Assembly: GCA_015485355.1 (NCBI GenBank)
Contig: WFTQ01000089.1
Span: 1-54,263 of the forward strand
Direction of reading: 5' to 3'
DNA length: 54,263 nt
Source of the DNA: a bacterium
GTDB lineage: Bacteria; Calditrichota; Calditrichia; RBG-13-44-9; J042
This document shows, piece after piece, positions 1 through 54,263 of this stretch; position 1 is the stretch's first letter, and each line of letters begins with the position of its first letter. The notes beneath the pieces are model-generated. The model made no database searches and had not been told where the DNA came from. It saw only the letters and a list, made by a program, of their open reading frames with translations. The translations under genes were made by a program, and so were the position numbers.

Positions 1-34
1 AGGGGGCACATCCGATACAGCCGACCAACAGCAT
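1..34 (-). CDS. possible start of a lipoprotein running off the left edge
   Basis: Reading leftwards from an ATG at 34-32 gives M-L-L-V-G-C-I-G-C-A-P, and the in-frame codons just before it encode L-R-R-F-S-A. Together these look like the basic and hydrophobic parts of a lipoprotein signal ending in a lipobox (L-V-G-C). The ATG itself would leave a very short signal, so the true start may be an upstream non-ATG codon. No Shine-Dalgarno is visible, and most of the gene lies outside the window. Confidence 0.25.
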   Translation of the reverse strand, partial: MLLVGCIGCAP

Positions 35-64
35 AGCGCTGAAACGGCGCAGAAGGTTCCAATG

Positions 65-91
65 AAAAAATCCCCTGAACCGTCCAGGGGA
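65..91 (-). terminator. rho-independent terminator of the small barrel gene
   Basis: A perfect 7-bp stem (71-77 TCCCCTG with 85-91 CAGGGGA, 7-nt loop) is followed on the minus strand by six T (complement of A65-A70). It lies about 30 nt past the stop of the gene at 123-770 and fits an intrinsic terminator. Confidence 0.8.
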
Positions 92-122
92 TTCTTCAGG
101 TTTCAAAAACCGTCGCCAACCG

Positions 123-770
123 TTACCAGCCGAACCCAACAATGCTTACCCCAATCTTCACCCCAATCCCGGAAATATCCAGTTCTTCCCACACGGGCAG
201 GTTTTCCACCACGTTTTGATTTCGCCTTACCCGGGAATTATTATAAAAAGCATCCACGAACAGATTTCCCGAGGAACTGATGGCAAAACCCAGACCGGCG
301 CTGACCTGCCAGCCGAATCCACTGTAAAAGCGATTATCCTTTACCTGTTCCTGGTAGTTGTTTTCGCTGTTCCAGACCATTTCCCATCCGGCACCGGCCG
401 AGGCCCGCAGAAAGAACGGGGCCTTGTAGGCAATGGGGCGTTCGTAGTTCAATTTCAACAGAACCGGGACGATATGGGTAGTAAATTCCAGCAGGCGCAT
501 TTTGGTTTCGGGCAGGGTGCCGCCCTGGGTCATCTCTGCTGCAATCTCCACATCCCTGCGATAATTGCGCTGAAAGTAATTGATCTCCAGTCCCCAACTC
601 AGGCTCTCATCAATCATTCGTCCCAGGTGGACGCCGACCAGATAGCCCGGCTTTACCGATTTGGGATTGAACTTGCCGACCTTTACTTCGGTATAGGGCG
701 CCTGCCCCGAGGCCGTTGCGATCCACAGAAAAGAGAGGAGTATAATCCATTGAGCTTTGATGCGATTCAT
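123..770 (-). CDS. outer-membrane beta-barrel protein, 215 aa
   Basis: This encodes a small exported protein with a signal peptide at residues 1-23 (NRIKAQWIILLSFLWIATASGQ) and then alternating polar/hydrophobic strands rich in Gly, Tyr, Phe and Trp. That is the pattern of an 8- to 10-stranded outer-membrane barrel of the OmpW/PF13505/PF13568 type, and it ends in aromatic-flanked Gly-Phe-Gly-Trp. The start is fixed by a strong GGAGGGGG about 7 nt upstream of the ATG. An intrinsic terminator follows. The substrate or partner cannot be read from sequence, and it may be purely structural. Confidence 0.8.
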   Translation of the reverse strand: MNRIKAQWIILLSFLWIATASGQAPYTEVKVGKFNPKSVKPGYLVGVHLGRMIDESLSWGLEINYFQRNYRRDVEIAAEMTQGGTLPETKMRLLEFTTHIVPVLLKLNYERPIAYKAPFFLRASAGAGWEMVWNSENNYQEQVKDNRFYSGFGWQVSAGLGFAISSSGNLFVDAFYNNSRVRRNQNVVENLPVWEELDISGIGVKIGVSIVGFGW

Positions 771-861
771 AGACCCCCTCCGTTTGATTATGATTTTGGA
801 AATTAGAGAACAGTTCCACGCCTGTCAATCGGAGATTTAAGAAAAACAGGCCCGAAGTTAC

Positions 862-1791
862 TCAAGCATCCACAAAGTGAAGCCACCCGTGACGATCATC
901 CACCTCGCCAGTCAGGATTTGAAAAAAGGCCTCCTGCAGCTGTGTGGTAATCGGACCGCGTTTTCCCTGTCCAACTGCTATACGATCGATGCTACGAATG
1001 GGGGTGATCTCGGCCGCCGTACCGGTGAAAAACACCTCGTCTGCAATATAGAGCATTTCCCGGGGAATGGGGATTTCCCGCAGCGGGATTCCCAGATCGG
1101 TGCACAACTGCATGACGCTACTGCGCGTGATGCCCGGAAGAATGGCCGCGGACAGAGGCGGAGTGTACACCACACCGTCCACGATCACGAAAATGTTTTC
1201 CCCACTCCCTTCGGACACATATCCATAAGCATCGAGCGCAATGCCTTCCACATAGCCGTTCACAATGGCTTCCATTTTGATCAGCTGGGAGTTCATGTAG
1301 TTGGCCCCGGCTTTGGCCATGACCGGTAAAGTGTTGGGGGCAAACCGATTCCAGGAGGCGACATTCACATCCACCCCTTTTTCCAGAGCATCGGCCCCCA
1401 GATATTTGCCCCAGAACCAGGTCACGATGTAGGTCTCGATGGGGGAATTGAAAGGATTCACCCCGAATTCTCCCAATCCGCGCAGAATGATCGGACGAAT
1501 GTAGCATTCATCGAACTCATTCCGTTTCACGCTCTCGACACAGGCCTGGACGATCTCGTCCACGGTAAACTCTTCCGGCACCATGCGGTAAATCTTTGCG
1601 GAGCGAAAGAGTCGCTCAATGTGTTCCCGCAACCGAAAGATGGCCCTTCCCCTGCGCGTCTTGTAACAACGGATTCCCTCGAACACAGACGAACCATAAT
1701 GCACCACATGGGCCATCACATGAATTTTCGCTTCACCCCAGGGAATAAATTTCCCGTTATGCCAGATCAATTTGGCTATATCGCTCGGCAT
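862..1791 (-). CDS. ilvE: branched-chain amino acid aminotransferase, type I (IlvE), 309 aa
   Basis: A fold-type IV PLP aminotransferase that interconverts Leu/Ile/Val and their 2-oxo acids with 2-oxoglutarate/glutamate as partner. The PLP-binding lysine is K160 in the M-A-K-A-G-A-N-Y context, and E194 lies in the SEGSGENIF motif that contacts the cofactor. The N-terminal HYGSSVFEGIR motif is typical of the ~305-residue bacterial IlvE. A GGAGG lies 8 nt before the ATG. The gene sits 15 nt behind a second, distinct branched-chain aminotransferase and is almost certainly co-transcribed with it. A D-amino-acid or 4-amino-4-deoxychorismate-type activity is possible within this fold but less likely given the motifs. 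Confidence 0.93.
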   Translation of the reverse strand: MPSDIAKLIWHNGKFIPWGEAKIHVMAHVVHYGSSVFEGIRCYKTRRGRAIFRLREHIERLFRSAKIYRMVPEEFTVDEIVQACVESVKRNEFDECYIRPIILRGLGEFGVNPFNSPIETYIVTWFWGKYLGADALEKGVDVNVASWNRFAPNTLPVMAKAGANYMNSQLIKMEAIVNGYVEGIALDAYGYVSEGSGENIFVIVDGVVYTPPLSAAILPGITRSSVMQLCTDLGIPLREIPIPREMLYIADEVFFTGTAAEITPIRSIDRIAVGQGKRGPITTQLQEAFFQILTGEVDDRHGWLHFVDA

Positions 1792-1806
1792 AGATAATCC
1801 TCCGGA

Positions 1807-2832
1807 TTATGTCAGCTCCATGATCCAACCGTAAGGATCTTCCTTCTTTTGTAATTGTATGCCCAATAACTCCTCGTACAGCCGGTGCGCCAGCTCAAAT
1901 CCGTTCCGGTTCACCCCATACGCTTTTCCCTTCCAGTGGATGGTCTCTACGGAAGTAATGGTGGCCCCGGTTCCGGTCAGGAAACATTCTTTAGCCCTGT
2001 CACACACCTCCTGGACATCCAGTTCCCGCTCCTGCACCATAAGGCCGAATTTGTCTTTCGCCAGTTGAATCACCGATTCCCGGGTCACGCCGGGTAAAAT
2101 GCTTCCCAGTTCGGGTGTCACCAGGGTGCCGTCGTCCATCAGGGCAAAGAAATTTGCTGCCCCGGCCTCTTCCACAAAGCGATTATGCACCGGATCCAGG
2201 TACAGGACATCGTCAAAACCGCGTTTCTGGGCCTCCAGCTTGGGACGCATGGTGACCGGATAGTTACAGGCAGCCTTGGCCTCCCCGGTGCCATGGGGAG
2301 CCGCCCGATGAACATCCATGACCATCAACCGCACCACACCCACCTTTTCAAAATAAGGCCCCACGGGACTGGTGAAGATGTAGAACAAGTACTCCCGAGA
2401 GGGTCTCACTCCCAGCAGTGGTTCGATGCCAATGCATACCGGCCGGATATACAGGCTGCAACGCCCATCCCGGCTATCGGGAATAAACGCCCGATTGGCC
2501 AGAACGACCTCTTTCACCGCCTGCAAATATTGGCCTTCGCTGATGGAAGGGATGGCCAGTTTCGCGGCGCTGCGAACAAAGCGCTGCGCATTCTTCTCCG
2601 GCCGAAACAACACGATTTTGCCCTTTACGGTGCGATAGGCTTTCATTCCCTCAAAGATGCCCTGCCCATAGTTCAAAACATTGGCCGCAGGCGACAATTC
2701 AATGGGATGAAAAGGGACCAACCGCCCCTCATCCCAGACATCATTCCGATAATAACTCTCGTACATCATCATCCGGTGGGCATCTTTATACAGAGAAAAG
2801 GTCAACCCCTCACATGGAATTGTATTGGTCAT
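1807..2832 (-). CDS. branched-chain amino acid aminotransferase, type II (BCAT), 341 aa
   Basis: This is the longer class of branched-chain aminotransferase, related to eukaryotic BCAT. Key features are NYGQGIFEGMKAYR near residue 54, the PLP lysine K186 in GTGEAKAACNY, EEAGAANFF at 221-229 and CFLTGTGATI near 284. It carries out the same overall reaction as the downstream IlvE but belongs to a different subfamily, so the pair is not a recent duplication. The start is set by a near-perfect AAGGAGGTG 5 nt upstream. This is the first gene of a two-gene minus-strand operon. Confidence 0.93.
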   Translation of the reverse strand: MTNTIPCEGLTFSLYKDAHRMMMYESYYRNDVWDEGRLVPFHPIELSPAANVLNYGQGIFEGMKAYRTVKGKIVLFRPEKNAQRFVRSAAKLAIPSISEGQYLQAVKEVVLANRAFIPDSRDGRCSLYIRPVCIGIEPLLGVRPSREYLFYIFTSPVGPYFEKVGVVRLMVMDVHRAAPHGTGEAKAACNYPVTMRPKLEAQKRGFDDVLYLDPVHNRFVEEAGAANFFALMDDGTLVTPELGSILPGVTRESVIQLAKDKFGLMVQERELDVQEVCDRAKECFLTGTGATITSVETIHWKGKAYGVNRNGFELAHRLYEELLGIQLQKKEDPYGWIMELT

Positions 2833-2905
2833 AACACCTCCTTAAATTGCACCAAACACTGATCCGATGAATTCCGCAGCCCAGCAACACTTCTTTCCTA
2901 TTTGC

Positions 2906-2934
2906 AATATAATTGTTCGTCCGAATGAAATAAA
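2906..2934 (-). promoter_or_regulatory. weak promoter candidate for the aminotransferase pair
   Basis: On the minus strand a TATATT -10-like box (2911-2906) follows a poor -35 (TTTATT, 2934-2929) at 17 nt. It lies in the AT-rich part of the 299-nt gap 2833-3131. The match is modest. Confidence 0.3.
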
Positions 2935-3131
2935 CAGTTTTTTAAATCTTTCAACCCCTTGTGATACATGGGGTTACAGCAAATCAAAACCGCCCTTGTC
3001 TCTCCGCTTTTCTCCCATCATCGACTTCCCCAGCCGAAACTCATCCAAAAGTTTGAGTCGTTTGGCAGCACCCCTGTCGATGGGCGATCCGCTCTTCTGA
3101 ACCGCCGGCTATGGGAACGATGGAGCAGGGT

Positions 3132-5108
3132 TTAAAGTGAGTGATTATGGGATTTCTTACCCAATATCCGGATGACCAATAGAGTGGCCAGAACGCCCAG
3201 AGGCAAGGAAAGCCAAGGACTCCAACCCAGAAATCCGGTAGGCAGATACCCAAACAAGACGGCGACTCCCGCCGTGCTCAGAGCGTAGGGTAACTGCGTT
3301 CGCACGTGATCGATATGATCGGCCCCGGAAGCCATGGAAGACATGATGGTGGTATCCGAAATCGGAGAACAATGGTCTCCAAAGGTGGCTCCGGCCAGTA
3401 CCGCCGCCGTGGTGCTTAACAACAACCCCATGGCGTGGGCGGCGTCGATAGCAGGATCCACCAAAGGAAATTTATGCGCCAGGGGAATGGCAATGGGCAT
3501 GAGTATGGCCATTGTTCCCCAAGATGTGCCGGTGGCAAAACTGATGGCTCCAGCGCTTAAAAAGGTGATCAAGGGCAACCAGTGGGGAGTCAAAAACTTG
3601 CGGGTCAGATGGATCACGTAATCGGCGGTGAACAGTTCCTGGCAGATCGTACCGATGGTCCACGCCGCCGTGAGAATGACAGCCGCCATGATCATAGAAC
3701 GAATGCCCATGACCCAGGCATCCATACTCTGGTGCAAACTAAGCAATCGTTGGGATAATGCCATCCCGATGGCGATGATACTACCGGTAAAGGAAGCCCA
3801 CATGAGCACGGCAAAAGAATCCGCATTCCCCACAATCAAGCTCAATTGCTGAAACCCGGACTTCCCGGATAATAGGATGTTTTCTTGTTGCAGATTCTGA
3901 GAGCCGGAATAGAACAGACCGGCACTAACCACCAGAATGACCCCTCCGATGGGAACCAGAGCGTTATACCAGCGTTTTTCGGTCGCCTCATCCGCGGCCA
4001 CATGCAGAGAGGACAAATCCATTAAAGGCACCGCCCCCTCCCGAAGCACCTGCCCGGTCGCCCGTGCCCGTCGTTCCGCCTGGAGCATGGGACCGAAATC
4101 CCGACCCGTTACAGCCACCGCAAAGCCGAATAACAAGGCATACAGCGGGTAAAAATTATAGGGAATGGTTTGAATAAAGGTCCAATAAGCATTGCCCTCC
4201 ATCCCCATGGCCTGAAAAGATTGGGCAATCAGGCTGACTTCATAACCAATCCAGGTAGAAATGATGGCAATATTGGCCACGGGGGCCGCGGTGGAATCGA
4301 CTAAATAAGAAAGTTTTTCTCTGGAAATGCGCAATCGATCGGCCAATGGCCGCATGGTATTTCCTACTATCAGGGTATTGGCATAATCATCAAAAAAGAT
4401 AAGCACCCCCATGACCCAGGTGGCCAGCTGCCCCAAACGCGAATTGCGGGCGTAGCGGGAAAGCGCCTCCACTATTCCCTGGGTGCCACCGGAACGCGTA
4501 ATCACCCCTACCATGCCTCCCAGTACCAGGGTAAAAATTAAAATCGAGATCCGATCGGCATCCGCCAGAGAATGGACCAAATAGGTATCCAGGGTATGCA
4601 AAAATCCCTGCAATACATTGTAATCATAGATAAAGCTTACCCCCATCCATATTCCAAAAAACAGGGCAATAATGACCTGACGCGTGACCAGTGCGAGAAC
4701 AATCGCCAGCAGCGGTGGAAGGATGCTCAGTACGGCCGGAATGGCCCGTAAATAAAATACTGTTCGGACCTCTTCCACCCGCAGTTCCAGCGCCTGCCGT
4801 CCGGTAGAATGGGTCACCAGCTGCGCCACCGTCCACTCGGCACCCGTACCGCCTGTCACCCCCCACTCGCCCTCCGTGAGTATGTCCCCCGTCTGAGGAT
4901 CCACCACAGCATAGCGAAGGGTATCTCCGGCATGGCGGATTAAATACCCCAGGTCAGGCTTCACTTTGATCTCAAACGGGATTCCGGACAGTACCACACG
5001 AGGCGGCGTAACCGTGAGCGGCGATTGCGCCTTTAAAACGGCCGGAGCTCCCATAAAGACGACGTAAACAATAAGCAGGATGGGGGCGTTTGGTCTAACC
5101 ATCATCAT
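3132..5108 (-). CDS. NhaC-family Na+/H+ antiporter with N-terminal periplasmic domain, 658 aa
   Basis: An inner-membrane ion-transporter-superfamily antiporter that probably exchanges cytoplasmic Na+ for H+. Conserved transporter motifs include FFDDYANTLIVG at 238-249, ATGTSWGTM further on, and GATFGDHCSPISDTTIMS near 565-580. The membrane part begins near residue 123. Before it lie a cleavable-looking signal peptide (1-27, ending L-K-A-Q) and about 90 residues of beta-rich, non-membrane sequence (PRVVLSGIPFEIKVK onward) that ordinary ~460-500-residue NhaC proteins lack. The start is one of three tandem ATGs at 5108, 5105 and 5102, without a clear Shine-Dalgarno. The exact substrate is inferred from family. 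Confidence 0.85.
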   Translation of the reverse strand: MMMVRPNAPILLIVYVVFMGAPAVLKAQSPLTVTPPRVVLSGIPFEIKVKPDLGYLIRHAGDTLRYAVVDPQTGDILTEGEWGVTGGTGAEWTVAQLVTHSTGRQALELRVEEVRTVFYLRAIPAVLSILPPLLAIVLALVTRQVIIALFFGIWMGVSFIYDYNVLQGFLHTLDTYLVHSLADADRISILIFTLVLGGMVGVITRSGGTQGIVEALSRYARNSRLGQLATWVMGVLIFFDDYANTLIVGNTMRPLADRLRISREKLSYLVDSTAAPVANIAIISTWIGYEVSLIAQSFQAMGMEGNAYWTFIQTIPYNFYPLYALLFGFAVAVTGRDFGPMLQAERRARATGQVLREGAVPLMDLSSLHVAADEATEKRWYNALVPIGGVILVVSAGLFYSGSQNLQQENILLSGKSGFQQLSLIVGNADSFAVLMWASFTGSIIAIGMALSQRLLSLHQSMDAWVMGIRSMIMAAVILTAAWTIGTICQELFTADYVIHLTRKFLTPHWLPLITFLSAGAISFATGTSWGTMAILMPIAIPLAHKFPLVDPAIDAAHAMGLLLSTTAAVLAGATFGDHCSPISDTTIMSSMASGADHIDHVRTQLPYALSTAGVAVLFGYLPTGFLGWSPWLSLPLGVLATLLVIRILGKKSHNHSL

Positions 5109-5258
5109 GGGGAGAAAATAAAAAAGCGGACAGAAAAAGTAAAGCGATGTTAAAAAAACAACCGTCTATCGACCTGCGTTCACCCTTTCAATCATAAAAA
5201 TATCCCTTCCATAAAAAAACTATTCGATTGGCGGGCAAATTTGTTTATATTTTCAGGC

Positions 5259-5316
5259 ATGTTTCGATCCCGTATTCCGGTCGTCGAAACATACAAACAG
5301 GTCGGCCTGTCGCCTG
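5259..5316 (+). promoter_or_regulatory. two stem-loops in the leader of the hemerythrin-like gene
   Basis: A perfect 9-bp inverted repeat (5259-5267 ATGTTTCGA with 5284-5292 TCGAAACAT) contains a smaller CCG/CGG pairing in its 16-nt loop. Five nt later comes a 5-bp hairpin ACAGG-TCGG-CCTGT (5297-5310). Both lie between a weak promoter-like TTCGAT-N17-TATATT (5223-5251) and the start at 5385. The dyad could be an operator or an RNA structure. Confidence 0.45.
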
Positions 5317-5384
5317 TACCCATGTCAATTTCTTAGGAAAAGCATCGGGACCAGCGAACATGACACTAAATCTTTCCAAGACGT

Positions 5385-5927
5385 ATGGCAACTGAGATCA
5401 TGTTGCCGGATTTTGATTTTGCCTACCGGAATTTTACTGATCTGAATCGATTCAATTTGTTTATGGAAGAAAATTTTCTCGCCCACCAAATCCATTTGAT
5501 GAAAGATGAGTGGGAACAAGCGCTGGCCCACTTAGAACTGGTGTTTGCTCTTTACCGGGAACACGTACGGGATACCGATCGGTTACTCTTGCCCCTGTAC
5601 GAGAAACATGTTCGCCCGATCCCGGAGGGCGGAGCGGTGCTGTTGTTTGTCCGAGAACACCATTTCATAGTGAAGTGCTTATCTTCGCTCATGCGATGGA
5701 TGGGGGAGCTGGTCCTGGACCCCGGGGGAACCCCCTTTCGGCGGGTACCTCTGTTTGAAGAGCACTGCCAATTGAAAGACTTGTTGGATCACCACCATGC
5801 CCGGGATCGTTATTTTCTGTTTAAATCCCTGGATCAGTGCGTCCCCGACCGGGAAAAAGAGAAGCCCTTAACCGACATGGAAGCTCGTCACCGAAGCATC
5901 TGGCAGAAAATTCGGGAACAACCATGA
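5385..5927 (+). CDS. hemerythrin HHE-like four-helix protein, 180 aa
   Basis: The sequence resembles hemerythrin-type cation-binding proteins, which hold a di-iron site in a four-helix bundle. The segment around H60 (REHVRDTDRLLLPLYEKH) matches the usual H-xxx-E...LFP.LE helix, but the acidic position +4 is T64. H92/H93 (REHHFI) and H137-xxx-D141 (HHHARDRYFLF) correspond to later ligands. Metal binding may therefore be partial or altered. It is predicted soluble, with no signal peptide. The start is uncertain: the ATG at 5385 has no strong Shine-Dalgarno, and 5400 is an alternative. It is coupled by ATGA to the next gene. A role in O2, NO or redox sensing is only inference. Confidence 0.6.
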   Translation: MATEIMLPDFDFAYRNFTDLNRFNLFMEENFLAHQIHLMKDEWEQALAHLELVFALYREHVRDTDRLLLPLYEKHVRPIPEGGAVLLFVREHHFIVKCLSSLMRWMGELVLDPGGTPFRRVPLFEEHCQLKDLLDHHHARDRYFLFKSLDQCVPDREKEKPLTDMEARHRSIWQKIREQP

Positions 5928-6304
5928 CGGCCACAGAATTTATCCGCATAGGCAACCTTTTCCTCACCCAATTGGAAGCCCTGCAAGAAGTACTCCTCAA
6001 GCAACCGGACGAAGCCATTTTCCACCGTATAAGAGATTTGCAGGAACAATTCCTGCAAAATGTTCGCCTCTTTTCCAAGAGTCTGACGAATCCCCTGGCC
6101 GACCCGGAAATTTTCTTAATCCGCAAGCAGAGCGAATTGATTCAACAACATCTCATGAACCTGCAGGAACGGATCGACCTCCACCTGGGCGCCCGGATTA
6201 CTCCCCGCAGCGCCCTGGATTTGTTTGACCATCAGTTTCGGTTTAAGAAAGTGGTCATCAAACATCTGGAAGACTTGGAAAACTTGACTCGCCAATCCGG
6301 CTGA
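5924..6304 (+). CDS. small helical protein of unknown function, 126 aa
   Basis: The ATG at 5924 overlaps the TGA of the hemerythrin-like gene in an ATGA, so translation is coupled. Reading further upstream to 5837 would only add out-of-frame sequence of the previous gene. The product is almost entirely predicted alpha-helix, rich in Leu, Gln, Glu and Phe, with scattered histidines (F-D-H-Q-F-R-F-K-K near residue 100, I-K-H-L-E-D-L-E-N-L near the end). It has no signal peptide. It may form a helical bundle and act with its partner, but I do not recognise the family. Confidence 0.65.
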   Translation: MTATEFIRIGNLFLTQLEALQEVLLKQPDEAIFHRIRDLQEQFLQNVRLFSKSLTNPLADPEIFLIRKQSELIQQHLMNLQERIDLHLGARITPRSALDLFDHQFRFKKVVIKHLEDLENLTRQSG

Positions 6305-6661
6305 AATATGCCAACCTTTCCGCCGACGCCGGGGGAAAACCGGTCTGTAAATCCGGCCGATGTCCATCGATCGAGCCACCCAGAACCCGGATTCGCCGCC
6401 CCCAGCCGGGAATTTCCGGCAGGTGCGGGTTCTTTTCTGAAGGCATGCATGGATGATGGTTCGGCCGCTTCTAACCCGTGGAATCCCCCCAAACCTGCGC
6501 GCTTTGTGTAACACGGGTTTAGCCCGGCACCATTCGAAGGGTACGACCGGGTCGAGGAAATCTCCCCCCTATGCCCCAGGAGTATGCAAAGGGCAACATA
6601 CAGAGGTGCCGGAGCCCCTTCGCCCCGGCACCCCCTTCCAGCGTGTTCTCCCCCGAACACA
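6305..6661. other. intergenic region with three tandem stem-loops
   Basis: No credible gene is present here; the short open frames are Pro/Arg-rich and lack Shine-Dalgarno sites. The right part holds three consecutive hairpins, listed separately, just past the stop of the minus-strand gene at 6662-7111. Further left there is a long-loop repeat AACCCGTG/CACGGGTT around 6474-6523. Confidence 0.6.
6582..6660 (-). terminator. cluster of three hairpins after the 149-aa gene
   Basis: Three stem-loops follow the stop codon on the minus strand. The first is GTGTTC/GAACAC (6643-6660, 6 bp, 6-nt loop), only 1 nt past the stop. The second is GTGCCGG/CCGGCAC (6606-6631, 7 bp plus 2 more after a mismatch). 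The third is GTATG/CATAC (6582-6601). None has a U-tract, so they could halt transcription, protect the 3' end, or mark a small RNA. Confidence 0.5.
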
Positions 6662-7111
6662 TCATTGACGGAAGTGGAGCCCAGAATACAGAATCACATG
6701 GGTTACCTTGTCGGTCACTTCATCGATTTTAAAAGCACATAGGTGAGATGATTTCTTATAACGATATATTTGACCCTTAACAGGACAATCTGAGCCCGAT
6801 GTTGTGACCTCATCGGGCTTCCCAAAGCGAAGCAGAATTTCTTTTCCCCGTAAGACGACTCCCCGATCCAGTGTCAAGACGACCAAACAATTGCTCAGGG
6901 AGGTTACCGGTTCCAGACTTCGAATTTCGATGACTCCCAATTGTTCCCTTTGTCCGGACCAGTACCACACCCTGCGAGAAAACATCTCCGCTCCGGAGTT
7001 CGAATACCCCCCTTTACAACGAAGCGCAAATCCCACGCTTTGCGGAGTGATCTCCGGCAGAGCCAGCAACTTCTCTAAACTCTCCAGAACCATTCTTCCC
7101 GGATAATTCAT
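6662..7111 (-). CDS. hypothetical protein, 149 aa
   Basis: I do not recognise this family. The product looks like a genuine soluble globular protein: a helical N-terminus (M-V-L-E-S-L-E-K-L-L-A-L-P-E-I), then mainly beta sequence with four cysteines. A segment reading I-L-L-R-F-G-K-P-D-E-V resembles the G-K-P-x-x-V turn of small SmpA/BamE-like or outer-membrane assembly domains, but no lipobox or signal peptide is present, so I do not press that. It is transcribed in the same direction as alr, 156 nt downstream of it. No strong Shine-Dalgarno is visible. The tandem hairpins after its stop support a real transcript end. Confidence 0.6.
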   Translation of the reverse strand: MNYPGRMVLESLEKLLALPEITPQSVGFALRCKGGYSNSGAEMFSRRVWYWSGQREQLGVIEIRSLEPVTSLSNCLVVLTLDRGVVLRGKEILLRFGKPDEVTTSGSDCPVKGQIYRYKKSSHLCAFKIDEVTDKVTHVILYSGLHFRQ

Positions 7112-7184
7112 GAGAACTCCACACTTGTGGGTATAATTTCAGTAAACTCGATCCAATCGTCAACTACATAAAGATGTGTTTTTT

Positions 7185-7249
7185 TGACGGTACAGGCCCT
7201 ATTCCCGGGGAGGACCTACCTTTATAGGGTAGGCGGGTTATGGCCGTCA
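7185..7249. repeat. nested inverted repeat between alr and the 149-aa gene
   Basis: An outer 6-bp dyad (TGACGG 7185-7190 with CCGTCA 7244-7249) encloses a perfect inner hairpin (CCTACC 7215-7220 with GGTAGG 7228-7233, loop TTTATAG). T180-T185-type T residues precede it on the plus strand, so it is not an intrinsic terminator for the minus-strand alr. It may be a leader structure for the downstream gene or a protein-binding dyad. Confidence 0.4.
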
Positions 7250-7267
7250 GAAGTTCTCCCTCCCCCC

Positions 7268-8437
7268 TCAGGGGACGACAATTCGGGGAATGTTCCAGTT
7301 GATGCGGGTCACGACCTCGTAATTGATGGTGCCGATTAAAGCCGCCAGATGCTCGGCGCGAATCTGTTCCGCCCCTTGCCGGCCGATCAACACCACCTCA
7401 TCTTCCAGTTGAACCTCCGGGATGTCGGTCACATCCACCATGGTCAGATTCATACAAATGCGCCCCCGCACCGGAGCCCGCTTTCCCCGGATCAGCACAT
7501 AACTCTGGTTCGATAGACGCCGGTCATATCCATCCGCATAACCGACCGGCAGTATGGCAATACGAGAGGGACGAGTGGTCTGATAGGTGCATCCGTAACC
7601 GATGTAACTTCGGGCCGGCACATCCTTTATTTGCACCACCCGAGTTTTCCAGCTTAACACCGGCCGCAACACATCCTCTCCATTTTCGGTGAACCGAATT
7701 TTATACGAAAGAAACGTTTCCCGAGAAGGCCAGAGCCCATACTGACTGATTCCTAACCGCACCATATCGAAATGGGTTTCCGGAAACAGTAAAACCGCGG
7801 CCGAACAGGCGGTATGCATTTTGAAACGTGGAAATCCATGTCGCCGGATGAACGCCGCCAGCTCCCGGAACCGCTGCAACTGATATTGGGCGTATTCATG
7901 ACTGGTGGTATCCTCAATATTCGCAAAATGAGTGTATACGCCCTCCAGTCGCACCAATGGCATTCGTCGGATTGCTTCCAGAAAACCGGGAAGACTTTCC
8001 GAATCAATTCCCTGGCGATAGGTACCGGTTTCCAATTTCAGGTGAACCGAAACCGTCTGTTGCAAGCGGCGGGACACGGCGTCCAGCTCCGCCAGGTCTT
8101 CCCGATTAAAGACCACCAGGCGGAAACCGCCCTGAACGGCCTCTTCCATCCGTACCAGAGGAACATGGCTCATGACCAGAACGTTCTGCTGAAATCCCGC
8201 CCGGCGAAGGTTTAAAGCTTCTTCCAGCGAATGCACGCAAAAAGAGTCTGCACCATGGGCTGTGGCCAGACGGGCGATGGGCTCCCAGCCGTGGCCGTAG
8301 GCATTGGCCTTTACCACAACGGCCAGCTCCACCCTCTCACCAATCTTCTGCCGGAAAAAACGCAAGTTACCGGCGTAGGCAGATTCGGAAATCTCCACCC
8401 AGGTAAGCCGGTGACGAAGCGTGTCGCCCGTTTGCAT
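7268..8437 (-). CDS. alr: alanine racemase, 389 aa
   Basis: A PLP enzyme that interconverts L- and D-alanine for peptidoglycan synthesis in the cytoplasm. The cofactor lysine is K43 in the AVVVKANAYGHG signature. The second catalytic base is Y281 in the IGYGCTY motif, contributed across the dimer. R141 (GTYRQGI) and the C-terminal GRICMNLTMVD motif are also conserved. The length is normal. It follows the barrel gene at 8478-10256 by 40 nt. A GGGGAA lies upstream of the ATG. Confidence 0.96.
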   Translation of the reverse strand: MQTGDTLRHRLTWVEISESAYAGNLRFFRQKIGERVELAVVVKANAYGHGWEPIARLATAHGADSFCVHSLEEALNLRRAGFQQNVLVMSHVPLVRMEEAVQGGFRLVVFNREDLAELDAVSRRLQQTVSVHLKLETGTYRQGIDSESLPGFLEAIRRMPLVRLEGVYTHFANIEDTTSHEYAQYQLQRFRELAAFIRRHGFPRFKMHTACSAAVLLFPETHFDMVRLGISQYGLWPSRETFLSYKIRFTENGEDVLRPVLSWKTRVVQIKDVPARSYIGYGCTYQTTRPSRIAILPVGYADGYDRRLSNQSYVLIRGKRAPVRGRICMNLTMVDVTDIPEVQLEDEVVLIGRQGAEQIRAEHLAALIGTINYEVVTRINWNIPRIVVP

Positions 8438-8477
8438 CTCGAGTTCCCCGTTTTAGACGTTTGCCCCAGGGTTTCCC

Positions 8478-10256
8478 TCAGTCAAACAACGTCCATCGGA
8501 TGCCCATGCGAAACAACCGATACAACTCCCCGGTTCCTTCCACAATGACATAATCGGTGGACAACATGTTTTCCCACACAAAATACAGGGTTGCCGATCG
8601 AATTCGGGCAAGCAATCGGAAATCGAAAACCGGATAGGGACCCTTCATTTGCCGCTGCATACGAAACTGATGCAACAGCCGGTCGAAAGCGATTCCGGGA
8701 AAACGGTCTATCCAGTGGGCGATAAAGATGCCGTTCATTTTCAGGGCCTGATTAAAGAACGACCGTTTAAATCCGATTTCGGCGACCCAGTTCCAGCGGG
8801 GGGCAAAAGCCGTGCGAAAGCCATCGTTATAGGTAATGTGCTGCCGAATCCACAACGTAGGCCGCTGCCAGTTAAGCCCGAGGGTGAACCCCTGATTGCC
8901 AAAGGACCGCCGGCGCCAGACATCGGAGCTGGAGAGAAAAACGGGATAGTTTTGGGTAGACAGGCGAAACCCCTCGGCTCGAAGGGCAACATGCCGCCCC
9001 CGCCATTCGAGCGTCAGTTGCCGCCCTTTCTGAACAATGAAGCGGCCTGTGGGGGCATTGGGGAAAGAATCCCCGGAAAAGGTTCGCCAGAGCAGAGCGG
9101 CGGGTCGGGGTTGCTCGAAGACGGCGGCATGTAAACGCACTCGTTTCGTCTTCAGAACGACATGGACGGCAAACTGTTTCCCCCAGCGATATTCGCTATG
9201 ATAAAAAAGTCCATAGCGGAACCGGGTCTCCATCCAGGAACGTTTCTGGAAAAACTCCACCCATCCCCATTGCCGCCATTCTCGATGCCTCCGCCAGTAT
9301 CGCCGCCCCCGGCTTTGAATGCCCTCCATTTCCAGGACCCATCGCAGCCCTCCCCCGCCAAAATGCCGGAAATACTTCAGAGATTGCCCCAACACGGTGG
9401 CCCGGAAATCCCGCTGCAATCGACCGACTTCCCAGTATTGATCCGTATACCAGCGCAAACGGGGCGTCCAGATCAGCGAATCGGTTGCGAACATTTTCCG
9501 GGAAAAATCGATCCATAAAAAATTGGTAACACTCTTGAACCGGTCGGTACGAAACACCAAAAGGTTTTGTGGAGGCATATTAAACCGATGACGCAACTGC
9601 CAGAAATTCACATCGGCCCGCCAGCCATACGGCAACCGAAACAGAAAACGAACCTGATATGTATTCACCTGTATTTTGGAATAATCCCCCGGTTCCGTCC
9701 CATCCCTTAAAAAATTATTCCCCGCCAATTGAAAAAATTGCCCCGGACGAAAATATTCCGTAAAATCGATATCGATATACGAAAGGCGAGTAATATAGTC
9801 CTGAAAATAGGTAATGATCGAGGTTGGAGCCTGGCTCACGGGCCCCTCATTCCGATATACCCCTCTCCCCCATCCGGACATCAGGGAATCGCTTTGAATC
9901 CGATGATGAGGGGTGGTCTGTTCGTTCCACATCCCCAACACCGGATTTTCCAGGGAAAAACCATTATAACCCTGTTTCAGAAAACCCGGAGGCATGCCCC
10001 GAAAACCGCTGACGTAAAACCGACCTTTCTGAGCCAGCGACAAGGGGAGAAAATCGCTCCCGTAAAAACGATATTCTTCCCGGGTGATGAACGAATAAAA
10101 ATAATCCGGCCCCGGCAAGGGCCGATTCCCCGGAGGGTGCTGATCCGCCAAACCGACGCCGGCAAGGCCCATCCCGAGGACCAGGAGGGTAACCCATCGA
10201 ATTCCCCGGAGGGCACGGATCTCTTGGGGCGAATCCTTGTTGTACCATCTTCCCAT
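8478..10256 (-). CDS. large outer-membrane beta-barrel protein, 592 aa
   Basis: After a signal-like segment at residues 16-37 (ending G-V-G-L-A-D), the protein is a long succession of aromatic, alternating beta strands rich in Trp, Arg, Tyr and Phe. It ends R-M-G-I-R-W-T-L-F-D. This is typical of the 'putative porin' barrels of FCB bacteria. No plug, TonB box or enzymatic motif is visible. It is transcribed divergently from another large barrel (10450-12369), so the two may function together. The start lacks a good Shine-Dalgarno. The substrate is unknown. Confidence 0.75.
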   Translation of the reverse strand: MGRWYNKDSPQEIRALRGIRWVTLLVLGMGLAGVGLADQHPPGNRPLPGPDYFYSFITREEYRFYGSDFLPLSLAQKGRFYVSGFRGMPPGFLKQGYNGFSLENPVLGMWNEQTTPHHRIQSDSLMSGWGRGVYRNEGPVSQAPTSIITYFQDYITRLSYIDIDFTEYFRPGQFFQLAGNNFLRDGTEPGDYSKIQVNTYQVRFLFRLPYGWRADVNFWQLRHRFNMPPQNLLVFRTDRFKSVTNFLWIDFSRKMFATDSLIWTPRLRWYTDQYWEVGRLQRDFRATVLGQSLKYFRHFGGGGLRWVLEMEGIQSRGRRYWRRHREWRQWGWVEFFQKRSWMETRFRYGLFYHSEYRWGKQFAVHVVLKTKRVRLHAAVFEQPRPAALLWRTFSGDSFPNAPTGRFIVQKGRQLTLEWRGRHVALRAEGFRLSTQNYPVFLSSSDVWRRRSFGNQGFTLGLNWQRPTLWIRQHITYNDGFRTAFAPRWNWVAEIGFKRSFFNQALKMNGIFIAHWIDRFPGIAFDRLLHQFRMQRQMKGPYPVFDFRLLARIRSATLYFVWENMLSTDYVIVEGTGELYRLFRMGIRWTLFD

Positions 10257-10323
10257 GATTTTTCAAATATAGGAAGGCAGGCGCCGATTTTACCACAAAA
10301 TTCCAAAAAAGACCGGCCGATTA

Positions 10324-10352
10324 TTGTCCCGATCGTCGTGCCTTCGTATATT
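10324..10352 (+). promoter_or_regulatory. sigma-70-type promoter for the HHH-barrel gene
   Basis: TTGTCC (10324-10329) and TATATT (10347-10352) are separated by exactly 17 nt, matching 4/6 and 5/6 of the consensus. The predicted transcript start near 10359 supports the later ATG at 10450 as the start of translation. Confidence 0.55.
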
Positions 10353-10449
10353 ATGGCAGCCTATCGCAATGGTTCTACCCTTTACCATACAGGGAAGCAT
10401 AACGCTCGGGATAGAGCCCCTTATTCGGGAAAACATCGGCCAGGGTTTC

Positions 10450-12369
10450 ATGTACCAGAAACGGGGATATCTGTTACCCTTTCTGTTAATTTTTGGACTC
10501 CATTCCGGCCAGGGTCAGGACAGCCTGAATATCGAGCAATTCTTGGAAAGCTTCCAGGTGGAAGTGTTGCCCCAATCCGATATGCTCCTTCAGTTACAGG
10601 AGCTCATGGAGCAACCGGTGGATGTCAATCGAGCGCGGTTTCAGGACCTCATGCGAATTCCCTTTCTGGACGCTTCCACGGCCCTGGCGATTCTGGCTTA
10701 CCGGGAGCGCCAGGGCCGCATCCGGGACATTGCGGAGCTCAGCCGCATACCCGGGATCTCATCATCGTATTTCAAATTATTGCGTCCCTTCCTGCGCCTG
10801 GACAGTCCCTCTACCCCACCACGCCTGACTTATCGGTTGCAACTTCGTAAGAATTGGCCGCTTGCCCGAGGATTTCGGGAACAATACTATGCCGGCAATC
10901 CATTCTACGTTTTTCACAAGTTCCGGTACCATTCCGGCGACACCTGGCAATTGCGACTGGTGTGGGAAAAAGACGCCGGAGAAGCCAACTGGTTCGACTT
11001 CGGTTCCTTCTCATTGTACTACCATCCCCGGAGGAAAAACTGGCGATTCCTGATAGGGGACTACAACATTCGGCTGGGACAGGGACTGGTGCTCAACCGG
11101 GCCTATGGGTCCCCCCTGTACGCAGAGAGTGCTCAACTCTTTCGAGAATCGATATATCATTGGGCCCCCAAATTTTCTGTCAATGAGTGGGCCTATCTCC
11201 GGGGCGGCCTGCTGGAATATCGGACAGGCAGGACGGGGCTTCTGGCTTATTATTCCGACCTGCGGCGGGATGCGACCATAGGGACGGACACCCGCTTAAT
11301 TCGCCGCATCGAAACCAGTGGGCTTCACCGAACCCCCGGAGAGCGAGCCAAAGAAAACAACCTCCGGGAGACTCTCGCGGGGGGAGCCCTGCGGCTGCTG
11401 GGTCGCCAGTGGCACCTTATCTTCGCCGTAACCACGATCCATTATTCCCTTCCGGTAATGCGGACGTGGGGGATTCCCGCCGGCCGCTGGACGTATGCCT
11501 CCCTGGCGCACCAACTAACCCGTTCGCCGGCCCGCTGGACAGGCGAAACGGTCTTACTCCAGGGAAAGGTGCCGGCATTCCGGCAAGCATTCTTGCTGCA
11601 GCAAGATGCTTTCTCTTATGGCGTGGCGGTTTACTATTCCCACCCCCAATTCTGGGCCTTCCATGGCAGAGAATTCGGAGAAATGTCCCGCGCGCCCGGG
11701 AACCGGGTCGGCTTTTTTCTACAAACCCGCTGGAAGCCAACGGGTGGAACCACCCTGGCCGCATTGTATCATCAATATCAGCCGGTTCGTCCTCTCCAGA
11801 CCTTCCGTCAAATGCGGAAAACCCTCCAAATGCAGTGGAATTATGCCCTACAGCAAACCGATTTTTTATTGCGGTGGACGGTGAAAAGGATGCCTTATCC
11901 GACCCCCCGCTCCCCCATCCTGGAACAACGGCATGAATGGCGATTCCAATGGCGGGCCCGGCCGGCCGCACCGGTAACCGTCTCCCAGCGGGTGGAAATC
12001 ACCCGCTGGCAAATTCGGGGACGATTTCAGAAAGGCTACGGCATCTCTTTTTTCCAGCATCTCTCCTTCCGCCCCACCCGAGGGTGGCAATTGGAATTGC
12101 GATGGTCCCAATTTCATATCCCCGACTATTCCCTTCGACAATACGAATATGAACCCGATTTACCTGATAACTTTCGGGTCTCTCTCTGGAACGGCCGAGG
12201 CTACCGCTGGTTCCTCCTCCTAAAATGCCAATCCGGCGCCCGAATGCGATGGTATCTGAAAATAGGAGAGCGCTTCTATCCAGATGCCTCTACCCTGGGC
12301 AGCCATTGGGAGCAAATTTCAGACAATCGAATCTTTGATCTCCGCTTGCAATGCCAGTTGAACCTGTAA
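10450..12369 (+). CDS. helix-hairpin-helix plus outer-membrane barrel protein, 639 aa
   Basis: I place the start at 10450 because it begins a proper signal peptide (YQKRGYLLPFLLIFGLHSGQG). The open frame runs further upstream but into the promoter. About residues 55-125 form a ComEA-like tandem helix-hairpin-helix: P-V-D-V-N-R-A-R-F-Q-D-L-M-R-I-P-F-L is followed by A-L-A-I-L-A-Y-R-E-R-Q-G-R-I-R-D and S-R-I-P-G-I. Such domains normally bind the DNA backbone. The remaining ~510 residues are aromatic, alternating beta strands ending L-R-L-Q-C-Q-L-N-L, indicating a large barrel. The combination suggests periplasmic or surface DNA handling or protein contact at the outer membrane, but this is inference. 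Confidence 0.75.
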   Translation: MYQKRGYLLPFLLIFGLHSGQGQDSLNIEQFLESFQVEVLPQSDMLLQLQELMEQPVDVNRARFQDLMRIPFLDASTALAILAYRERQGRIRDIAELSRIPGISSSYFKLLRPFLRLDSPSTPPRLTYRLQLRKNWPLARGFREQYYAGNPFYVFHKFRYHSGDTWQLRLVWEKDAGEANWFDFGSFSLYYHPRRKNWRFLIGDYNIRLGQGLVLNRAYGSPLYAESAQLFRESIYHWAPKFSVNEWAYLRGGLLEYRTGRTGLLAYYSDLRRDATIGTDTRLIRRIETSGLHRTPGERAKENNLRETLAGGALRLLGRQWHLIFAVTTIHYSLPVMRTWGIPAGRWTYASLAHQLTRSPARWTGETVLLQGKVPAFRQAFLLQQDAFSYGVAVYYSHPQFWAFHGREFGEMSRAPGNRVGFFLQTRWKPTGGTTLAALYHQYQPVRPLQTFRQMRKTLQMQWNYALQQTDFLLRWTVKRMPYPTPRSPILEQRHEWRFQWRARPAAPVTVSQRVEITRWQIRGRFQKGYGISFFQHLSFRPTRGWQLELRWSQFHIPDYSLRQYEYEPDLPDNFRVSLWNGRGYRWFLLLKCQSGARMRWYLKIGERFYPDASTLGSHWEQISDNRIFDLRLQCQLNL

Positions 12370-12442
12370 TCCATCCGAACCGGCACAACTTCCCCAACAG
12401 AGCCACGGGTTTGCAGGGCTTGCCAGCACACCCGGCAACCAC

Positions 12443-12455
12443 CCCGACCGGGGCG
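12443..12455 (+). terminator. small GC-rich hairpin after the HHH-barrel gene
   Basis: CCCC-GACC-GGGG forms a compact stem-loop about 75 nt past the stop. There is no T-tract, so termination is only possible. Confidence 0.25.
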
Positions 12456-12528
12456 CTCCGGCGAGTTCCAGTCCCCGAATTTGTGAAATTGATTTATAGA
12501 TTTAATCAAACCTTTCGATGATTGTGAA

Positions 12529-13962
12529 ATGAACAAAAAAGTTGAAGTTCCTATGGACGTACCCAAACATACCACCCAAAAACCCGAACGTCCTTTCTTC
12601 GAAAAAGAGGTGCGGTGTCCCATTTGCGGGCAGCCCTCCGTGCATCGCTATTTGAGAGATTATACCTACATTGTGGACCGCCAGGAAGAAGATATGTTCA
12701 TTGCCAAATATCACTGGCGAAAGAAAGAATTCGAAAAATACAATATTTACTTCTTTTACCTCTGGCATTGCCCCCGTTGCATGTTCACGGAAGAAAAACG
12801 CCTCTTTTTAACCCCCCCGGAAAAGCAGAAACTTGCAGCCTTTAGCGACTTAAAAAACAAATACCTGGAACACGCCCCCCACTCGGGATTTCTTCACTTT
12901 ATACAACAACACATGGAATACCCTGCAGAAGACATCCCCCATCAACTCAACCTGCATTTTGTGGCTACCTATATTCAACTTATTCCGGAAGAATACGGCC
13001 GCAACCCGGAAAAGATCGCCCGCTTTTTTCTGCGCATCTCCTGGCTGTATCGGATGGCAAACCAGGACGAGACCGATTACGATGCCGAGCCGGCCATCAA
13101 GAGTTATTTTGAACAACACGAGCTGATCCAATCGCACTTGATGAATACGCTGCACAATGTGGAAAATATGAACCTGTGGATAGACGAACAGGTGCGGAAT
13201 GGCAGGTCCGCGGCTGTGCGTAACTTGTGGGAATCGCATCGGAAACAATTTCAGGAAATCTATCAAACCATTACCAATCATATGGATCCGATCCTGGCGG
13301 CGGTGCAACAATACTTTACCCTGGGTAAAATGCTGCAACAAGAATACGAAAAAATGCATAAAAACCCTCTAAACCTTCCTTTTCACGGATTCCCAACATT
13401 TCGTGTTTTTTTAGAAGAGGCTAAGAATTTCTGGCCCGATTTACCGACTACGGAGTCGGAGGCCATTGCCAAAGCGGTTCAGTTTTATAAGGACGTCATC
13501 CATTACAAATTGTACGATAATCAACTTTCGAAGATGTTCAACACCTTTAAAATGATTATTCACCTGACCGAACGGTTGGAGCATTACTCCGAAAGCCTGA
13601 AATACGCCCGTTTGTTGCAACGGCATTTGCAGCTGGCGGTGGATAATGTATCCCGTAAGGTGCATTCCCTGGAAAAGGTAAAGGACACCCACCAGGCACT
13701 GAGACAGTATCGCCATTCCCTTAGTCGATTAAAAGAACACCTGAAAAAAGCCAATCATCTGGAAGATCATGTTTTGCGGAAGAAAATTGAACACGACGAA
13801 AAGATCGCCCGGCAGATATTCATTGCCAATCGGGACCTGGCACCGGAAAAACTGCGGGATCTACTGGAAGCGGCCGATATTGAACCCAGCGTGATCGAAA
13901 AATACATTACCGAATTGAAGAAAGAAAAGAAGAAGGGCATTTTCCAGCTTTTTAAATTTTAA
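12529..13962 (+). CDS. DUF2225 protein with two zinc-knuckle cysteine pairs, 477 aa
   Basis: The N-terminus carries C30-P-I-C33 and C81-P-R-C84, spaced as in DUF2225 (PF09986), a probable zinc-ribbon region. A long helical part follows with TPR-like character, and the C-terminus is Lys-rich and coiled-coil-like (I-T-E-L-K-K-E-K-K-K-G). It is predicted cytoplasmic. The function of the family is not established. The ATG at 12529 has no clear Shine-Dalgarno; the next in-frame ATG (residue 9) is an alternative. It stands as a single gene. Confidence 0.8.
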   Translation: MNKKVEVPMDVPKHTTQKPERPFFEKEVRCPICGQPSVHRYLRDYTYIVDRQEEDMFIAKYHWRKKEFEKYNIYFFYLWHCPRCMFTEEKRLFLTPPEKQKLAAFSDLKNKYLEHAPHSGFLHFIQQHMEYPAEDIPHQLNLHFVATYIQLIPEEYGRNPEKIARFFLRISWLYRMANQDETDYDAEPAIKSYFEQHELIQSHLMNTLHNVENMNLWIDEQVRNGRSAAVRNLWESHRKQFQEIYQTITNHMDPILAAVQQYFTLGKMLQQEYEKMHKNPLNLPFHGFPTFRVFLEEAKNFWPDLPTTESEAIAKAVQFYKDVIHYKLYDNQLSKMFNTFKMIIHLTERLEHYSESLKYARLLQRHLQLAVDNVSRKVHSLEKVKDTHQALRQYRHSLSRLKEHLKKANHLEDHVLRKKIEHDEKIARQIFIANRDLAPEKLRDLLEAADIEPSVIEKYITELKKEKKKGIFQLFKF

Positions 13963-14241
13963 CCCGGTTCGACGGCCTCCCCAACCCCCTCTCCCAAAAA
14001 AGAAGGTCTTTTGACAGAAAACAGTTCCCTTGCGGGATGGATTGAAATGCCATTTTTTCTAAAAATCCCTCGCGAAGCGATGGGATGCCCAGAGAAACAT
14101 GACGCCCTGCGCTCAGCATGCCAGGCGGCAGAGCGGTTGCGTCATCACGAACCCCGCCCGCGGCGGGACTTAGAATGACAGCAGAGGAGGCGTTGCCGGG
14201 CCGGCCACCTCCCAGGGATGGCGCCCTGCCGGGCGCACCAT
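13963..14241. other. intergenic region with a degenerate interspersed repeat
   Basis: No gene is seen. Read on the minus strand, 14040-14180 resembles a worn copy of the palindromic TGTCATTCTGAGxCCCGCC-type interspersed elements seen in many environmental bacterial genomes: TGTCATTCTAAG, then a CCCGCC-GCG-GGCGGG hairpin (14153-14167), then GCTGAGCGCAGGGCGTCATG and ATCGCTTCGCGAGGGAT. A second hairpin, GCGCCC-TGCC-GGGCGC, is at 14221-14236. Confidence 0.4.
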
Positions 14242-14270
14242 AAAAAAAGGCTCCTCGCGGTGAGGAGCCT
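14242..14270 (-). terminator. strong intrinsic terminator
   Basis: A perfect 9-bp stem (14248-14256 AGGCTCCTC with 14262-14270 GAGGAGCCT, 5-nt loop) is followed on the minus strand by seven T. It ends the transcript carrying the 14504-15148 barrel gene and the small gene 14300-14491. Confidence 0.88.
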
Positions 14271-14299
14271 CGGTACGGAGCCATTTATCTTCAAAGGCA

Positions 14300-14491
14300 T
14301 CACCATCGGCCCTTGCGATTCCAGAAGACATGCCCTTTTTCGAAGGTGTGGTTTTTACCCCCTACTCCGGCATGACGCAAAATCTTCATATGCTGCATGC
14401 TCCATGCCTGGGTAAATTGGGGATTACGGAACACCCCTCGGTTGATACTCCGGATACGCTGCTTCTCATTCCCCTTGAAGAAGGCAGCCAT
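14300..14491 (-). CDS. probable small basic protein, 63 aa
   Basis: This short frame begins 13 nt after the stop of the barrel gene. A strong AGGGGGGGTG Shine-Dalgarno lies about 5 nt before its ATG, and it ends 30 nt before a strong terminator. That layout argues for a real gene. The product is basic and rich in Arg, Lys, His, Asn, Phe and Trp (ends F-W-N-R-K-G-R-W), with no cysteine, no signal peptide and no membrane segment. I do not recognise it. It could be a nucleic-acid-binding or ribosome-associated peptide, but the sequence does not show which. Confidence 0.5.
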   Translation of the reverse strand: MAAFFKGNEKQRIRSINRGVFRNPQFTQAWSMQHMKILRHAGVGGKNHTFEKGHVFWNRKGRW

Positions 14492-14503
14492 GGGTCACCC
14501 CCC

Positions 14504-15148
14504 CTATTTTGATTTATCGCCTAAATTCACCCCAAACTCGATATTGATCTCAAAAGCGGAATGATTTTTTTTGAAGGCAATTTCTTTGGGAAAAATGGCA
14601 TAACGGTATTGGGGACGGATACTGACAAAATAATTCTCCCGGCTGATAAATTCCACACCAAAACCCGCCACCAGGTTGTAAGTGACCCCGTATTCGGTTT
14701 TGGGATCGCCCAAACGGAAAAATTCGTAGTACCGTTTATCAGGCACATTAATACCCACAATAGCCCCTGCCTGAAAGATGAGATGAGGACGAAAATTGTC
14801 CTCGATGGTATGGGCAAAAAGCCGCTTCTTTACTTCCAGATTCACCGGGATGAAAAACAACTGGCTATATCGATTAAACGAGTAGGCGAATCCGTAGTAT
14901 GGGTCAATATATTGATATTCCCGATCGCCGCGCATGATAAAGAATTCCGCATTCGCCCCCACGTTAATAAAATCGGGCAACGCCAGACGATAAAACCCAC
15001 CGATTCCAAAACCCGACATGGACAATACCACCGTCATTCCGCTTTGATTGTTGTGGGTTGGTGGATTCTCGTCCTCGACAAATATCTGGGCCCCTCCGGG
15101 GAGGGAAAATCCTATCACAAGCCATAACCCGACAATAATCCTGATCAT
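14504..15148 (-). CDS. outer-membrane beta-barrel protein, 214 aa
   Basis: A signal peptide (residues 1-20, ending P-G-G-A-Q) is followed by about eight amphipathic beta strands such as G-F-G-I-G-G-F-Y-R-L-A-L and Y-N-L-V-A-G-F-G-V-E-F. The last strand ends F-E-I-N-I-E-F-G-V-N-L. It is a small structural or porin-like barrel of the OmpA-N/PF13505 type without further domains. GAGGA lies upstream of the ATG. It sits 89 nt downstream of ssb on the same strand. Not obviously related to the barrel at 123-770 beyond fold. Confidence 0.75.
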   Translation of the reverse strand: MIRIIVGLWLVIGFSLPGGAQIFVEDENPPTHNNQSGMTVVLSMSGFGIGGFYRLALPDFINVGANAEFFIMRGDREYQYIDPYYGFAYSFNRYSQLFFIPVNLEVKKRLFAHTIEDNFRPHLIFQAGAIVGINVPDKRYYEFFRLGDPKTEYGVTYNLVAGFGVEFISRENYFVSIRPQYRYAIFPKEIAFKKNHSAFEINIEFGVNLGDKSK

Positions 15149-15237
15149 TTCGTCCTCGCGTTACCGGTTCATTGTTTTCACGCCCAATGGGGGCAGAAAG
15201 CTCCCGAAACAGGTGGGAAAAATTCCCTCCCGGATCG

Positions 15238-15672
15238 TCAAAACGGCACGTTGTCATCTGCCGGTGCATCCAGATCCTCCGGGGAGCTCAGTTCTCCCGG
15301 TTCTTCCACATCAGGGGTCGGGGTTTCTCTACCGGGGGCGGCCTCCAACAGCTGAATGGCGGTAGCAATGATCTCGGTGGTAAAACGGCGTTGCCCGCTC
15401 TGATCCTCCCAATCCCGATACCGAATCCGGCCCTCGACGTACAGACGATGGCCCTTCTTGGCATACTCCTTGACAATTTCGGCCAGCCGATTCCAGGCCA
15501 CAATGCGATGCCAGGCCGTCTCTTCCTGAGTATTGCCCTCCCGATTCTTCCAGACATGGTTGGTGGCCAGATTAAAGTTTGCCACCGGCGCACCACTGGG
15601 TGCATAGCGTATTTCGGGGTCGGCACCCAAACGACCGATAAGAATCACCTTGTTCACCGTTCCACGTGCCAT
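15238..15672 (-). CDS. ssb: single-stranded DNA-binding protein, 144 aa
   Basis: The OB-fold covers residues 1-105, beginning A-R-G-T-V-N-K-V-I-L-I-G-R-L-G-A-D-P-E, with conserved W-H-R-I-V-A-W and V-E-G-R-I-R-Y-R. A Pro/Glu/Asp-rich linker leads to the acidic tip D-D-N-V-P-F, which recruits replication and repair partners. The protein coats ssDNA as a tetramer. A GGAGGAAAT Shine-Dalgarno and a good promoter lie upstream. Confidence 0.97.
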   Translation of the reverse strand: MARGTVNKVILIGRLGADPEIRYAPSGAPVANFNLATNHVWKNREGNTQEETAWHRIVAWNRLAEIVKEYAKKGHRLYVEGRIRYRDWEDQSGQRRFTTEIIATAIQLLEAAPGRETPTPDVEEPGELSSPEDLDAPADDNVPF

Positions 15673-15712
15673 ATTTCCTCCGTTTTATTTTTGGGGTTTT
15701 AACCTTTGCCAA

Positions 15713-15740
15713 AATATAACGATTCCATTTCAAAATTCAA
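15713..15740 (-). promoter_or_regulatory. promoter of ssb
   Basis: On the minus strand TTGAAT (15740-15735) and TATATT (15718-15713) are separated by 16 nt, with the start codon about 40 nt downstream. Both boxes match sigma-70 consensus well. Confidence 0.55.
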
Positions 15741-16038
15741 ATATTTTACATGGCCAATGGCAAAATCAGCTTCCCCAATCTTTCCCGCACCTCATACCGG
15801 CGCCGGGATTTCGACCCAAGGGCATTCCCGTCCCCCCCAGGCGAACACCCCCCGTCGCAACATCCCTTCATCCCGGCATGGTTTTCCGAAAATTGCTTCC
15901 ATTCCGGGCCTCTGGTGCAGCCAATGGAAGGGAGTGCTCGACATTCCTGCATCCCAAACGCCCGCACCTTTTCAAAAAATGCTTTCCTACCGGTGCCAAA
16001 ATCTCCTATTTTGACGTTTCCAAAACCGGAGTGGAATC
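15741..16038. other. remainder of the divergent gap between ssb and the decarboxylase
   Basis: The gap is 366 nt in all (15673-16038). Apart from the ssb promoter I see only Pro-rich open frames without ribosome sites, which I take as non-coding. A GGAGTGG lies 6 nt before the plus-strand ATG at 16039. No convincing plus-strand promoter or terminator was identified. Confidence 0.5.
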
Positions 16039-17997
16039 ATGAGTAAAAGCATATATTTCGAGTCCATGTTTTTAGGCCCAAAGGCCGAGAACGCCGAGGA
16101 GTTCGAAAAATTGATGCTGGAGGTCTTTCGAGATCATGTCTTCTGGCGGCGCAATTTTCATCCCGATGATCCTTTCGGCATCACCGAACGGGATAAAGCT
16201 CACCCCGATTACGCCCGGACATTAGCAAAATTCAAAGAAGAGCTCTATCGGTTGCTGGGATTGTTAAAAAACTCCTCCCAACCCTTTCCCAGCCCCCGCT
16301 ACCTGGGCCACATGGCTTCCGATCTCCTCATCCCGGGACTTCTGGGGTATATCGCCACCTTGTTTTACAATCCCAACAATGTGGCTTTCGAAGCTTCCCC
16401 GGCCACCACACAGCTGGAGCTGGAAGTGGGCCGACAACTGGCCCGCTTGATGGGATTTGATCCCCAACAGGCGTGGGGACACATCACCTCTGGTGGCACA
16501 ACCGCCAATTACGAGGCCCTCTGGGTTGCCCGCAATTTAAAAGATTTCCCTCTGGCCGTTAAACGATTTCTTTTAACCGGTCACTTCCCCACAAACCGGT
16601 TCGATCCGTATGCCGAAAAGGTGTTTCAGAAATCCCGGTTTGTGGAGGTTACCGACAGAGAGCTTCTGATCTCGGCAAACCCCATGGACGTTTTCGACCT
16701 GTTTTACGAATGGCTGGAAGAGCTGGACGACCAGAACTCCCGCAAAGTGCAGGACGGCATTTACCACCATCATATCAGTCATCTGGGGCTGGGTGAGGGG
16801 AACCTGGGCAAAGTATTGGTTGCCTCCAGTATGCACTATTCCTGGAAAAAGGGGGTCGAAATTTTAGGGCTGGGGCGTCAGGCACTGGAGGTGATCGAAG
16901 TGGATGCGCACTATCGAATCGACATCGCCAAATTGAAGGATCGGTTGGTCTCCTTGCACCGGGAAGGGATTCCTGTTCTGGCGGTGATCGGCATAGCAGG
17001 CTCCACGGAAGAGGGGGCCGTGGATGCGGTGGATCAGATTGTGGAATTGCGCAGCTGGGCCAGACAGGAGTTGCGCCAGGATTTTTACATCCATGTGGAT
17101 GCGGCCTATGGCGGTTACGCGCGCACCCTTTTCCTGAATGAGGACAACGAATTTGAATCTTACGAAACAATACGCCAAGATTTAACCGAAAGCGATATTG
17201 TCTCCCACTGGCCCAGCAAAGCGGTGTTTCATGCCTTTCGGGCACTGTCTTTGGTCGATTCCATAACCGTCGATCCCCATAAGTTAGGCTACATCCCCTA
17301 TCCCAGCGGGGCCGTGGTCTTCCGAGACGGTCGACTCAAAGATCTGATTGCCTGCTTTGCCCCCTATGTGTTCCGGGAATCCGGCGGTTCGGGAACGGAT
17401 CCCTTCATCGGCATGTACATCCTGGAAGGTTCCAAGCCCGGGGCGGCGGCCGCGGCCACTTATCTGGCCCACAAGGTGGTTCCGCTGAACCGGTACGGCT
17501 ATGGTACCTTCATCGGCGAAAGTATCGAAGGCGCTTTGCGCTTTTATCGCGCCATCAATTCGTTTCAACTCGCTTACCAACAGTACCGGGTGATTGGACA
17601 GGCCATTTCGGAACCCGATCTCAACATTGTTTGCTACGCTTTCAACTATGCCCATAAGGGCCGGTGGAACCCTTCGGTGCAACAGATGAACGTGTTCAAT
17701 CAATTCATCAAAGATCGGTTTAAGTTCCGGGTGGGTAAACCCATCCATTCCACCGATTTTATCCTCTCTTCCACCGAATTGAATCATGCCATTTATCGAG
17801 AGGCCCCTCGTGCCTTCTTGAAAGCGCTGGGAGCCTCCTTCGAAGAATATCGGCGGGGCGCCGATATCTTTTTACTGAGAAGCTGTATCCTGACGCCCTA
17901 TTTGACCATGGATTACATTGAGGAAGACTATTTGACCCGATTCATCCGTCAACTGGAAGAAGTTATCAAGGAGTTTCTGGATCGACTGGAAGCATAG
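16039..17997 (+). CDS. PLP-dependent group II amino acid decarboxylase, tyrosine decarboxylase-like, 652 aa
   Basis: A fold-type I decarboxylase removing the alpha-carboxyl of an amino acid to give an amine. The cofactor lysine is K415 in S-I-T-V-D-P-H-K-L-G-Y, and D354 in H-V-D-A-A-Y-G-G-Y contacts the pyridine nitrogen. T-S-G-G-T-T-A-N-Y-E-A near residue 153 is the phosphate-binding region. The length (~650) and the H-K-L-G-Y-I-P-Y-P-S-G form match bacterial tyrosine decarboxylases rather than the ~465-residue GadB. Substrate (Tyr, Glu or Asp) cannot be fixed from sequence. No amine antiporter is adjacent. Good GGAGTGG ribosome site. Confidence 0.85.
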   Translation: MSKSIYFESMFLGPKAENAEEFEKLMLEVFRDHVFWRRNFHPDDPFGITERDKAHPDYARTLAKFKEELYRLLGLLKNSSQPFPSPRYLGHMASDLLIPGLLGYIATLFYNPNNVAFEASPATTQLELEVGRQLARLMGFDPQQAWGHITSGGTTANYEALWVARNLKDFPLAVKRFLLTGHFPTNRFDPYAEKVFQKSRFVEVTDRELLISANPMDVFDLFYEWLEELDDQNSRKVQDGIYHHHISHLGLGEGNLGKVLVASSMHYSWKKGVEILGLGRQALEVIEVDAHYRIDIAKLKDRLVSLHREGIPVLAVIGIAGSTEEGAVDAVDQIVELRSWARQELRQDFYIHVDAAYGGYARTLFLNEDNEFESYETIRQDLTESDIVSHWPSKAVFHAFRALSLVDSITVDPHKLGYIPYPSGAVVFRDGRLKDLIACFAPYVFRESGGSGTDPFIGMYILEGSKPGAAAAATYLAHKVVPLNRYGYGTFIGESIEGALRFYRAINSFQLAYQQYRVIGQAISEPDLNIVCYAFNYAHKGRWNPSVQQMNVFNQFIKDRFKFRVGKPIHSTDFILSSTELNHAIYREAPRAFLKALGASFEEYRRGADIFLLRSCILTPYLTMDYIEEDYLTRFIRQLEEVIKEFLDRLEA

Positions 17998-18043
17998 GCC
18001 GAAACGTTCCGGGCCTTGACAATCGGCAACCGCCAGGGGGCAT

Positions 18044-18130
18044 TCAGCGATAAATCAGTGGCACCAGATCGTAACAGGTACTGGAGGTGGCCCATTCAAA
18101 GCGGCCGGGGAATAGCACCCACCCGCAAAC
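18044..18130 (-). pseudogene. displaced C-terminal end of the lipoprotein gene (other frame)
   Basis: In the frame shifted by one base from the lipoprotein, the sequence continues V-L-F-P-G-R-F-E-W-A-T-S-S-T-C-Y-D-L-V-P-L-I-Y-R before a stop at 18044. This is a natural-looking final pair of beta strands, whereas the lipoprotein frame ends abruptly in I-P-R-P-L at 18096. One lost base in the G/T run near 18120-18130 would explain both. Confidence 0.55.
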
Positions 18131-18608
18131 TATCCCCCGCCTCGGCCATAAAAGAAAAGGCCCGGATATAGCGCGCCCAGTTCTGGGAATCGATGGTGAC
18201 GGCGGCCATGTGCCGCACCGTGTCCGCTCCAATCAGCTGCAGCTCCACGGAACGATTGAACAGCGACTTGCGGGCCCACAAATCCAGCGTAACTCGTCGA
18301 ACTCCGCCACCGCCCGGAAGGGGAACCGTCTGATACACCACCGCAAGCTCCTGCCCGGGAGACCCATCCCCCGGTAAACAGACACTCCATTTCCCCCCAC
18401 CATCCGGCGCGCTGTTGTGGAACTGGAAACCGGGATAATTCGCCACCCGCCAGTAGTCTCCACTGGGCTTTCCATCCTCTCCGAACGAACTGTTTTGTAG
18501 TAAATTCCGACCCTCATCGACTGAGACTGCGGTGGTACGGGTGTCGCACCCGATCTGCAACCCCAGAATAAAAAGCACCATTCCGATCCTGAAAAGCGAC
18601 CGCCTCAT
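18096..18608 (-). CDS. lipoprotein with carbohydrate-binding-like beta-sandwich, apparently frameshifted near its end
   Basis: The start at 18608 gives a lipoprotein signal (M-R-R-S-L-F-R-I-G-M-V-L-F-I-L) with a lipobox ending at C21, preceded by GGGGGAG. The open frame continues upstream to 18674, but that part has no signal character. The mature part begins N-L-L-Q-N-S-S-F-G-E-D-G-K-P-S-G-D-Y-W and is predicted as a galactose-binding-like jelly roll such as CBM4/CenC domains. The intact protein would be about 188 residues and end at 18044 (see the separate entry). The frame break may be a true mutation or an assembly/sequencing error. The gene faces the decarboxylase convergently. Confidence 0.7.
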   Translation of the reverse strand: MRRSLFRIGMVLFILGLQIGCDTRTTAVSVDEGRNLLQNSSFGEDGKPSGDYWRVANYPGFQFHNSAPDGGGKWSVCLPGDGSPGQELAVVYQTVPLPGGGGVRRVTLDLWARKSLFNRSVELQLIGADTVRHMAAVTIDSQNWARYIRAFSFMAEAGDSLRVGAIPRPL

Positions 18609-18847
18609 TTTTTCTCCCCCTTCCGTTAAGCGTGCCTTTATCTCCATGCAGGTCCCCGGAACCACTGCCCACAACCGACGGTACTTCCGTTGAATTCGGG
18701 TTTCATCGGGATAGTTTCCCGATCGGGGAAGCGAAACCCAAAAATAATGAATATTTTTATTTTAACATGAAAAGAATTAAATTTCATGGTTATCAAAAGG
18801 TTAGCTGATAAAAGACGGTGGAATGAGGGAACAAGGAATCGATAACG

Positions 18848-19627
18848 ATGGCGAGGTATGAAGACAAAGAGATGCCCCTTCTGGAACATCTGGAAGAATT
18901 GCGGCAGCGCATCATCCGCTCCTTGATTGCTATGGGAATCGGCATGGTCATCTGTCTGATCTTTGCCAAGAAGATTCTGCAGGTGCTTTTGTATCCCACC
19001 ACACAACTGGATCATCCGTTTTCTTTACAGGTTTTGAAAGTGCAAGGCATGTTTCTGGTTACCCTGGAAGTTGGATTATTCGGAGGCATCATATTAAGCT
19101 TGCCCTACATTTTGCATCAGTTCTGGTTGTTTATCGCTCCGGGATTACTGGAGCACGAACGGCGGTATTTTCCTCGGTTATTGTTCTCTTCCACCACACT
19201 ATTCATCGCCGGGGTAGCGTTCGCCTATTTTGTGGTTTTACCGTTTGCCCTGAATTTTTTTATTGGTTTAGCCCCCCCGGAGATCCGAGCCAACATCGCC
19301 ATCGACTTTTATATTGGGTTTGCCATCCGTCTGCTGGTTATCTTTGGGGTTATTTTCGAACTACCGGTCATCAGCTATTTTTTTAGCAAGATCGGATTGC
19401 TAACGCCGGTTCTTATGCGCCGCTATCGGCGTCATGCCGTGGTGGCCATCTTTGTGCTGGCTGCCCTGCTGACCCCTCCGGACATCATCACTCAGGTGAT
19501 GCTGGGCGTTCCCCTGATCCTTTTATACGAAGTATCCATCTGGATTTCCCAGCTGGTTGTGAACAAAAAATTGAAAGAAGCCGAAGCGCAGAAGGCGGAA
19601 GAAGCCGCCAAAACCCCGGAAGTGTAA
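18848..19627 (+). CDS. tatC: Sec-independent protein translocase TatC, 259 aa
   Basis: The membrane receptor of the twin-arginine pathway, which exports folded proteins. The signature M-P-L-L-E-H-L-E-E-L-R-Q-R-I at residues 9-22 is the cytoplasmic signal-peptide-binding segment. Six hydrophobic segments follow, including the F-I-A-P-G-L-L-E-H-E-R-R-Y-F loop. A Lys/Glu/Ala-rich cytoplasmic tail ends the protein. TatA/B are not in the window. Only 17 nt separate it from the polyprenyl synthase gene downstream. An AAGGAA lies 9 nt before the ATG. Confidence 0.97.
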   Translation: MARYEDKEMPLLEHLEELRQRIIRSLIAMGIGMVICLIFAKKILQVLLYPTTQLDHPFSLQVLKVQGMFLVTLEVGLFGGIILSLPYILHQFWLFIAPGLLEHERRYFPRLLFSSTTLFIAGVAFAYFVVLPFALNFFIGLAPPEIRANIAIDFYIGFAIRLLVIFGVIFELPVISYFFSKIGLLTPVLMRRYRRHAVVAIFVLAALLTPPDIITQVMLGVPLILLYEVSIWISQLVVNKKLKEAEAQKAEEAAKTPEV

Positions 19628-19644
19628 ACAAACGTGCGGGACCT

Positions 19645-20646
19645 ATGGACAATCAGGAAATTACCGGTATGAAAGGCCAGTTAAAAACAATCTTCCATCC
19701 CTTTAAAACCGACCTGAAAGCATTCGACCGTCACTTCAAGCGCCTGATGAGCTCCAATGTGCGGATCGTAGACGCCATCGCTAAGTATCTGGTCATTCAC
19801 AAGGGAAAGCAATTTCGTCCGGCTCTACTGTTAGTCTCCGCCCGGGCCAGTGGAGAACCTCGGGAAGCGACCTATGTGACTGCGGTAGTGGTGGAGCTGT
19901 TGCACACCGCCACCCTCATCCACGACGACGTCGTAGACAATGCGGAGTTGCGCCGGGGTTTTCCCACCATTCACAAAATCTGGAAAAGCAAGGCGGCCAT
20001 CCTTATGGGGGATTACCTGTTGGCCAAATCTTTGATTGCGGCCACTGAAACGGGTAATTTGGAAATCATGAACATCATCGCCACCGTGGCCAAACGGATG
20101 AGCAAGGGAGAACTGTTGCAATTTCAGAAGTCGCGCAATCTGGACATCACGGAAACAGAATATTTCCAGATGATTTCGGACAAAACGGCCTCGCTGATAT
20201 CGGCCTGTTGCGAACTGGGCGCCGTGACCGTGGAAGCCCCCCTGGATTATCGGGAACGATTAAAGCGCTACGGCGAATATCTGGGCATCGCCTTCCAGAT
20301 CAAAGACGATATGCTGGACTATGAGGGCAGCATCGGGATTCTGGGAAAACCTGTGGGACTGGATTTAAAGGAGAAAAAAATCACCCTCCCATTGCTTTAT
20401 GCGTTCAAAGATGCCTCGGGGCGATCGCGCAAACGAATCATCCGTACCTTAAAGAACGGGGCCGACAAAAAAGACATCATGAACATCGTCCGGTTCGTTA
20501 ATGAGTACGGAGGGCTGGAAAAAGCCCATCAAAAAGCGATGGAATATAAGGATCGGGCACTGGAGGCGCTGGAGGGATTGCCGGCCACCGCGGCACGGGA
20601 GGCTTTGGCCACGTTGGCCGAATTTGCCATTTCCCGAAACAAGTGA
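19645..20646 (+). CDS. long-chain polyprenyl diphosphate synthase, 333 aa
   Basis: Condenses isopentenyl diphosphate units onto an allylic primer to make the side chain of a quinone, or a related long isoprenoid. The two aspartate-rich metal-binding motifs are D-D-V-V-D (94-98) and D-D-M-L-D (221-225). The residue five before the first motif is A89, a small side chain that is characteristic of enzymes making C30 or longer products rather than FPP/GGPP. G-K-Q-F-R-P near 54-59 is also conserved. It is probably cotranscribed with tatC and the GT9 gene. The exact chain length is not decidable from sequence. Confidence 0.92.
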   Translation: MDNQEITGMKGQLKTIFHPFKTDLKAFDRHFKRLMSSNVRIVDAIAKYLVIHKGKQFRPALLLVSARASGEPREATYVTAVVVELLHTATLIHDDVVDNAELRRGFPTIHKIWKSKAAILMGDYLLAKSLIAATETGNLEIMNIIATVAKRMSKGELLQFQKSRNLDITETEYFQMISDKTASLISACCELGAVTVEAPLDYRERLKRYGEYLGIAFQIKDDMLDYEGSIGILGKPVGLDLKEKKITLPLLYAFKDASGRSRKRIIRTLKNGADKKDIMNIVRFVNEYGGLEKAHQKAMEYKDRALEALEGLPATAAREALATLAEFAISRNK

Positions 20647-20721
20647 CGCCCTCTGTTTCAGCACCACGCTCCCTATGGCGGTTACCCGTTCCTCGGTATT
20701 CACAAAATTCCAGCGGACCAT

Positions 20722-21783
20722 ATGACCCGACACCCTCCCCGGAAAATCCTGATCATCCGCATGAGCTCCATCGGGGACATCGTTTTAACCTCTCCGCTCA
20801 TCCGTGCATTACGGCAACGATTCCCCGGGGCCGATATCGACTTTCTGGTACGGTCGGAGTTTGCCGAACTGGTACGCCACAACCCTTACCTTTCGAACAT
20901 CCTGATCTATTCTCCCGCCACGGGATGGGCCGGTTTACATCGACTTCGGCGGCAAATCCGCGCCGCCAATTACGATGTGATCCTGGACGTCCATCGCAAC
21001 TGGCGTAGCCTTTATCTGCGCCGGGGGCTTCCAACGCTGGCCGTTCGCAAATACTATTTGCGACGATGGTTCCTGGTGTACACGACCATCAATCGGTACG
21101 CCGGACGGAGCCGTCTGTCTCAATCGGTGGCCGAACGCTATCTGCAAACGGCCCAACCGTTGGGCATCGATACCAGCGATCTTTCGTTGGACTGTTTCCT
21201 GCCCGAAGATGTGGAAAAGCGAATCGCCGACCGCTGGAAAGCCTGGTATTCCCGCGGAGTTCGCGTCTTAATGGCGCCAGGCAGCCGCCATTTCACCAAA
21301 CGCTGGCCCCCGGAATACTACGCCCGACTCATCGGACGACTGTTCCAGCGCTTGGGGTGGAAAACCCTGCTGATTGGCGGCGCGGAAGAGCAGGAATTGA
21401 CAAAAGCAATCATTCGCATGGCGCCTCCCAACGCCGCTTTTAACCTGGCGGGCGAGTGTAGCCTAATGGAGGCGGCTGCCTACATCCAACAGGCCACCCT
21501 GTTTGTGAGCAACGACTCCGGCCTGATGCATATGGCCGCAGCTTTCCGGAAACCCCAGGTCGCCATTTTCGGATCCACTACCCGGGAACTGGGATTTTTC
21601 CCCCTGAATCCGGAGGCCATCATCATTGAAAACGAGGGATTAAGCTGCCGGCCCTGTCATCACATCGGCCGATCCAGCTGCCCAAAATCGCATTTTCGAT
21701 GCATGCGAGAGCTGACCCCTGAACGGGTCTTCGGCACCATCCAGACCCACCTGCTGCCTCGCCTCCATCCATCCCGGAGGTAA
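20722..21783 (+). CDS. glycosyltransferase family 9 (LPS heptosyltransferase-like), 353 aa
   Basis: Transfers heptose from ADP-heptose to the inner LPS core on the cytoplasmic face of the inner membrane. The N-terminal K-I-L-I-I-R-M-S-S-I-G-D-I-V-L-T-S-P is the family start motif. The C-terminal half has M-A-P-G-S-R-H-F-T-K-R-W-P, F-V-S-N-D-S-G-L-M-H-M-A-A-A and F-G-S-T-T-R-E-L-G-F, which form the nucleotide-sugar site. It lies 75 nt after the polyprenyl synthase. Whether it is a WaaC- or WaaF-type enzyme is not clear. Confidence 0.88.
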   Translation: MTRHPPRKILIIRMSSIGDIVLTSPLIRALRQRFPGADIDFLVRSEFAELVRHNPYLSNILIYSPATGWAGLHRLRRQIRAANYDVILDVHRNWRSLYLRRGLPTLAVRKYYLRRWFLVYTTINRYAGRSRLSQSVAERYLQTAQPLGIDTSDLSLDCFLPEDVEKRIADRWKAWYSRGVRVLMAPGSRHFTKRWPPEYYARLIGRLFQRLGWKTLLIGGAEEQELTKAIIRMAPPNAAFNLAGECSLMEAAAYIQQATLFVSNDSGLMHMAAAFRKPQVAIFGSTTRELGFFPLNPEAIIIENEGLSCRPCHHIGRSSCPKSHFRCMRELTPERVFGTIQTHLLPRLHPSRR

Positions 21784-21907
21784 CCCCCCGTGAGGCAGGA
21801 GCCGAAAACGCTTCCAAAAAGCGACCTATCTTTTTAAAAATGCAGAAACTGAGCATCTTTTCCGGAATAGAATGGGGATGGAAAAAATGGCAAGGAGGTG
21901 AGCAGAC

Positions 21908-22669
21908 ATGAAGGTGCTGGCTCTGGCAAACTACCGGGGTGAAGACCGCGTTTTACCCGATTTGAAAAGGCTGGTGGAAGGTGAAAAAGTGGACTTCATC
22001 GTCTTTGCCGGCGGCATCGTAAAGGGCCCGGAACGGGTAAAAGCATTTGAGGATGCCGAGAAAGACAGACGGCCGGTTTCTTTGGAAAAAGAGTCCGATG
22101 AAGAAGCCGGCACCTGGAAAGACTACGAGCTCTTTTTCAAAGGGATGGGCGAACTGAAGGTCCCGGTGTTCTATATTCCGGGGAAATTTGACGCCCCCAT
22201 CGACCGTTACCTGCGGGAGGCCTTTAATTACGAGCTTGTTTACCCGCACATCCGCAACATTCACAAAAGCTTTTCCTTTTACCGAAATCACTATGAGCTG
22301 GTCGGCTTTGGCGGGGAGATTTCCGAAAAAACCCGGGAAGAACGGTTCCTTTTACAATATCCTCGCTGGGAAGTCGAGTATCATCTGAAAATCATTCGCG
22401 ACCTCCGTCCCATGGAGTTGATCATGGTATTTTATACCCCACCCTATGGCGGGAAACTGGATTTAAAAGAGGGCCGGCATACAGGCTCCGAAGTGGTCGA
22501 AGATTTTATTAAAACCTACGATCCCACGTTTGCCTTCGTGGGTTCCGGCAGCGAACAGGGCGAGGAGATCATCGGAACCACCCATGTGGTCAATCCGGGC
22601 GCTTTACGAGAGGGCCGGTATGCCCTACTCAATTTGCGCCGCCGGGAAATTCGATTCCAAACCCTATAA
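21908..22669 (+). CDS. metallophosphoesterase-fold protein lacking metal ligands, 253 aa
   Basis: The order of strands and motifs follows the calcineurin-like phosphoesterase fold, but each expected metal-binding position is replaced. The D-x-H position reads N8-Y-R. The G-D position reads G35-G36. G-N-H-D reads G92-K-F-D95. The mid-domain S-H-x-P-P reads Y176-T-P-P. The G-H-x-H position reads G212-S-G-S215. The structural V-V-N-P-G-A is kept at 227-232. A charged ~30-residue insertion (41-72) is unusual. It is therefore likely a non-catalytic binding or scaffold protein. A textbook AAGGAGGTGA precedes the ATG. Family assignment is my inference from motif order. Confidence 0.7.
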   Translation: MKVLALANYRGEDRVLPDLKRLVEGEKVDFIVFAGGIVKGPERVKAFEDAEKDRRPVSLEKESDEEAGTWKDYELFFKGMGELKVPVFYIPGKFDAPIDRYLREAFNYELVYPHIRNIHKSFSFYRNHYELVGFGGEISEKTREERFLLQYPRWEVEYHLKIIRDLRPMELIMVFYTPPYGGKLDLKEGRHTGSEVVEDFIKTYDPTFAFVGSGSEQGEEIIGTTHVVNPGALREGRYALLNLRRREIRFQTL

Positions 22670-22681
22670 TCCCAAACCTTG

Positions 22682-22733
22682 ATGGAATCGCTGCGAGGGG
22701 CGTTGCAGCCCCTCACTCTTCGAGCGTTTCCAT
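22682..22733 (+). terminator. two-tier stem-loop after the phosphoesterase-fold gene
   Basis: An outer stem ATGGAA-T-CGCT (22682-22692) pairs with AGCG-T-TTCCAT (22723-22733), 10 bp with one T-T mismatch. It encloses a perfect 7-bp hairpin GAGGGGC-GTTGCA-GCCCCTC (22695-22714). No T-tract follows. It may act as a terminator or a structured RNA. Confidence 0.5.
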
Positions 22734-22931
22734 AGAGCAACGATTTCTGCCGGAGTTCTTTTCCTTAAACAAGAGATCACCCCGCCTGAAGCCCTTCGCG
22801 GCAAAAAGGGGGTGACGACGACCGCCAATCAACCTTCCCACGCCCCTCCTTCACCCTGTCCGTTGCCGGGAACCGATATCCCCGCTTCCATTTCAAGCCC
22901 GGCGAACTGCGAGTGATTTTTCTTCACTGTA

Positions 22932-22958
22932 GATCCGGGGAACCTCGTTACCCGGATC
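22932..22958 (-). terminator. hairpin across the stop of the cysteine-hydrolase remnant
   Basis: GATCCGGG (22932-22939) pairs perfectly with CCCGGATC (22951-22958), loop 11 nt, and includes the last codons of the remnant. No clear T-tract follows, although AGTGA/TCACT nearby adds a second small stem. Confidence 0.35.
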
Positions 22959-23456
22959 CGCTCATCCACCGAATGAGTTCTGCCACCGGCAGATAAGGAA
23001 ACCGGGCTTCCACCCGCTTTTGCTGCCGGCGGAAAATGGTGGCGCTGGCATCGCTGGCCAGAAAGCAGCGGAACCCTTCCCGGGAAAGGCTCTTCATGGT
23101 TCGAGCCACACACTGATCCGTGGTAAATCCACAGAAAATAATCAGGCTTATGCCAGACTGTCTCAGTGTGGACAACAGGTTGCTTCCCCGGCAGGCGTCA
23201 AACCCATAGCGTCCTTTGATCACCACATCCGAGGGATGATAGATGCCCGGAGTAAACTCCGATTTCCAGGTACTGCGGTAAACCCCTTTAACAGACGGGG
23301 CAGTCAAGGCAGGCGCCGATAGGTGTGCCGGGAAGAAGGATCCACAATGAACGGCGCCTGAAACACGGCAACGCCTCGCTGAGGGGAAACGCGAAATCGG
23401 CGCGGCGGGGGAGCCGTTTTCCGGAAAACACGGTCCAAGTCGCCCGAACAACGGGA
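22948..23456 (-). pseudogene. remnant of an isochorismatase-like cysteine hydrolase
   Basis: The last ~95 residues, from S-E-F-T-P-G-I-Y-H-P-S-D-V-V-I-K-G, are clearly an isochorismatase-family hydrolase, with catalytic cysteine in C-G-F-T-T-D-Q-C-V-A-R-T-M. The part before it in this frame is nonsense-like (Pro/Ser/Cys-rich) and starts with a TTG overlapping the HD-GYP stop. In another frame, 23300-23400 encodes R-G-V-A-V-F-Q-A-P-F-I-V-D-P-S-S-R-H-T-Y-R-R-L-P, a TGA, then L-P-R-L-L-K-G, which fits the expected upstream strand. So at least one nonsense codon and one frameshift (in AAAGGGG near 23285) are present. The usual N-terminal D-x-Q nucleophile region is absent. The gene looks decayed. 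Confidence 0.65.
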
Positions 23457-24755
23457 TCAATATCGACGCTCATAATATTTATCAAACAAGGCCAACAGCT
23501 CTCGCTCGGCCGGGGCGAGATTCTCGGCACCGTCGCGCTTCCATTCTAATATACTTTTCAAGGGCACGGTGTAAAGTTTTTCGATCTCCTCCTCGTCCAG
23601 CTCCTGGAGCCGCTCCTGTTCCATGATCTCGATGAGGCGACCCGCGGGGATTAATTGAAAGGCCTGCACGCACCGGGGATCGAAGGCGGTTCCCGTTTCC
23701 TTCTCAATCAGCTGCCAGACCTTTTCCAGAGGCTCTCGATCGCGATATTGGCGGCGAGAGGTCAATGCATCGAAGACATCGGCCAGGCAAAGCATTCGCC
23801 CGCCGAATGGAATTTCCCCGTTCTTCAGTCCCGAGGGGTACCCCCTCCCGTCGATTCGCTCATGATGGGTGGCCGCGATTTCCGGTACGTTGCGCAATTT
23901 TTTATGAAAATAGATCTTGCTTAGAATCTCCCGGGTGATTTGAGGATGCGATTTGATCAGGGCATATTCTTCCTCGGTCAATTTGCCGGCTTTAAAAAGC
24001 ACCGATTCGGGAATACCCAGCTTGCCGATATCGTGCAGCAAGGCCGCGTACCGCAGCTCTTCGCGGGTATCCTCGTCCAGTCCCAGGGCATCGGAGAGGG
24101 CCAGGGTGTACAGCGTCACCCGGCGGGAATGCCCGGCGGTGATGTAGTCCCGGGCGTCCAGCGTGGTAGACAGGGTCTCGATAAAACTATTGAAACTCTT
24201 CACCTGATCTTCGTACAGCTGGGCATTCTCGATGGCGGTGGCGGCAATCTGGGAAATGGCCTCCAGCAATTCCTCATCCTGTTTGGTAAACGGGCCGTCG
24301 GTCTTGTTAAGCACCTGAAACACCCCGATAATGTCGTGCAGTTTATTGCGCAGGGGCATGGTCAGCATGCAACGGGTGCGGTAACCGGTTTTTTTATCGA
24401 TATCGGGATTGAAACGGGGGTCTTTATAGGCATCGGGGATGTTCAAAATTTCGCCCGTTTGGGCCACGTAACCGGCAATGCCCTTATCGGCCGGAAATCG
24501 AATTTGCTGGCCCTTTTTTAACCCCATCGCAACTATCGACCAGAGCTCGTTCGCTTCTTCATCCAGCAAAAACACGGAACAACGATCCGCATGCAGAATC
24601 TGAGCCACCTCCTCCATCATCTTCAACAACAGTTTGTCCAGAGAGAGCTCTTCCTGCAAACTCTGCGCAATGTGTAATAACACCTGGAGTCGCGCGTTTT
24701 CTTCTTCCAGCCGATGAAGCTTCTCCATCAAATCGATCTGGTTCACGCTGCTCAT
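23457..24755 (-). CDS. GAF plus HD-GYP domain protein, probable cyclic-di-GMP phosphodiesterase, 432 aa
   Basis: A short coiled coil (residues 5-30) leads into a GAF sensor domain (about 36-178) and an HD-GYP domain (about 185-375). The metal-binding residues H241-D242 lie in A-L-L-H-D-I-G-K-L-G-I-P, and H297-H298-E-R-I-D-G-R-G-Y-P (GYP at 305-307) is intact, so hydrolysis of cyclic-di-GMP is likely. There is no membrane segment, so it senses a cytoplasmic signal. The last ~60 residues are helical and acidic. The ATG overlaps the stop of the small membrane-protein gene and has GGAGGGAC upstream. Confidence 0.92.
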   Translation of the reverse strand: MSSVNQIDLMEKLHRLEEENARLQVLLHIAQSLQEELSLDKLLLKMMEEVAQILHADRCSVFLLDEEANELWSIVAMGLKKGQQIRFPADKGIAGYVAQTGEILNIPDAYKDPRFNPDIDKKTGYRTRCMLTMPLRNKLHDIIGVFQVLNKTDGPFTKQDEELLEAISQIAATAIENAQLYEDQVKSFNSFIETLSTTLDARDYITAGHSRRVTLYTLALSDALGLDEDTREELRYAALLHDIGKLGIPESVLFKAGKLTEEEYALIKSHPQITREILSKIYFHKKLRNVPEIAATHHERIDGRGYPSGLKNGEIPFGGRMLCLADVFDALTSRRQYRDREPLEKVWQLIEKETGTAFDPRCVQAFQLIPAGRLIEIMEQERLQELDEEEIEKLYTVPLKSILEWKRDGAENLAPAERELLALFDKYYERRY

Positions 24756-24937
24756 TTGTCCCTCCGAATTTCTTCGTAATCGATGTCCTCCACCATCGAA
24801 GGATCGTATGGAGGAGGATCCGGGGGACGTTGTCTCTCAGGAGGTTGTTGAGGTATGCGGAATATCCCCCGTATCAGGTTCCGCACCAGGGAAAACAGAA
24901 AGTAAATCACCACTCCCCATACCAACAGGCGAATCAT
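24752..24937 (-). CDS. small membrane-anchored protein, DUF4834-like, 61 aa
   Basis: One N-terminal hydrophobic helix (M-I-R-L-L-V-W-G-V-V-I-Y-F-L-F) is followed by a basic patch and a Pro-rich, acidic cytoplasmic tail (P-P-P-Y-D-P-S-M-V-E-D-I-D-Y-E-E-I). This is the architecture of the short DUF4834-type proteins of Bacteroidota. It overlaps the kinase stop by an ATGA at its start and the HD-GYP start by 4 nt at its end, so it is firmly embedded in the operon. Function unknown. Confidence 0.75.
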   Translation of the reverse strand: MIRLLVWGVVIYFLFSLVRNLIRGIFRIPQQPPERQRPPDPPPYDPSMVEDIDYEEIRRDK

Positions 24938-25599
24938 CCAAGTAATCCTTTTTGAAAATCGAAATTGATAATTTTTTTACCTCGCCGATGCTTACCGATT
25001 TCCATTAAAATCTGTCGAAAATGGCCTTCGTTGTGGACAAAGTCCAGATTATCGGTATTGATGATCAACAGAGGCGTTTCGTAATAGTTCCAGAAGAATT
25101 CATCGTACAAGGCGTTCAAGGCGTCGATGTACTCCCGATGAATATGCCTTTCGTAAGGTCGTCCTCGTCGGGCAATATTCTGCATCAATCGATCGGTACC
25201 GGCCTTTAGATAGATGGCCAGATCGGGCTTGACGATCTTTTTTTCCAGAATCCGGGCCACCATATTATAGAGCGCCAACTCTTTTGCATTCAAATTCAAT
25301 GTCGCAAAAATTCTATCTTTGTAAAACATATAATCGGCAATAATCAACGGTTCAAAAAGGTCGTATTGTAGAATTTTCTCCTGTTGTCGAAACCGACTTA
25401 ATAAGAAATACATTTGGGTTTGAAAAGCGTAGTGCTTGGGATCACGATAAAAGTCTTCTAAAAACGGATTTTCCTCGAATTCTTCCAGCACCAGTCGTCC
25501 TCCCAGTTCTTTGTGCAATCGGGTGGCCAGGGAGGTTTTACCGGCACCGATAACGCCCTCAATGGCAATGTAGTGCAATGGATCCATTTTCGCTTTCAT
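24934..25599 (-). CDS. deoxynucleoside kinase (dAK/dGK family), 221 aa
   Basis: Salvages deoxynucleosides by ATP-dependent 5'-phosphorylation. The P-loop G15-V-I-G-A-G-K-T22 follows I-A-I-E. The E-E-F-E-E-N-P-F-L region and the lid R-R-G-R-P-Y-E-R are typical of bacterial deoxyadenosine/deoxyguanosine kinases. The gene overlaps the end of folK by 41 nt, or 29 nt if translation starts at the fifth codon (M-D-P-L-H-Y, 25587). This folK-kinase junction is common in FCB genomes. Substrate preference cannot be read from the sequence. Confidence 0.9.
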   Translation of the reverse strand: MKAKMDPLHYIAIEGVIGAGKTSLATRLHKELGGRLVLEEFEENPFLEDFYRDPKHYAFQTQMYFLLSRFRQQEKILQYDLFEPLIIADYMFYKDRIFATLNLNAKELALYNMVARILEKKIVKPDLAIYLKAGTDRLMQNIARRGRPYERHIHREYIDALNALYDEFFWNYYETPLLIINTDNLDFVHNEGHFRQILMEIGKHRRGKKIINFDFQKGLLG

Positions 25600-26092
25600 T
25601 CGGCATCCAATCTTTTTTATACATGCGCAATTGAGTTTGATCCGGGCATTGGGCCAACAGGGATTTCAGGGGCTCTCCGGCATCGGGGGCGACAAAGGAG
25701 GGCGCCATATCGACCAGCGGTTGCAGCACGAACCGACGATTCCGGTAATCCGGGTGGGGAATGATCAGCTCATCCGACAGGAGGATGAGCTGATCATAAA
25801 ATATGATATCCAGATCAATCTCCCGGGGGCCCCAGCGTTGCCGATGCCGCCGACCCAGGCGAAGTTCCAGTTCCTTCAGGGTGCGCAGCAGGGCCAACGG
25901 CTCTTGAACGGTCTTCAACAGCAGGGCGGAATTCAAAAAATACGGCTGCTGAGCGATTCCGTAAGGGGATGTCTCGTATAGTGGCGCCAATTTTTCTATC
26001 GCTCCCACTTGTTTAAGCAGATCCACGGCCCGACGCAAATAGCGTTCCCGCGGTTCAATATTACTGCCCAAGGCCAGGTACACATGGGGCAT
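25559..26092 (-). CDS. folK: 6-hydroxymethyl-7,8-dihydropterin pyrophosphokinase, 177 aa
   Basis: Transfers pyrophosphate from ATP to hydroxymethyl-dihydropterin in folate synthesis. The start V-Y-L-A-L-G-S-N-I-E-P-R-E, the pterin-binding E-T-S-P-Y-G, and the signature W-G-P-R-E-I-D-L-D-I-I-F-Y with its metal-binding aspartates are all present. It lies 36 nt after folB, the enzyme acting just before it, so the two form a metabolic pair. Confidence 0.96.
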   Translation of the reverse strand: MPHVYLALGSNIEPRERYLRRAVDLLKQVGAIEKLAPLYETSPYGIAQQPYFLNSALLLKTVQEPLALLRTLKELELRLGRRHRQRWGPREIDLDIIFYDQLILLSDELIIPHPDYRNRRFVLQPLVDMAPSFVAPDAGEPLKSLLAQCPDQTQLRMYKKDWMPNESENGSIALHCH

Positions 26093-26128
26093 GATCGATG
26101 GTCTCCCCGCCTATGTTCCGGTCACCTT

Positions 26129-26506
26129 CTACCTGCCCATTCTTCCTGCGGGACGAGATCGTACAATTTCGATTTCCACATTATCCAGGAAACCATGCAA
26201 GGGCACCTGGGGTTTTCGCACCCGTAACCGTACCGACTGCACCGGAAAGTGCTCCAAGATGCTGCGGGCGATCTTATCGGCCACAGACTCCAGCAAGGTA
26301 AATTTGTAACTGTTGAATATCTCCTGCACCCGATGGTAAACCGTTTCGAAGTTGATGGTATGCTGAAGGTGATCCGTTTCAATGGCCCGGCTTAGATCGC
26401 ATTCCATTTCCAGATCGACTTCGAACTTCTGCCCCAACTCCCTTTCGGCCTGATAGTAGCCGTGATGCGCATAAAAAATCATGTTGTTTAGACGGATAAT
26501 GTCCAT
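26129..26506 (-). CDS. folB: dihydroneopterin aldolase, 125 aa
   Basis: Cleaves dihydroneopterin to hydroxymethyl-dihydropterin and glycolaldehyde. The sequence starts M-D-I-I-R-L-N-N-M-I-F-Y-A-H-H-G-Y-Y, and has the catalytic L-L-E-S-V-A glutamate (position ~71) and the R-K-P lysine (position ~100). I choose 26506 because it begins the domain exactly and overlaps the purF stop as TAATG. The open frame extends to 26611 but only across purF sequence. Confidence 0.95.
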   Translation of the reverse strand: MDIIRLNNMIFYAHHGYYQAERELGQKFEVDLEMECDLSRAIETDHLQHTINFETVYHRVQEIFNSYKFTLLESVADKIARSILEHFPVQSVRLRVRKPQVPLHGFLDNVEIEIVRSRPAGRMGR

Positions 26507-27921
26507 TAAATCTGTTCTTTTTCCATTGAAGTCCTCAGGTACGCGTGTTTGGGTACCGGGTATTGCCCGGTAAAACAGGCATAGCAGAAGTGGTTGGGTT
26601 GGTTCACACAATTTCTTAGATCTTCGATTTTCAGGTATTTTAAGGAATCGGCTCCCACATATTCCCGAATCTGATCGAGGGTCATGTTGTTGGCGATCAA
26701 TTCCTGGCGTGTGGGGGTATCGATTCCATAAAAACAGGAAAACCGAACCGGCGGTGAACCGATTCGGAGGTGCACTTCTCGGGCACCGGCCCGCTGGATC
26801 ATGCGAATGATTTTGCGAATGGTCGTCCCGCGCACGATGGAATCGTCGACCACCACCACCCGCTTGTTCCGGAAGAAATCCTTTAACGGATTGAACTTCT
26901 GCCGCACCGATTCATCCCGCAAATACTGATCCGGACGGATGAACGTTCGTCCCACATAATGATTTCGGATCAAGCCCATATGAAACGGGACTCCCTTGGC
27001 ATCGGCGTAGCCCAGGGCGATAAAGTTGGCCGAATCCGGCACCGGGATGACCACATCGGCCTCAAAATCGTCGTAGGATGCCAGTTTGGCCCCAATTTTA
27101 TGACGCACTTCGTAAACATACTCTCCAAATTCATAGCTATCCGGCCGGGAAAAATAAATCAGCTCAAAAATGCACTGCCGCATAGTCGGCGCTTCGCCGA
27201 CCCCGGAAAATAAAGCGGGCGACAGGGGAACCTCGTAGGTCGTGTTCGGTGTTACCACGATAATTGCCCCGGGCTGGACTTCTCGAATTTCGGTGGCATG
27301 CAAAATATCCAGGGCGCAGGACTCGGAAGCCACCGCAATGTCGTCGCCCACCCTTCCCATCAACAAGGGGCGGAATCCCTGAATATCGCGGAAGATGTAT
27401 AGATGGTTGCGGGTCAGAAAGACCGCCGAATAAGCCCCCCGAACGCGCTTCATCAACAGTTGAATGGCCTCGGTAATTTCCAAACCCTTTCGTTCGTGAT
27501 GGTAAACAATAAAGCGACCCAGCAATTCGCCGTCGTTGGTGGAGGTAAAATGGACACCCCGCGATTGCAATTCCAGGGCAACTTCCTCGTAATTGACAAT
27601 ATCGCCGTTGCTGGCAATGGCATAAATGGGTCCGCTCAGGGTCTCGATAATATAAGGCTGAGCATTGGTCAGCACCGCGCTTCCCCGGGTGGGATATCGC
27701 ACATGACCAATGGCCGCAAAACCGTTCAATTGTTCCAGAACATCCTGAGAAAAAATCTCTTTGACGTATCCCATGGCCTTGTGCATTTGGAGAAACTTGC
27801 CATTGGTCGTGGTGATACCGCTGCTTTCCTGTCCCCGGTGCTGCTGGGAATACAGGGCCAGCATCACCTGGGCCGCCGCACCGGCCTCGGAACGGGAAAA
27901 ATAAGCCGCTATTCCGCACAT
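26506..27921 (-). CDS. purF: amidophosphoribosyltransferase, 471 aa
   Basis: Makes 5-phosphoribosylamine from PRPP and glutamine, the first step of purine synthesis. The nucleophile is C2 (M-C-G-I-A-A-Y-F), so only the initiator Met is removed and there is no propeptide. The PRPP loop is V-V-V-V-D-D-S-I-V-R-G-T-T. Cysteines at R-Q-C-I-F-E-L-I-Y-F, F-S-C-F-Y-G-I-D and H-F-C-Y-A-C-F-T-G match the four ligands of the [4Fe-4S] cluster in the Bacillus-type enzyme. It is the first gene of the folate/nucleotide operon. Confidence 0.97.
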   Translation of the reverse strand: MCGIAAYFSRSEAGAAAQVMLALYSQQHRGQESSGITTTNGKFLQMHKAMGYVKEIFSQDVLEQLNGFAAIGHVRYPTRGSAVLTNAQPYIIETLSGPIYAIASNGDIVNYEEVALELQSRGVHFTSTNDGELLGRFIVYHHERKGLEITEAIQLLMKRVRGAYSAVFLTRNHLYIFRDIQGFRPLLMGRVGDDIAVASESCALDILHATEIREVQPGAIIVVTPNTTYEVPLSPALFSGVGEAPTMRQCIFELIYFSRPDSYEFGEYVYEVRHKIGAKLASYDDFEADVVIPVPDSANFIALGYADAKGVPFHMGLIRNHYVGRTFIRPDQYLRDESVRQKFNPLKDFFRNKRVVVVDDSIVRGTTIRKIIRMIQRAGAREVHLRIGSPPVRFSCFYGIDTPTRQELIANNMTLDQIREYVGADSLKYLKIEDLRNCVNQPNHFCYACFTGQYPVPKHAYLRTSMEKEQI

Positions 27922-27957
27922 ATTGGATCAAACTTTCTGTTTAACCTTAAGCCATTT

Positions 27958-27986
27958 AAAATAACATCCAGAACCCGATTAATCAA
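27958..27986 (-). promoter_or_regulatory. promoter of the purF operon
   Basis: On the minus strand TTGATT (27986-27981) and TATTTT (27963-27958) are 17 nt apart, about 40 nt before the purF start. No purine-box or riboswitch sequence was recognised. Confidence 0.5.
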
Positions 27987-28049
27987 GACATTTGAATTGC
28001 CCCGGGCGGGCGGGGGGACCACAAAATATCGCCGGGAACGTTTTTTAGC

Positions 28050-28077
28050 TTGACAACCGGAGGCTTTTTTATAAAAT
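28050..28077 (+). promoter_or_regulatory. promoter of the LRR-protein gene
   Basis: A perfect TTGACA (28050-28055) and TAAAAT (28072-28077), 16 nt apart, lie in an AT-rich stretch. The transcript would have a leader of about 155 nt, which contains TGGC/GCCA pairing near 28148-28165 but no riboswitch that I recognise. With the purF promoter this accounts for the 318-nt divergent gap 27922-28239. Confidence 0.6.
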
Positions 28078-28239
28078 TTTAAAAGTCTAAGCTTTTGATT
28101 TTATTTGGATTTCTTTTCATACCAACTAATGGAATAGCTGGTCCGACTGGCCGAGGGAAGCCAACCGAATCGATCTTTCTCACAGATTCTGTACCGAGAT
28201 CGCTTATTTTTAGAAAGGCAAAAGAGGAGGAGGCCATTC

Positions 28240-31209
28240 ATGATCCGGAAGGCCTTATTTTGGTTCCTGTTGCTCGGCCATATACCCGTCTTCGCCCAGC
28301 AACTGGCCTATATCCCCGATCCCAATTTCCGGGCCTTTATCAAGGCCAACTACCCGGGGTTCATGGTGGGCGACAGCTTGATCGTCGACTCCGCAGCCAC
28401 TGTGAAAGAAACCTTCGATTGCAGCGGCCAGGGCATTCGGGACTTGACGGGAATCGAATACTTTATCAATATCACCGATTTGCGTTGCAGTTACAACCAG
28501 CTCACCTTTTTACCAGACCTCTCCAGCATCACGGGACTAAAATTCCTGTTCTGCGAGGGCAATCAGTTGACCGCGTTACCGGACCTCTCAAACCTCATTT
28601 ACCTCACCGGTATCTGGTGCGGTAACAATCAGCTGGAACAACTTCCTGATCTGTCGAATCTGAGCCAACTGCAGATATTGAATTGCAGCAACAACCGTTT
28701 GACCTCTTTGCCGGATCTATCCAACAATACCAACTTAACCCAGCTATACAGTTCCGGAAATGAGTTGACCGAGTTGCCCGACCTTTCCGCCCTGAACCAG
28801 CTTTCGGTTTTATGGGTTTACGAAAACAAATTGCTGCGGATGCCCGATCTGTCTCGGAACATCAACCTGACCGATTTGCGCTGCTATCAAAACCACCTGA
28901 CGGAGATACCGGGAATTTCGGCCCTAAAGAATTTGATTTACCTGGATTGTTCGGACAATCAACTGGAGAGCCTGGGGGATTTAACGGGAATGACCCATCT
29001 GCGCACCCTGGATGTACGGAATAACGAAATCAACCAATTGCCCGATCTATCGGCCAGTCAACAGCTGGAGTATATGTACTGCCAGCAGAACCGACTGGAT
29101 TTTTCCGACGCGCGAGAGCTGAAAATCATCGATCGCCTGCCCAACTTGCTGGTTTTCGAATACGCGCCTCAGAAGCCTTTCGGCCGAAAAGACACCGTGG
29201 TCACCGTGGAATATTTCCCCCTCCAATTTGGCATCAGCCCACAGGATTCCGCAACGGAATATGAATGGTACAAAAACGGCACCCGGATTCCGGACTGGCA
29301 TACCCCTCAGGTGACTCTTCCCAGTGTCCAGCTGTCGGATTCTGGAACGTACCGGGTGCGGGTATACGGTACCGCCTTAACCAATATGAACCATGGACCC
29401 GGAATAACCGATTTCATTTCCCAGCCATTGGTGCTGAGGGTTTTGCCGGGAAATCGTCCGCCCCAATTCTTAACCCAGACGCTGGATACCGCTGCAGTGG
29501 CCCACGAATACCGTCATTTGCTTCAGGCAACCGATCCCAACGGAGACTCCCTCCGTTTCGCCGCCATCGAAATGCCAAACTGGTTGCATTTGCAGGATAA
29601 CGGCCTGTTGTGGGGCATTCCCGGCATCGCCGATACCGGAACCCATCCCCTCCAAGTAGAGGTGCTGGACAACGGCACCCCGGTCTTTCGAGACACCCTG
29701 GACACCGAAATGGTGGTGGTGCTCAGGAACCGGCCTCCGCGGTTGCTCCCCCCGAAACCGGATACCGCCCTGGTAATGCGCCAATACCGGGTAGAATTGA
29801 ATGCCGCCGATCCCGATGGCGACTCGCTGAACTTTATCGCATTACAATTGCCCGGATGGCTTCGGTTGGAGCAAGGCCGCTGGCTGGTTGGCACACCCAC
29901 CATGGCCGATACCGGCACCAACCCGATCACCATTGCCGTACAGGACCACGGCATTCCTCCATTGGCCGACACCCTCAGCCATCCGCTGACCGTTACATTG
30001 GGGAACAGCGTTCCGCGGTTTCTGACCACCCGACTGGATACGGCATATGAAGATACACCCTACGAATTCCAGATTCAGGTCTCCGATGCGGAAGGGGACT
30101 CGGTGATCTTTTGGGCGACTTCCATACCGGAATGGCTGTCCTTATCGCCCACAGGGCGGTTACACGGTACCCCTTCCCTGTCCGACACGGGAACCTACTT
30201 GCTGATGATCCACATAAAAGATACCGGTATTCCGCCTTTAAGCGATTCTCTGGCTTTTTCATTGACCGTTGCCATTAACCCCGATCCTCCGAAACTCACT
30301 TTCGCCTTACTGCAAAATCCCGCCCTGACCCGCCACGCACAGCTTGTGCTGGCATCGGACGTTTTGCTGAAGCAGGCTCCCGACGTCGTCCTCATCGCTC
30401 CCGGAGATACCACCACCATCTCCATGACCTCCCTGGGAGAGACCCAACGCCTGTACCGGGGCAAAATAGAATTCCGTCGCTCCGGCGTGTATCGGGTAGT
30501 GGCGCAGGCGGTGCGATTAAACGGAACCACCTCCACCCAGAGCAGGGACTTTAGCGTGCTAAAAATCCCTTCTCACAGAAAGGCCGTCCTGGAATCGCCC
30601 GACGCCCGCGCCCGCTTGATCATCCCCGAAACCCGCCCGAGCGAGGAGACTTACGTCGTCTGTTTTCCGGATACTTTAAAGGGAAAGCCGGTCTACCGAT
30701 TCTCCCCCACCCGGCGGTTTGATCAACCCTTCACTCTGGAAATGCGCTATGACGATCTCCCCATCCAGGAGGCCCGCAAGCTGTTCATCTACCGCCGGCA
30801 GGGCGAATCGTGGAGCGCCCTTCCCAGCGTGGTACACCCCGATCACAAGGTCGTGCGCAGCTCAATATCTCAACTCGGGGATTTTCGAGTACAAGAAGAC
30901 CCGGATTATCAGGGCTCCAATCTGGTTCCCCTGCAGGTACGCCTGATGCCCAATTATCCCAATCCCTTCAATCCGATAACCACGATAGAGTATCATCTGG
31001 CGGCGGACGGCTGGGTAAGCCTGACCATTTTCAACGCCCTGGGGCAAAAAGTTCGCACCTTAGTGAATCGATCGCAACCGGCCGGCAGTTATCGGATTCA
31101 ATGGGATGGAAAAAACGACCGCGGTCAACGCCTGCCCAGCGGTCTTTATTACTATCAACTGCGGACGCAGGAAAGCGTTCTTACCCGGCGGATGGTCTTG
31201 ATCAGATAA
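28240..31209 (+). CDS. secreted leucine-rich-repeat protein with Ig/cadherin-like domains and C-terminal sorting module, 989 aa
   Basis: A signal peptide (1-19, ending V-F-A-Q) is followed by about ten LRRs of ~21 residues with the form L-x-C-x-x-N-x-L (about 55-300). Then come an Ig-like domain (Y-E-W-Y-K-N-G, about 310-400) and three cadherin-like/dystroglycan-type repeats starting near residues 407, 498 and 591 (each P-P/V-P-x-F/L, with D-P-x-G-D-S and G-x-P-x-x-x-D-T-G). After another beta region, the protein ends in an ~85-residue FlgD/type IX-like sorting domain (N-Y-P-N-P-F-N-P at ~904). It is probably exported and surface-bound or released; the LRRs suggest a protein-binding adhesin. 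GAGGAGG Shine-Dalgarno. Confidence 0.88.
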   Translation: MIRKALFWFLLLGHIPVFAQQLAYIPDPNFRAFIKANYPGFMVGDSLIVDSAATVKETFDCSGQGIRDLTGIEYFINITDLRCSYNQLTFLPDLSSITGLKFLFCEGNQLTALPDLSNLIYLTGIWCGNNQLEQLPDLSNLSQLQILNCSNNRLTSLPDLSNNTNLTQLYSSGNELTELPDLSALNQLSVLWVYENKLLRMPDLSRNINLTDLRCYQNHLTEIPGISALKNLIYLDCSDNQLESLGDLTGMTHLRTLDVRNNEINQLPDLSASQQLEYMYCQQNRLDFSDARELKIIDRLPNLLVFEYAPQKPFGRKDTVVTVEYFPLQFGISPQDSATEYEWYKNGTRIPDWHTPQVTLPSVQLSDSGTYRVRVYGTALTNMNHGPGITDFISQPLVLRVLPGNRPPQFLTQTLDTAAVAHEYRHLLQATDPNGDSLRFAAIEMPNWLHLQDNGLLWGIPGIADTGTHPLQVEVLDNGTPVFRDTLDTEMVVVLRNRPPRLLPPKPDTALVMRQYRVELNAADPDGDSLNFIALQLPGWLRLEQGRWLVGTPTMADTGTNPITIAVQDHGIPPLADTLSHPLTVTLGNSVPRFLTTRLDTAYEDTPYEFQIQVSDAEGDSVIFWATSIPEWLSLSPTGRLHGTPSLSDTGTYLLMIHIKDTGIPPLSDSLAFSLTVAINPDPPKLTFALLQNPALTRHAQLVLASDVLLKQAPDVVLIAPGDTTTISMTSLGETQRLYRGKIEFRRSGVYRVVAQAVRLNGTTSTQSRDFSVLKIPSHRKAVLESPDARARLIIPETRPSEETYVVCFPDTLKGKPVYRFSPTRRFDQPFTLEMRYDDLPIQEARKLFIYRRQGESWSALPSVVHPDHKVVRSSISQLGDFRVQEDPDYQGSNLVPLQVRLMPNYPNPFNPITTIEYHLAADGWVSLTIFNALGQKVRTLVNRSQPAGSYRIQWDGKNDRGQRLPSGLYYYQLRTQESVLTRRMVLIR

Positions 31210-31224
31210 GCAAGGGAGATATGC

Positions 31225-31905
31225 ATGAAAGGATTGTCTAAGGGATTGATCTTCTGGTTGTTGGGGGTAATCGGTCTGTCGGGATGTATGCGTCTTTTTG
31301 ATCCCATGTATTTGGACGAACTGATCTATGCTCAACTGCTGGAAGAGGGCTGGCTTCACTTTCAGAGCCAGGAATACGATTCCGCGCTGTCTAAATTTTC
31401 CCGCGCCCGGGTCAAAAATCCCACCGCCGCCGCTCCCCATACCGGGCTGGGATGGACGTATATGATGATGAACGAACTGGATAAGGCCGACTTTCATTTT
31501 CGGGAGGCCACCTCTCAGTTCGAGGTCGATATTCATGCCTACGCCGGTTGGGCCTTCCTGAAAAACGCCCTCCAGGAATTCGCCGAATCCAACCTGCGGG
31601 TGGATCAAACCGTCTCCCTGGATTCCAACTGGACATTTCCCTACGGCCTGTCTCTGGATGTGCTGGACCTGTGGCTTCTGAAGGCGGAGAATTTCTTTCT
31701 TCTGGGGGACTTCGCCGCCAGTCTGAAAGAGGTTCAAAAAATCAATCCTTACTTTTCTGTTGACATCTCCACAACGGAAGGTCAAATTGCCCTGGCTGCA
31801 GAAATTGAACGCCTACAATCTTTGCAGGAAGGTCTTCGGAAACTCTCCGGAGCATTCCTCGGGTGGAATTCCAGACCGATCCCAGGCCTGAGGCGGTTGA
31901 ATTAA
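31225..31905 (+). CDS. TPR-containing lipoprotein, 226 aa
   Basis: A lipoprotein signal ending L-S-G-C21 is followed by TPR-like helices (E-E-G-W-L-H-F-Q-S-Q-E-Y-D-S-A-L-S-K-F near 40-60, and G-L-G-W-T-Y-M-M-M-N-E-L-D-K-A). It is thus membrane-anchored and likely a protein-protein adaptor in the periplasm. It begins 15 nt after the LRR-protein stop with an AAGGGAG site, so the two are cotranscribed and may cooperate. No closer family is recognisable. Confidence 0.78.
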   Translation: MKGLSKGLIFWLLGVIGLSGCMRLFDPMYLDELIYAQLLEEGWLHFQSQEYDSALSKFSRARVKNPTAAAPHTGLGWTYMMMNELDKADFHFREATSQFEVDIHAYAGWAFLKNALQEFAESNLRVDQTVSLDSNWTFPYGLSLDVLDLWLLKAENFFLLGDFAASLKEVQKINPYFSVDISTTEGQIALAAEIERLQSLQEGLRKLSGAFLGWNSRPIPGLRRLN

Positions 31906-32073
31906 CAAAGGTCCCACCATGATAAGAGCGGCCCCATACGGAAATCCCTTCCGGATCCGTCGCCGGCTCTAAGCGGCAACACGTCGTCGGGCGATCGAGG
32001 GAGGCTTTAACCGGTACAGCGCTTCCGTTCCGGAGCGGAACATACAAACGGCCCGCAACATTTCCAAACGGTT

Positions 32074-34125
32074 CTACTTATTGAACACCACTTTTCTTAA
32101 CCGTTTTTGCCCATAGGCTTCCAGCTGAACGAAATATACTCCCGAAGGGAACGATCGAGCATTCCAATTGACTATATGCAACCCCTTTCTCCAATGCCCT
32201 TTTACCAGGGTGGCAATCCTATGCCCCAGATTATTAAATACCACCAGCTGCACAATGCCGTCCCGGGATAAATAGAAGGGAATGCGGGTCACGGCATTAA
32301 AGGGATTAGGAAAAGGGGGATACAGTTCAAAGGTCTCGTTATCCCGAGGGGGTGGCTTTCCATTGATATTGTACACATAGAACCGGAACGTTTCCTCGGG
32401 TGCAAACGAGGGATAATATCCGATGCCGCTATCGGTCACCGCTTTGATGAAGTATTCCATGCGTCCGGAATCCCCGGGTCCGGGGATCTGGGCGATAAAA
32501 AGGGAATCCTGCACCCGTTTCATGGGCTGCCTTTGCCACGGCCCCTGTTGGTATCGGTAAAAAAGGGACACCGAGTCTTCTTTTAAAGGGAAACGGCTGG
32601 TAATATAGGCCTGCACTTGGTATGCCGACTGTAAAAGGAGGGTATCGGGCAAGGGGGAATGGCGAATCCGTGGGGTGTAATAGAACGCCGCTTCGTAGGC
32701 GTTCAGGATGCCCCATCCCATCAGATTATCCGGGTTCCCGGCCTGGGAAGCGGTTCGCCTGAGGGCGTGGAGCAGCTGCATGTTGCTCAACCGCGGATTA
32801 ACGTGCAGCACCAGGGCGGCCGCCCCTGCAGCCAGGGGACAGGAGAGCGAGGTCCCGGAAACCCGCACATAGGTATCCGTATTGTAGGGACTGGCCGACA
32901 ATACGGCGGCCCCCATGGCCATGACGTCGGGTTTGATGCGGCCGTCGGCCGTGGGCCCCACGGAGCTGAATCTCGCGCGCACACCGTTGGAGTCCACCGC
33001 CCCAACGGCCATCACACTATCGCCATCGGCGGGGGCCACCAGCGTATTCACCGAGGCATATCCCCCGTTGCCGGCGGAATTCACCACCAGAATGCCCCGG
33101 CTGGCCGCCAGATCGGCCCCCCGGGTCACCACTGTGGTGTTGCCGTCCATATCTCCCCAGCCGTAATCGAATTCCCCGTGAGTGAAGCCATCTCGATACC
33201 CCAGAGAACTGGAAATGATATCCGCACCCAGACTGTCGGCCCATTCGGCTCCGGCCACCCAGTTGTCTTCCTCAATGTGCCGTTCGTAATCGGTATTTTC
33301 CGTTTTCGCCAACAAAAAAGTTGCTCCAAAAGCCGGACCAATGAGTTTGCCCGGAGCGAAACCGCCCAGCGCACTCAACGTCAGTGTACCGTGGGTGCCC
33401 TCACCCATTTCCCCTTTCGTAGTGGTCACATCGGCATCGTCATTCACAAAATCCCAAGTAGCCAGGACATTCAAATGCTGAAAGCTCTCGTGTTCAAAAT
33501 TATCAAACCCGGCATCCAGCATGGCGATGTATATGCCTTCGCCATTATAGCCCAATCGATGCAGCGCGGGTACCTGGATCAGCTGATTCTGAATCCGTGA
33601 AGGACCGTAGTCCAGACCGCTGTCCGAAACGGCCGGCTTTCGCAAAGGGAGCGGATAGGGCTGAAGTTCCGGTTGGGGCAACCGGTACCGCCGCACAAGG
33701 TCGATCTTTTTTACAAAGGGCAGTTGGGCCAGAGCCCTCAATTGTTGGGCGGTCACTTCCGCAGAAACAGCGTTTAACCAACGGGAGGCATGCCGTATTT
33801 TATGTACCTGTTCACGCACCCGGGATAGATAGGGCTTATAGACGGGTAAATCATAGACGTCCACCAGGTGCCGGGGGTCTCGCATCCGTAAACGGCGTAG
33901 ACGGGCACGAGGCGACAACCGCCGCTGCACAGCCGCCAATCGCTGTTCCAGATGAGGGCCCTTGTCCCGAAGAAAGATCCAGACCTTTATCAGCGAATCC
34001 GAAAAACCGGTATGCAGGGCCTGCCTTACAACCGGAGAGAATTTATCGTCCGGACTGTTTTGCGCCGTCCCATCCAACAGGAAAAGCAAAAGCATAACGA
34101 GGACCGCTCGAGGGACTATCTTCAT
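32074..34125 (-). CDS. secreted subtilisin-family serine protease with C-terminal sorting module, 683 aa
   Basis: The start at 34125 begins a proper signal peptide (M-K-I-V-P-R-A-V-L-V-M-L-L-L-F) and overlaps the waaA stop by ATGA; the open frame to 34281 only runs into waaA. A propeptide-like region (25-165) precedes the S8 domain, with D204 (M-L-D-A-G-F-D), H245 (G-T-H-G-T), N353 (N-S-A-G-N-G-G) and S426 (G-T-S-L-S-C-P). A beta domain and an F-P-N-P-F-N-A sorting module follow, ending R-K-V-V-F-N-K. It is likely secreted and anchored at the surface. Substrate unknown. Confidence 0.92.
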   Translation of the reverse strand: MKIVPRAVLVMLLLFLLDGTAQNSPDDKFSPVVRQALHTGFSDSLIKVWIFLRDKGPHLEQRLAAVQRRLSPRARLRRLRMRDPRHLVDVYDLPVYKPYLSRVREQVHKIRHASRWLNAVSAEVTAQQLRALAQLPFVKKIDLVRRYRLPQPELQPYPLPLRKPAVSDSGLDYGPSRIQNQLIQVPALHRLGYNGEGIYIAMLDAGFDNFEHESFQHLNVLATWDFVNDDADVTTTKGEMGEGTHGTLTLSALGGFAPGKLIGPAFGATFLLAKTENTDYERHIEEDNWVAGAEWADSLGADIISSSLGYRDGFTHGEFDYGWGDMDGNTTVVTRGADLAASRGILVVNSAGNGGYASVNTLVAPADGDSVMAVGAVDSNGVRARFSSVGPTADGRIKPDVMAMGAAVLSASPYNTDTYVRVSGTSLSCPLAAGAAALVLHVNPRLSNMQLLHALRRTASQAGNPDNLMGWGILNAYEAAFYYTPRIRHSPLPDTLLLQSAYQVQAYITSRFPLKEDSVSLFYRYQQGPWQRQPMKRVQDSLFIAQIPGPGDSGRMEYFIKAVTDSGIGYYPSFAPEETFRFYVYNINGKPPPRDNETFELYPPFPNPFNAVTRIPFYLSRDGIVQLVVFNNLGHRIATLVKGHWRKGLHIVNWNARSFPSGVYFVQLEAYGQKRLRKVVFNK

Positions 34126-35471
34126 GGGTGTAACGCTCCTCTTTGATAGTGGTGGATTAAGTCGTTCCAAACGGCCTGCAGGATTTTTTGAGTGGCTCCG
34201 CTGTTTTCCCGGGCAATTTCTCGGGCACGCCGCCCTTTGCCTGTGCGGAGATTGCTGTTGGTCAACAATTCCTTCAGCCAATAGGCTATCTCCGCGGCAT
34301 TATGCACCTCCACCGCCGCACCGTCGGCCTTCAACAATTGCGCCTCGTGAGAATGTTGATGGACGGGACCAAACAGCACGGGGATACCATACGCCGCGGG
34401 TTCCAGCACATTATGGACGTTTTGTTTGAAGCTTCCCCCCACATAGGCCACCCAGGCCAGGGAATATAAATTGGCTAATATACCGATGCGGTCGACTACA
34501 ATAAACGGTTGGGACCGATAGTGCTCCAACCGGGAGAACCGGATCACCCCATGGTGTTGTAAAACGGCCTCGATCCGCCGCAGGTGTTCCTGGGTGGGTT
34601 CATGGGGACAAATGATACTCAGCAGATCGGGCACTTGCTGACGTACCGAAACCAGCGCGGGCAACAGATGTTCCTCGTCTTCCGGCCAGGTACTGCCCGC
34701 CACCAAAACGGGCCTGTTGCGGTAAATCACCTCCGGAAGCAGCGCCTTTTGTCGGGACTCCTGCGCCCGGTACAACACCTGGTCGTACTTGGTATCCCCT
34801 ACAACCTGGACTCTGTCCCGATCCACCCATTGCCGGAAACGTTCTTCATCCCGAGGGGAAACCGCCAGAATACGGGTAAAATGCCGATACACCCTGCGAT
34901 TGAACAGCCCCATAGGAAAACCCAGACGCCCCGAATCGGCATGCAAGGAGGCATTCACTAAGAAGACAGGGATTCCCAGTCGCCGGGCCACCCAGATTTG
35001 AGCGGGCCAAACATCATGCCGCGAAATTAGCAACGCATAAGGGGATAACCTGCGGAACATTCGGTAAACCGGCCACCAGATATCGAAAGGGGCATAAACA
35101 AACAGGTCGACCCCGGGAAACTCCCGGACGTTTTCGTAACCCGAAGGGGAAAAAAACATCACCACGATTCGGCAGCGGGCATCCTTTTCCTTCAATGCCG
35201 TTATCAGCGGTTTAACGTGTTCAAACTCGCCCATCGAGGCGCAATGGAACAAAAAGAGCGGCGCCTTTTGAGAAGAACCTTGTTGCCCAAACCGCCGGAT
35301 CTTCCCTGCGGTACGGTATCGGCCCAGAACCCCCGCCCGAACTTTCGGATGAAACAGGGCTCCCAGATGAGCCAAAATGATCAATACCGGTGCTATCATC
35401 CAATTGTATATCAGAAACCAAAAGCCGTCCAGCATAAGTCGTCCGGGTTTATCCGGTTCCCTGTTATTCAT
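34122..35471 (-). CDS. waaA: 3-deoxy-D-manno-octulosonic acid (Kdo) transferase, 449 aa
   Basis: Transfers Kdo from CMP-Kdo to lipid IVA in LPS inner-core synthesis, at the cytoplasmic face of the inner membrane. The catalytic glutamate is E82 in H-C-A-S-M-G-E-F-E-H-V-K-P-L. The C-terminal domain has A-G-S-T-W-P-E-D-E-E and Y-V-G-G-S-F-K-Q-N-V-H-N-V-L-E-P-A. An N-terminal hydrophobic helix (16-40) anchors it. A start at codon 13 is possible. It overlaps rsgA by 8 nt upstream and the protease by 4 nt downstream. Confidence 0.95.
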   Translation of the reverse strand: MNNREPDKPGRLMLDGFWFLIYNWMIAPVLIILAHLGALFHPKVRAGVLGRYRTAGKIRRFGQQGSSQKAPLFLFHCASMGEFEHVKPLITALKEKDARCRIVVMFFSPSGYENVREFPGVDLFVYAPFDIWWPVYRMFRRLSPYALLISRHDVWPAQIWVARRLGIPVFLVNASLHADSGRLGFPMGLFNRRVYRHFTRILAVSPRDEERFRQWVDRDRVQVVGDTKYDQVLYRAQESRQKALLPEVIYRNRPVLVAGSTWPEDEEHLLPALVSVRQQVPDLLSIICPHEPTQEHLRRIEAVLQHHGVIRFSRLEHYRSQPFIVVDRIGILANLYSLAWVAYVGGSFKQNVHNVLEPAAYGIPVLFGPVHQHSHEAQLLKADGAAVEVHNAAEIAYWLKELLTNSNLRTGKGRRAREIARENSGATQKILQAVWNDLIHHYQRGALHP

Positions 35472-36396
35472 AGGGAGCCGATTTTAAACTGGTGTAAATA
35501 TTCAGATAATTCCGGTACCGCTCGGGAAATATATTGTTTTTCTTCACCGCCTCTTTCACGGCGCAGCCCGGTTCATGAATGTGCAGGCAGTCGGCAAATT
35601 GGCATCGGCCTTCGTAGTGACGGAATTCAATGAAATACTTCTTCAAATCTTTTTTGTAGATACCCCAAAGCCCCAATTCACGGATTCCTGGCGTATCGAT
35701 GACATAGCCGCCAAAGGAAAGGGGAAAAAGCTGCACCACCGTGGTGGTATGCTGCCCCTTCCCGGTTTTCCGGCTGACCGTTTGCACCTTGATGTCCAGT
35801 CCCGGTTCAATGGCTTTGATTAAAGAACTTTTTCCCACCCCGGAATGCCCTACCAGCGCGGTGACCCGATTCTTTAAGACCTCCTTCACCCGGTCCAAAC
35901 CTTCTCCTTGAACGGCCGAGGTGAAAAAGGTGGGATAACCCAGGTGGTTGTAATAATCGTAATAGGCCCGAAACGCCTCGGCCGAGGCCAGGTCGATTTT
36001 ATGGATACAAACCAGGGCCTGCAGTCGATTTTTCTCCGCAATGACCAAGTAGCGGTCCAGCAATCCCGATTTAAACGTCGGTTGTCTGGCCGACATGATG
36101 ATTAAGATTTGGTCGACATTGGTGGCAATGATGTGTTCTTGATGGGCCCGGCTTTCGATGCTGCGGGACAACCGCGACCGACGGGGCAGGATCTCCTGAA
36201 TGACCCCCTCATTTTCCCCCACAAACTCCACGGTAACATCATCGCCTACCCGCACCACCGAATATTCTGTATCTTCGGCCGCCAACCTTCCCCGAATCAC
36301 GCACGGAATGATCCGACCCTCGACGAAAACATCATAAGTCTTTCGGGTAACCTTTAAGACCTTACCGGTTTTCAGCTGAACGGATGCGTTTCCCAT
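35464..36396 (-). CDS. rsgA: small ribosomal subunit biogenesis GTPase RsgA, 310 aa
   Basis: A circularly permuted GTPase acting in late 30S assembly. An N-terminal OB-fold (1-75) precedes the permuted G-domain: G4 H-K-I-D (132-135), G1 G-H-S-G-V-G-K-S (183-190) and G3 D-T-P-G (234-237). The C-terminal zinc site has C265, C270, H272 and C278, all present. It lies 6 nt after the PBP gene and overlaps waaA by 8 nt, so it is inside an envelope operon. Confidence 0.97.
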   Translation of the reverse strand: MGNASVQLKTGKVLKVTRKTYDVFVEGRIIPCVIRGRLAAEDTEYSVVRVGDDVTVEFVGENEGVIQEILPRRSRLSRSIESRAHQEHIIATNVDQILIIMSARQPTFKSGLLDRYLVIAEKNRLQALVCIHKIDLASAEAFRAYYDYYNHLGYPTFFTSAVQGEGLDRVKEVLKNRVTALVGHSGVGKSSLIKAIEPGLDIKVQTVSRKTGKGQHTTTVVQLFPLSFGGYVIDTPGIRELGLWGIYKKDLKKYFIEFRHYEGRCQFADCLHIHEPGCAVKEAVKKNNIFPERYRNYLNIYTSLKSAPYE

Positions 36397-36402
36397 TACA
36401 CC

Positions 36403-38523
36403 TCAGAAAAAGATCTTTTTCTTCTTCGATCGCTTTCGGGGACCCTGATGCACTTCACAGGTTTCCGTGGGCTTATATTTAACGTTGAACACCTCTTTAA
36501 CGACCCGGGGACAAAAATTGGTGGCAATCTGGCCGGTGTCTTCACAAATGGAGAGCCGGATGACGTCGGGTGGTTGTTTAAAGGGTTGGTGGGTCAGTTT
36601 CAGGGTATCGTACACACATTTCATAAAATTGGCCCAGAATGGCAGTGCGGCCGCGGAACCGGTTTGTCCGGGTCCCAATTTCATTTCCGGATCATCCAGA
36701 CCGACCCACACCCCCGCCGTCAGGTGCGGGGTGAACCCCACAAACCAGGCATCGGTGTAATCGTTGGTGGTTCCGGTCTTCCCGGCGGCCGGCGCATAAA
36801 ACTGAAACCGCCAGCGCAGGCTTCCACCGGTTCCTCGGTTGACCACATCCTCCAGCATGTTGGTCATAATGTAGGCCGTGGCGCGGCTGAGCACCTCCCG
36901 CCGACGAGGATGGGTCTCGTAAATCACATTTCCATACCGATCTTCAATGCGGGTAATGGCCACAGGCTCCACCCGAATGCCCTGGTTGGCAAACACCCCG
37001 AAGGCGCTCACCAGTTCCAGGGGGATGACCTCCGAACTGCCCACCGCCAAACTGGGAAAAGGCCGTAGTGGAGTGGAAACGCCCAACCGACGGGCATACT
37101 CGACCGCCGCCCGGGGGCCGATTTCCAGAATCAAATGAACGGCAATCAAGTTAATGGATTTGCGCAACCCTTCCCTCAGCGTGGTAGGCCCCCCAAAGGT
37201 ACGATCAAAGTTTTCCGGATCCCAGCGTGTTCCATCGGGATTGTTGACCACCACCGGTTGATTGAGCAACTTAAAGGCGGGGGAATACCCGTTATCGACG
37301 GCCGCCGTATAAAGAAAAGGCTTGAAGGCCGATCCCGGCTGACGGCGGGCCTGAACCGCCCGGTTAAATTTCGACTCCGTAAAATCCCGACCCCCCACCA
37401 TGGCCAGAATATGCCCATTGTGATGATCGATGGCTACAAAAGCAATTTGCACCCGAGACTTGCGCTCGAAGACGGAATCGGGCACTTCATGTTCCTGTTT
37501 CCATTTCCACAGATTTTTCCGCACCCGCTCCTGAAGAACCGGCATAAACCCGGCAACGGCAGAATCCATGCAGGCCTGGACCACCGTGTTCAGGGTCGTG
37601 TAAACATTCAGGCCGTCTTCGTACACATTCACTCCCAGTGAATCCTGCAAATCATTCAGTTGCTGACGAACATACTCCGTGAAATAGGGGGCCACCTTGC
37701 TATACTCTTCGATGGGATGAACCGTTACCGGCAGTGCTTTTAAGCTATCGTATTCTGCATCGGACAAATATCCACAAACCTTCATATTGTACAGCACCAG
37801 ATTGCGGCGTTGCCGGGCCCGGTCGGGATGATTGATGGGAGAATAATAGGCCGGCGATTTCAACAGGGCGATCAGGATGGCGCTTTCTTCCACCGCCAGT
37901 TCACTGGCATGTTTACCAAAATACCGCCGGGCGGCACTTTCGACCCCATATACCCCATGACCAAAATAGGCCTGGTTGAAATACATCTCCAAAATCTCTT
38001 GTTTCGAATAGGTGCGTTCAATTTGAATCGCCGTTAAAATTTCCCGCAATTTTCGATTGATGTTTTTCCGGAAACCGATCTTTTTGGTATAAAGATTGCG
38101 GGCCAGTTGCATGGTAATGGTACTGAAACCCTGACGAAAACTGAGGGTAATAATATCCACGAACACGGCTTTGGGGATTCGCTTGATGTTAATGCCCCAA
38201 TGGTCATAAAATTCGCGGTCTTCGGTGGCCAGAAGCGCTTGAACCGTATGTTCGGGAATTTGCTCGTAGGGAACATAAATGCGTTTAAAGGTAAACAATT
38301 CGTGAATGAGCTGTCCATCCGCCGAATAAATGCGGGTTACCAATGCAGGATTGATGTTTTCCAGCTCCGTGAGGCTGGGCATGCCCCGGCTTAAGTAAGC
38401 AATATACCCCAGGGCAAAGAGGGTCAAAAAGACCACCCCGCTCACGAGCGGATGCTTCCACATAAAAGAAAGCACCGATCGACGGCGGGGACGGGGTTCG
38501 GCTTGCTGGGAGTTCGGACTCAT
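36403..38523 (-). CDS. bifunctional penicillin-binding protein 1A, 706 aa
   Basis: A class A PBP that polymerises and cross-links peptidoglycan. It has a membrane anchor at 21-44 and a GT51 transglycosylase domain with catalytic E101 (A-T-E-D-R-E-F-Y-D-H-W-G) and G-F-S-T-I-T-M-Q-L-A-R-N (132-143). The transpeptidase domain has S398-A-F-K401, S456-I-N458 and K582-T-G. The Lys-rich end R-S-K-K-K-K-I-F-F is unusual. It is the first gene of the minus-strand operon with rsgA, waaA and the protease. Confidence 0.95.
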   Translation of the reverse strand: MSPNSQQAEPRPRRRSVLSFMWKHPLVSGVVFLTLFALGYIAYLSRGMPSLTELENINPALVTRIYSADGQLIHELFTFKRIYVPYEQIPEHTVQALLATEDREFYDHWGINIKRIPKAVFVDIITLSFRQGFSTITMQLARNLYTKKIGFRKNINRKLREILTAIQIERTYSKQEILEMYFNQAYFGHGVYGVESAARRYFGKHASELAVEESAILIALLKSPAYYSPINHPDRARQRRNLVLYNMKVCGYLSDAEYDSLKALPVTVHPIEEYSKVAPYFTEYVRQQLNDLQDSLGVNVYEDGLNVYTTLNTVVQACMDSAVAGFMPVLQERVRKNLWKWKQEHEVPDSVFERKSRVQIAFVAIDHHNGHILAMVGGRDFTESKFNRAVQARRQPGSAFKPFLYTAAVDNGYSPAFKLLNQPVVVNNPDGTRWDPENFDRTFGGPTTLREGLRKSINLIAVHLILEIGPRAAVEYARRLGVSTPLRPFPSLAVGSSEVIPLELVSAFGVFANQGIRVEPVAITRIEDRYGNVIYETHPRRREVLSRATAYIMTNMLEDVVNRGTGGSLRWRFQFYAPAAGKTGTTNDYTDAWFVGFTPHLTAGVWVGLDDPEMKLGPGQTGSAAALPFWANFMKCVYDTLKLTHQPFKQPPDVIRLSICEDTGQIATNFCPRVVKEVFNVKYKPTETCEVHQGPRKRSKKKKIFF

Positions 38524-38772
38524 ACAATCGTTTCGTTTTGATTTTCGGGAATCTATACGCCTGGAACTCCTTTTGGTTCGAAGCTATATACAGTATAAAC
38601 AGGAAATCAAAAATTAGGAGCTGCGAAATTTGAATGCAAGCGCAATTTGAGAACGAAAGAGGGAAAATTGAATATTTTTAAAGGATTTAAGAATTTTCTA
38701 CTTGTGTTCAGGAATATTGGGACTTTAACTTTAATTTTTAGACTCTTTCATCAGAATGGTTGAGAAAGCTCT

Positions 38773-40458
38773 ATGAAAACCGCTCGATTTACGGTTGGTT
38801 TATTGGTCATCACCCTCTGGCTGGGGGGCTGCGCTTCGGCACCCAGGTTGAAAAAAGAAACCCCGCCCCCGATCGATGCCAATAAGAAAAAGGCGGCCGA
38901 CTATTACCTGTCCGGGGCCTTATACGACTTCCAGGATCAATACGAACGCGCTCTGCTGGAATATTTCCAGGCACTGGTGTACGATTCCACCTCCGCCCAA
39001 ATCCTGAAGGCCATCGGCCGAGACTTTCTTCGTACCCGACGCTTCGAAAGCGCTATCGAATATCTGAAGAAGGCCTACCATTATAATCCCCAGGACAAAG
39101 AAACCATCTATTATCTGGCCGAAGCACATTTCAACAACCGAAACCTCCTCGCGGCCACCCGCTACTTCGAAAAGTATCTGGAAATCGACCCCTACAACCT
39201 GATGGTGCAAAATAACCTGGCCTATCTGTATACTCAACTGGGAGACACCGATAAACTCATCCGATTGCGGGAAAAACAACTGGAATTATCCGGATTCTCC
39301 CAGGAAGCGGTTCTTCAGCTGTATCGTTTGTATTTAAAGACCGAACAGTACGACCGGGCCGAAGCGTTGGCGCGCAAATTGGTGGAAACACATCCCCGGT
39401 TGCCCAATGGTTGGCTCTTGCTGGGCAATTTGTATGAACTGAAAGACGACACCACCGCGGCCATTCGATCGTACCGTCAGGCCCTCCAATTAAACACGGA
39501 AAACAAACAGGCCATCCTGCAATTGTATCGCATCCACCGAGCCACACGGGACTGGAAAGGGATGGTGCAGACCTTCGAGCAAATCTACCGCATCGATACG
39601 ACCAACGTACAGGTGCGCTTGATTCTTTCGGAAGGATATCTGTTTTTAAAACAGTATGACGATGCCAAGCGCATTTTGCGGCCCCTGTCCAGGGATGAAC
39701 ACATCCGGGAACAGGCCCTGGAAATGTTGGGACGCATTGCCTCCGACGAAAAAAACTACCCGGAAGCCGAAAACTATTTCAAGGAACTCACCCGGATAAA
39801 TCCCCAAAACAAATTCGGGTGGTTTTATCTGGCCCTTCTTTACAATCAGCAAAAACGTTTTCAGGAAAGTTTACGGGTTCTCCAAACGGCCTTAGAAAAC
39901 ATCCGGAACGATGCCGATCTGCTGGGCCTTTACGGTTCCACATTAAGCCAATTAAAACGAGACCAGGAAGCCCTGGACATTCTGGAACGCGCCAACCGGT
40001 TGGATCCTAAGAACCTCAACACCATTGTTTCCCTGGGGATTATTTACGACCGTTTGAAAATGCATCAGAAATCCGACTCCCTTTACGAGGCCGCTCTTCT
40101 CCTGTATCCGGACTATCCTCTCATCCTGAACAATTACAGCTATTCGCTGTGTGAGCGGGAAATCCAACTGGAACGAGCCTTAAAAATGGCCAAAAAGGCC
40201 CTGGAACAAGAACCGGAAAACGGCGCTTTTCTGGATACCGTCGGTTGGATCTATTACAAAATGGGGGATTACCAGACGGCGTTAAAGTACATTTTAAAAG
40301 CCATCGAACTGCGGGAAGACAGCCCGGAAGTGATCGAGCATCTGGGCGATGTGTACTACAAACTGGGCAATACGGAGGAGGCCCGAAAATACTGGGAAAA
40401 AGCGCTCGAAAAAGACCCATCCAATCAACAGCTAAAAGAGAAACTTCAGAATTTATGA
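38773..40458 (+). CDS. TPR-repeat lipoprotein, 561 aa
   Basis: The signal peptide ends in a lipobox L-G-G-C20. The rest is essentially TPR repeats (roughly 14), for example A-L-L-E-Y-F-Q-A-L-V-Y-D-S-T and A-R-K-Y-W-E-K-A-L-E-K-D-P-S, from about residue 45 to the end. It is anchored in the periplasm and likely a scaffold. It is followed with an ATGA overlap by a LolB/DUF4292-like lipoprotein, a pair seen repeatedly in FCB genomes, so a joint role in lipoprotein or LPS handling is plausible. It faces the PBP gene across a 249-nt AT-rich divergent region with no promoter I would assert. Confidence 0.87.
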   Translation: MKTARFTVGLLVITLWLGGCASAPRLKKETPPPIDANKKKAADYYLSGALYDFQDQYERALLEYFQALVYDSTSAQILKAIGRDFLRTRRFESAIEYLKKAYHYNPQDKETIYYLAEAHFNNRNLLAATRYFEKYLEIDPYNLMVQNNLAYLYTQLGDTDKLIRLREKQLELSGFSQEAVLQLYRLYLKTEQYDRAEALARKLVETHPRLPNGWLLLGNLYELKDDTTAAIRSYRQALQLNTENKQAILQLYRIHRATRDWKGMVQTFEQIYRIDTTNVQVRLILSEGYLFLKQYDDAKRILRPLSRDEHIREQALEMLGRIASDEKNYPEAENYFKELTRINPQNKFGWFYLALLYNQQKRFQESLRVLQTALENIRNDADLLGLYGSTLSQLKRDQEALDILERANRLDPKNLNTIVSLGIIYDRLKMHQKSDSLYEAALLLYPDYPLILNNYSYSLCEREIQLERALKMAKKALEQEPENGAFLDTVGWIYYKMGDYQTALKYILKAIELREDSPEVIEHLGDVYYKLGNTEEARKYWEKALEKDPSNQQLKEKLQNL

Positions 40459-41216
40459 CGTGGCCCCTGAGGACGATCGCCCTGCTCGCTTTAATAGCCG
40501 GCTGTGCGGCACCGCTCAAACGGCAAACCATTGCCCCCTTCGTTCGAGAACCGGCACGCTGGCCGGAAGCCTACCAGAACAACTTTCGCCGGATCCACAC
40601 CTTTGAGGGGACAGCCAGACTCACCATCGAATCGCCTCGGGTAAACGGGCATGTCAACATCCGGGTAATCTGGGTTGCGCCGGACACCCTGTTTGTTCAG
40701 GCCGAAGGGGCTTTGGGTATAAACGTGGGGAAAATCTTTATCGGCAAACAGCGTTTTATCATCTATAATGAATACGATAATCAATACATTGCCGGGGAAT
40801 TGAGCAATCGATACCTGGCCCGTTTCCTGGATACCGATTTTAGTCTGCACGACCTGCAATCGGCTCTCTTAGGGAAACCCCCGATCCCGCTTTCGGGCTT
40901 GCAACCGGCAGATACCAGCCGCGGGATTTTTACTCGCCAGGAGGGAGAAGTGAAATACCGGTTGGTGGTCGATCCTCAAACCGGACTCCTTGAAAAATGG
41001 GAAATGATACGTCGGGGAAGAGTGGTCGCCCGGATGGCCTTTCAACGATATCGCAATCAGGATGGGATTTATCTGCCCCGTCTCATTCGTTTCACCCGTC
41101 CCGAATACCAGGAACGCATTACCGTGTTTTACAAAACCATTCAAATCAATCGACCGATCCCCCCGAAGCATTACACCATCACCATAAAAGCGAAGGCCAA
41201 ACAACTAAACCTGTAA
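40455..41216 (+). CDS. LolB/DUF4292-like lipoprotein, 253 aa
   Basis: The start at 40455 (ATGA overlap with the TPR gene) gives a lipoprotein signal with lipobox ending at C17 (I-A-G-C). The mature part is a half-barrel of strands, for example F-E-G-T-A-R-L-T-I-E-S-P and V-N-I-R-V-I-W-V-A-P-D-T-L-F-V-Q-A-E-G, as in LolB and DUF4292 proteins that bind lipid. The open frame extends to 40245, but only through the TPR gene. Its role may be to take lipoproteins or glycolipids at the outer membrane, but this is inference. Confidence 0.75.
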   Translation: MTWPLRTIALLALIAGCAAPLKRQTIAPFVREPARWPEAYQNNFRRIHTFEGTARLTIESPRVNGHVNIRVIWVAPDTLFVQAEGALGINVGKIFIGKQRFIIYNEYDNQYIAGELSNRYLARFLDTDFSLHDLQSALLGKPPIPLSGLQPADTSRGIFTRQEGEVKYRLVVDPQTGLLEKWEMIRRGRVVARMAFQRYRNQDGIYLPRLIRFTRPEYQERITVFYKTIQINRPIPPKHYTITIKAKAKQLNL

Positions 41217-41223
41217 GGAGAAA

Positions 41224-42147
41224 ATGGAGCTGAGCGTTGTTATACCGGCTTATAACGAAAAGGAATCGCTTCCGGAGTTATTGGAGAAAACCCACCGGGT
41301 GTTACAGGGGTTGAAGATTTCCTACGAGATCATCGTCGTCGATGATGGCAGTCGAGACGGTACCTTTGAAGCATTGCGACGCCTGAAGTCGCGTTTTCCG
41401 GCGTTGCGGGCCATTCAGTTTCGCCGCAATTACGGAAAAAGCGCCGCTCTGGCCGAAGGATTTCGCTTGGCCCGGGGAGACATTGTCGTAACCATGGATG
41501 CCGATCTGCAGGACGATCCGGAGGAAATCCCCTCTCTTCTCCGAAAACTGAGAGAAGGCTATGACCTGGTTTCGGGTTGGAAAAAGAAACGCCGCGATCC
41601 TCTCACAAAAACCATTCCCTCCAGGCTGTTTAATTATGTCACCGCCCGGGTAACAGGCATTCCCCTTCATGATTTCAATTGCGGACTCAAAGCCTATCGT
41701 TCCGAGGTGATCAAAAGCATTCAGGTGTACGGAGAGTTGCACCGCTTTCTTCCCGTACTGGCCCAGTGGCAGGGCTTTCGTATCGGAGAAGTCCCTGTTC
41801 GGCACCATCCCAGAAAATATGGAAAGACCAAGTTCGGTTTCTCCCGGTTTTTTAACGGCTTTTTTGACCTGATCACGGTGTTGTTTCTAACCCGCTACAA
41901 AACCACCCCCTTGCATATATTCGGTTTGATCGGGTTGGGTGCCTTTACCTTGGGGTTTTTCATCGAATTGTACCTGACCATTTTGTGGTTTATGGGGCAT
42001 AGTATCAGAAACCGCCCCCTGTTTTTTCTGGGCATCCTCTTGATCATCGTCGGTGTCCAATTCGTCGTGCTGGGATTGCTGGGTGAAATGCTCTCGGCCA
42101 ATTTTGCCGAAAACATGGAATATTCCATTAAAGACCGCATCGATTAG
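41224..42147 (+). CDS. GT2 glycosyltransferase with two C-terminal membrane helices (DPM/GtrB-like), 307 aa
   Basis: The N-terminal GT-A domain has V-V-I-P-A-Y-N-E (4-11), V-V-D-D-G-S-R-D-G-T and the metal-binding D-A-D-L-Q-D-D-P. Two hydrophobic helices at about 232-255 and 265-290 resemble GtrB/polyisoprenyl-phosphate hexose synthases, which charge undecaprenyl phosphate with a sugar. It follows the LolB-like gene by 7 nt with AAGGAG. The sugar is unknown. Confidence 0.9.
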   Translation: MELSVVIPAYNEKESLPELLEKTHRVLQGLKISYEIIVVDDGSRDGTFEALRRLKSRFPALRAIQFRRNYGKSAALAEGFRLARGDIVVTMDADLQDDPEEIPSLLRKLREGYDLVSGWKKKRRDPLTKTIPSRLFNYVTARVTGIPLHDFNCGLKAYRSEVIKSIQVYGELHRFLPVLAQWQGFRIGEVPVRHHPRKYGKTKFGFSRFFNGFFDLITVLFLTRYKTTPLHIFGLIGLGAFTLGFFIELYLTILWFMGHSIRNRPLFFLGILLIIVGVQFVVLGLLGEMLSANFAENMEYSIKDRID

Positions 42148-42162
42148 GATAACAACCGACCC

Positions 42163-43200
42163 ATGGGAAGATACCGATTCTATTCGATTATCGTGCCCAC
42201 ATACAATCGGGAAGAAGAGATTCGGGAATTGCTGGACTCTTTTCGCCAACTGGACTTTCCCGCAGATCGATTTGAGTTGATCATTGTAGACGATGGTTCC
42301 ACCGACGGCACCGCCCCGCTGGTGGTGGCCTACCAACAGCAAGTTCCCTTCCACGTAAAACTGATCCGGCAACTTAACCAGGGCCCCGGGGCGGCCCGGA
42401 ACCGGGGAATGGAGGAAGCCCGGGGGGATTTTTTTATTTTCCTGGATTCGGACGTCACCGTTCCCCCCCACTGGCTTACCGTGGTGGATGCCTCCCTGAA
42501 TGCTTACGGTGGCGACGCCTTCGGAGGCCCCGATGCCCATCGGGACGACTTCCCACCGCTGTTAAAAGCCATCAATTACGCCATGACGTCTTTCCTGACC
42601 ACCGGAGGCATTCGCGGTCACGCCCAAAAAAAGATGGGAAAATATCACCCCAGAAGCTTCAACATGGGGGTATCCCGCAAAATCTATCGGAAAATCGGCG
42701 GTTTTAGCAACATCCGTCACGGTCAGGACATTGAATACAGTCATCGAATCGGGCAAAGCGGCGCCCGGATACTGCACATCCCGGAAGCCTACGTATTTCA
42801 TAAACGCCGGACGAGCCTGGTTCAATTCTTCCGGCAGGTATTCAACTTCGGCGTGGCCCGGGTTCGGTTGGCTCAGCTCGATGCCCGACTCCTGGAAGCG
42901 GTCCACCTCCTTCCCGCCCTGGCGGTATTGGGACTGGCATCGCTCCTTCTGGGAGCGTGGATCCACCCCCTTATCGCCCGGTTGACCCTGGCGGCGATAG
43001 GCAGCGCTTTTGCGGCCTTATTGTTGGCCGGGGTTCACGGTGCCTTACGCTACCGGGATGCACGCCTGCTGTTCTTGATCCCCCTTGTGATCCCCATCCA
43101 AATCCTCGGGTATGGCCTGGGATTTCTTGCGGGAGTGTGGTTCCGGATCATTCGCAGGCGAGACGACTACATCGGATTCCGGAAACGCTATTACCAGTAA
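42163..43200 (+). CDS. GT2 glycosyltransferase with C-terminal membrane segments, 345 aa
   Basis: The catalytic domain has I-I-V-P-T-Y-N-R-E-E-E-I, I-V-D-D-G-S-T-D-G-T, G-P-G-A-A-R-N-R-G and the D-x-D-like L-D-S-D-V, with acceptor-side H-G-Q-D-I-E-Y-S-H-R-I-G. Hydrophobic helices at the C-terminus (about 247-320) anchor it. It lies 15 nt after the previous GT2 gene and probably acts on the same glycan. No sugar or acceptor is determinable. Confidence 0.88.
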   Translation: MGRYRFYSIIVPTYNREEEIRELLDSFRQLDFPADRFELIIVDDGSTDGTAPLVVAYQQQVPFHVKLIRQLNQGPGAARNRGMEEARGDFFIFLDSDVTVPPHWLTVVDASLNAYGGDAFGGPDAHRDDFPPLLKAINYAMTSFLTTGGIRGHAQKKMGKYHPRSFNMGVSRKIYRKIGGFSNIRHGQDIEYSHRIGQSGARILHIPEAYVFHKRRTSLVQFFRQVFNFGVARVRLAQLDARLLEAVHLLPALAVLGLASLLLGAWIHPLIARLTLAAIGSAFAALLLAGVHGALRYRDARLLFLIPLVIPIQILGYGLGFLAGVWFRIIRRRDDYIGFRKRYYQ

Positions 43201-43518
43201 ACCAACGCGGCTCTTCCTCCGCAACCATCCTGTTTAACGGAAATATCGCTCCCCACCATCGCATCAGTGGAAAATAAGACTTGTTTCTTTAAAAACAGTA
43301 TTTTCTCACAAAAACGAACGCCCCAAGTATTAACCTGATTCCGTCGCTTTTCCGGGAATGAGAAGGGCAATCCAGCGGCCGGTATCTCTTCACCTTAGAA
43401 ATAGGGAGTCCCTTTTGCAACACCGATGTGGCCATTTGGAAACCCTTTTACCGTTCCTGGAGACGTTGGAATATGGCATTTGCTTAATATTCCCGGTTCT
43501 CCGTACCTAACACCGTCC
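43201..43518. other. leader region ahead of the large protease; nothing further recognised
   Basis: The gap 43201-43627 is 427 nt. No gene is visible in this part. It is mixed-composition sequence with T-rich and A-rich patches (e.g. 43281-43300) that could host promoters. The identifiable signals, a sigma-54-like site and a hairpin, are in the last 110 nt and are listed separately. Confidence 0.5.
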
Positions 43519-43534
43519 TGGCACTGGATTTGTA
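43519..43534 (+). promoter_or_regulatory. sigma-54-like promoter
   Basis: TGGCACT-N4-TTGTA fits the -24/-12 layout (TGGCACG-N4-TTGCA) with the correct spacing; the main departure is T for C in the -12 GC. It would start transcription about 80 nt before the protease gene at 43628. No enhancer-binding-protein gene is adjacent. Confidence 0.35.
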
Positions 43535-43546
43535 AAAAATTCTTAG

Positions 43547-43572
43547 CAGGTGGTGTTTTCTTCAACCACCTG
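43547..43572 (+). promoter_or_regulatory. perfect 8-bp inverted repeat at the presumed transcript start
   Basis: CAGGTGGT (43547-43554) pairs exactly with ACCACCTG (43565-43572), 10-nt T-rich loop. It lies just after the sigma-54-like box, so it could be a 5'-end hairpin stabilising the long mRNA, or an operator. Confidence 0.45.
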
Positions 43573-43627
43573 GTGGGCCAAAAACGTTCAATGCATCTCC
43601 TTCACAAAACTCAGGGAGGTTGATCCG

Positions 43628-46600
43628 ATGAAACGTTATCTGCTTTTCATGGTTTTGGGTATTACCCTTGCCTATCCTCAACAGGCCCTTCGAAAAACCA
43701 ACGTCCCGGAACTGCGGCGTTTGTCTTCCACTTTCGAGCAGCAATTTCGGCGACAATACAACCAGGCGGTTCAGGCCGCCCTATCGAAGGGATGGCCCGT
43801 TCGTCAGGAATTTGCCGATGGGAAAGTGATTGAAATACGGGAACTTTTACCATCGGGGCGTCCCCTGTACGTACAGACCCTGAATCTCAATGCGGCAAAA
43901 ACGGTTTCCACTTCACGGGTCTGGCCGGGCAGTGGAGGGGGGTATCACCTGACCGGAGACGGGATAATAATAGGGGAATGGGATGCTGGAGCAGTGCGGC
44001 ACACCCATCAGGAATTTGGAGATCGGGTCATTCAAAGAGACGATGCCGGCCGTATCAGCAACCACGCCACGCACGTGGCCGGAACCCTGGTTGCTTCAGG
44101 GGTCCAGGCGAATGCCAAAGGAATGGCCTACGAAGGGATACTCCACGCTTACGATTGGAACAGCGACAATTCCGAAATGTCCTCGGCGGCAGCCGACGGG
44201 CTGAGCATCTCCAACCACTCCTACGGATACTTAACCGGATGGGACTGGAACCACTTCAACGACAACCGCTGGGTCTGGTGGGGCGACCCGGATGTGGACG
44301 CCGATGAAGACTACTTGTTCGGCTTCTATTGTTCCCATGCCCAGGATTGGGACGGCATTGCCTATAATGCGCCGGAATACCTCATCGTGGTTTCTGCGGG
44401 GAACGATCGCAATGACGACGGCCCTTCAGCCGGAGAATCTTACTGGATCTGGGAAAACAGCACCAGCAGCTGGGTGCTGGACAGCACCGCCCGAAAACCC
44501 GACGGAAATTACGATTGTATTTCCCATACCGCCATTGCCAAAAACGTGCTCACTGTGGGAGCCGTGCATGACATTCCTCAGGGATATACGGATACCTCCG
44601 ATGTCATGATGAGCAGCTTCAGTTCCTGGGGACCGGCGGATGACGGCCGGATCAAACCCGATATTGTGGGGAACGGCGTCTACCTCTATTCCAGCGTCGG
44701 AGACCACGACAGCAGTTATGTCTCCTATTCCGGGACGTCCATGTCTTCTCCCAATGTGGCGGGTTCCATGGCTTTAATTCGCCAATATTACCTCCAGGTA
44801 AACGGAGGAGCGGCCCCTCTGGCTTCTACCTTGAAGGCTCTGGTTATCCATACCGCCGATGAAGCCGGTTCCACCCCCGGACCGGACTACCGCTTCGGTT
44901 GGGGGTTGTTGAACACCGAATCCGCCATACGGTTGATTGCTCAGGAAGGATCCGGTCATTTGATTGAGGAAATTACCCTTAAAGAAGGCTCAACATATCA
45001 ACTGTCTCTGGAGGTCGATGGCACCGAACCGCTCAAAGCCACCCTATGCTGGACCGATCCCCCGGGGACACCACCCCCGGCCTCTTTGGATCCCCAAACC
45101 CCCATGCTGGTGAATGATTTGGACCTGCGCCTGACCAGGGGCAATACGACCTTCTTTCCTTGGACGTTGTCGCCACAACAACCGGCCGCCGCCGCTGCCA
45201 CCGGAGACAATACCGTGGATAATGTGGAACAGGTTTTGATTGCCTCACCCACCCCCGGAACTTATACCCTGACGGTGAAACACAAGGGAAGCCTTCAGGG
45301 AGGTTACCAGACCTTCTCGCTTGTGGTCAGTGGTATTGTTTCCCAACCCGCAAATCCCAACGCCCCCGCGAATGTCGTTGCCGGGAGCGGTTTCGACGGT
45401 ATGGTTCCCCTTACCTGGGACCCTCCGGAAAATGCGGTAACCCTCGCCACCCGGCATGAATTTGCCGGGGAAGCGGCTGCAAAGTCAAAGATAACACCAA
45501 ACCCCCAGGCGCCCCACAACGTCCAGGCCGACACCGTCCGTTTATATCGCATTTATCGCTCCACCAGCCCCGGAGGGCCTTATACCTTCCTGGCTTCGGT
45601 GGATCCCAGCCATCGCAATTATGCGAACAATGAAGATTATATCGACACCGATGTGATAAACGAAACGACCTACTATTACGTGGTAACGGCCGTATTTACA
45701 GACAGCAGCGAAAGCGTCTATTCGCCGGAAGTGTCGGCCACGCCGATTCCCGATGGTATGCACGTGGAGCTCCATTGGAGTCAGGTATCTCCCGTTCTGG
45801 ACGGCGTTCTGGAATCCGGGGAGTGGGACGATGCCGTGCGTCTGGACATCAGCGCATCGGGAGTCGCTCAACCGGTCACCCTTTACATGAAAAACGACAA
45901 CAACTATCTGTACCTCGCCGTGGACGATCCCAACAACACCAGCGACACGGATTTTAACGAAATCGGGCTCTATTTTGATGACGACAACAACAATACCTGG
46001 GACGCTGACTCGCCATCCACGGAGGGCAATTTCTGGATCGACTTTCGAAATGGGAACACCTCTGTTGTATTCCGGCCCATTTGGGGAAGCCACCCGGACA
46101 GCATCCACTTCGAATCGTCAATCTCCTCTCCCGAAGGGGTTTCTGCAGCGGCTTCCCTCACCAGCGGTCATGTTCTGTACGAAATCCGGATTGACCTGAG
46201 GAGCAGCGCTCTAACGGCCCTGCCGGGCGAGGAAATCGGCCTATGGATGTTCAATTACGATCCGGACAACCCGGTGGGTCATTATTATGGTTTTTCCGCC
46301 AACTGGCCTTATGGAAGTGTGTGGACCGCTCCCTTATCCTACGGCAAAGTCAAATTAAAGAGTCCTCCTCAGGAACCAAACATCAGGTTGATCGGTTATG
46401 AAATCGACGATGATGTCCGCAACCAAAGTATAGGCAATAATGATCACCAGGCGAATCCCGGGGAGTTTCTGGAAGTGTTTCTCCAGGTCGCCGTATTGTC
46501 GGGCTCCTATAATTCGATTTATGCCGTACCCGATTCCAGCGCCGATCCTTACGTTCATCCCAACCCGGTATACTTCTACGATCGCTACATTTCCCACCCC

Positions 46601-48172
46601 AGATCGGTGTCGACGGGAGATACCGTCTGGTTGACGGATGATTTCGATTTTGTTGTGGCCTCCAGTACCCCCGAGGGGCATGTCTTAACCATCCCTCTCC
46701 AATTCTATGACGGAGATGGCCAACAGATCGGGGAAGACACGCTGTTCATTCCGGTTACCGGAAAAGACCAATCGCCGCCATGGCCGAGCTCACCTCGAAC
46801 CGTACCCAGGAGCGGCGGACCCGGAGAGGTGTTCACGTTCAACGTATGGACCCGAGAAGCCGGTCAAACCACCCGGGTAACCGGCATTGTAAAAAAAGAG
46901 GATGGTACCATTTATACGAAACTGACCCTACATCCCACAGGCAATACAGCCCGATTTCTGGGATATGAATACCAGGCTCAATTCACAGTCGACATCCCCG
47001 CCGATCTGACGGTGGATGTCGAAACCCAGGATGATATGGGAAACACCGGATACTTCAGCCTCACCGATCGACTGACGACCCGGCCGTTTCAACAACGGCA
47101 TAAAGTCTTACTGGTGGCCGACGACGGCCCCTGGAACAGAGACTTTTCCGAAGTTTACATGGAAGACCTGCTTTCTCGAGGCATCGGCTTCGACATCTGG
47201 CGCACCTGGGTACGGGGCCCCATTGGTGCCGATACCCTGAATCAATACCTGGACGGTGTGATCATCTGGTACTGCGGTTGGGTGTATCCTCAACTGGATT
47301 CTCTGGAACGGGTAGTGCTGGCCCAATTTTTAGACCAAGGAGGTCGGCTGTTTTTTAACGATCAGGACCTGGGCTATTATCTTTACAATGTGGTCGGTTC
47401 GACGGAAGCGGACTGGTGGTATCAAAACTACATGCACGCTCGATATATTCAGGATAACGTAGACCTCTGGGGTGTAGCGGGGGTTGGGGGCGATCCCATA
47501 ACGGATGGTATGCATTTAAAATTGCAAGATGTGTATGGAGGTTGGTGGCCCAGCGAGATCGATCCCATTGCCCCTGCAACACCGATCTTTATCTATAATC
47601 CCGCCGATTCCATAGAGGGGGACGCCATCGAGGGGAATCGCCTCCCCCGATACGCCGATGAGTGCACCGGTCTTCCTAACCACTCTCGCACAACCCCCAA
47701 GGCGCCGCGGGACACCATTTCCAGTGGGACGGCAGGGCTCAAGGTGGATAACGGCACTTTCAAAGTTGTGTACCTGGCTTTTGGGTACGAGACGATTGCC
47801 GATAGCGCACAGCGACGCACCCTGTTAAAGCATATTGTACGGTGGCTGAATCCACAGGTGCTCGGCATGGACGCCAATACCGACAATACGCCTTTAACTT
47901 ACCGGCTCTTTCAGAACTATCCCAATCCGTTCAACCCATCCACACGCATTGTATACCAGATCCCCGAGCGTCAGGAAGTGCGCTTAATCGTTTATGACGT
48001 GTGGGGAAGACGGATAGCGATACTGAAAAACGGTGTGCAAAAGGCGGGGCGCTACGAAGTGGATTGGAAGGGGACGGATCAGCATGGTCGCCCCGTAGCC
48101 ACCGGCATTTACCTTTTACAGCTGAAAGCGGGTCCGTTTCAGAAAACCATTAAAATGATGCTGATAAAGTAA
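43628..48172 (+). CDS. large secreted subtilisin-family protease with binding domains and sorting module, 1514 aa
   Basis: I take 43628 because it starts a signal peptide (M-K-R-Y-L-L-F-M-V-L-G-I-T-L-A-Y) with AGGGAGG upstream. The S8 catalytic domain (~105-440) has D119, H149, the N in S-A-G-N-D-R-N and S371 (Y-S-G-T-S-M-S-S-P-N). It is followed by a prepeptidase-type beta domain (~440-570), a fibronectin-III-like region from ~580, a CBM9-like domain (~711-918), beta-sandwich segments, and a Rossmann-like domain starting H-K-V-L-L-V-A-D-D (~1158) that resembles glutamine-amidotransferase-like folds without a clear catalytic Cys. It ends in Y-P-N-P-F-N-P (~1431). Surface or extracellular peptidase, perhaps binding a polysaccharide. 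Confidence 0.9.
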   Translation: MKRYLLFMVLGITLAYPQQALRKTNVPELRRLSSTFEQQFRRQYNQAVQAALSKGWPVRQEFADGKVIEIRELLPSGRPLYVQTLNLNAAKTVSTSRVWPGSGGGYHLTGDGIIIGEWDAGAVRHTHQEFGDRVIQRDDAGRISNHATHVAGTLVASGVQANAKGMAYEGILHAYDWNSDNSEMSSAAADGLSISNHSYGYLTGWDWNHFNDNRWVWWGDPDVDADEDYLFGFYCSHAQDWDGIAYNAPEYLIVVSAGNDRNDDGPSAGESYWIWENSTSSWVLDSTARKPDGNYDCISHTAIAKNVLTVGAVHDIPQGYTDTSDVMMSSFSSWGPADDGRIKPDIVGNGVYLYSSVGDHDSSYVSYSGTSMSSPNVAGSMALIRQYYLQVNGGAAPLASTLKALVIHTADEAGSTPGPDYRFGWGLLNTESAIRLIAQEGSGHLIEEITLKEGSTYQLSLEVDGTEPLKATLCWTDPPGTPPPASLDPQTPMLVNDLDLRLTRGNTTFFPWTLSPQQPAAAAATGDNTVDNVEQVLIASPTPGTYTLTVKHKGSLQGGYQTFSLVVSGIVSQPANPNAPANVVAGSGFDGMVPLTWDPPENAVTLATRHEFAGEAAAKSKITPNPQAPHNVQADTVRLYRIYRSTSPGGPYTFLASVDPSHRNYANNEDYIDTDVINETTYYYVVTAVFTDSSESVYSPEVSATPIPDGMHVELHWSQVSPVLDGVLESGEWDDAVRLDISASGVAQPVTLYMKNDNNYLYLAVDDPNNTSDTDFNEIGLYFDDDNNNTWDADSPSTEGNFWIDFRNGNTSVVFRPIWGSHPDSIHFESSISSPEGVSAAASLTSGHVLYEIRIDLRSSALTALPGEEIGLWMFNYDPDNPVGHYYGFSANWPYGSVWTAPLSYGKVKLKSPPQEPNIRLIGYEIDDDVRNQSIGNNDHQANPGEFLEVFLQVAVLSGSYNSIYAVPDSSADPYVHPNPVYFYDRYISHPRSVSTGDTVWLTDDFDFVVASSTPEGHVLTIPLQFYDGDGQQIGEDTLFIPVTGKDQSPPWPSSPRTVPRSGGPGEVFTFNVWTREAGQTTRVTGIVKKEDGTIYTKLTLHPTGNTARFLGYEYQAQFTVDIPADLTVDVETQDDMGNTGYFSLTDRLTTRPFQQRHKVLLVADDGPWNRDFSEVYMEDLLSRGIGFDIWRTWVRGPIGADTLNQYLDGVIIWYCGWVYPQLDSLERVVLAQFLDQGGRLFFNDQDLGYYLYNVVGSTEADWWYQNYMHARYIQDNVDLWGVAGVGGDPITDGMHLKLQDVYGGWWPSEIDPIAPATPIFIYNPADSIEGDAIEGNRLPRYADECTGLPNHSRTTPKAPRDTISSGTAGLKVDNGTFKVVYLAFGYETIADSAQRRTLLKHIVRWLNPQVLGMDANTDNTPLTYRLFQNYPNPFNPSTRIVYQIPERQEVRLIVYDVWGRRIAILKNGVQKAGRYEVDWKGTDQHGRPVATGIYLLQLKAGPFQKTIKMMLIK

Positions 48173-48179
48173 TCTCCTT

Positions 48180-48218
48180 GCCCTCCACTGTGCCCCTTTT
48201 CGAGGCATCGTGGAGGGC
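48180..48218. terminator. long symmetrical hairpin between convergent genes
   Basis: GCCCTCCAC (48180-48188) pairs perfectly with GTGGAGGGC (48210-48218). Inside, TGCC (48191-48194) can pair with GGCA (48204-48207). Lying between the protease and the convergent acyl-CoA dehydrogenase, it probably serves both directions. Confidence 0.65.
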
Positions 48219-48238
48219 TTGTCCCGTGTCTTGAGCGA

Positions 48239-49396
48239 TCAGAGATTCTGACCCACCTGTCTCAACAATTCCCGGGCGATGACCAGACGTTGAATATCGG
48301 AGGTGCCTTCACCAATGGTTCCTATCTTGGCATCCCGATAAAACTTTTCCACCGGATACTCCTTGATGTATCCGTATCCCCCAAAGGTTTGTACGGCCAT
48401 GTCGGCAACCCGCACGGCCAACTCCGATGCGAACAGCTTTGCCATGGAAGCGGCCAGGGAATAATTTTTTCCTTGATCCGCCAGCCAGGCCGCCTGATAC
48501 GTCAGCAATCGGGCGGCCTCTATTTCCGTCGCCATGTCGGCCAACCGAAATTGAACCGCCTGAAAGCCGGCAATCTTTTGCCCAAAGGCTTCGCGCTCCA
48601 GAGTATACCTTAACGTATGTTCATAAGCCCCCCGAGCAATACCTACACACAACGCCGCAATGCTGATGCGTCCCCCGGAAAGAATCTGCATGGCCTGCTT
48701 ATACCCCTCACCTTCGTCCCCAATCACATTCTCCGCCGGAACGGCACAATCTTCAAAAAACAGCTCTGCCGTATCGCTGGCACGGGTGCCCAATTTGTTC
48801 ATCGGCTTTCCAACCGAGTAACCAGGCGTGCCCTTCTCCACCACAAACGCAGTAATCCCTTTCTTCCCCCGTTCCGGATGGGTACGCGCCATTACCACAA
48901 CATAATCCGAATAGGTAGCATTCGTAATGAACGTCTTTTGGCCGTTTAAAATCCATCGCTCACCCTCTTTCCGGGCCGTGGTCCTTAATGCGGCCGCATC
49001 ACTGCCGCAACAGGGTTCGGTTAATGCCCAGGCGGCCAGGGATTTCCCCTGCGCCAGATGGGTAACATACTTGCGCCGCTGCTCTTCGTTGCCGAAGGCG
49101 AAAATATGATTGGTCCCCAGAGAATTATGCGCCGCTATCGTCAATCCAATGGAAGGATCCACGGCAGAGAGCTCCTCAACAATCAACACATACTCCAGAT
49201 ACCCCATCCCCGCTCCACCGTATTCCTCCGGAAAAATAATGCCCAAAAGCCCTAACTCCGCCAGTTTGGGGATCAGATGTTCGGGAAACGTCTTGGCCTC
49301 GTCGTACTCCAGTACAATCGGCGCGATCTCTTCCCGGGCGAATTCCCTCACCATCTCCTGTATAGACTTCTGTTCTTCGGTGAGTTCAAAGTGCAT
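48239..49396 (-). CDS. acyl-CoA dehydrogenase, 385 aa
   Basis: An FAD enzyme that forms the 2,3 double bond in an acyl-CoA and passes electrons to ETF. The sequence has W-A-L-T-E-P-C-C-G-S-D-A (a FAD/substrate signature) and the catalytic base E363 in G-E-G-T-S-D-I-Q. The length and layout match short/branched-chain or butyryl-type dehydrogenases. It stands alone, with no ETF or thiolase neighbours. A role in branched-chain amino acid breakdown would fit with the aminotransferases, but they are 45 kb away. AAGGGG lies upstream. Confidence 0.93.
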   Translation of the reverse strand: MHFELTEEQKSIQEMVREFAREEIAPIVLEYDEAKTFPEHLIPKLAELGLLGIIFPEEYGGAGMGYLEYVLIVEELSAVDPSIGLTIAAHNSLGTNHIFAFGNEEQRRKYVTHLAQGKSLAAWALTEPCCGSDAAALRTTARKEGERWILNGQKTFITNATYSDYVVVMARTHPERGKKGITAFVVEKGTPGYSVGKPMNKLGTRASDTAELFFEDCAVPAENVIGDEGEGYKQAMQILSGGRISIAALCVGIARGAYEHTLRYTLEREAFGQKIAGFQAVQFRLADMATEIEAARLLTYQAAWLADQGKNYSLAASMAKLFASELAVRVADMAVQTFGGYGYIKEYPVEKFYRDAKIGTIGEGTSDIQRLVIARELLRQVGQNL

Positions 49397-49808
49397 AGCG
49401 TACCCCTTCCCGATTTTGGATGCCTTCTCCTGTATACGACCTTTTATCCGGAAAATTTAGCGATATTCCGACCCCATACGAAAGGGGTTTTCGAGAAATT
49501 ATTGTCGTCAATACCCGGGAATGGAATCCCCCCTTCCCGCTGTGAATGAGAAAAAGGGGGAACAAAACTCACCAAAACCGTTTGAAAATCGAGGGAATTT
49601 CAATAAATTAGATTTTCTGAAACGTTGCGCGATGTTGAAGTCAGATCCAGGAGAACCCCTTAGGGAAGTGGACAGGTATTTACGGGACCATGCAGAACCG
49701 ACGCCGGGGGCACGGAAAGAGCTTTATTCCATTAGGAATGCCCTTCCCGATCACATTTTAAAGCCGATCTACCGGAATCCTTGGAACAGATAAAATGGGA
49801 GAATGTTC
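49397..49808. other. divergent region between acyl-CoA dehydrogenase and the YfhO-like gene
   Basis: The gap is 412 nt. It contains a plausible plus-strand promoter (listed separately) and an open frame at 49521-49793 that I do not accept. No stable terminator or repeat is seen. Confidence 0.5.
49582..49609 (+). promoter_or_regulatory. promoter candidate for the YfhO-like gene
   Basis: TTGAAA (49582-49587) and TAAATT (49604-49609) are 16 nt apart, giving a leader of about 190 nt. The -10 is only a fair match. Confidence 0.35.
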
Positions 49809-52382
49809 ATGGCAAAAGCGAAAAAAAAGAAAGGCAAGAAAGGTGCGCCGGGGACCATGCGAATCCCCCCTCAGACATCGTCGGGATTGCTGGAACAACT
49901 GGAACGGCCCCGAAACATCCTTGTTTTCTTTGTCGCTCTTTTGATCTTTCTCACCCTTTTTTATAAACCCTTGACCATCGAAGGCTTGGAAGTCACCGGC
50001 AGCGATCTGGTATCGGGCATCGGAAAACGGCATCAGATCATACAGTTTCAGAAACAAACCGGTGAATGGGCCCTTTGGAACCCCTACATTTTCAGCGGAA
50101 TGCCCTACTACCATTTATACCGTCCCATCGTTTGGTCTATTGATCGGGTCATGTTATATATGGATCGGCTGTTGGATTGGCGGGTATGGTTTTTCTGGGC
50201 GGGCGCCATTGGTATTTTTCTACTGGTTAAATTCCAGGGGTTATCGGCCGTCAGCGGAATGCTGGCCGCCCTCGGTTTCATTCTGATGCCTCACTTTCAG
50301 GCACTCATCGTGGTCGGTCATTTCACCAAGTTTCGGGCGATCATGTGGATGCCCTACGTCCTGCTGACTTTCCTGTTTTTCCTGAAAAAACGGAACCTGC
50401 TGGGCATGCTTTTGTTCAGCTGGGCACTGGCGCTGCAGATGCGCACCCATCATTATCAAATCATCTTTTACACTCTGTTAATGCTGCTGTTTGTGGGGAT
50501 GTATCCCTACCTGAAACCCGCCCTGGACAAGAAATGGGGGGAATTTTTACGCTGGAACGGGCTTTTTATGGCCGCCCTGGTGCTCGTTGTCCTGACCGTG
50601 GCGCAACCTCTATTGCCCATTCGAGATTATACTCCGTACTCCACCCGCGGGGGGAAGGCCATCCACATTCAGAAACAGGTCGCCGAAAAAGAGAAAAAAG
50701 GGGTGGGCTTCGATTACGCCACCAATTGGTCCTACACTATCGGCGAATTCTGGAATCTGATCATTCCCCGGTTTCACGGAGGTACCTCCAACGAAGTTTA
50801 CACAGGAAATGCTTATCCTCAGCTTCGGGGACGCACCCTCCCCGTGTATTGGGGCAGCCTGCCTTTTACTCAATCCTATGAATATATGGGCATATTGCTG
50901 GTCTTTCTGGCGATGATCGCCATCCTGTTCCGCTGGAAGGACCCCGTAATTAAAAGTTTTACCTTTCTAACCGTTTTCGCCCTGCTCCTATCTCTGGGTA
51001 AACACTTTGCAACCCTCTATAAGCTCTTCTTTTACTACGTACCCTATTTCGACAAATTCCGCGTGCCCATGATGATCCTGACCCTGGTCATGTTCAATGT
51101 CAGTGTTCTGGCCGCCTATGGTCTGGACTTTCTCCTGCGTGCTTTGCCCCAGGAGGCCCCGGCGATAAAGCAAAAGCTGTTGATTGTTTGTGCAAGCCTG
51201 GGTTTTCTACTGCTCATCCCATTATTATTCGGTTCCGGCTTTTCCCTGGCCGGCCCGGGGGAATTTCAACGTCTGGCCGCCGAGTTGGGTCAACAGCAGG
51301 CCCGACAGTGGAGCGACATCTTGCGCCATATCCGGCTGGAGATCTTGCGGGAATCCACACTGCGCACCCTGCTGTTTTTCGCTTTCGCAGGGTTTGGTCT
51401 CCTGGCGGTGCTTCAAAAATGGCTGGGCGTGGAATTTTACGCCATCGCCATGGTCATTCTGGTGGGGACAGACCTGGGGTGGATATCGGGGAACTACCTG
51501 AAAGGCAAGTTCGGAGATATCAAAAGGATCGAGCAGCAAGTTTATCGAAAAAACGCCCTGGATCGGATCATTGAGAAAGACACCACCCTGTTTCGGGTCG
51601 CTCCACCAATGGAACTAATCACCAACGATACCCGCTGGAGTTACTATTATCAATCCATTGGTGGATATTCGCCGGCCAAACTACAGGTGACTCAGGATAT
51701 CATCGACAATAATCTGTTGAGACCCACTCATCCCGGCGTTCCTTTCAACCTGAACGTGGTCAGCATGCTGAATACCCGCTACATTGTCACCCCACAAGCG
51801 ATTCGCCATCCGGATCTGGTTTTTCTGGGTGAGGATCGGTCCACCAACCGTAAATTGAAATTGTACCGGAATCGAAAGGCTCTACCCAGGGCGTTTTTTG
51901 TGGACACCGTGGAAATCATTCCCGACGGCGTGCAGCGGCTGCGTCGGTTAAACAGCCCCGATTTCGACCCCTCCCGCGTGGCTATCCTGGAAAAACCCCT
52001 CTCCCGATCGGTACGGCAACCCGATAGCAGTTGGGTAAAGGTCACCCATTTTGATCCCAATACAGTGGAATTCCAGATTTTCACCTCCAGTGCCGGACTG
52101 TTAGTCATCTCGGAAGTTTATTATCCCCGCGGTTGGAAGGCCGTTCTGGACGGCTCGACGGAACTGGACATTTATAAAACCAATCACCTTTTGCGATCGG
52201 TGTGGATTCCCCGGGGCGAACATACCCTGCGCATGGAGTTTCGCCCGGCTTCCTTTTACCTGGGCATTCGTCTTTCTCTCCTGGGATTCCTGTTCATTTA
52301 TCTGGGGCTTCCGGTAGTGCTTTACCGGCAATATGGGGATCGTCTACGCCACTGGTGGTATGCTTTCCGGGGCGCTTCATGA
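49809..52382 (+). CDS. YfhO-family polytopic membrane protein, 857 aa
   Basis: A large inner-membrane protein with about 12 hydrophobic segments, a Lys-rich cytoplasmic N-terminus (M-A-K-A-K-K-K-K-G-K-K-G) and a C-terminal periplasmic beta domain. It matches the YfhO type, related to GT-C enzymes that use polyisoprenyl-phosphate sugars. G-S-D-L-V-S-G-I-G near 65 and the W-N-P-Y-I-F-S-G-M-P loop (conserved in the family) are visible. I start at 49809, not 49803, because GGGAG is 7 nt away from the former. The stop overlaps the GT4 gene by ATGA. Its likely role is surface glycan or teichoic-like glycosylation. Confidence 0.82.
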   Translation: MAKAKKKKGKKGAPGTMRIPPQTSSGLLEQLERPRNILVFFVALLIFLTLFYKPLTIEGLEVTGSDLVSGIGKRHQIIQFQKQTGEWALWNPYIFSGMPYYHLYRPIVWSIDRVMLYMDRLLDWRVWFFWAGAIGIFLLVKFQGLSAVSGMLAALGFILMPHFQALIVVGHFTKFRAIMWMPYVLLTFLFFLKKRNLLGMLLFSWALALQMRTHHYQIIFYTLLMLLFVGMYPYLKPALDKKWGEFLRWNGLFMAALVLVVLTVAQPLLPIRDYTPYSTRGGKAIHIQKQVAEKEKKGVGFDYATNWSYTIGEFWNLIIPRFHGGTSNEVYTGNAYPQLRGRTLPVYWGSLPFTQSYEYMGILLVFLAMIAILFRWKDPVIKSFTFLTVFALLLSLGKHFATLYKLFFYYVPYFDKFRVPMMILTLVMFNVSVLAAYGLDFLLRALPQEAPAIKQKLLIVCASLGFLLLIPLLFGSGFSLAGPGEFQRLAAELGQQQARQWSDILRHIRLEILRESTLRTLLFFAFAGFGLLAVLQKWLGVEFYAIAMVILVGTDLGWISGNYLKGKFGDIKRIEQQVYRKNALDRIIEKDTTLFRVAPPMELITNDTRWSYYYQSIGGYSPAKLQVTQDIIDNNLLRPTHPGVPFNLNVVSMLNTRYIVTPQAIRHPDLVFLGEDRSTNRKLKLYRNRKALPRAFFVDTVEIIPDGVQRLRRLNSPDFDPSRVAILEKPLSRSVRQPDSSWVKVTHFDPNTVEFQIFTSSAGLLVISEVYYPRGWKAVLDGSTELDIYKTNHLLRSVWIPRGEHTLRMEFRPASFYLGIRLSLLGFLFIYLGLPVVLYRQYGDRLRHWWYAFRGAS

Positions 52383-53695
52383 AAAAGGTCGTGATCATCA
52401 CTTACTACTGGCCGCCGGCGGGAGGACCCGGCGTTCAACGCGTGCTTAAATTCGCCCGGTACTTACCCCGATTTGGATGGCAACCCATTGTTCTGACGGT
52501 AAGCCGGGGAGAATACCCCGCGCTGGATCCCACGCTGGAAGCAGAAGTGCCTTCGGCCTGCAAAGTATATCGAACTCCCTCTCTGGAACCGGGCCCGATT
52601 TTCCGGCGATTTGTGGGAATGCCCCGGGAAAGCCGTATTCAAATCGGCGTCCTGGCGGAAAAACCGGACAACTGGCGCAAACGGGTGGCGTTCTGGATTC
52701 GCACCAACCTGTTCATCCCGGACGCCAAGGTGGGATGGTTGCCTTTTGCCGTCCGGAAAGGCTTGGCGATTATCCAGAAAGAAAAACCCCACCTGCTGTT
52801 CTCCTCTTCCCCTCCACCAACGGTTCATCTCATTGCCAAACAACTGGTCCGCAACACCAAGTTACAGTGGGTTGCCGATTTCAGAGATCCCTGGACAGAC
52901 ATTCATTATTACGAACACAGGAAACGGCTTCCCTGTTCGCGCCGGATGGATGAAAAACTGGAAGCCGGCGTGCTCCGGGAGGCAGATCGGCTGGTGTTCG
53001 TCAGCAAACGAGACATCGATCTATCGTTTTCCCGAAAGGTAAACGCGTCAAAATGTGTGCATCTTCCCAACGGGTACGATGAAGCCGATTTTCAATCCAT
53101 TTCGTTTACCCCCCCTCCCCCGGAACGCTTTGTACTGATGCATGTGGGAGCAGCCGGCAGCGAGCGGAATCCCCAAAATCTTTTTCGGGTGCTGCGCACT
53201 TTGCTGACGGAAGCGGTCATATCCCCAACCGGCTTTCGTCTGGTCTTCGTGGGCCCGATTTCCGAAAGCGTACTGCACGGCATTCAGCAGGAGGGGGTCT
53301 CATCCCTGATCGAGCGGATTGACTATGTACCGCATCGACAGGCGTTGCAATTGGCCGCCGGAGCGACGGCATTATTGCTGCTCATTACCCGCTCTTCTCA
53401 AAATCGCCGCATCCTTCCGGGTAAGACCTTCGAATACATCCGCCTGAAGAAACCCATCCTGGCATTGGGGCCTCCCGGCGGGGAGGTGGATCAAATCCTT
53501 CAGGAAACGAATGCGGGCAGAGTCCTGGACTATGCCGATCGTGAGGGAATCGAAAAGCAGTTGCGGAGCTGGATCCGGCAATGGCAGAAAGGGCGGCTGG
53601 CCTATTCCGGCCACATTCCTAGTATCCGGAAATATAGTCGTGAACGGCTCACCCAACAACTGGCCGCTATCTTTGACCAAATCTGTGAAGGCTGA
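52379..53695 (+). CDS. GT4-type glycosyltransferase, 438 aa
   Basis: The ATG at 52379 overlaps the previous stop. It begins the Rossmann strand K-K-V-V-I-I-T-Y-Y-W-P-P-A-G-G-P-G-V-Q-R, typical of GT4 enzymes whose N-terminal loop binds acceptor. The C-terminal half has A-G-S-E-R-N-P, L-V-F-V-G-P and I-L-P-G-K-T-F-E-Y-I-R-L-K-K-P-I-L-A, with the G-K-x-x-E-Y-I element in place of the usual E-x7-E. No membrane segment is present. It is probably in the same glycan pathway as the YfhO-like neighbour. Sugar unknown. Confidence 0.86.
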   Translation: MKKVVIITYYWPPAGGPGVQRVLKFARYLPRFGWQPIVLTVSRGEYPALDPTLEAEVPSACKVYRTPSLEPGPIFRRFVGMPRESRIQIGVLAEKPDNWRKRVAFWIRTNLFIPDAKVGWLPFAVRKGLAIIQKEKPHLLFSSSPPPTVHLIAKQLVRNTKLQWVADFRDPWTDIHYYEHRKRLPCSRRMDEKLEAGVLREADRLVFVSKRDIDLSFSRKVNASKCVHLPNGYDEADFQSISFTPPPPERFVLMHVGAAGSERNPQNLFRVLRTLLTEAVISPTGFRLVFVGPISESVLHGIQQEGVSSLIERIDYVPHRQALQLAAGATALLLLITRSSQNRRILPGKTFEYIRLKKPILALGPPGGEVDQILQETNAGRVLDYADREGIEKQLRSWIRQWQKGRLAYSGHIPSIRKYSRERLTQQLAAIFDQICEG

Positions 53696-53703
53696 GCACC
53701 GGA

Positions 53704-54263
53704 TTACCGACGCAGGAACCGGGTATAAAGAGTTTCCACCGCCCTGCGAATGGTCTGCACCTCCACGGGTTCATAAAACTTGAGCGGGTAAAGCAACAGG
53801 GGAAAGAGGAACAGGGACAGTCCTTTGAGTGTGATCGCTTCCAGCAGCGACCGCTGATTGGCCCACAGGCCAAACCCGACCAGTGCCGCCCAGACCGTCA
53901 CCATGAGAAAAAATTTGCGCATCTCATAGGGAACGGTCAGCAGCCGGGCCGCCATCACCTTGACCAGAAAAAACCGGATCGCAAATGCCAGCAGGGTCGC
54001 CGCGGCGGCCCCCATCATTCCCCATACGGGGATGAACAAAACATTAAAGATAAGATTCAAGATCGCCGTCATCACGGTAATATTGGCCCCGTAGTAGGTC
54101 TTGTTTCTCAGATGGAAGGCGATACCAACCACGGCGGTGGCTCCTACAAAAACGTAAGAAAGACACACAAGGGGCACTACCTGCCAGGCGATCCAGTAGC
54201 CCGGTCTACGGGCGACCAGGGGCAACAGCTCCTTGCTGAAAAGGGCCAACGCCAATCCTACCC
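53704..54263 (-). CDS. polysaccharide biosynthesis flippase (Wzx/MATE-like), C-terminal part
   Basis: The open frame continues past the right edge; the in-window part is about 185 residues. It has five or six hydrophobic helices, a family-typical G-I-A-F-H-L-R-N-K-T-Y-Y-G-A-N-I segment and N-L-I-F-N-V-L-F-I-P-V-W-G-M-M-G-A-A-A-A-T. These are features of the C-terminal half of the O-antigen/oligosaccharide flippases. The stop at 53704 lies 8 nt from the convergent GT4 gene, so this is one end of a glycan-export locus. Confidence 0.85.
   Translation of the reverse strand, partial: VGLALALFSKELLPLVARRPGYWIAWQVVPLVCLSYVFVGATAVVGIAFHLRNKTYYGANITVMTAILNLIFNVLFIPVWGMMGAAAATLLAFAIRFFLVKVMAARLLTVPYEMRKFFLMVTVWAALVGFGLWANQRSLLEAITLKGLSLFLFPLLLYPLKFYEPVEVQTIRRAVETLYTRFLRR

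What the first reader, a model, noticed from the sequence alone, without database searches (positions are those of the whole stretch)
21908..22669. Metallophosphoesterase-fold protein with every metal-binding motif substituted
The five classical motifs can be located in order, but the D-x-H, GD, GNHD, mid-domain H and GHxH positions read N-Y-R, GG, GKFD, YTPP and GSGS. The structural N-P-G is kept, and the gene has a perfect Shine-Dalgarno, so it is expressed and maintained rather than decaying. That suggests a pseudoenzyme with a binding role, possibly regulated by a ligand.
Basis: partly seen in the sequence, partly recalled or inferred. Interest (0 to 1): 0.65.

Follow-up and report, generated by a model that had tools for sequence, protein, structure and literature searches.

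The report
Metal-less phosphoesterase-fold pseudoenzyme, family PF14582
This bacterial gene makes a well-folded, conserved relative of phosphate-ester-cutting metalloenzymes that has lost every metal-holding residue, so it most likely works by binding a partner rather than by catalysis; it belongs to a known but unexplained family that, in other heat-loving bacteria, often sits beside chaperone and ribosome-hibernation genes.

Summary
The ORF at 21908-22669 (253 aa) belongs to Pfam PF14582 (Metallophos_3) and is modelled with high confidence as the calcineurin-like phosphoesterase fold (pLDDT 92.7; best match Aquifex aq_1956, 2YVT, TM 0.94). All seven metal-ligand positions are replaced (D8N, H10R, D36G, N93K, H176Y, H213S, H215S); only the second-shell D95 of motif III stays. 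Four Calditrichota orthologs (66-86% identical) keep 0-1 of 7 ligands, share the Shine-Dalgarno and are under strong purifying selection, so this is neither an error nor decay.

In Thermus and some actinobacteria the metal-less gene sits with Clp-type ATPase, HSP20 and Balon-like ribosome-hibernation genes; the intact Zixibacteria gene follows a radical SAM gene. The window gene has neither context.

Best reading: a non-catalytic binding or scaffold protein, possibly stress-linked. The ligand is unknown. The family is known, with structures from 2003-2007; I found no paper describing it as a pseudoenzyme or noting the intact branch or the operon link.

The parts
21908..22669 (+). CDS, 253 aa, PF14582 (Metallophos_3) calcineurin-like phosphoesterase fold, all seven metal ligands substituted
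   Evidence: E 5.5e-75; pLDDT 92.7; 2YVT TM 0.94
21892..21901 (+). Shine-Dalgarno AAGGAGGTGA, conserved in orthologs
21929..21937 (+). motif I D-x-H replaced by N8-Y9-R10
22010..22015 (+). motif II GD replaced by G35-G36
22181..22192 (+). motif III GN-x-[DE] replaced by G92-K93-F94-D95 (D95 kept)
22262..22264 (+). H119, invariant in all 36 PF14582 rows examined, no counterpart in the outgroup
22358..22381 (+). family signature Y151-P-R-W-E-V-E-Y158 (YPxWExEY), conserved in metal-less and intact PF14582 members, absent from the outgroup
22433..22435 (+). motif IV His replaced by Y176
22541..22552 (+). motif V GHxH replaced by G212-S-G-S215
22592..22600 (+). N229-P-G, kept in Calditrichota, Aquifex and the intact forms

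Best explanation
The gene encodes a true pseudoenzyme: a stably folded calcineurin-like phosphoesterase domain that cannot build the di-metal centre and therefore does not hydrolyse phosphoesters by the family mechanism. It derives from an active metallophosphoesterase of the PF14582 type, whose intact form survives in Zixibacteria. It is kept because it binds something, most likely a protein partner or a nucleotide/phosphate-like ligand, through surfaces that are still conserved (H119, the YPxWExEY segment, the GG loop). Shown: fold (by prediction and close homology to crystal structures), loss of all ligands, shared loss, purifying selection, intact sister branch. Inferred: absence of catalysis, binding role. 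Weaker inference, from relatives only: a role in stress proteostasis or dormancy, because metal-less homologs in Thermus and some actinobacteria sit with Clp ATPase, HSP20 and Balon-type hibernation genes.
For: PF14582 E 5.5e-75; 2YVT 2e-55 and 1UF3 8e-41 by sequence; model pLDDT 92.7, pTM 0.91, 2YVT TM 0.94, MJ0936 (1S3L) TMt 0.77, and proteins I know to be non-catalytic, GAP50 (3TGH) and the Pol epsilon B-subunit (5VBN), among Foldseek matches. Ligand count 0/7 in the window, 0-1/7 in four orthologs, 0-2/7 in all other metal-less members, 7/7 in four Zixibacteria members, 6-7/7 in the outgroup: a clean split. Purifying selection: pN/pS 0.095-0.29 over all ortholog pairs; dN/dS 0.08-0.10 where dS could be computed. 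A neighbouring cysteine-hydrolase gene is broken in this genome while this ORF is intact. Operon context of homologs: 11 of 11 Thermus-type loci have Clp, baeRF and HSP20 upstream on the same strand, HSP20 within about 35 bp of the matched part; L042 has a Clp gene 79 bp upstream, L130 has HSP20 then Clp downstream.
Against: No biochemical data; sequence cannot exclude a new metal-independent activity or binding of a metal by other residues. I did not inspect metal content in 2YVT or 1UF3. The Clp/HSP20/Balon context is absent in the window and in all Calditrichota loci; the own-genome Balon-type gene (contig C78) is not beside HSP20 or Clp either. The number of independent losses is unresolved (single loss not rejected, p-AU 0.196).
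Confidence: 0.82

Rival explanations
1. The protein is still an enzyme, with a remodelled, metal-independent or single-metal active site using K93, Y176, N8 or H119.
For: N8 is shared with Aquifex and Thermus, K/R93 with Aquifex, and H119 is invariant over the whole family including intact members.
Against: The old ligand columns vary freely across metal-less members (column 176 reads H, Y, A, Q, S, G, T, W; column 215 reads S, T, M, A, G, N, D, E), which is not how a new catalytic centre looks.
Confidence: 0.1
2. Stress-proteostasis adaptor: the metal-less PF14582 protein is a client, cofactor or ligand sensor of the Clp/HSP20/Balon machinery, and the Calditrichota copy does the same from another locus. 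(A more specific form of the best explanation, not exclusive of it.)
For: Operon linkage in all 11 Thermus-type loci, in L042 and L130, with looser linkage in L028 (Balon-type gene), L035 (HSP20) and L044 (Clp), and a YflT heat-stress domain gene directly upstream in L039 and L044. Balon genes are known to sit in stress operons with Hsp20 (PMC10901736).
Against: The link is missing in the window, in all Calditrichota, and in several other metal-less loci (L043, L045, L131, L132, L138, L144). The genes may share regulation only.
Confidence: 0.3
3. Second-messenger link: the protein senses or modulates c-di-GMP signalling.
For: In a second Thermaceae group the gene directly follows an HD-GYP-type protein (L040, L041, L137); an HD-GYP-type gene lies downstream in the window and in L022 and L024.
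Against: In Calditrichota that gene is convergent, separated by the broken hydrolase gene in the window, and absent from L023 and L025; HD-GYP genes are common.
Confidence: 0.07
4. Sequence error or decaying gene.
For: None beyond the odd motifs.
Against: Same losses in four independently assembled genomes, conserved Shine-Dalgarno, pN/pS well below 1.
Confidence: 0.01

Closest known systems
aq_1956 of Aquifex aeolicus (PDB 2YVT), PF14582
   Same: Same family and fold (TM 0.94, 40% identity), same insert after strand 2, N8, K93, Y176 and NPG alike, 1 of 7 ligands left.
   Different: Keeps the first His of motif V (GHVG) and reads GN at motif II.
TT1561 of Thermus thermophilus (PDB 1UF3), PF14582
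   Same: Same family and fold; close Thermus relatives read 0-1 of 7 ligands.
   Different: Lacks the helical insert of about residues 41-72; motif III PGPQD; in Thermus genomes the gene follows Clp, Balon-type and HSP20 genes, unlike the window gene.
Zixibacteria PF14582 proteins (L026, L095-L097)
   Same: L026 is 40% identical over full length, with the same insert, the same YPxWExEY and GFGGEI signatures and the same fold (2YVT TM 0.93).
   Different: Complete metal site 7/7; conserved gene set with a radical SAM protein and a 238-aa protein: presumably active enzymes.
YfcE / MJ0936 phosphodiesterases (1SU1, 1S3L)
   Same: Calcineurin-like fold (MJ0936 TMt 0.77).
   Different: Metal site intact there; about 12% identity for MJ0936 in the Foldseek alignment.
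Inactivated calcineurin-like B-subunits of eukaryotic DNA polymerases; Plasmodium GAP50
   Same: Precedent for the same fold turned into a non-catalytic scaffold (PMC4996933, for B-subunits; Foldseek matches 5VBN and 3TGH).
   Different: Eukaryotic, distant, with other partners.

Membership tests
PF14582 Metallophos_3 | Full-length profile match above the curated cut-off | tested here: met
   252.5 bits against cut-off 28.2, residues 2-253
PF14582 Metallophos_3 | Family-specific invariant residues (H119, P152, W154, GxGG at 133-136, YPxWExEY) | tested here: met
Calcineurin-like phosphoesterase fold | Two-sheet sandwich fold | tested here: met
Catalytic metallophosphoesterases (PF00149 type) | D-x-H / GD / GNH[DE] / H / GHxH metal ligands | tested here: not met
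   0 of 7 ligands; PF00149 score 20.2, below cut-off 21.5
Catalytic metallophosphoesterases (PF00149 type) | Metal-dependent phosphoesterase activity | not testable with these tools
   needs an assay
YfcE / MJ0936 phosphodiesterases | Intact di-metal site with phosphodiesterase activity | tested here: not met
   metal site absent; activity not tested
Clp - Balon-type - HSP20 - PF14582 stress operon (Thermus) | Same-strand neighbours Clp, baeRF, HSP20 | tested here: not met
   none in the whole window or in the Calditrichota loci

The most novel reading that the evidence does not exclude
Metal-less PF14582 proteins are a bacterial class of pseudo-phosphoesterases that act as ligand-gated adaptors of the stress machinery (Clp-type ATPase, small heat-shock protein, Balon-type ribosome hibernation factor), derived from an active enzyme still present in Zixibacteria.
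Probability: 0.25. Interest if true: 0.65.

Novelty: new member of a known kind. Interest (0 to 1): 0.42.

Why it matters
PF14582 members are annotated as metallophosphoesterases although most lack every metal ligand; the name should be corrected. The family offers a rare natural pair, intact and metal-less members with the same fold at about 40% identity, to study how an enzyme turns into a binding protein. The operon link in Thermus gives two crystal structures of unknown function (aq_1956, TT1561) a testable hypothesis.

Tried and rejected
Sequencing error or decay: rejected by orthologs and selection. Phage origin: no match in the phage collection. Local operon as a clue: the upstream tatC - polyprenyl synthase - heptosyltransferase run is shared by L022 and L025 but not by L023 or L024, and there is a gap of 124 bp before this gene. 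Sigma-70 promoter scan found nothing; a weak terminator-like site at 21809-21823 is within chance. Literature searches for TT1561/1UF3, aq_1956/2YVT and PF14582 gave no functional study; aq_1956 was used only as a modelling template for LpxH (PMC3087551), which does not show function. A search for papers on inactive metallophosphoesterases with pseudoenzyme terms gave nothing on this family. NCBIfam has no matching model. The rooted order inside the tree was not trusted: the outgroup branch is long (1.26) and roots inside Calditrichota.

Full report
Observation. The ORF 21908-22669 (+) encodes 253 aa behind a consensus Shine-Dalgarno AAGGAGGTGA at 21892-21901. It matches Pfam PF14582, Metallophos_3, over its whole length at E = 5.5e-75; PF00149 scores just under its cut-off. 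Its best solved relatives are aq_1956 of Aquifex (2YVT, E 2e-55) and TT1561 of Thermus (1UF3, E 8e-41). The genome belongs to Calditrichota, judged by the titles of its nearest relatives.

Fold. An AlphaFold2 model built on 31 aligned sequences has mean pLDDT 92.7 and pTM 0.91. Foldseek against the PDB gives 2YVT (TM 0.94) and 1UF3 (0.81), then Mre11, GpdQ, Rv0805, Dbr1, 5'-nucleotidase, MJ0936 (1S3L, TMt 0.77) and two proteins that I know to be non-catalytic, GAP50 (3TGH) and the Pol epsilon B-subunit (5VBN). The fold claim is therefore settled as far as prediction and homology can settle it.

Motifs. Aligning with intact relatives places the seven ligand positions without ambiguity. The window reads N8, R10, G36, K93, Y176, S213, S215 against D, H, D, N, H, H, H: 0 of 7. 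D95, the acidic second-shell residue of motif III, is invariant in every sequence. Four Calditrichota orthologs of 66-86% identity read 0-1 of 7. Aquifex keeps 1, Thermaceae, Actinomycetota and Poribacteria members 0-2. Four Zixibacteria members (L026, L095, L096, L097) keep all 7, although L026 is 40% identical to the window protein and has the same insert and signatures; its predicted structure matches 2YVT with TM 0.93. The outgroup keeps 6-7. There is nothing in between. So the loss is a property of most of PF14582, and an intact branch persists inside or beside it.

Tree. With motif columns left out, the Zixibacteria rows form a clade (97/98), the outgroup is separate (100/100), and the Thermaceae/Actinomycetota/Poribacteria rows form a clade (100/100). 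The order of deep branches is not resolved: the root falls inside Calditrichota on a long outgroup branch. A single loss is not rejected (p-AU 0.196). I therefore do not claim a number of losses.

Maintenance. Among five Calditrichota coding sequences pN/pS is 0.095-0.29; synonymous sites are near saturation, and where dS can be computed dN/dS is 0.08-0.10. A neighbouring isochorismatase-type cysteine hydrolase at about 22948-23460 (-) is broken in this genome while intact in L022; decay does happen here, but not in the gene in question. Constraint has left the metal-site columns (column 176 reads H, Y, A, Q, S, G, T, W across members) and rests on H119, P113, P152, W154, GxGG and YPxWExEY. 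These are PF14582 traits shared with intact members.

Distribution. Strong members are patchy: 6 of 40 genomes of the window's phylum (weaker hits there are intact relatives of another kind, as one search shows), the Thermus-like genus as a whole, two genera of another Thermaceae-like family, 4 of 132 genomes of the Zixibacteria phylum, a handful of 299 actinobacterial genomes in the sampled class, 1 of 85 in the Poribacteria phylum.

Neighbourhood. In all 11 Thermus-type loci examined the order is Clp-type AAA+ ATPase, Balon-type factor (baeRF_family10 in Pfam; the NCBIfam match is to a ribosome hibernation factor family, below its equivalog cut-off), HSP20, then the PF14582 gene, all on one strand, with HSP20 26-34 bp from the matched part. 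In Rubrobacteraceae L042 the Clp gene ends 79 bp upstream, with HSP20 and Balon-type genes within 4 kb; in actinobacterial L130 HSP20 and Clp follow directly on the same strand; L028 (Balon-type), L035 (HSP20) and L044 (Clp) show looser links; in L039 and L044 a YflT heat-stress domain gene is directly upstream. A published survey reports that Balon genes sit in stress operons with Hsp20, and names Thermus thermophilus among the carriers, but its text does not mention a phosphoesterase (PMC10901736). In another Thermaceae group the gene follows an HD-GYP-type protein (L040, L041, L137). The intact Zixibacteria genes instead follow a radical SAM gene and a 238-aa gene in 4 of 4 loci. So the metal-less and intact forms live in different gene company. 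None of these contexts is found at the window locus, whose nearest HD-GYP-type gene is convergent and separated; its Balon-type gene lies on another contig without HSP20 or Clp nearby.

Mechanism. Shown: fold, complete loss of ligands, conservation of the loss, selection, an intact sister branch. Inferred: no di-metal catalysis, because two metals cannot be held by N, R, G, K, Y, S, S and a lysine sits where the asparagine ligand was. Inferred: a binding or scaffold role, by analogy with the polymerase B-subunits, where loss of the metal site went with conversion to a scaffold (PMC4996933). Speculative for the window: participation in stress proteostasis, taken over from relatives.

Novelty. 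The family is named and two structures have been public since 2003 and 2007. I found no paper in the held library that treats PF14582 as a pseudoenzyme family or reports the intact branch or the Clp/Balon/HSP20 link of this gene, but most subscription papers are not held. I file the window protein as a new member of a known kind, with family-level observations that look unreported.

Noticed in passing
window 22948-23460 (-): Isochorismatase-type cysteine hydrolase gene that looks broken (frame change and stop) compared with the intact ortholog in L022 6978-7574.
   Followed up: partly
L026 4132-6759, L133-L135: Conserved Zixibacteria gene set: 238-aa protein without a clear family, small radical SAM protein, and a PF14582 protein with intact metal site; possibly a small modification pathway.
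   Followed up: partly
L027 1370-6666 and other Thermus loci: Clp ATPase, Balon-type factor, HSP20 and PF14582 in one same-strand run in all 11 Thermus-type loci examined.
   Followed up: yes
L041 3428-6678, L137, L040: HD-GYP-type sensor protein (822 aa in L041) directly upstream of the PF14582 gene in a Thermaceae group that lacks the chaperone context.
   Followed up: partly
L039 2509-4657, L044: YflT heat-stress domain protein directly upstream of the PF14582 gene in Solirubrobacterales and Conexibacter.
   Followed up: no
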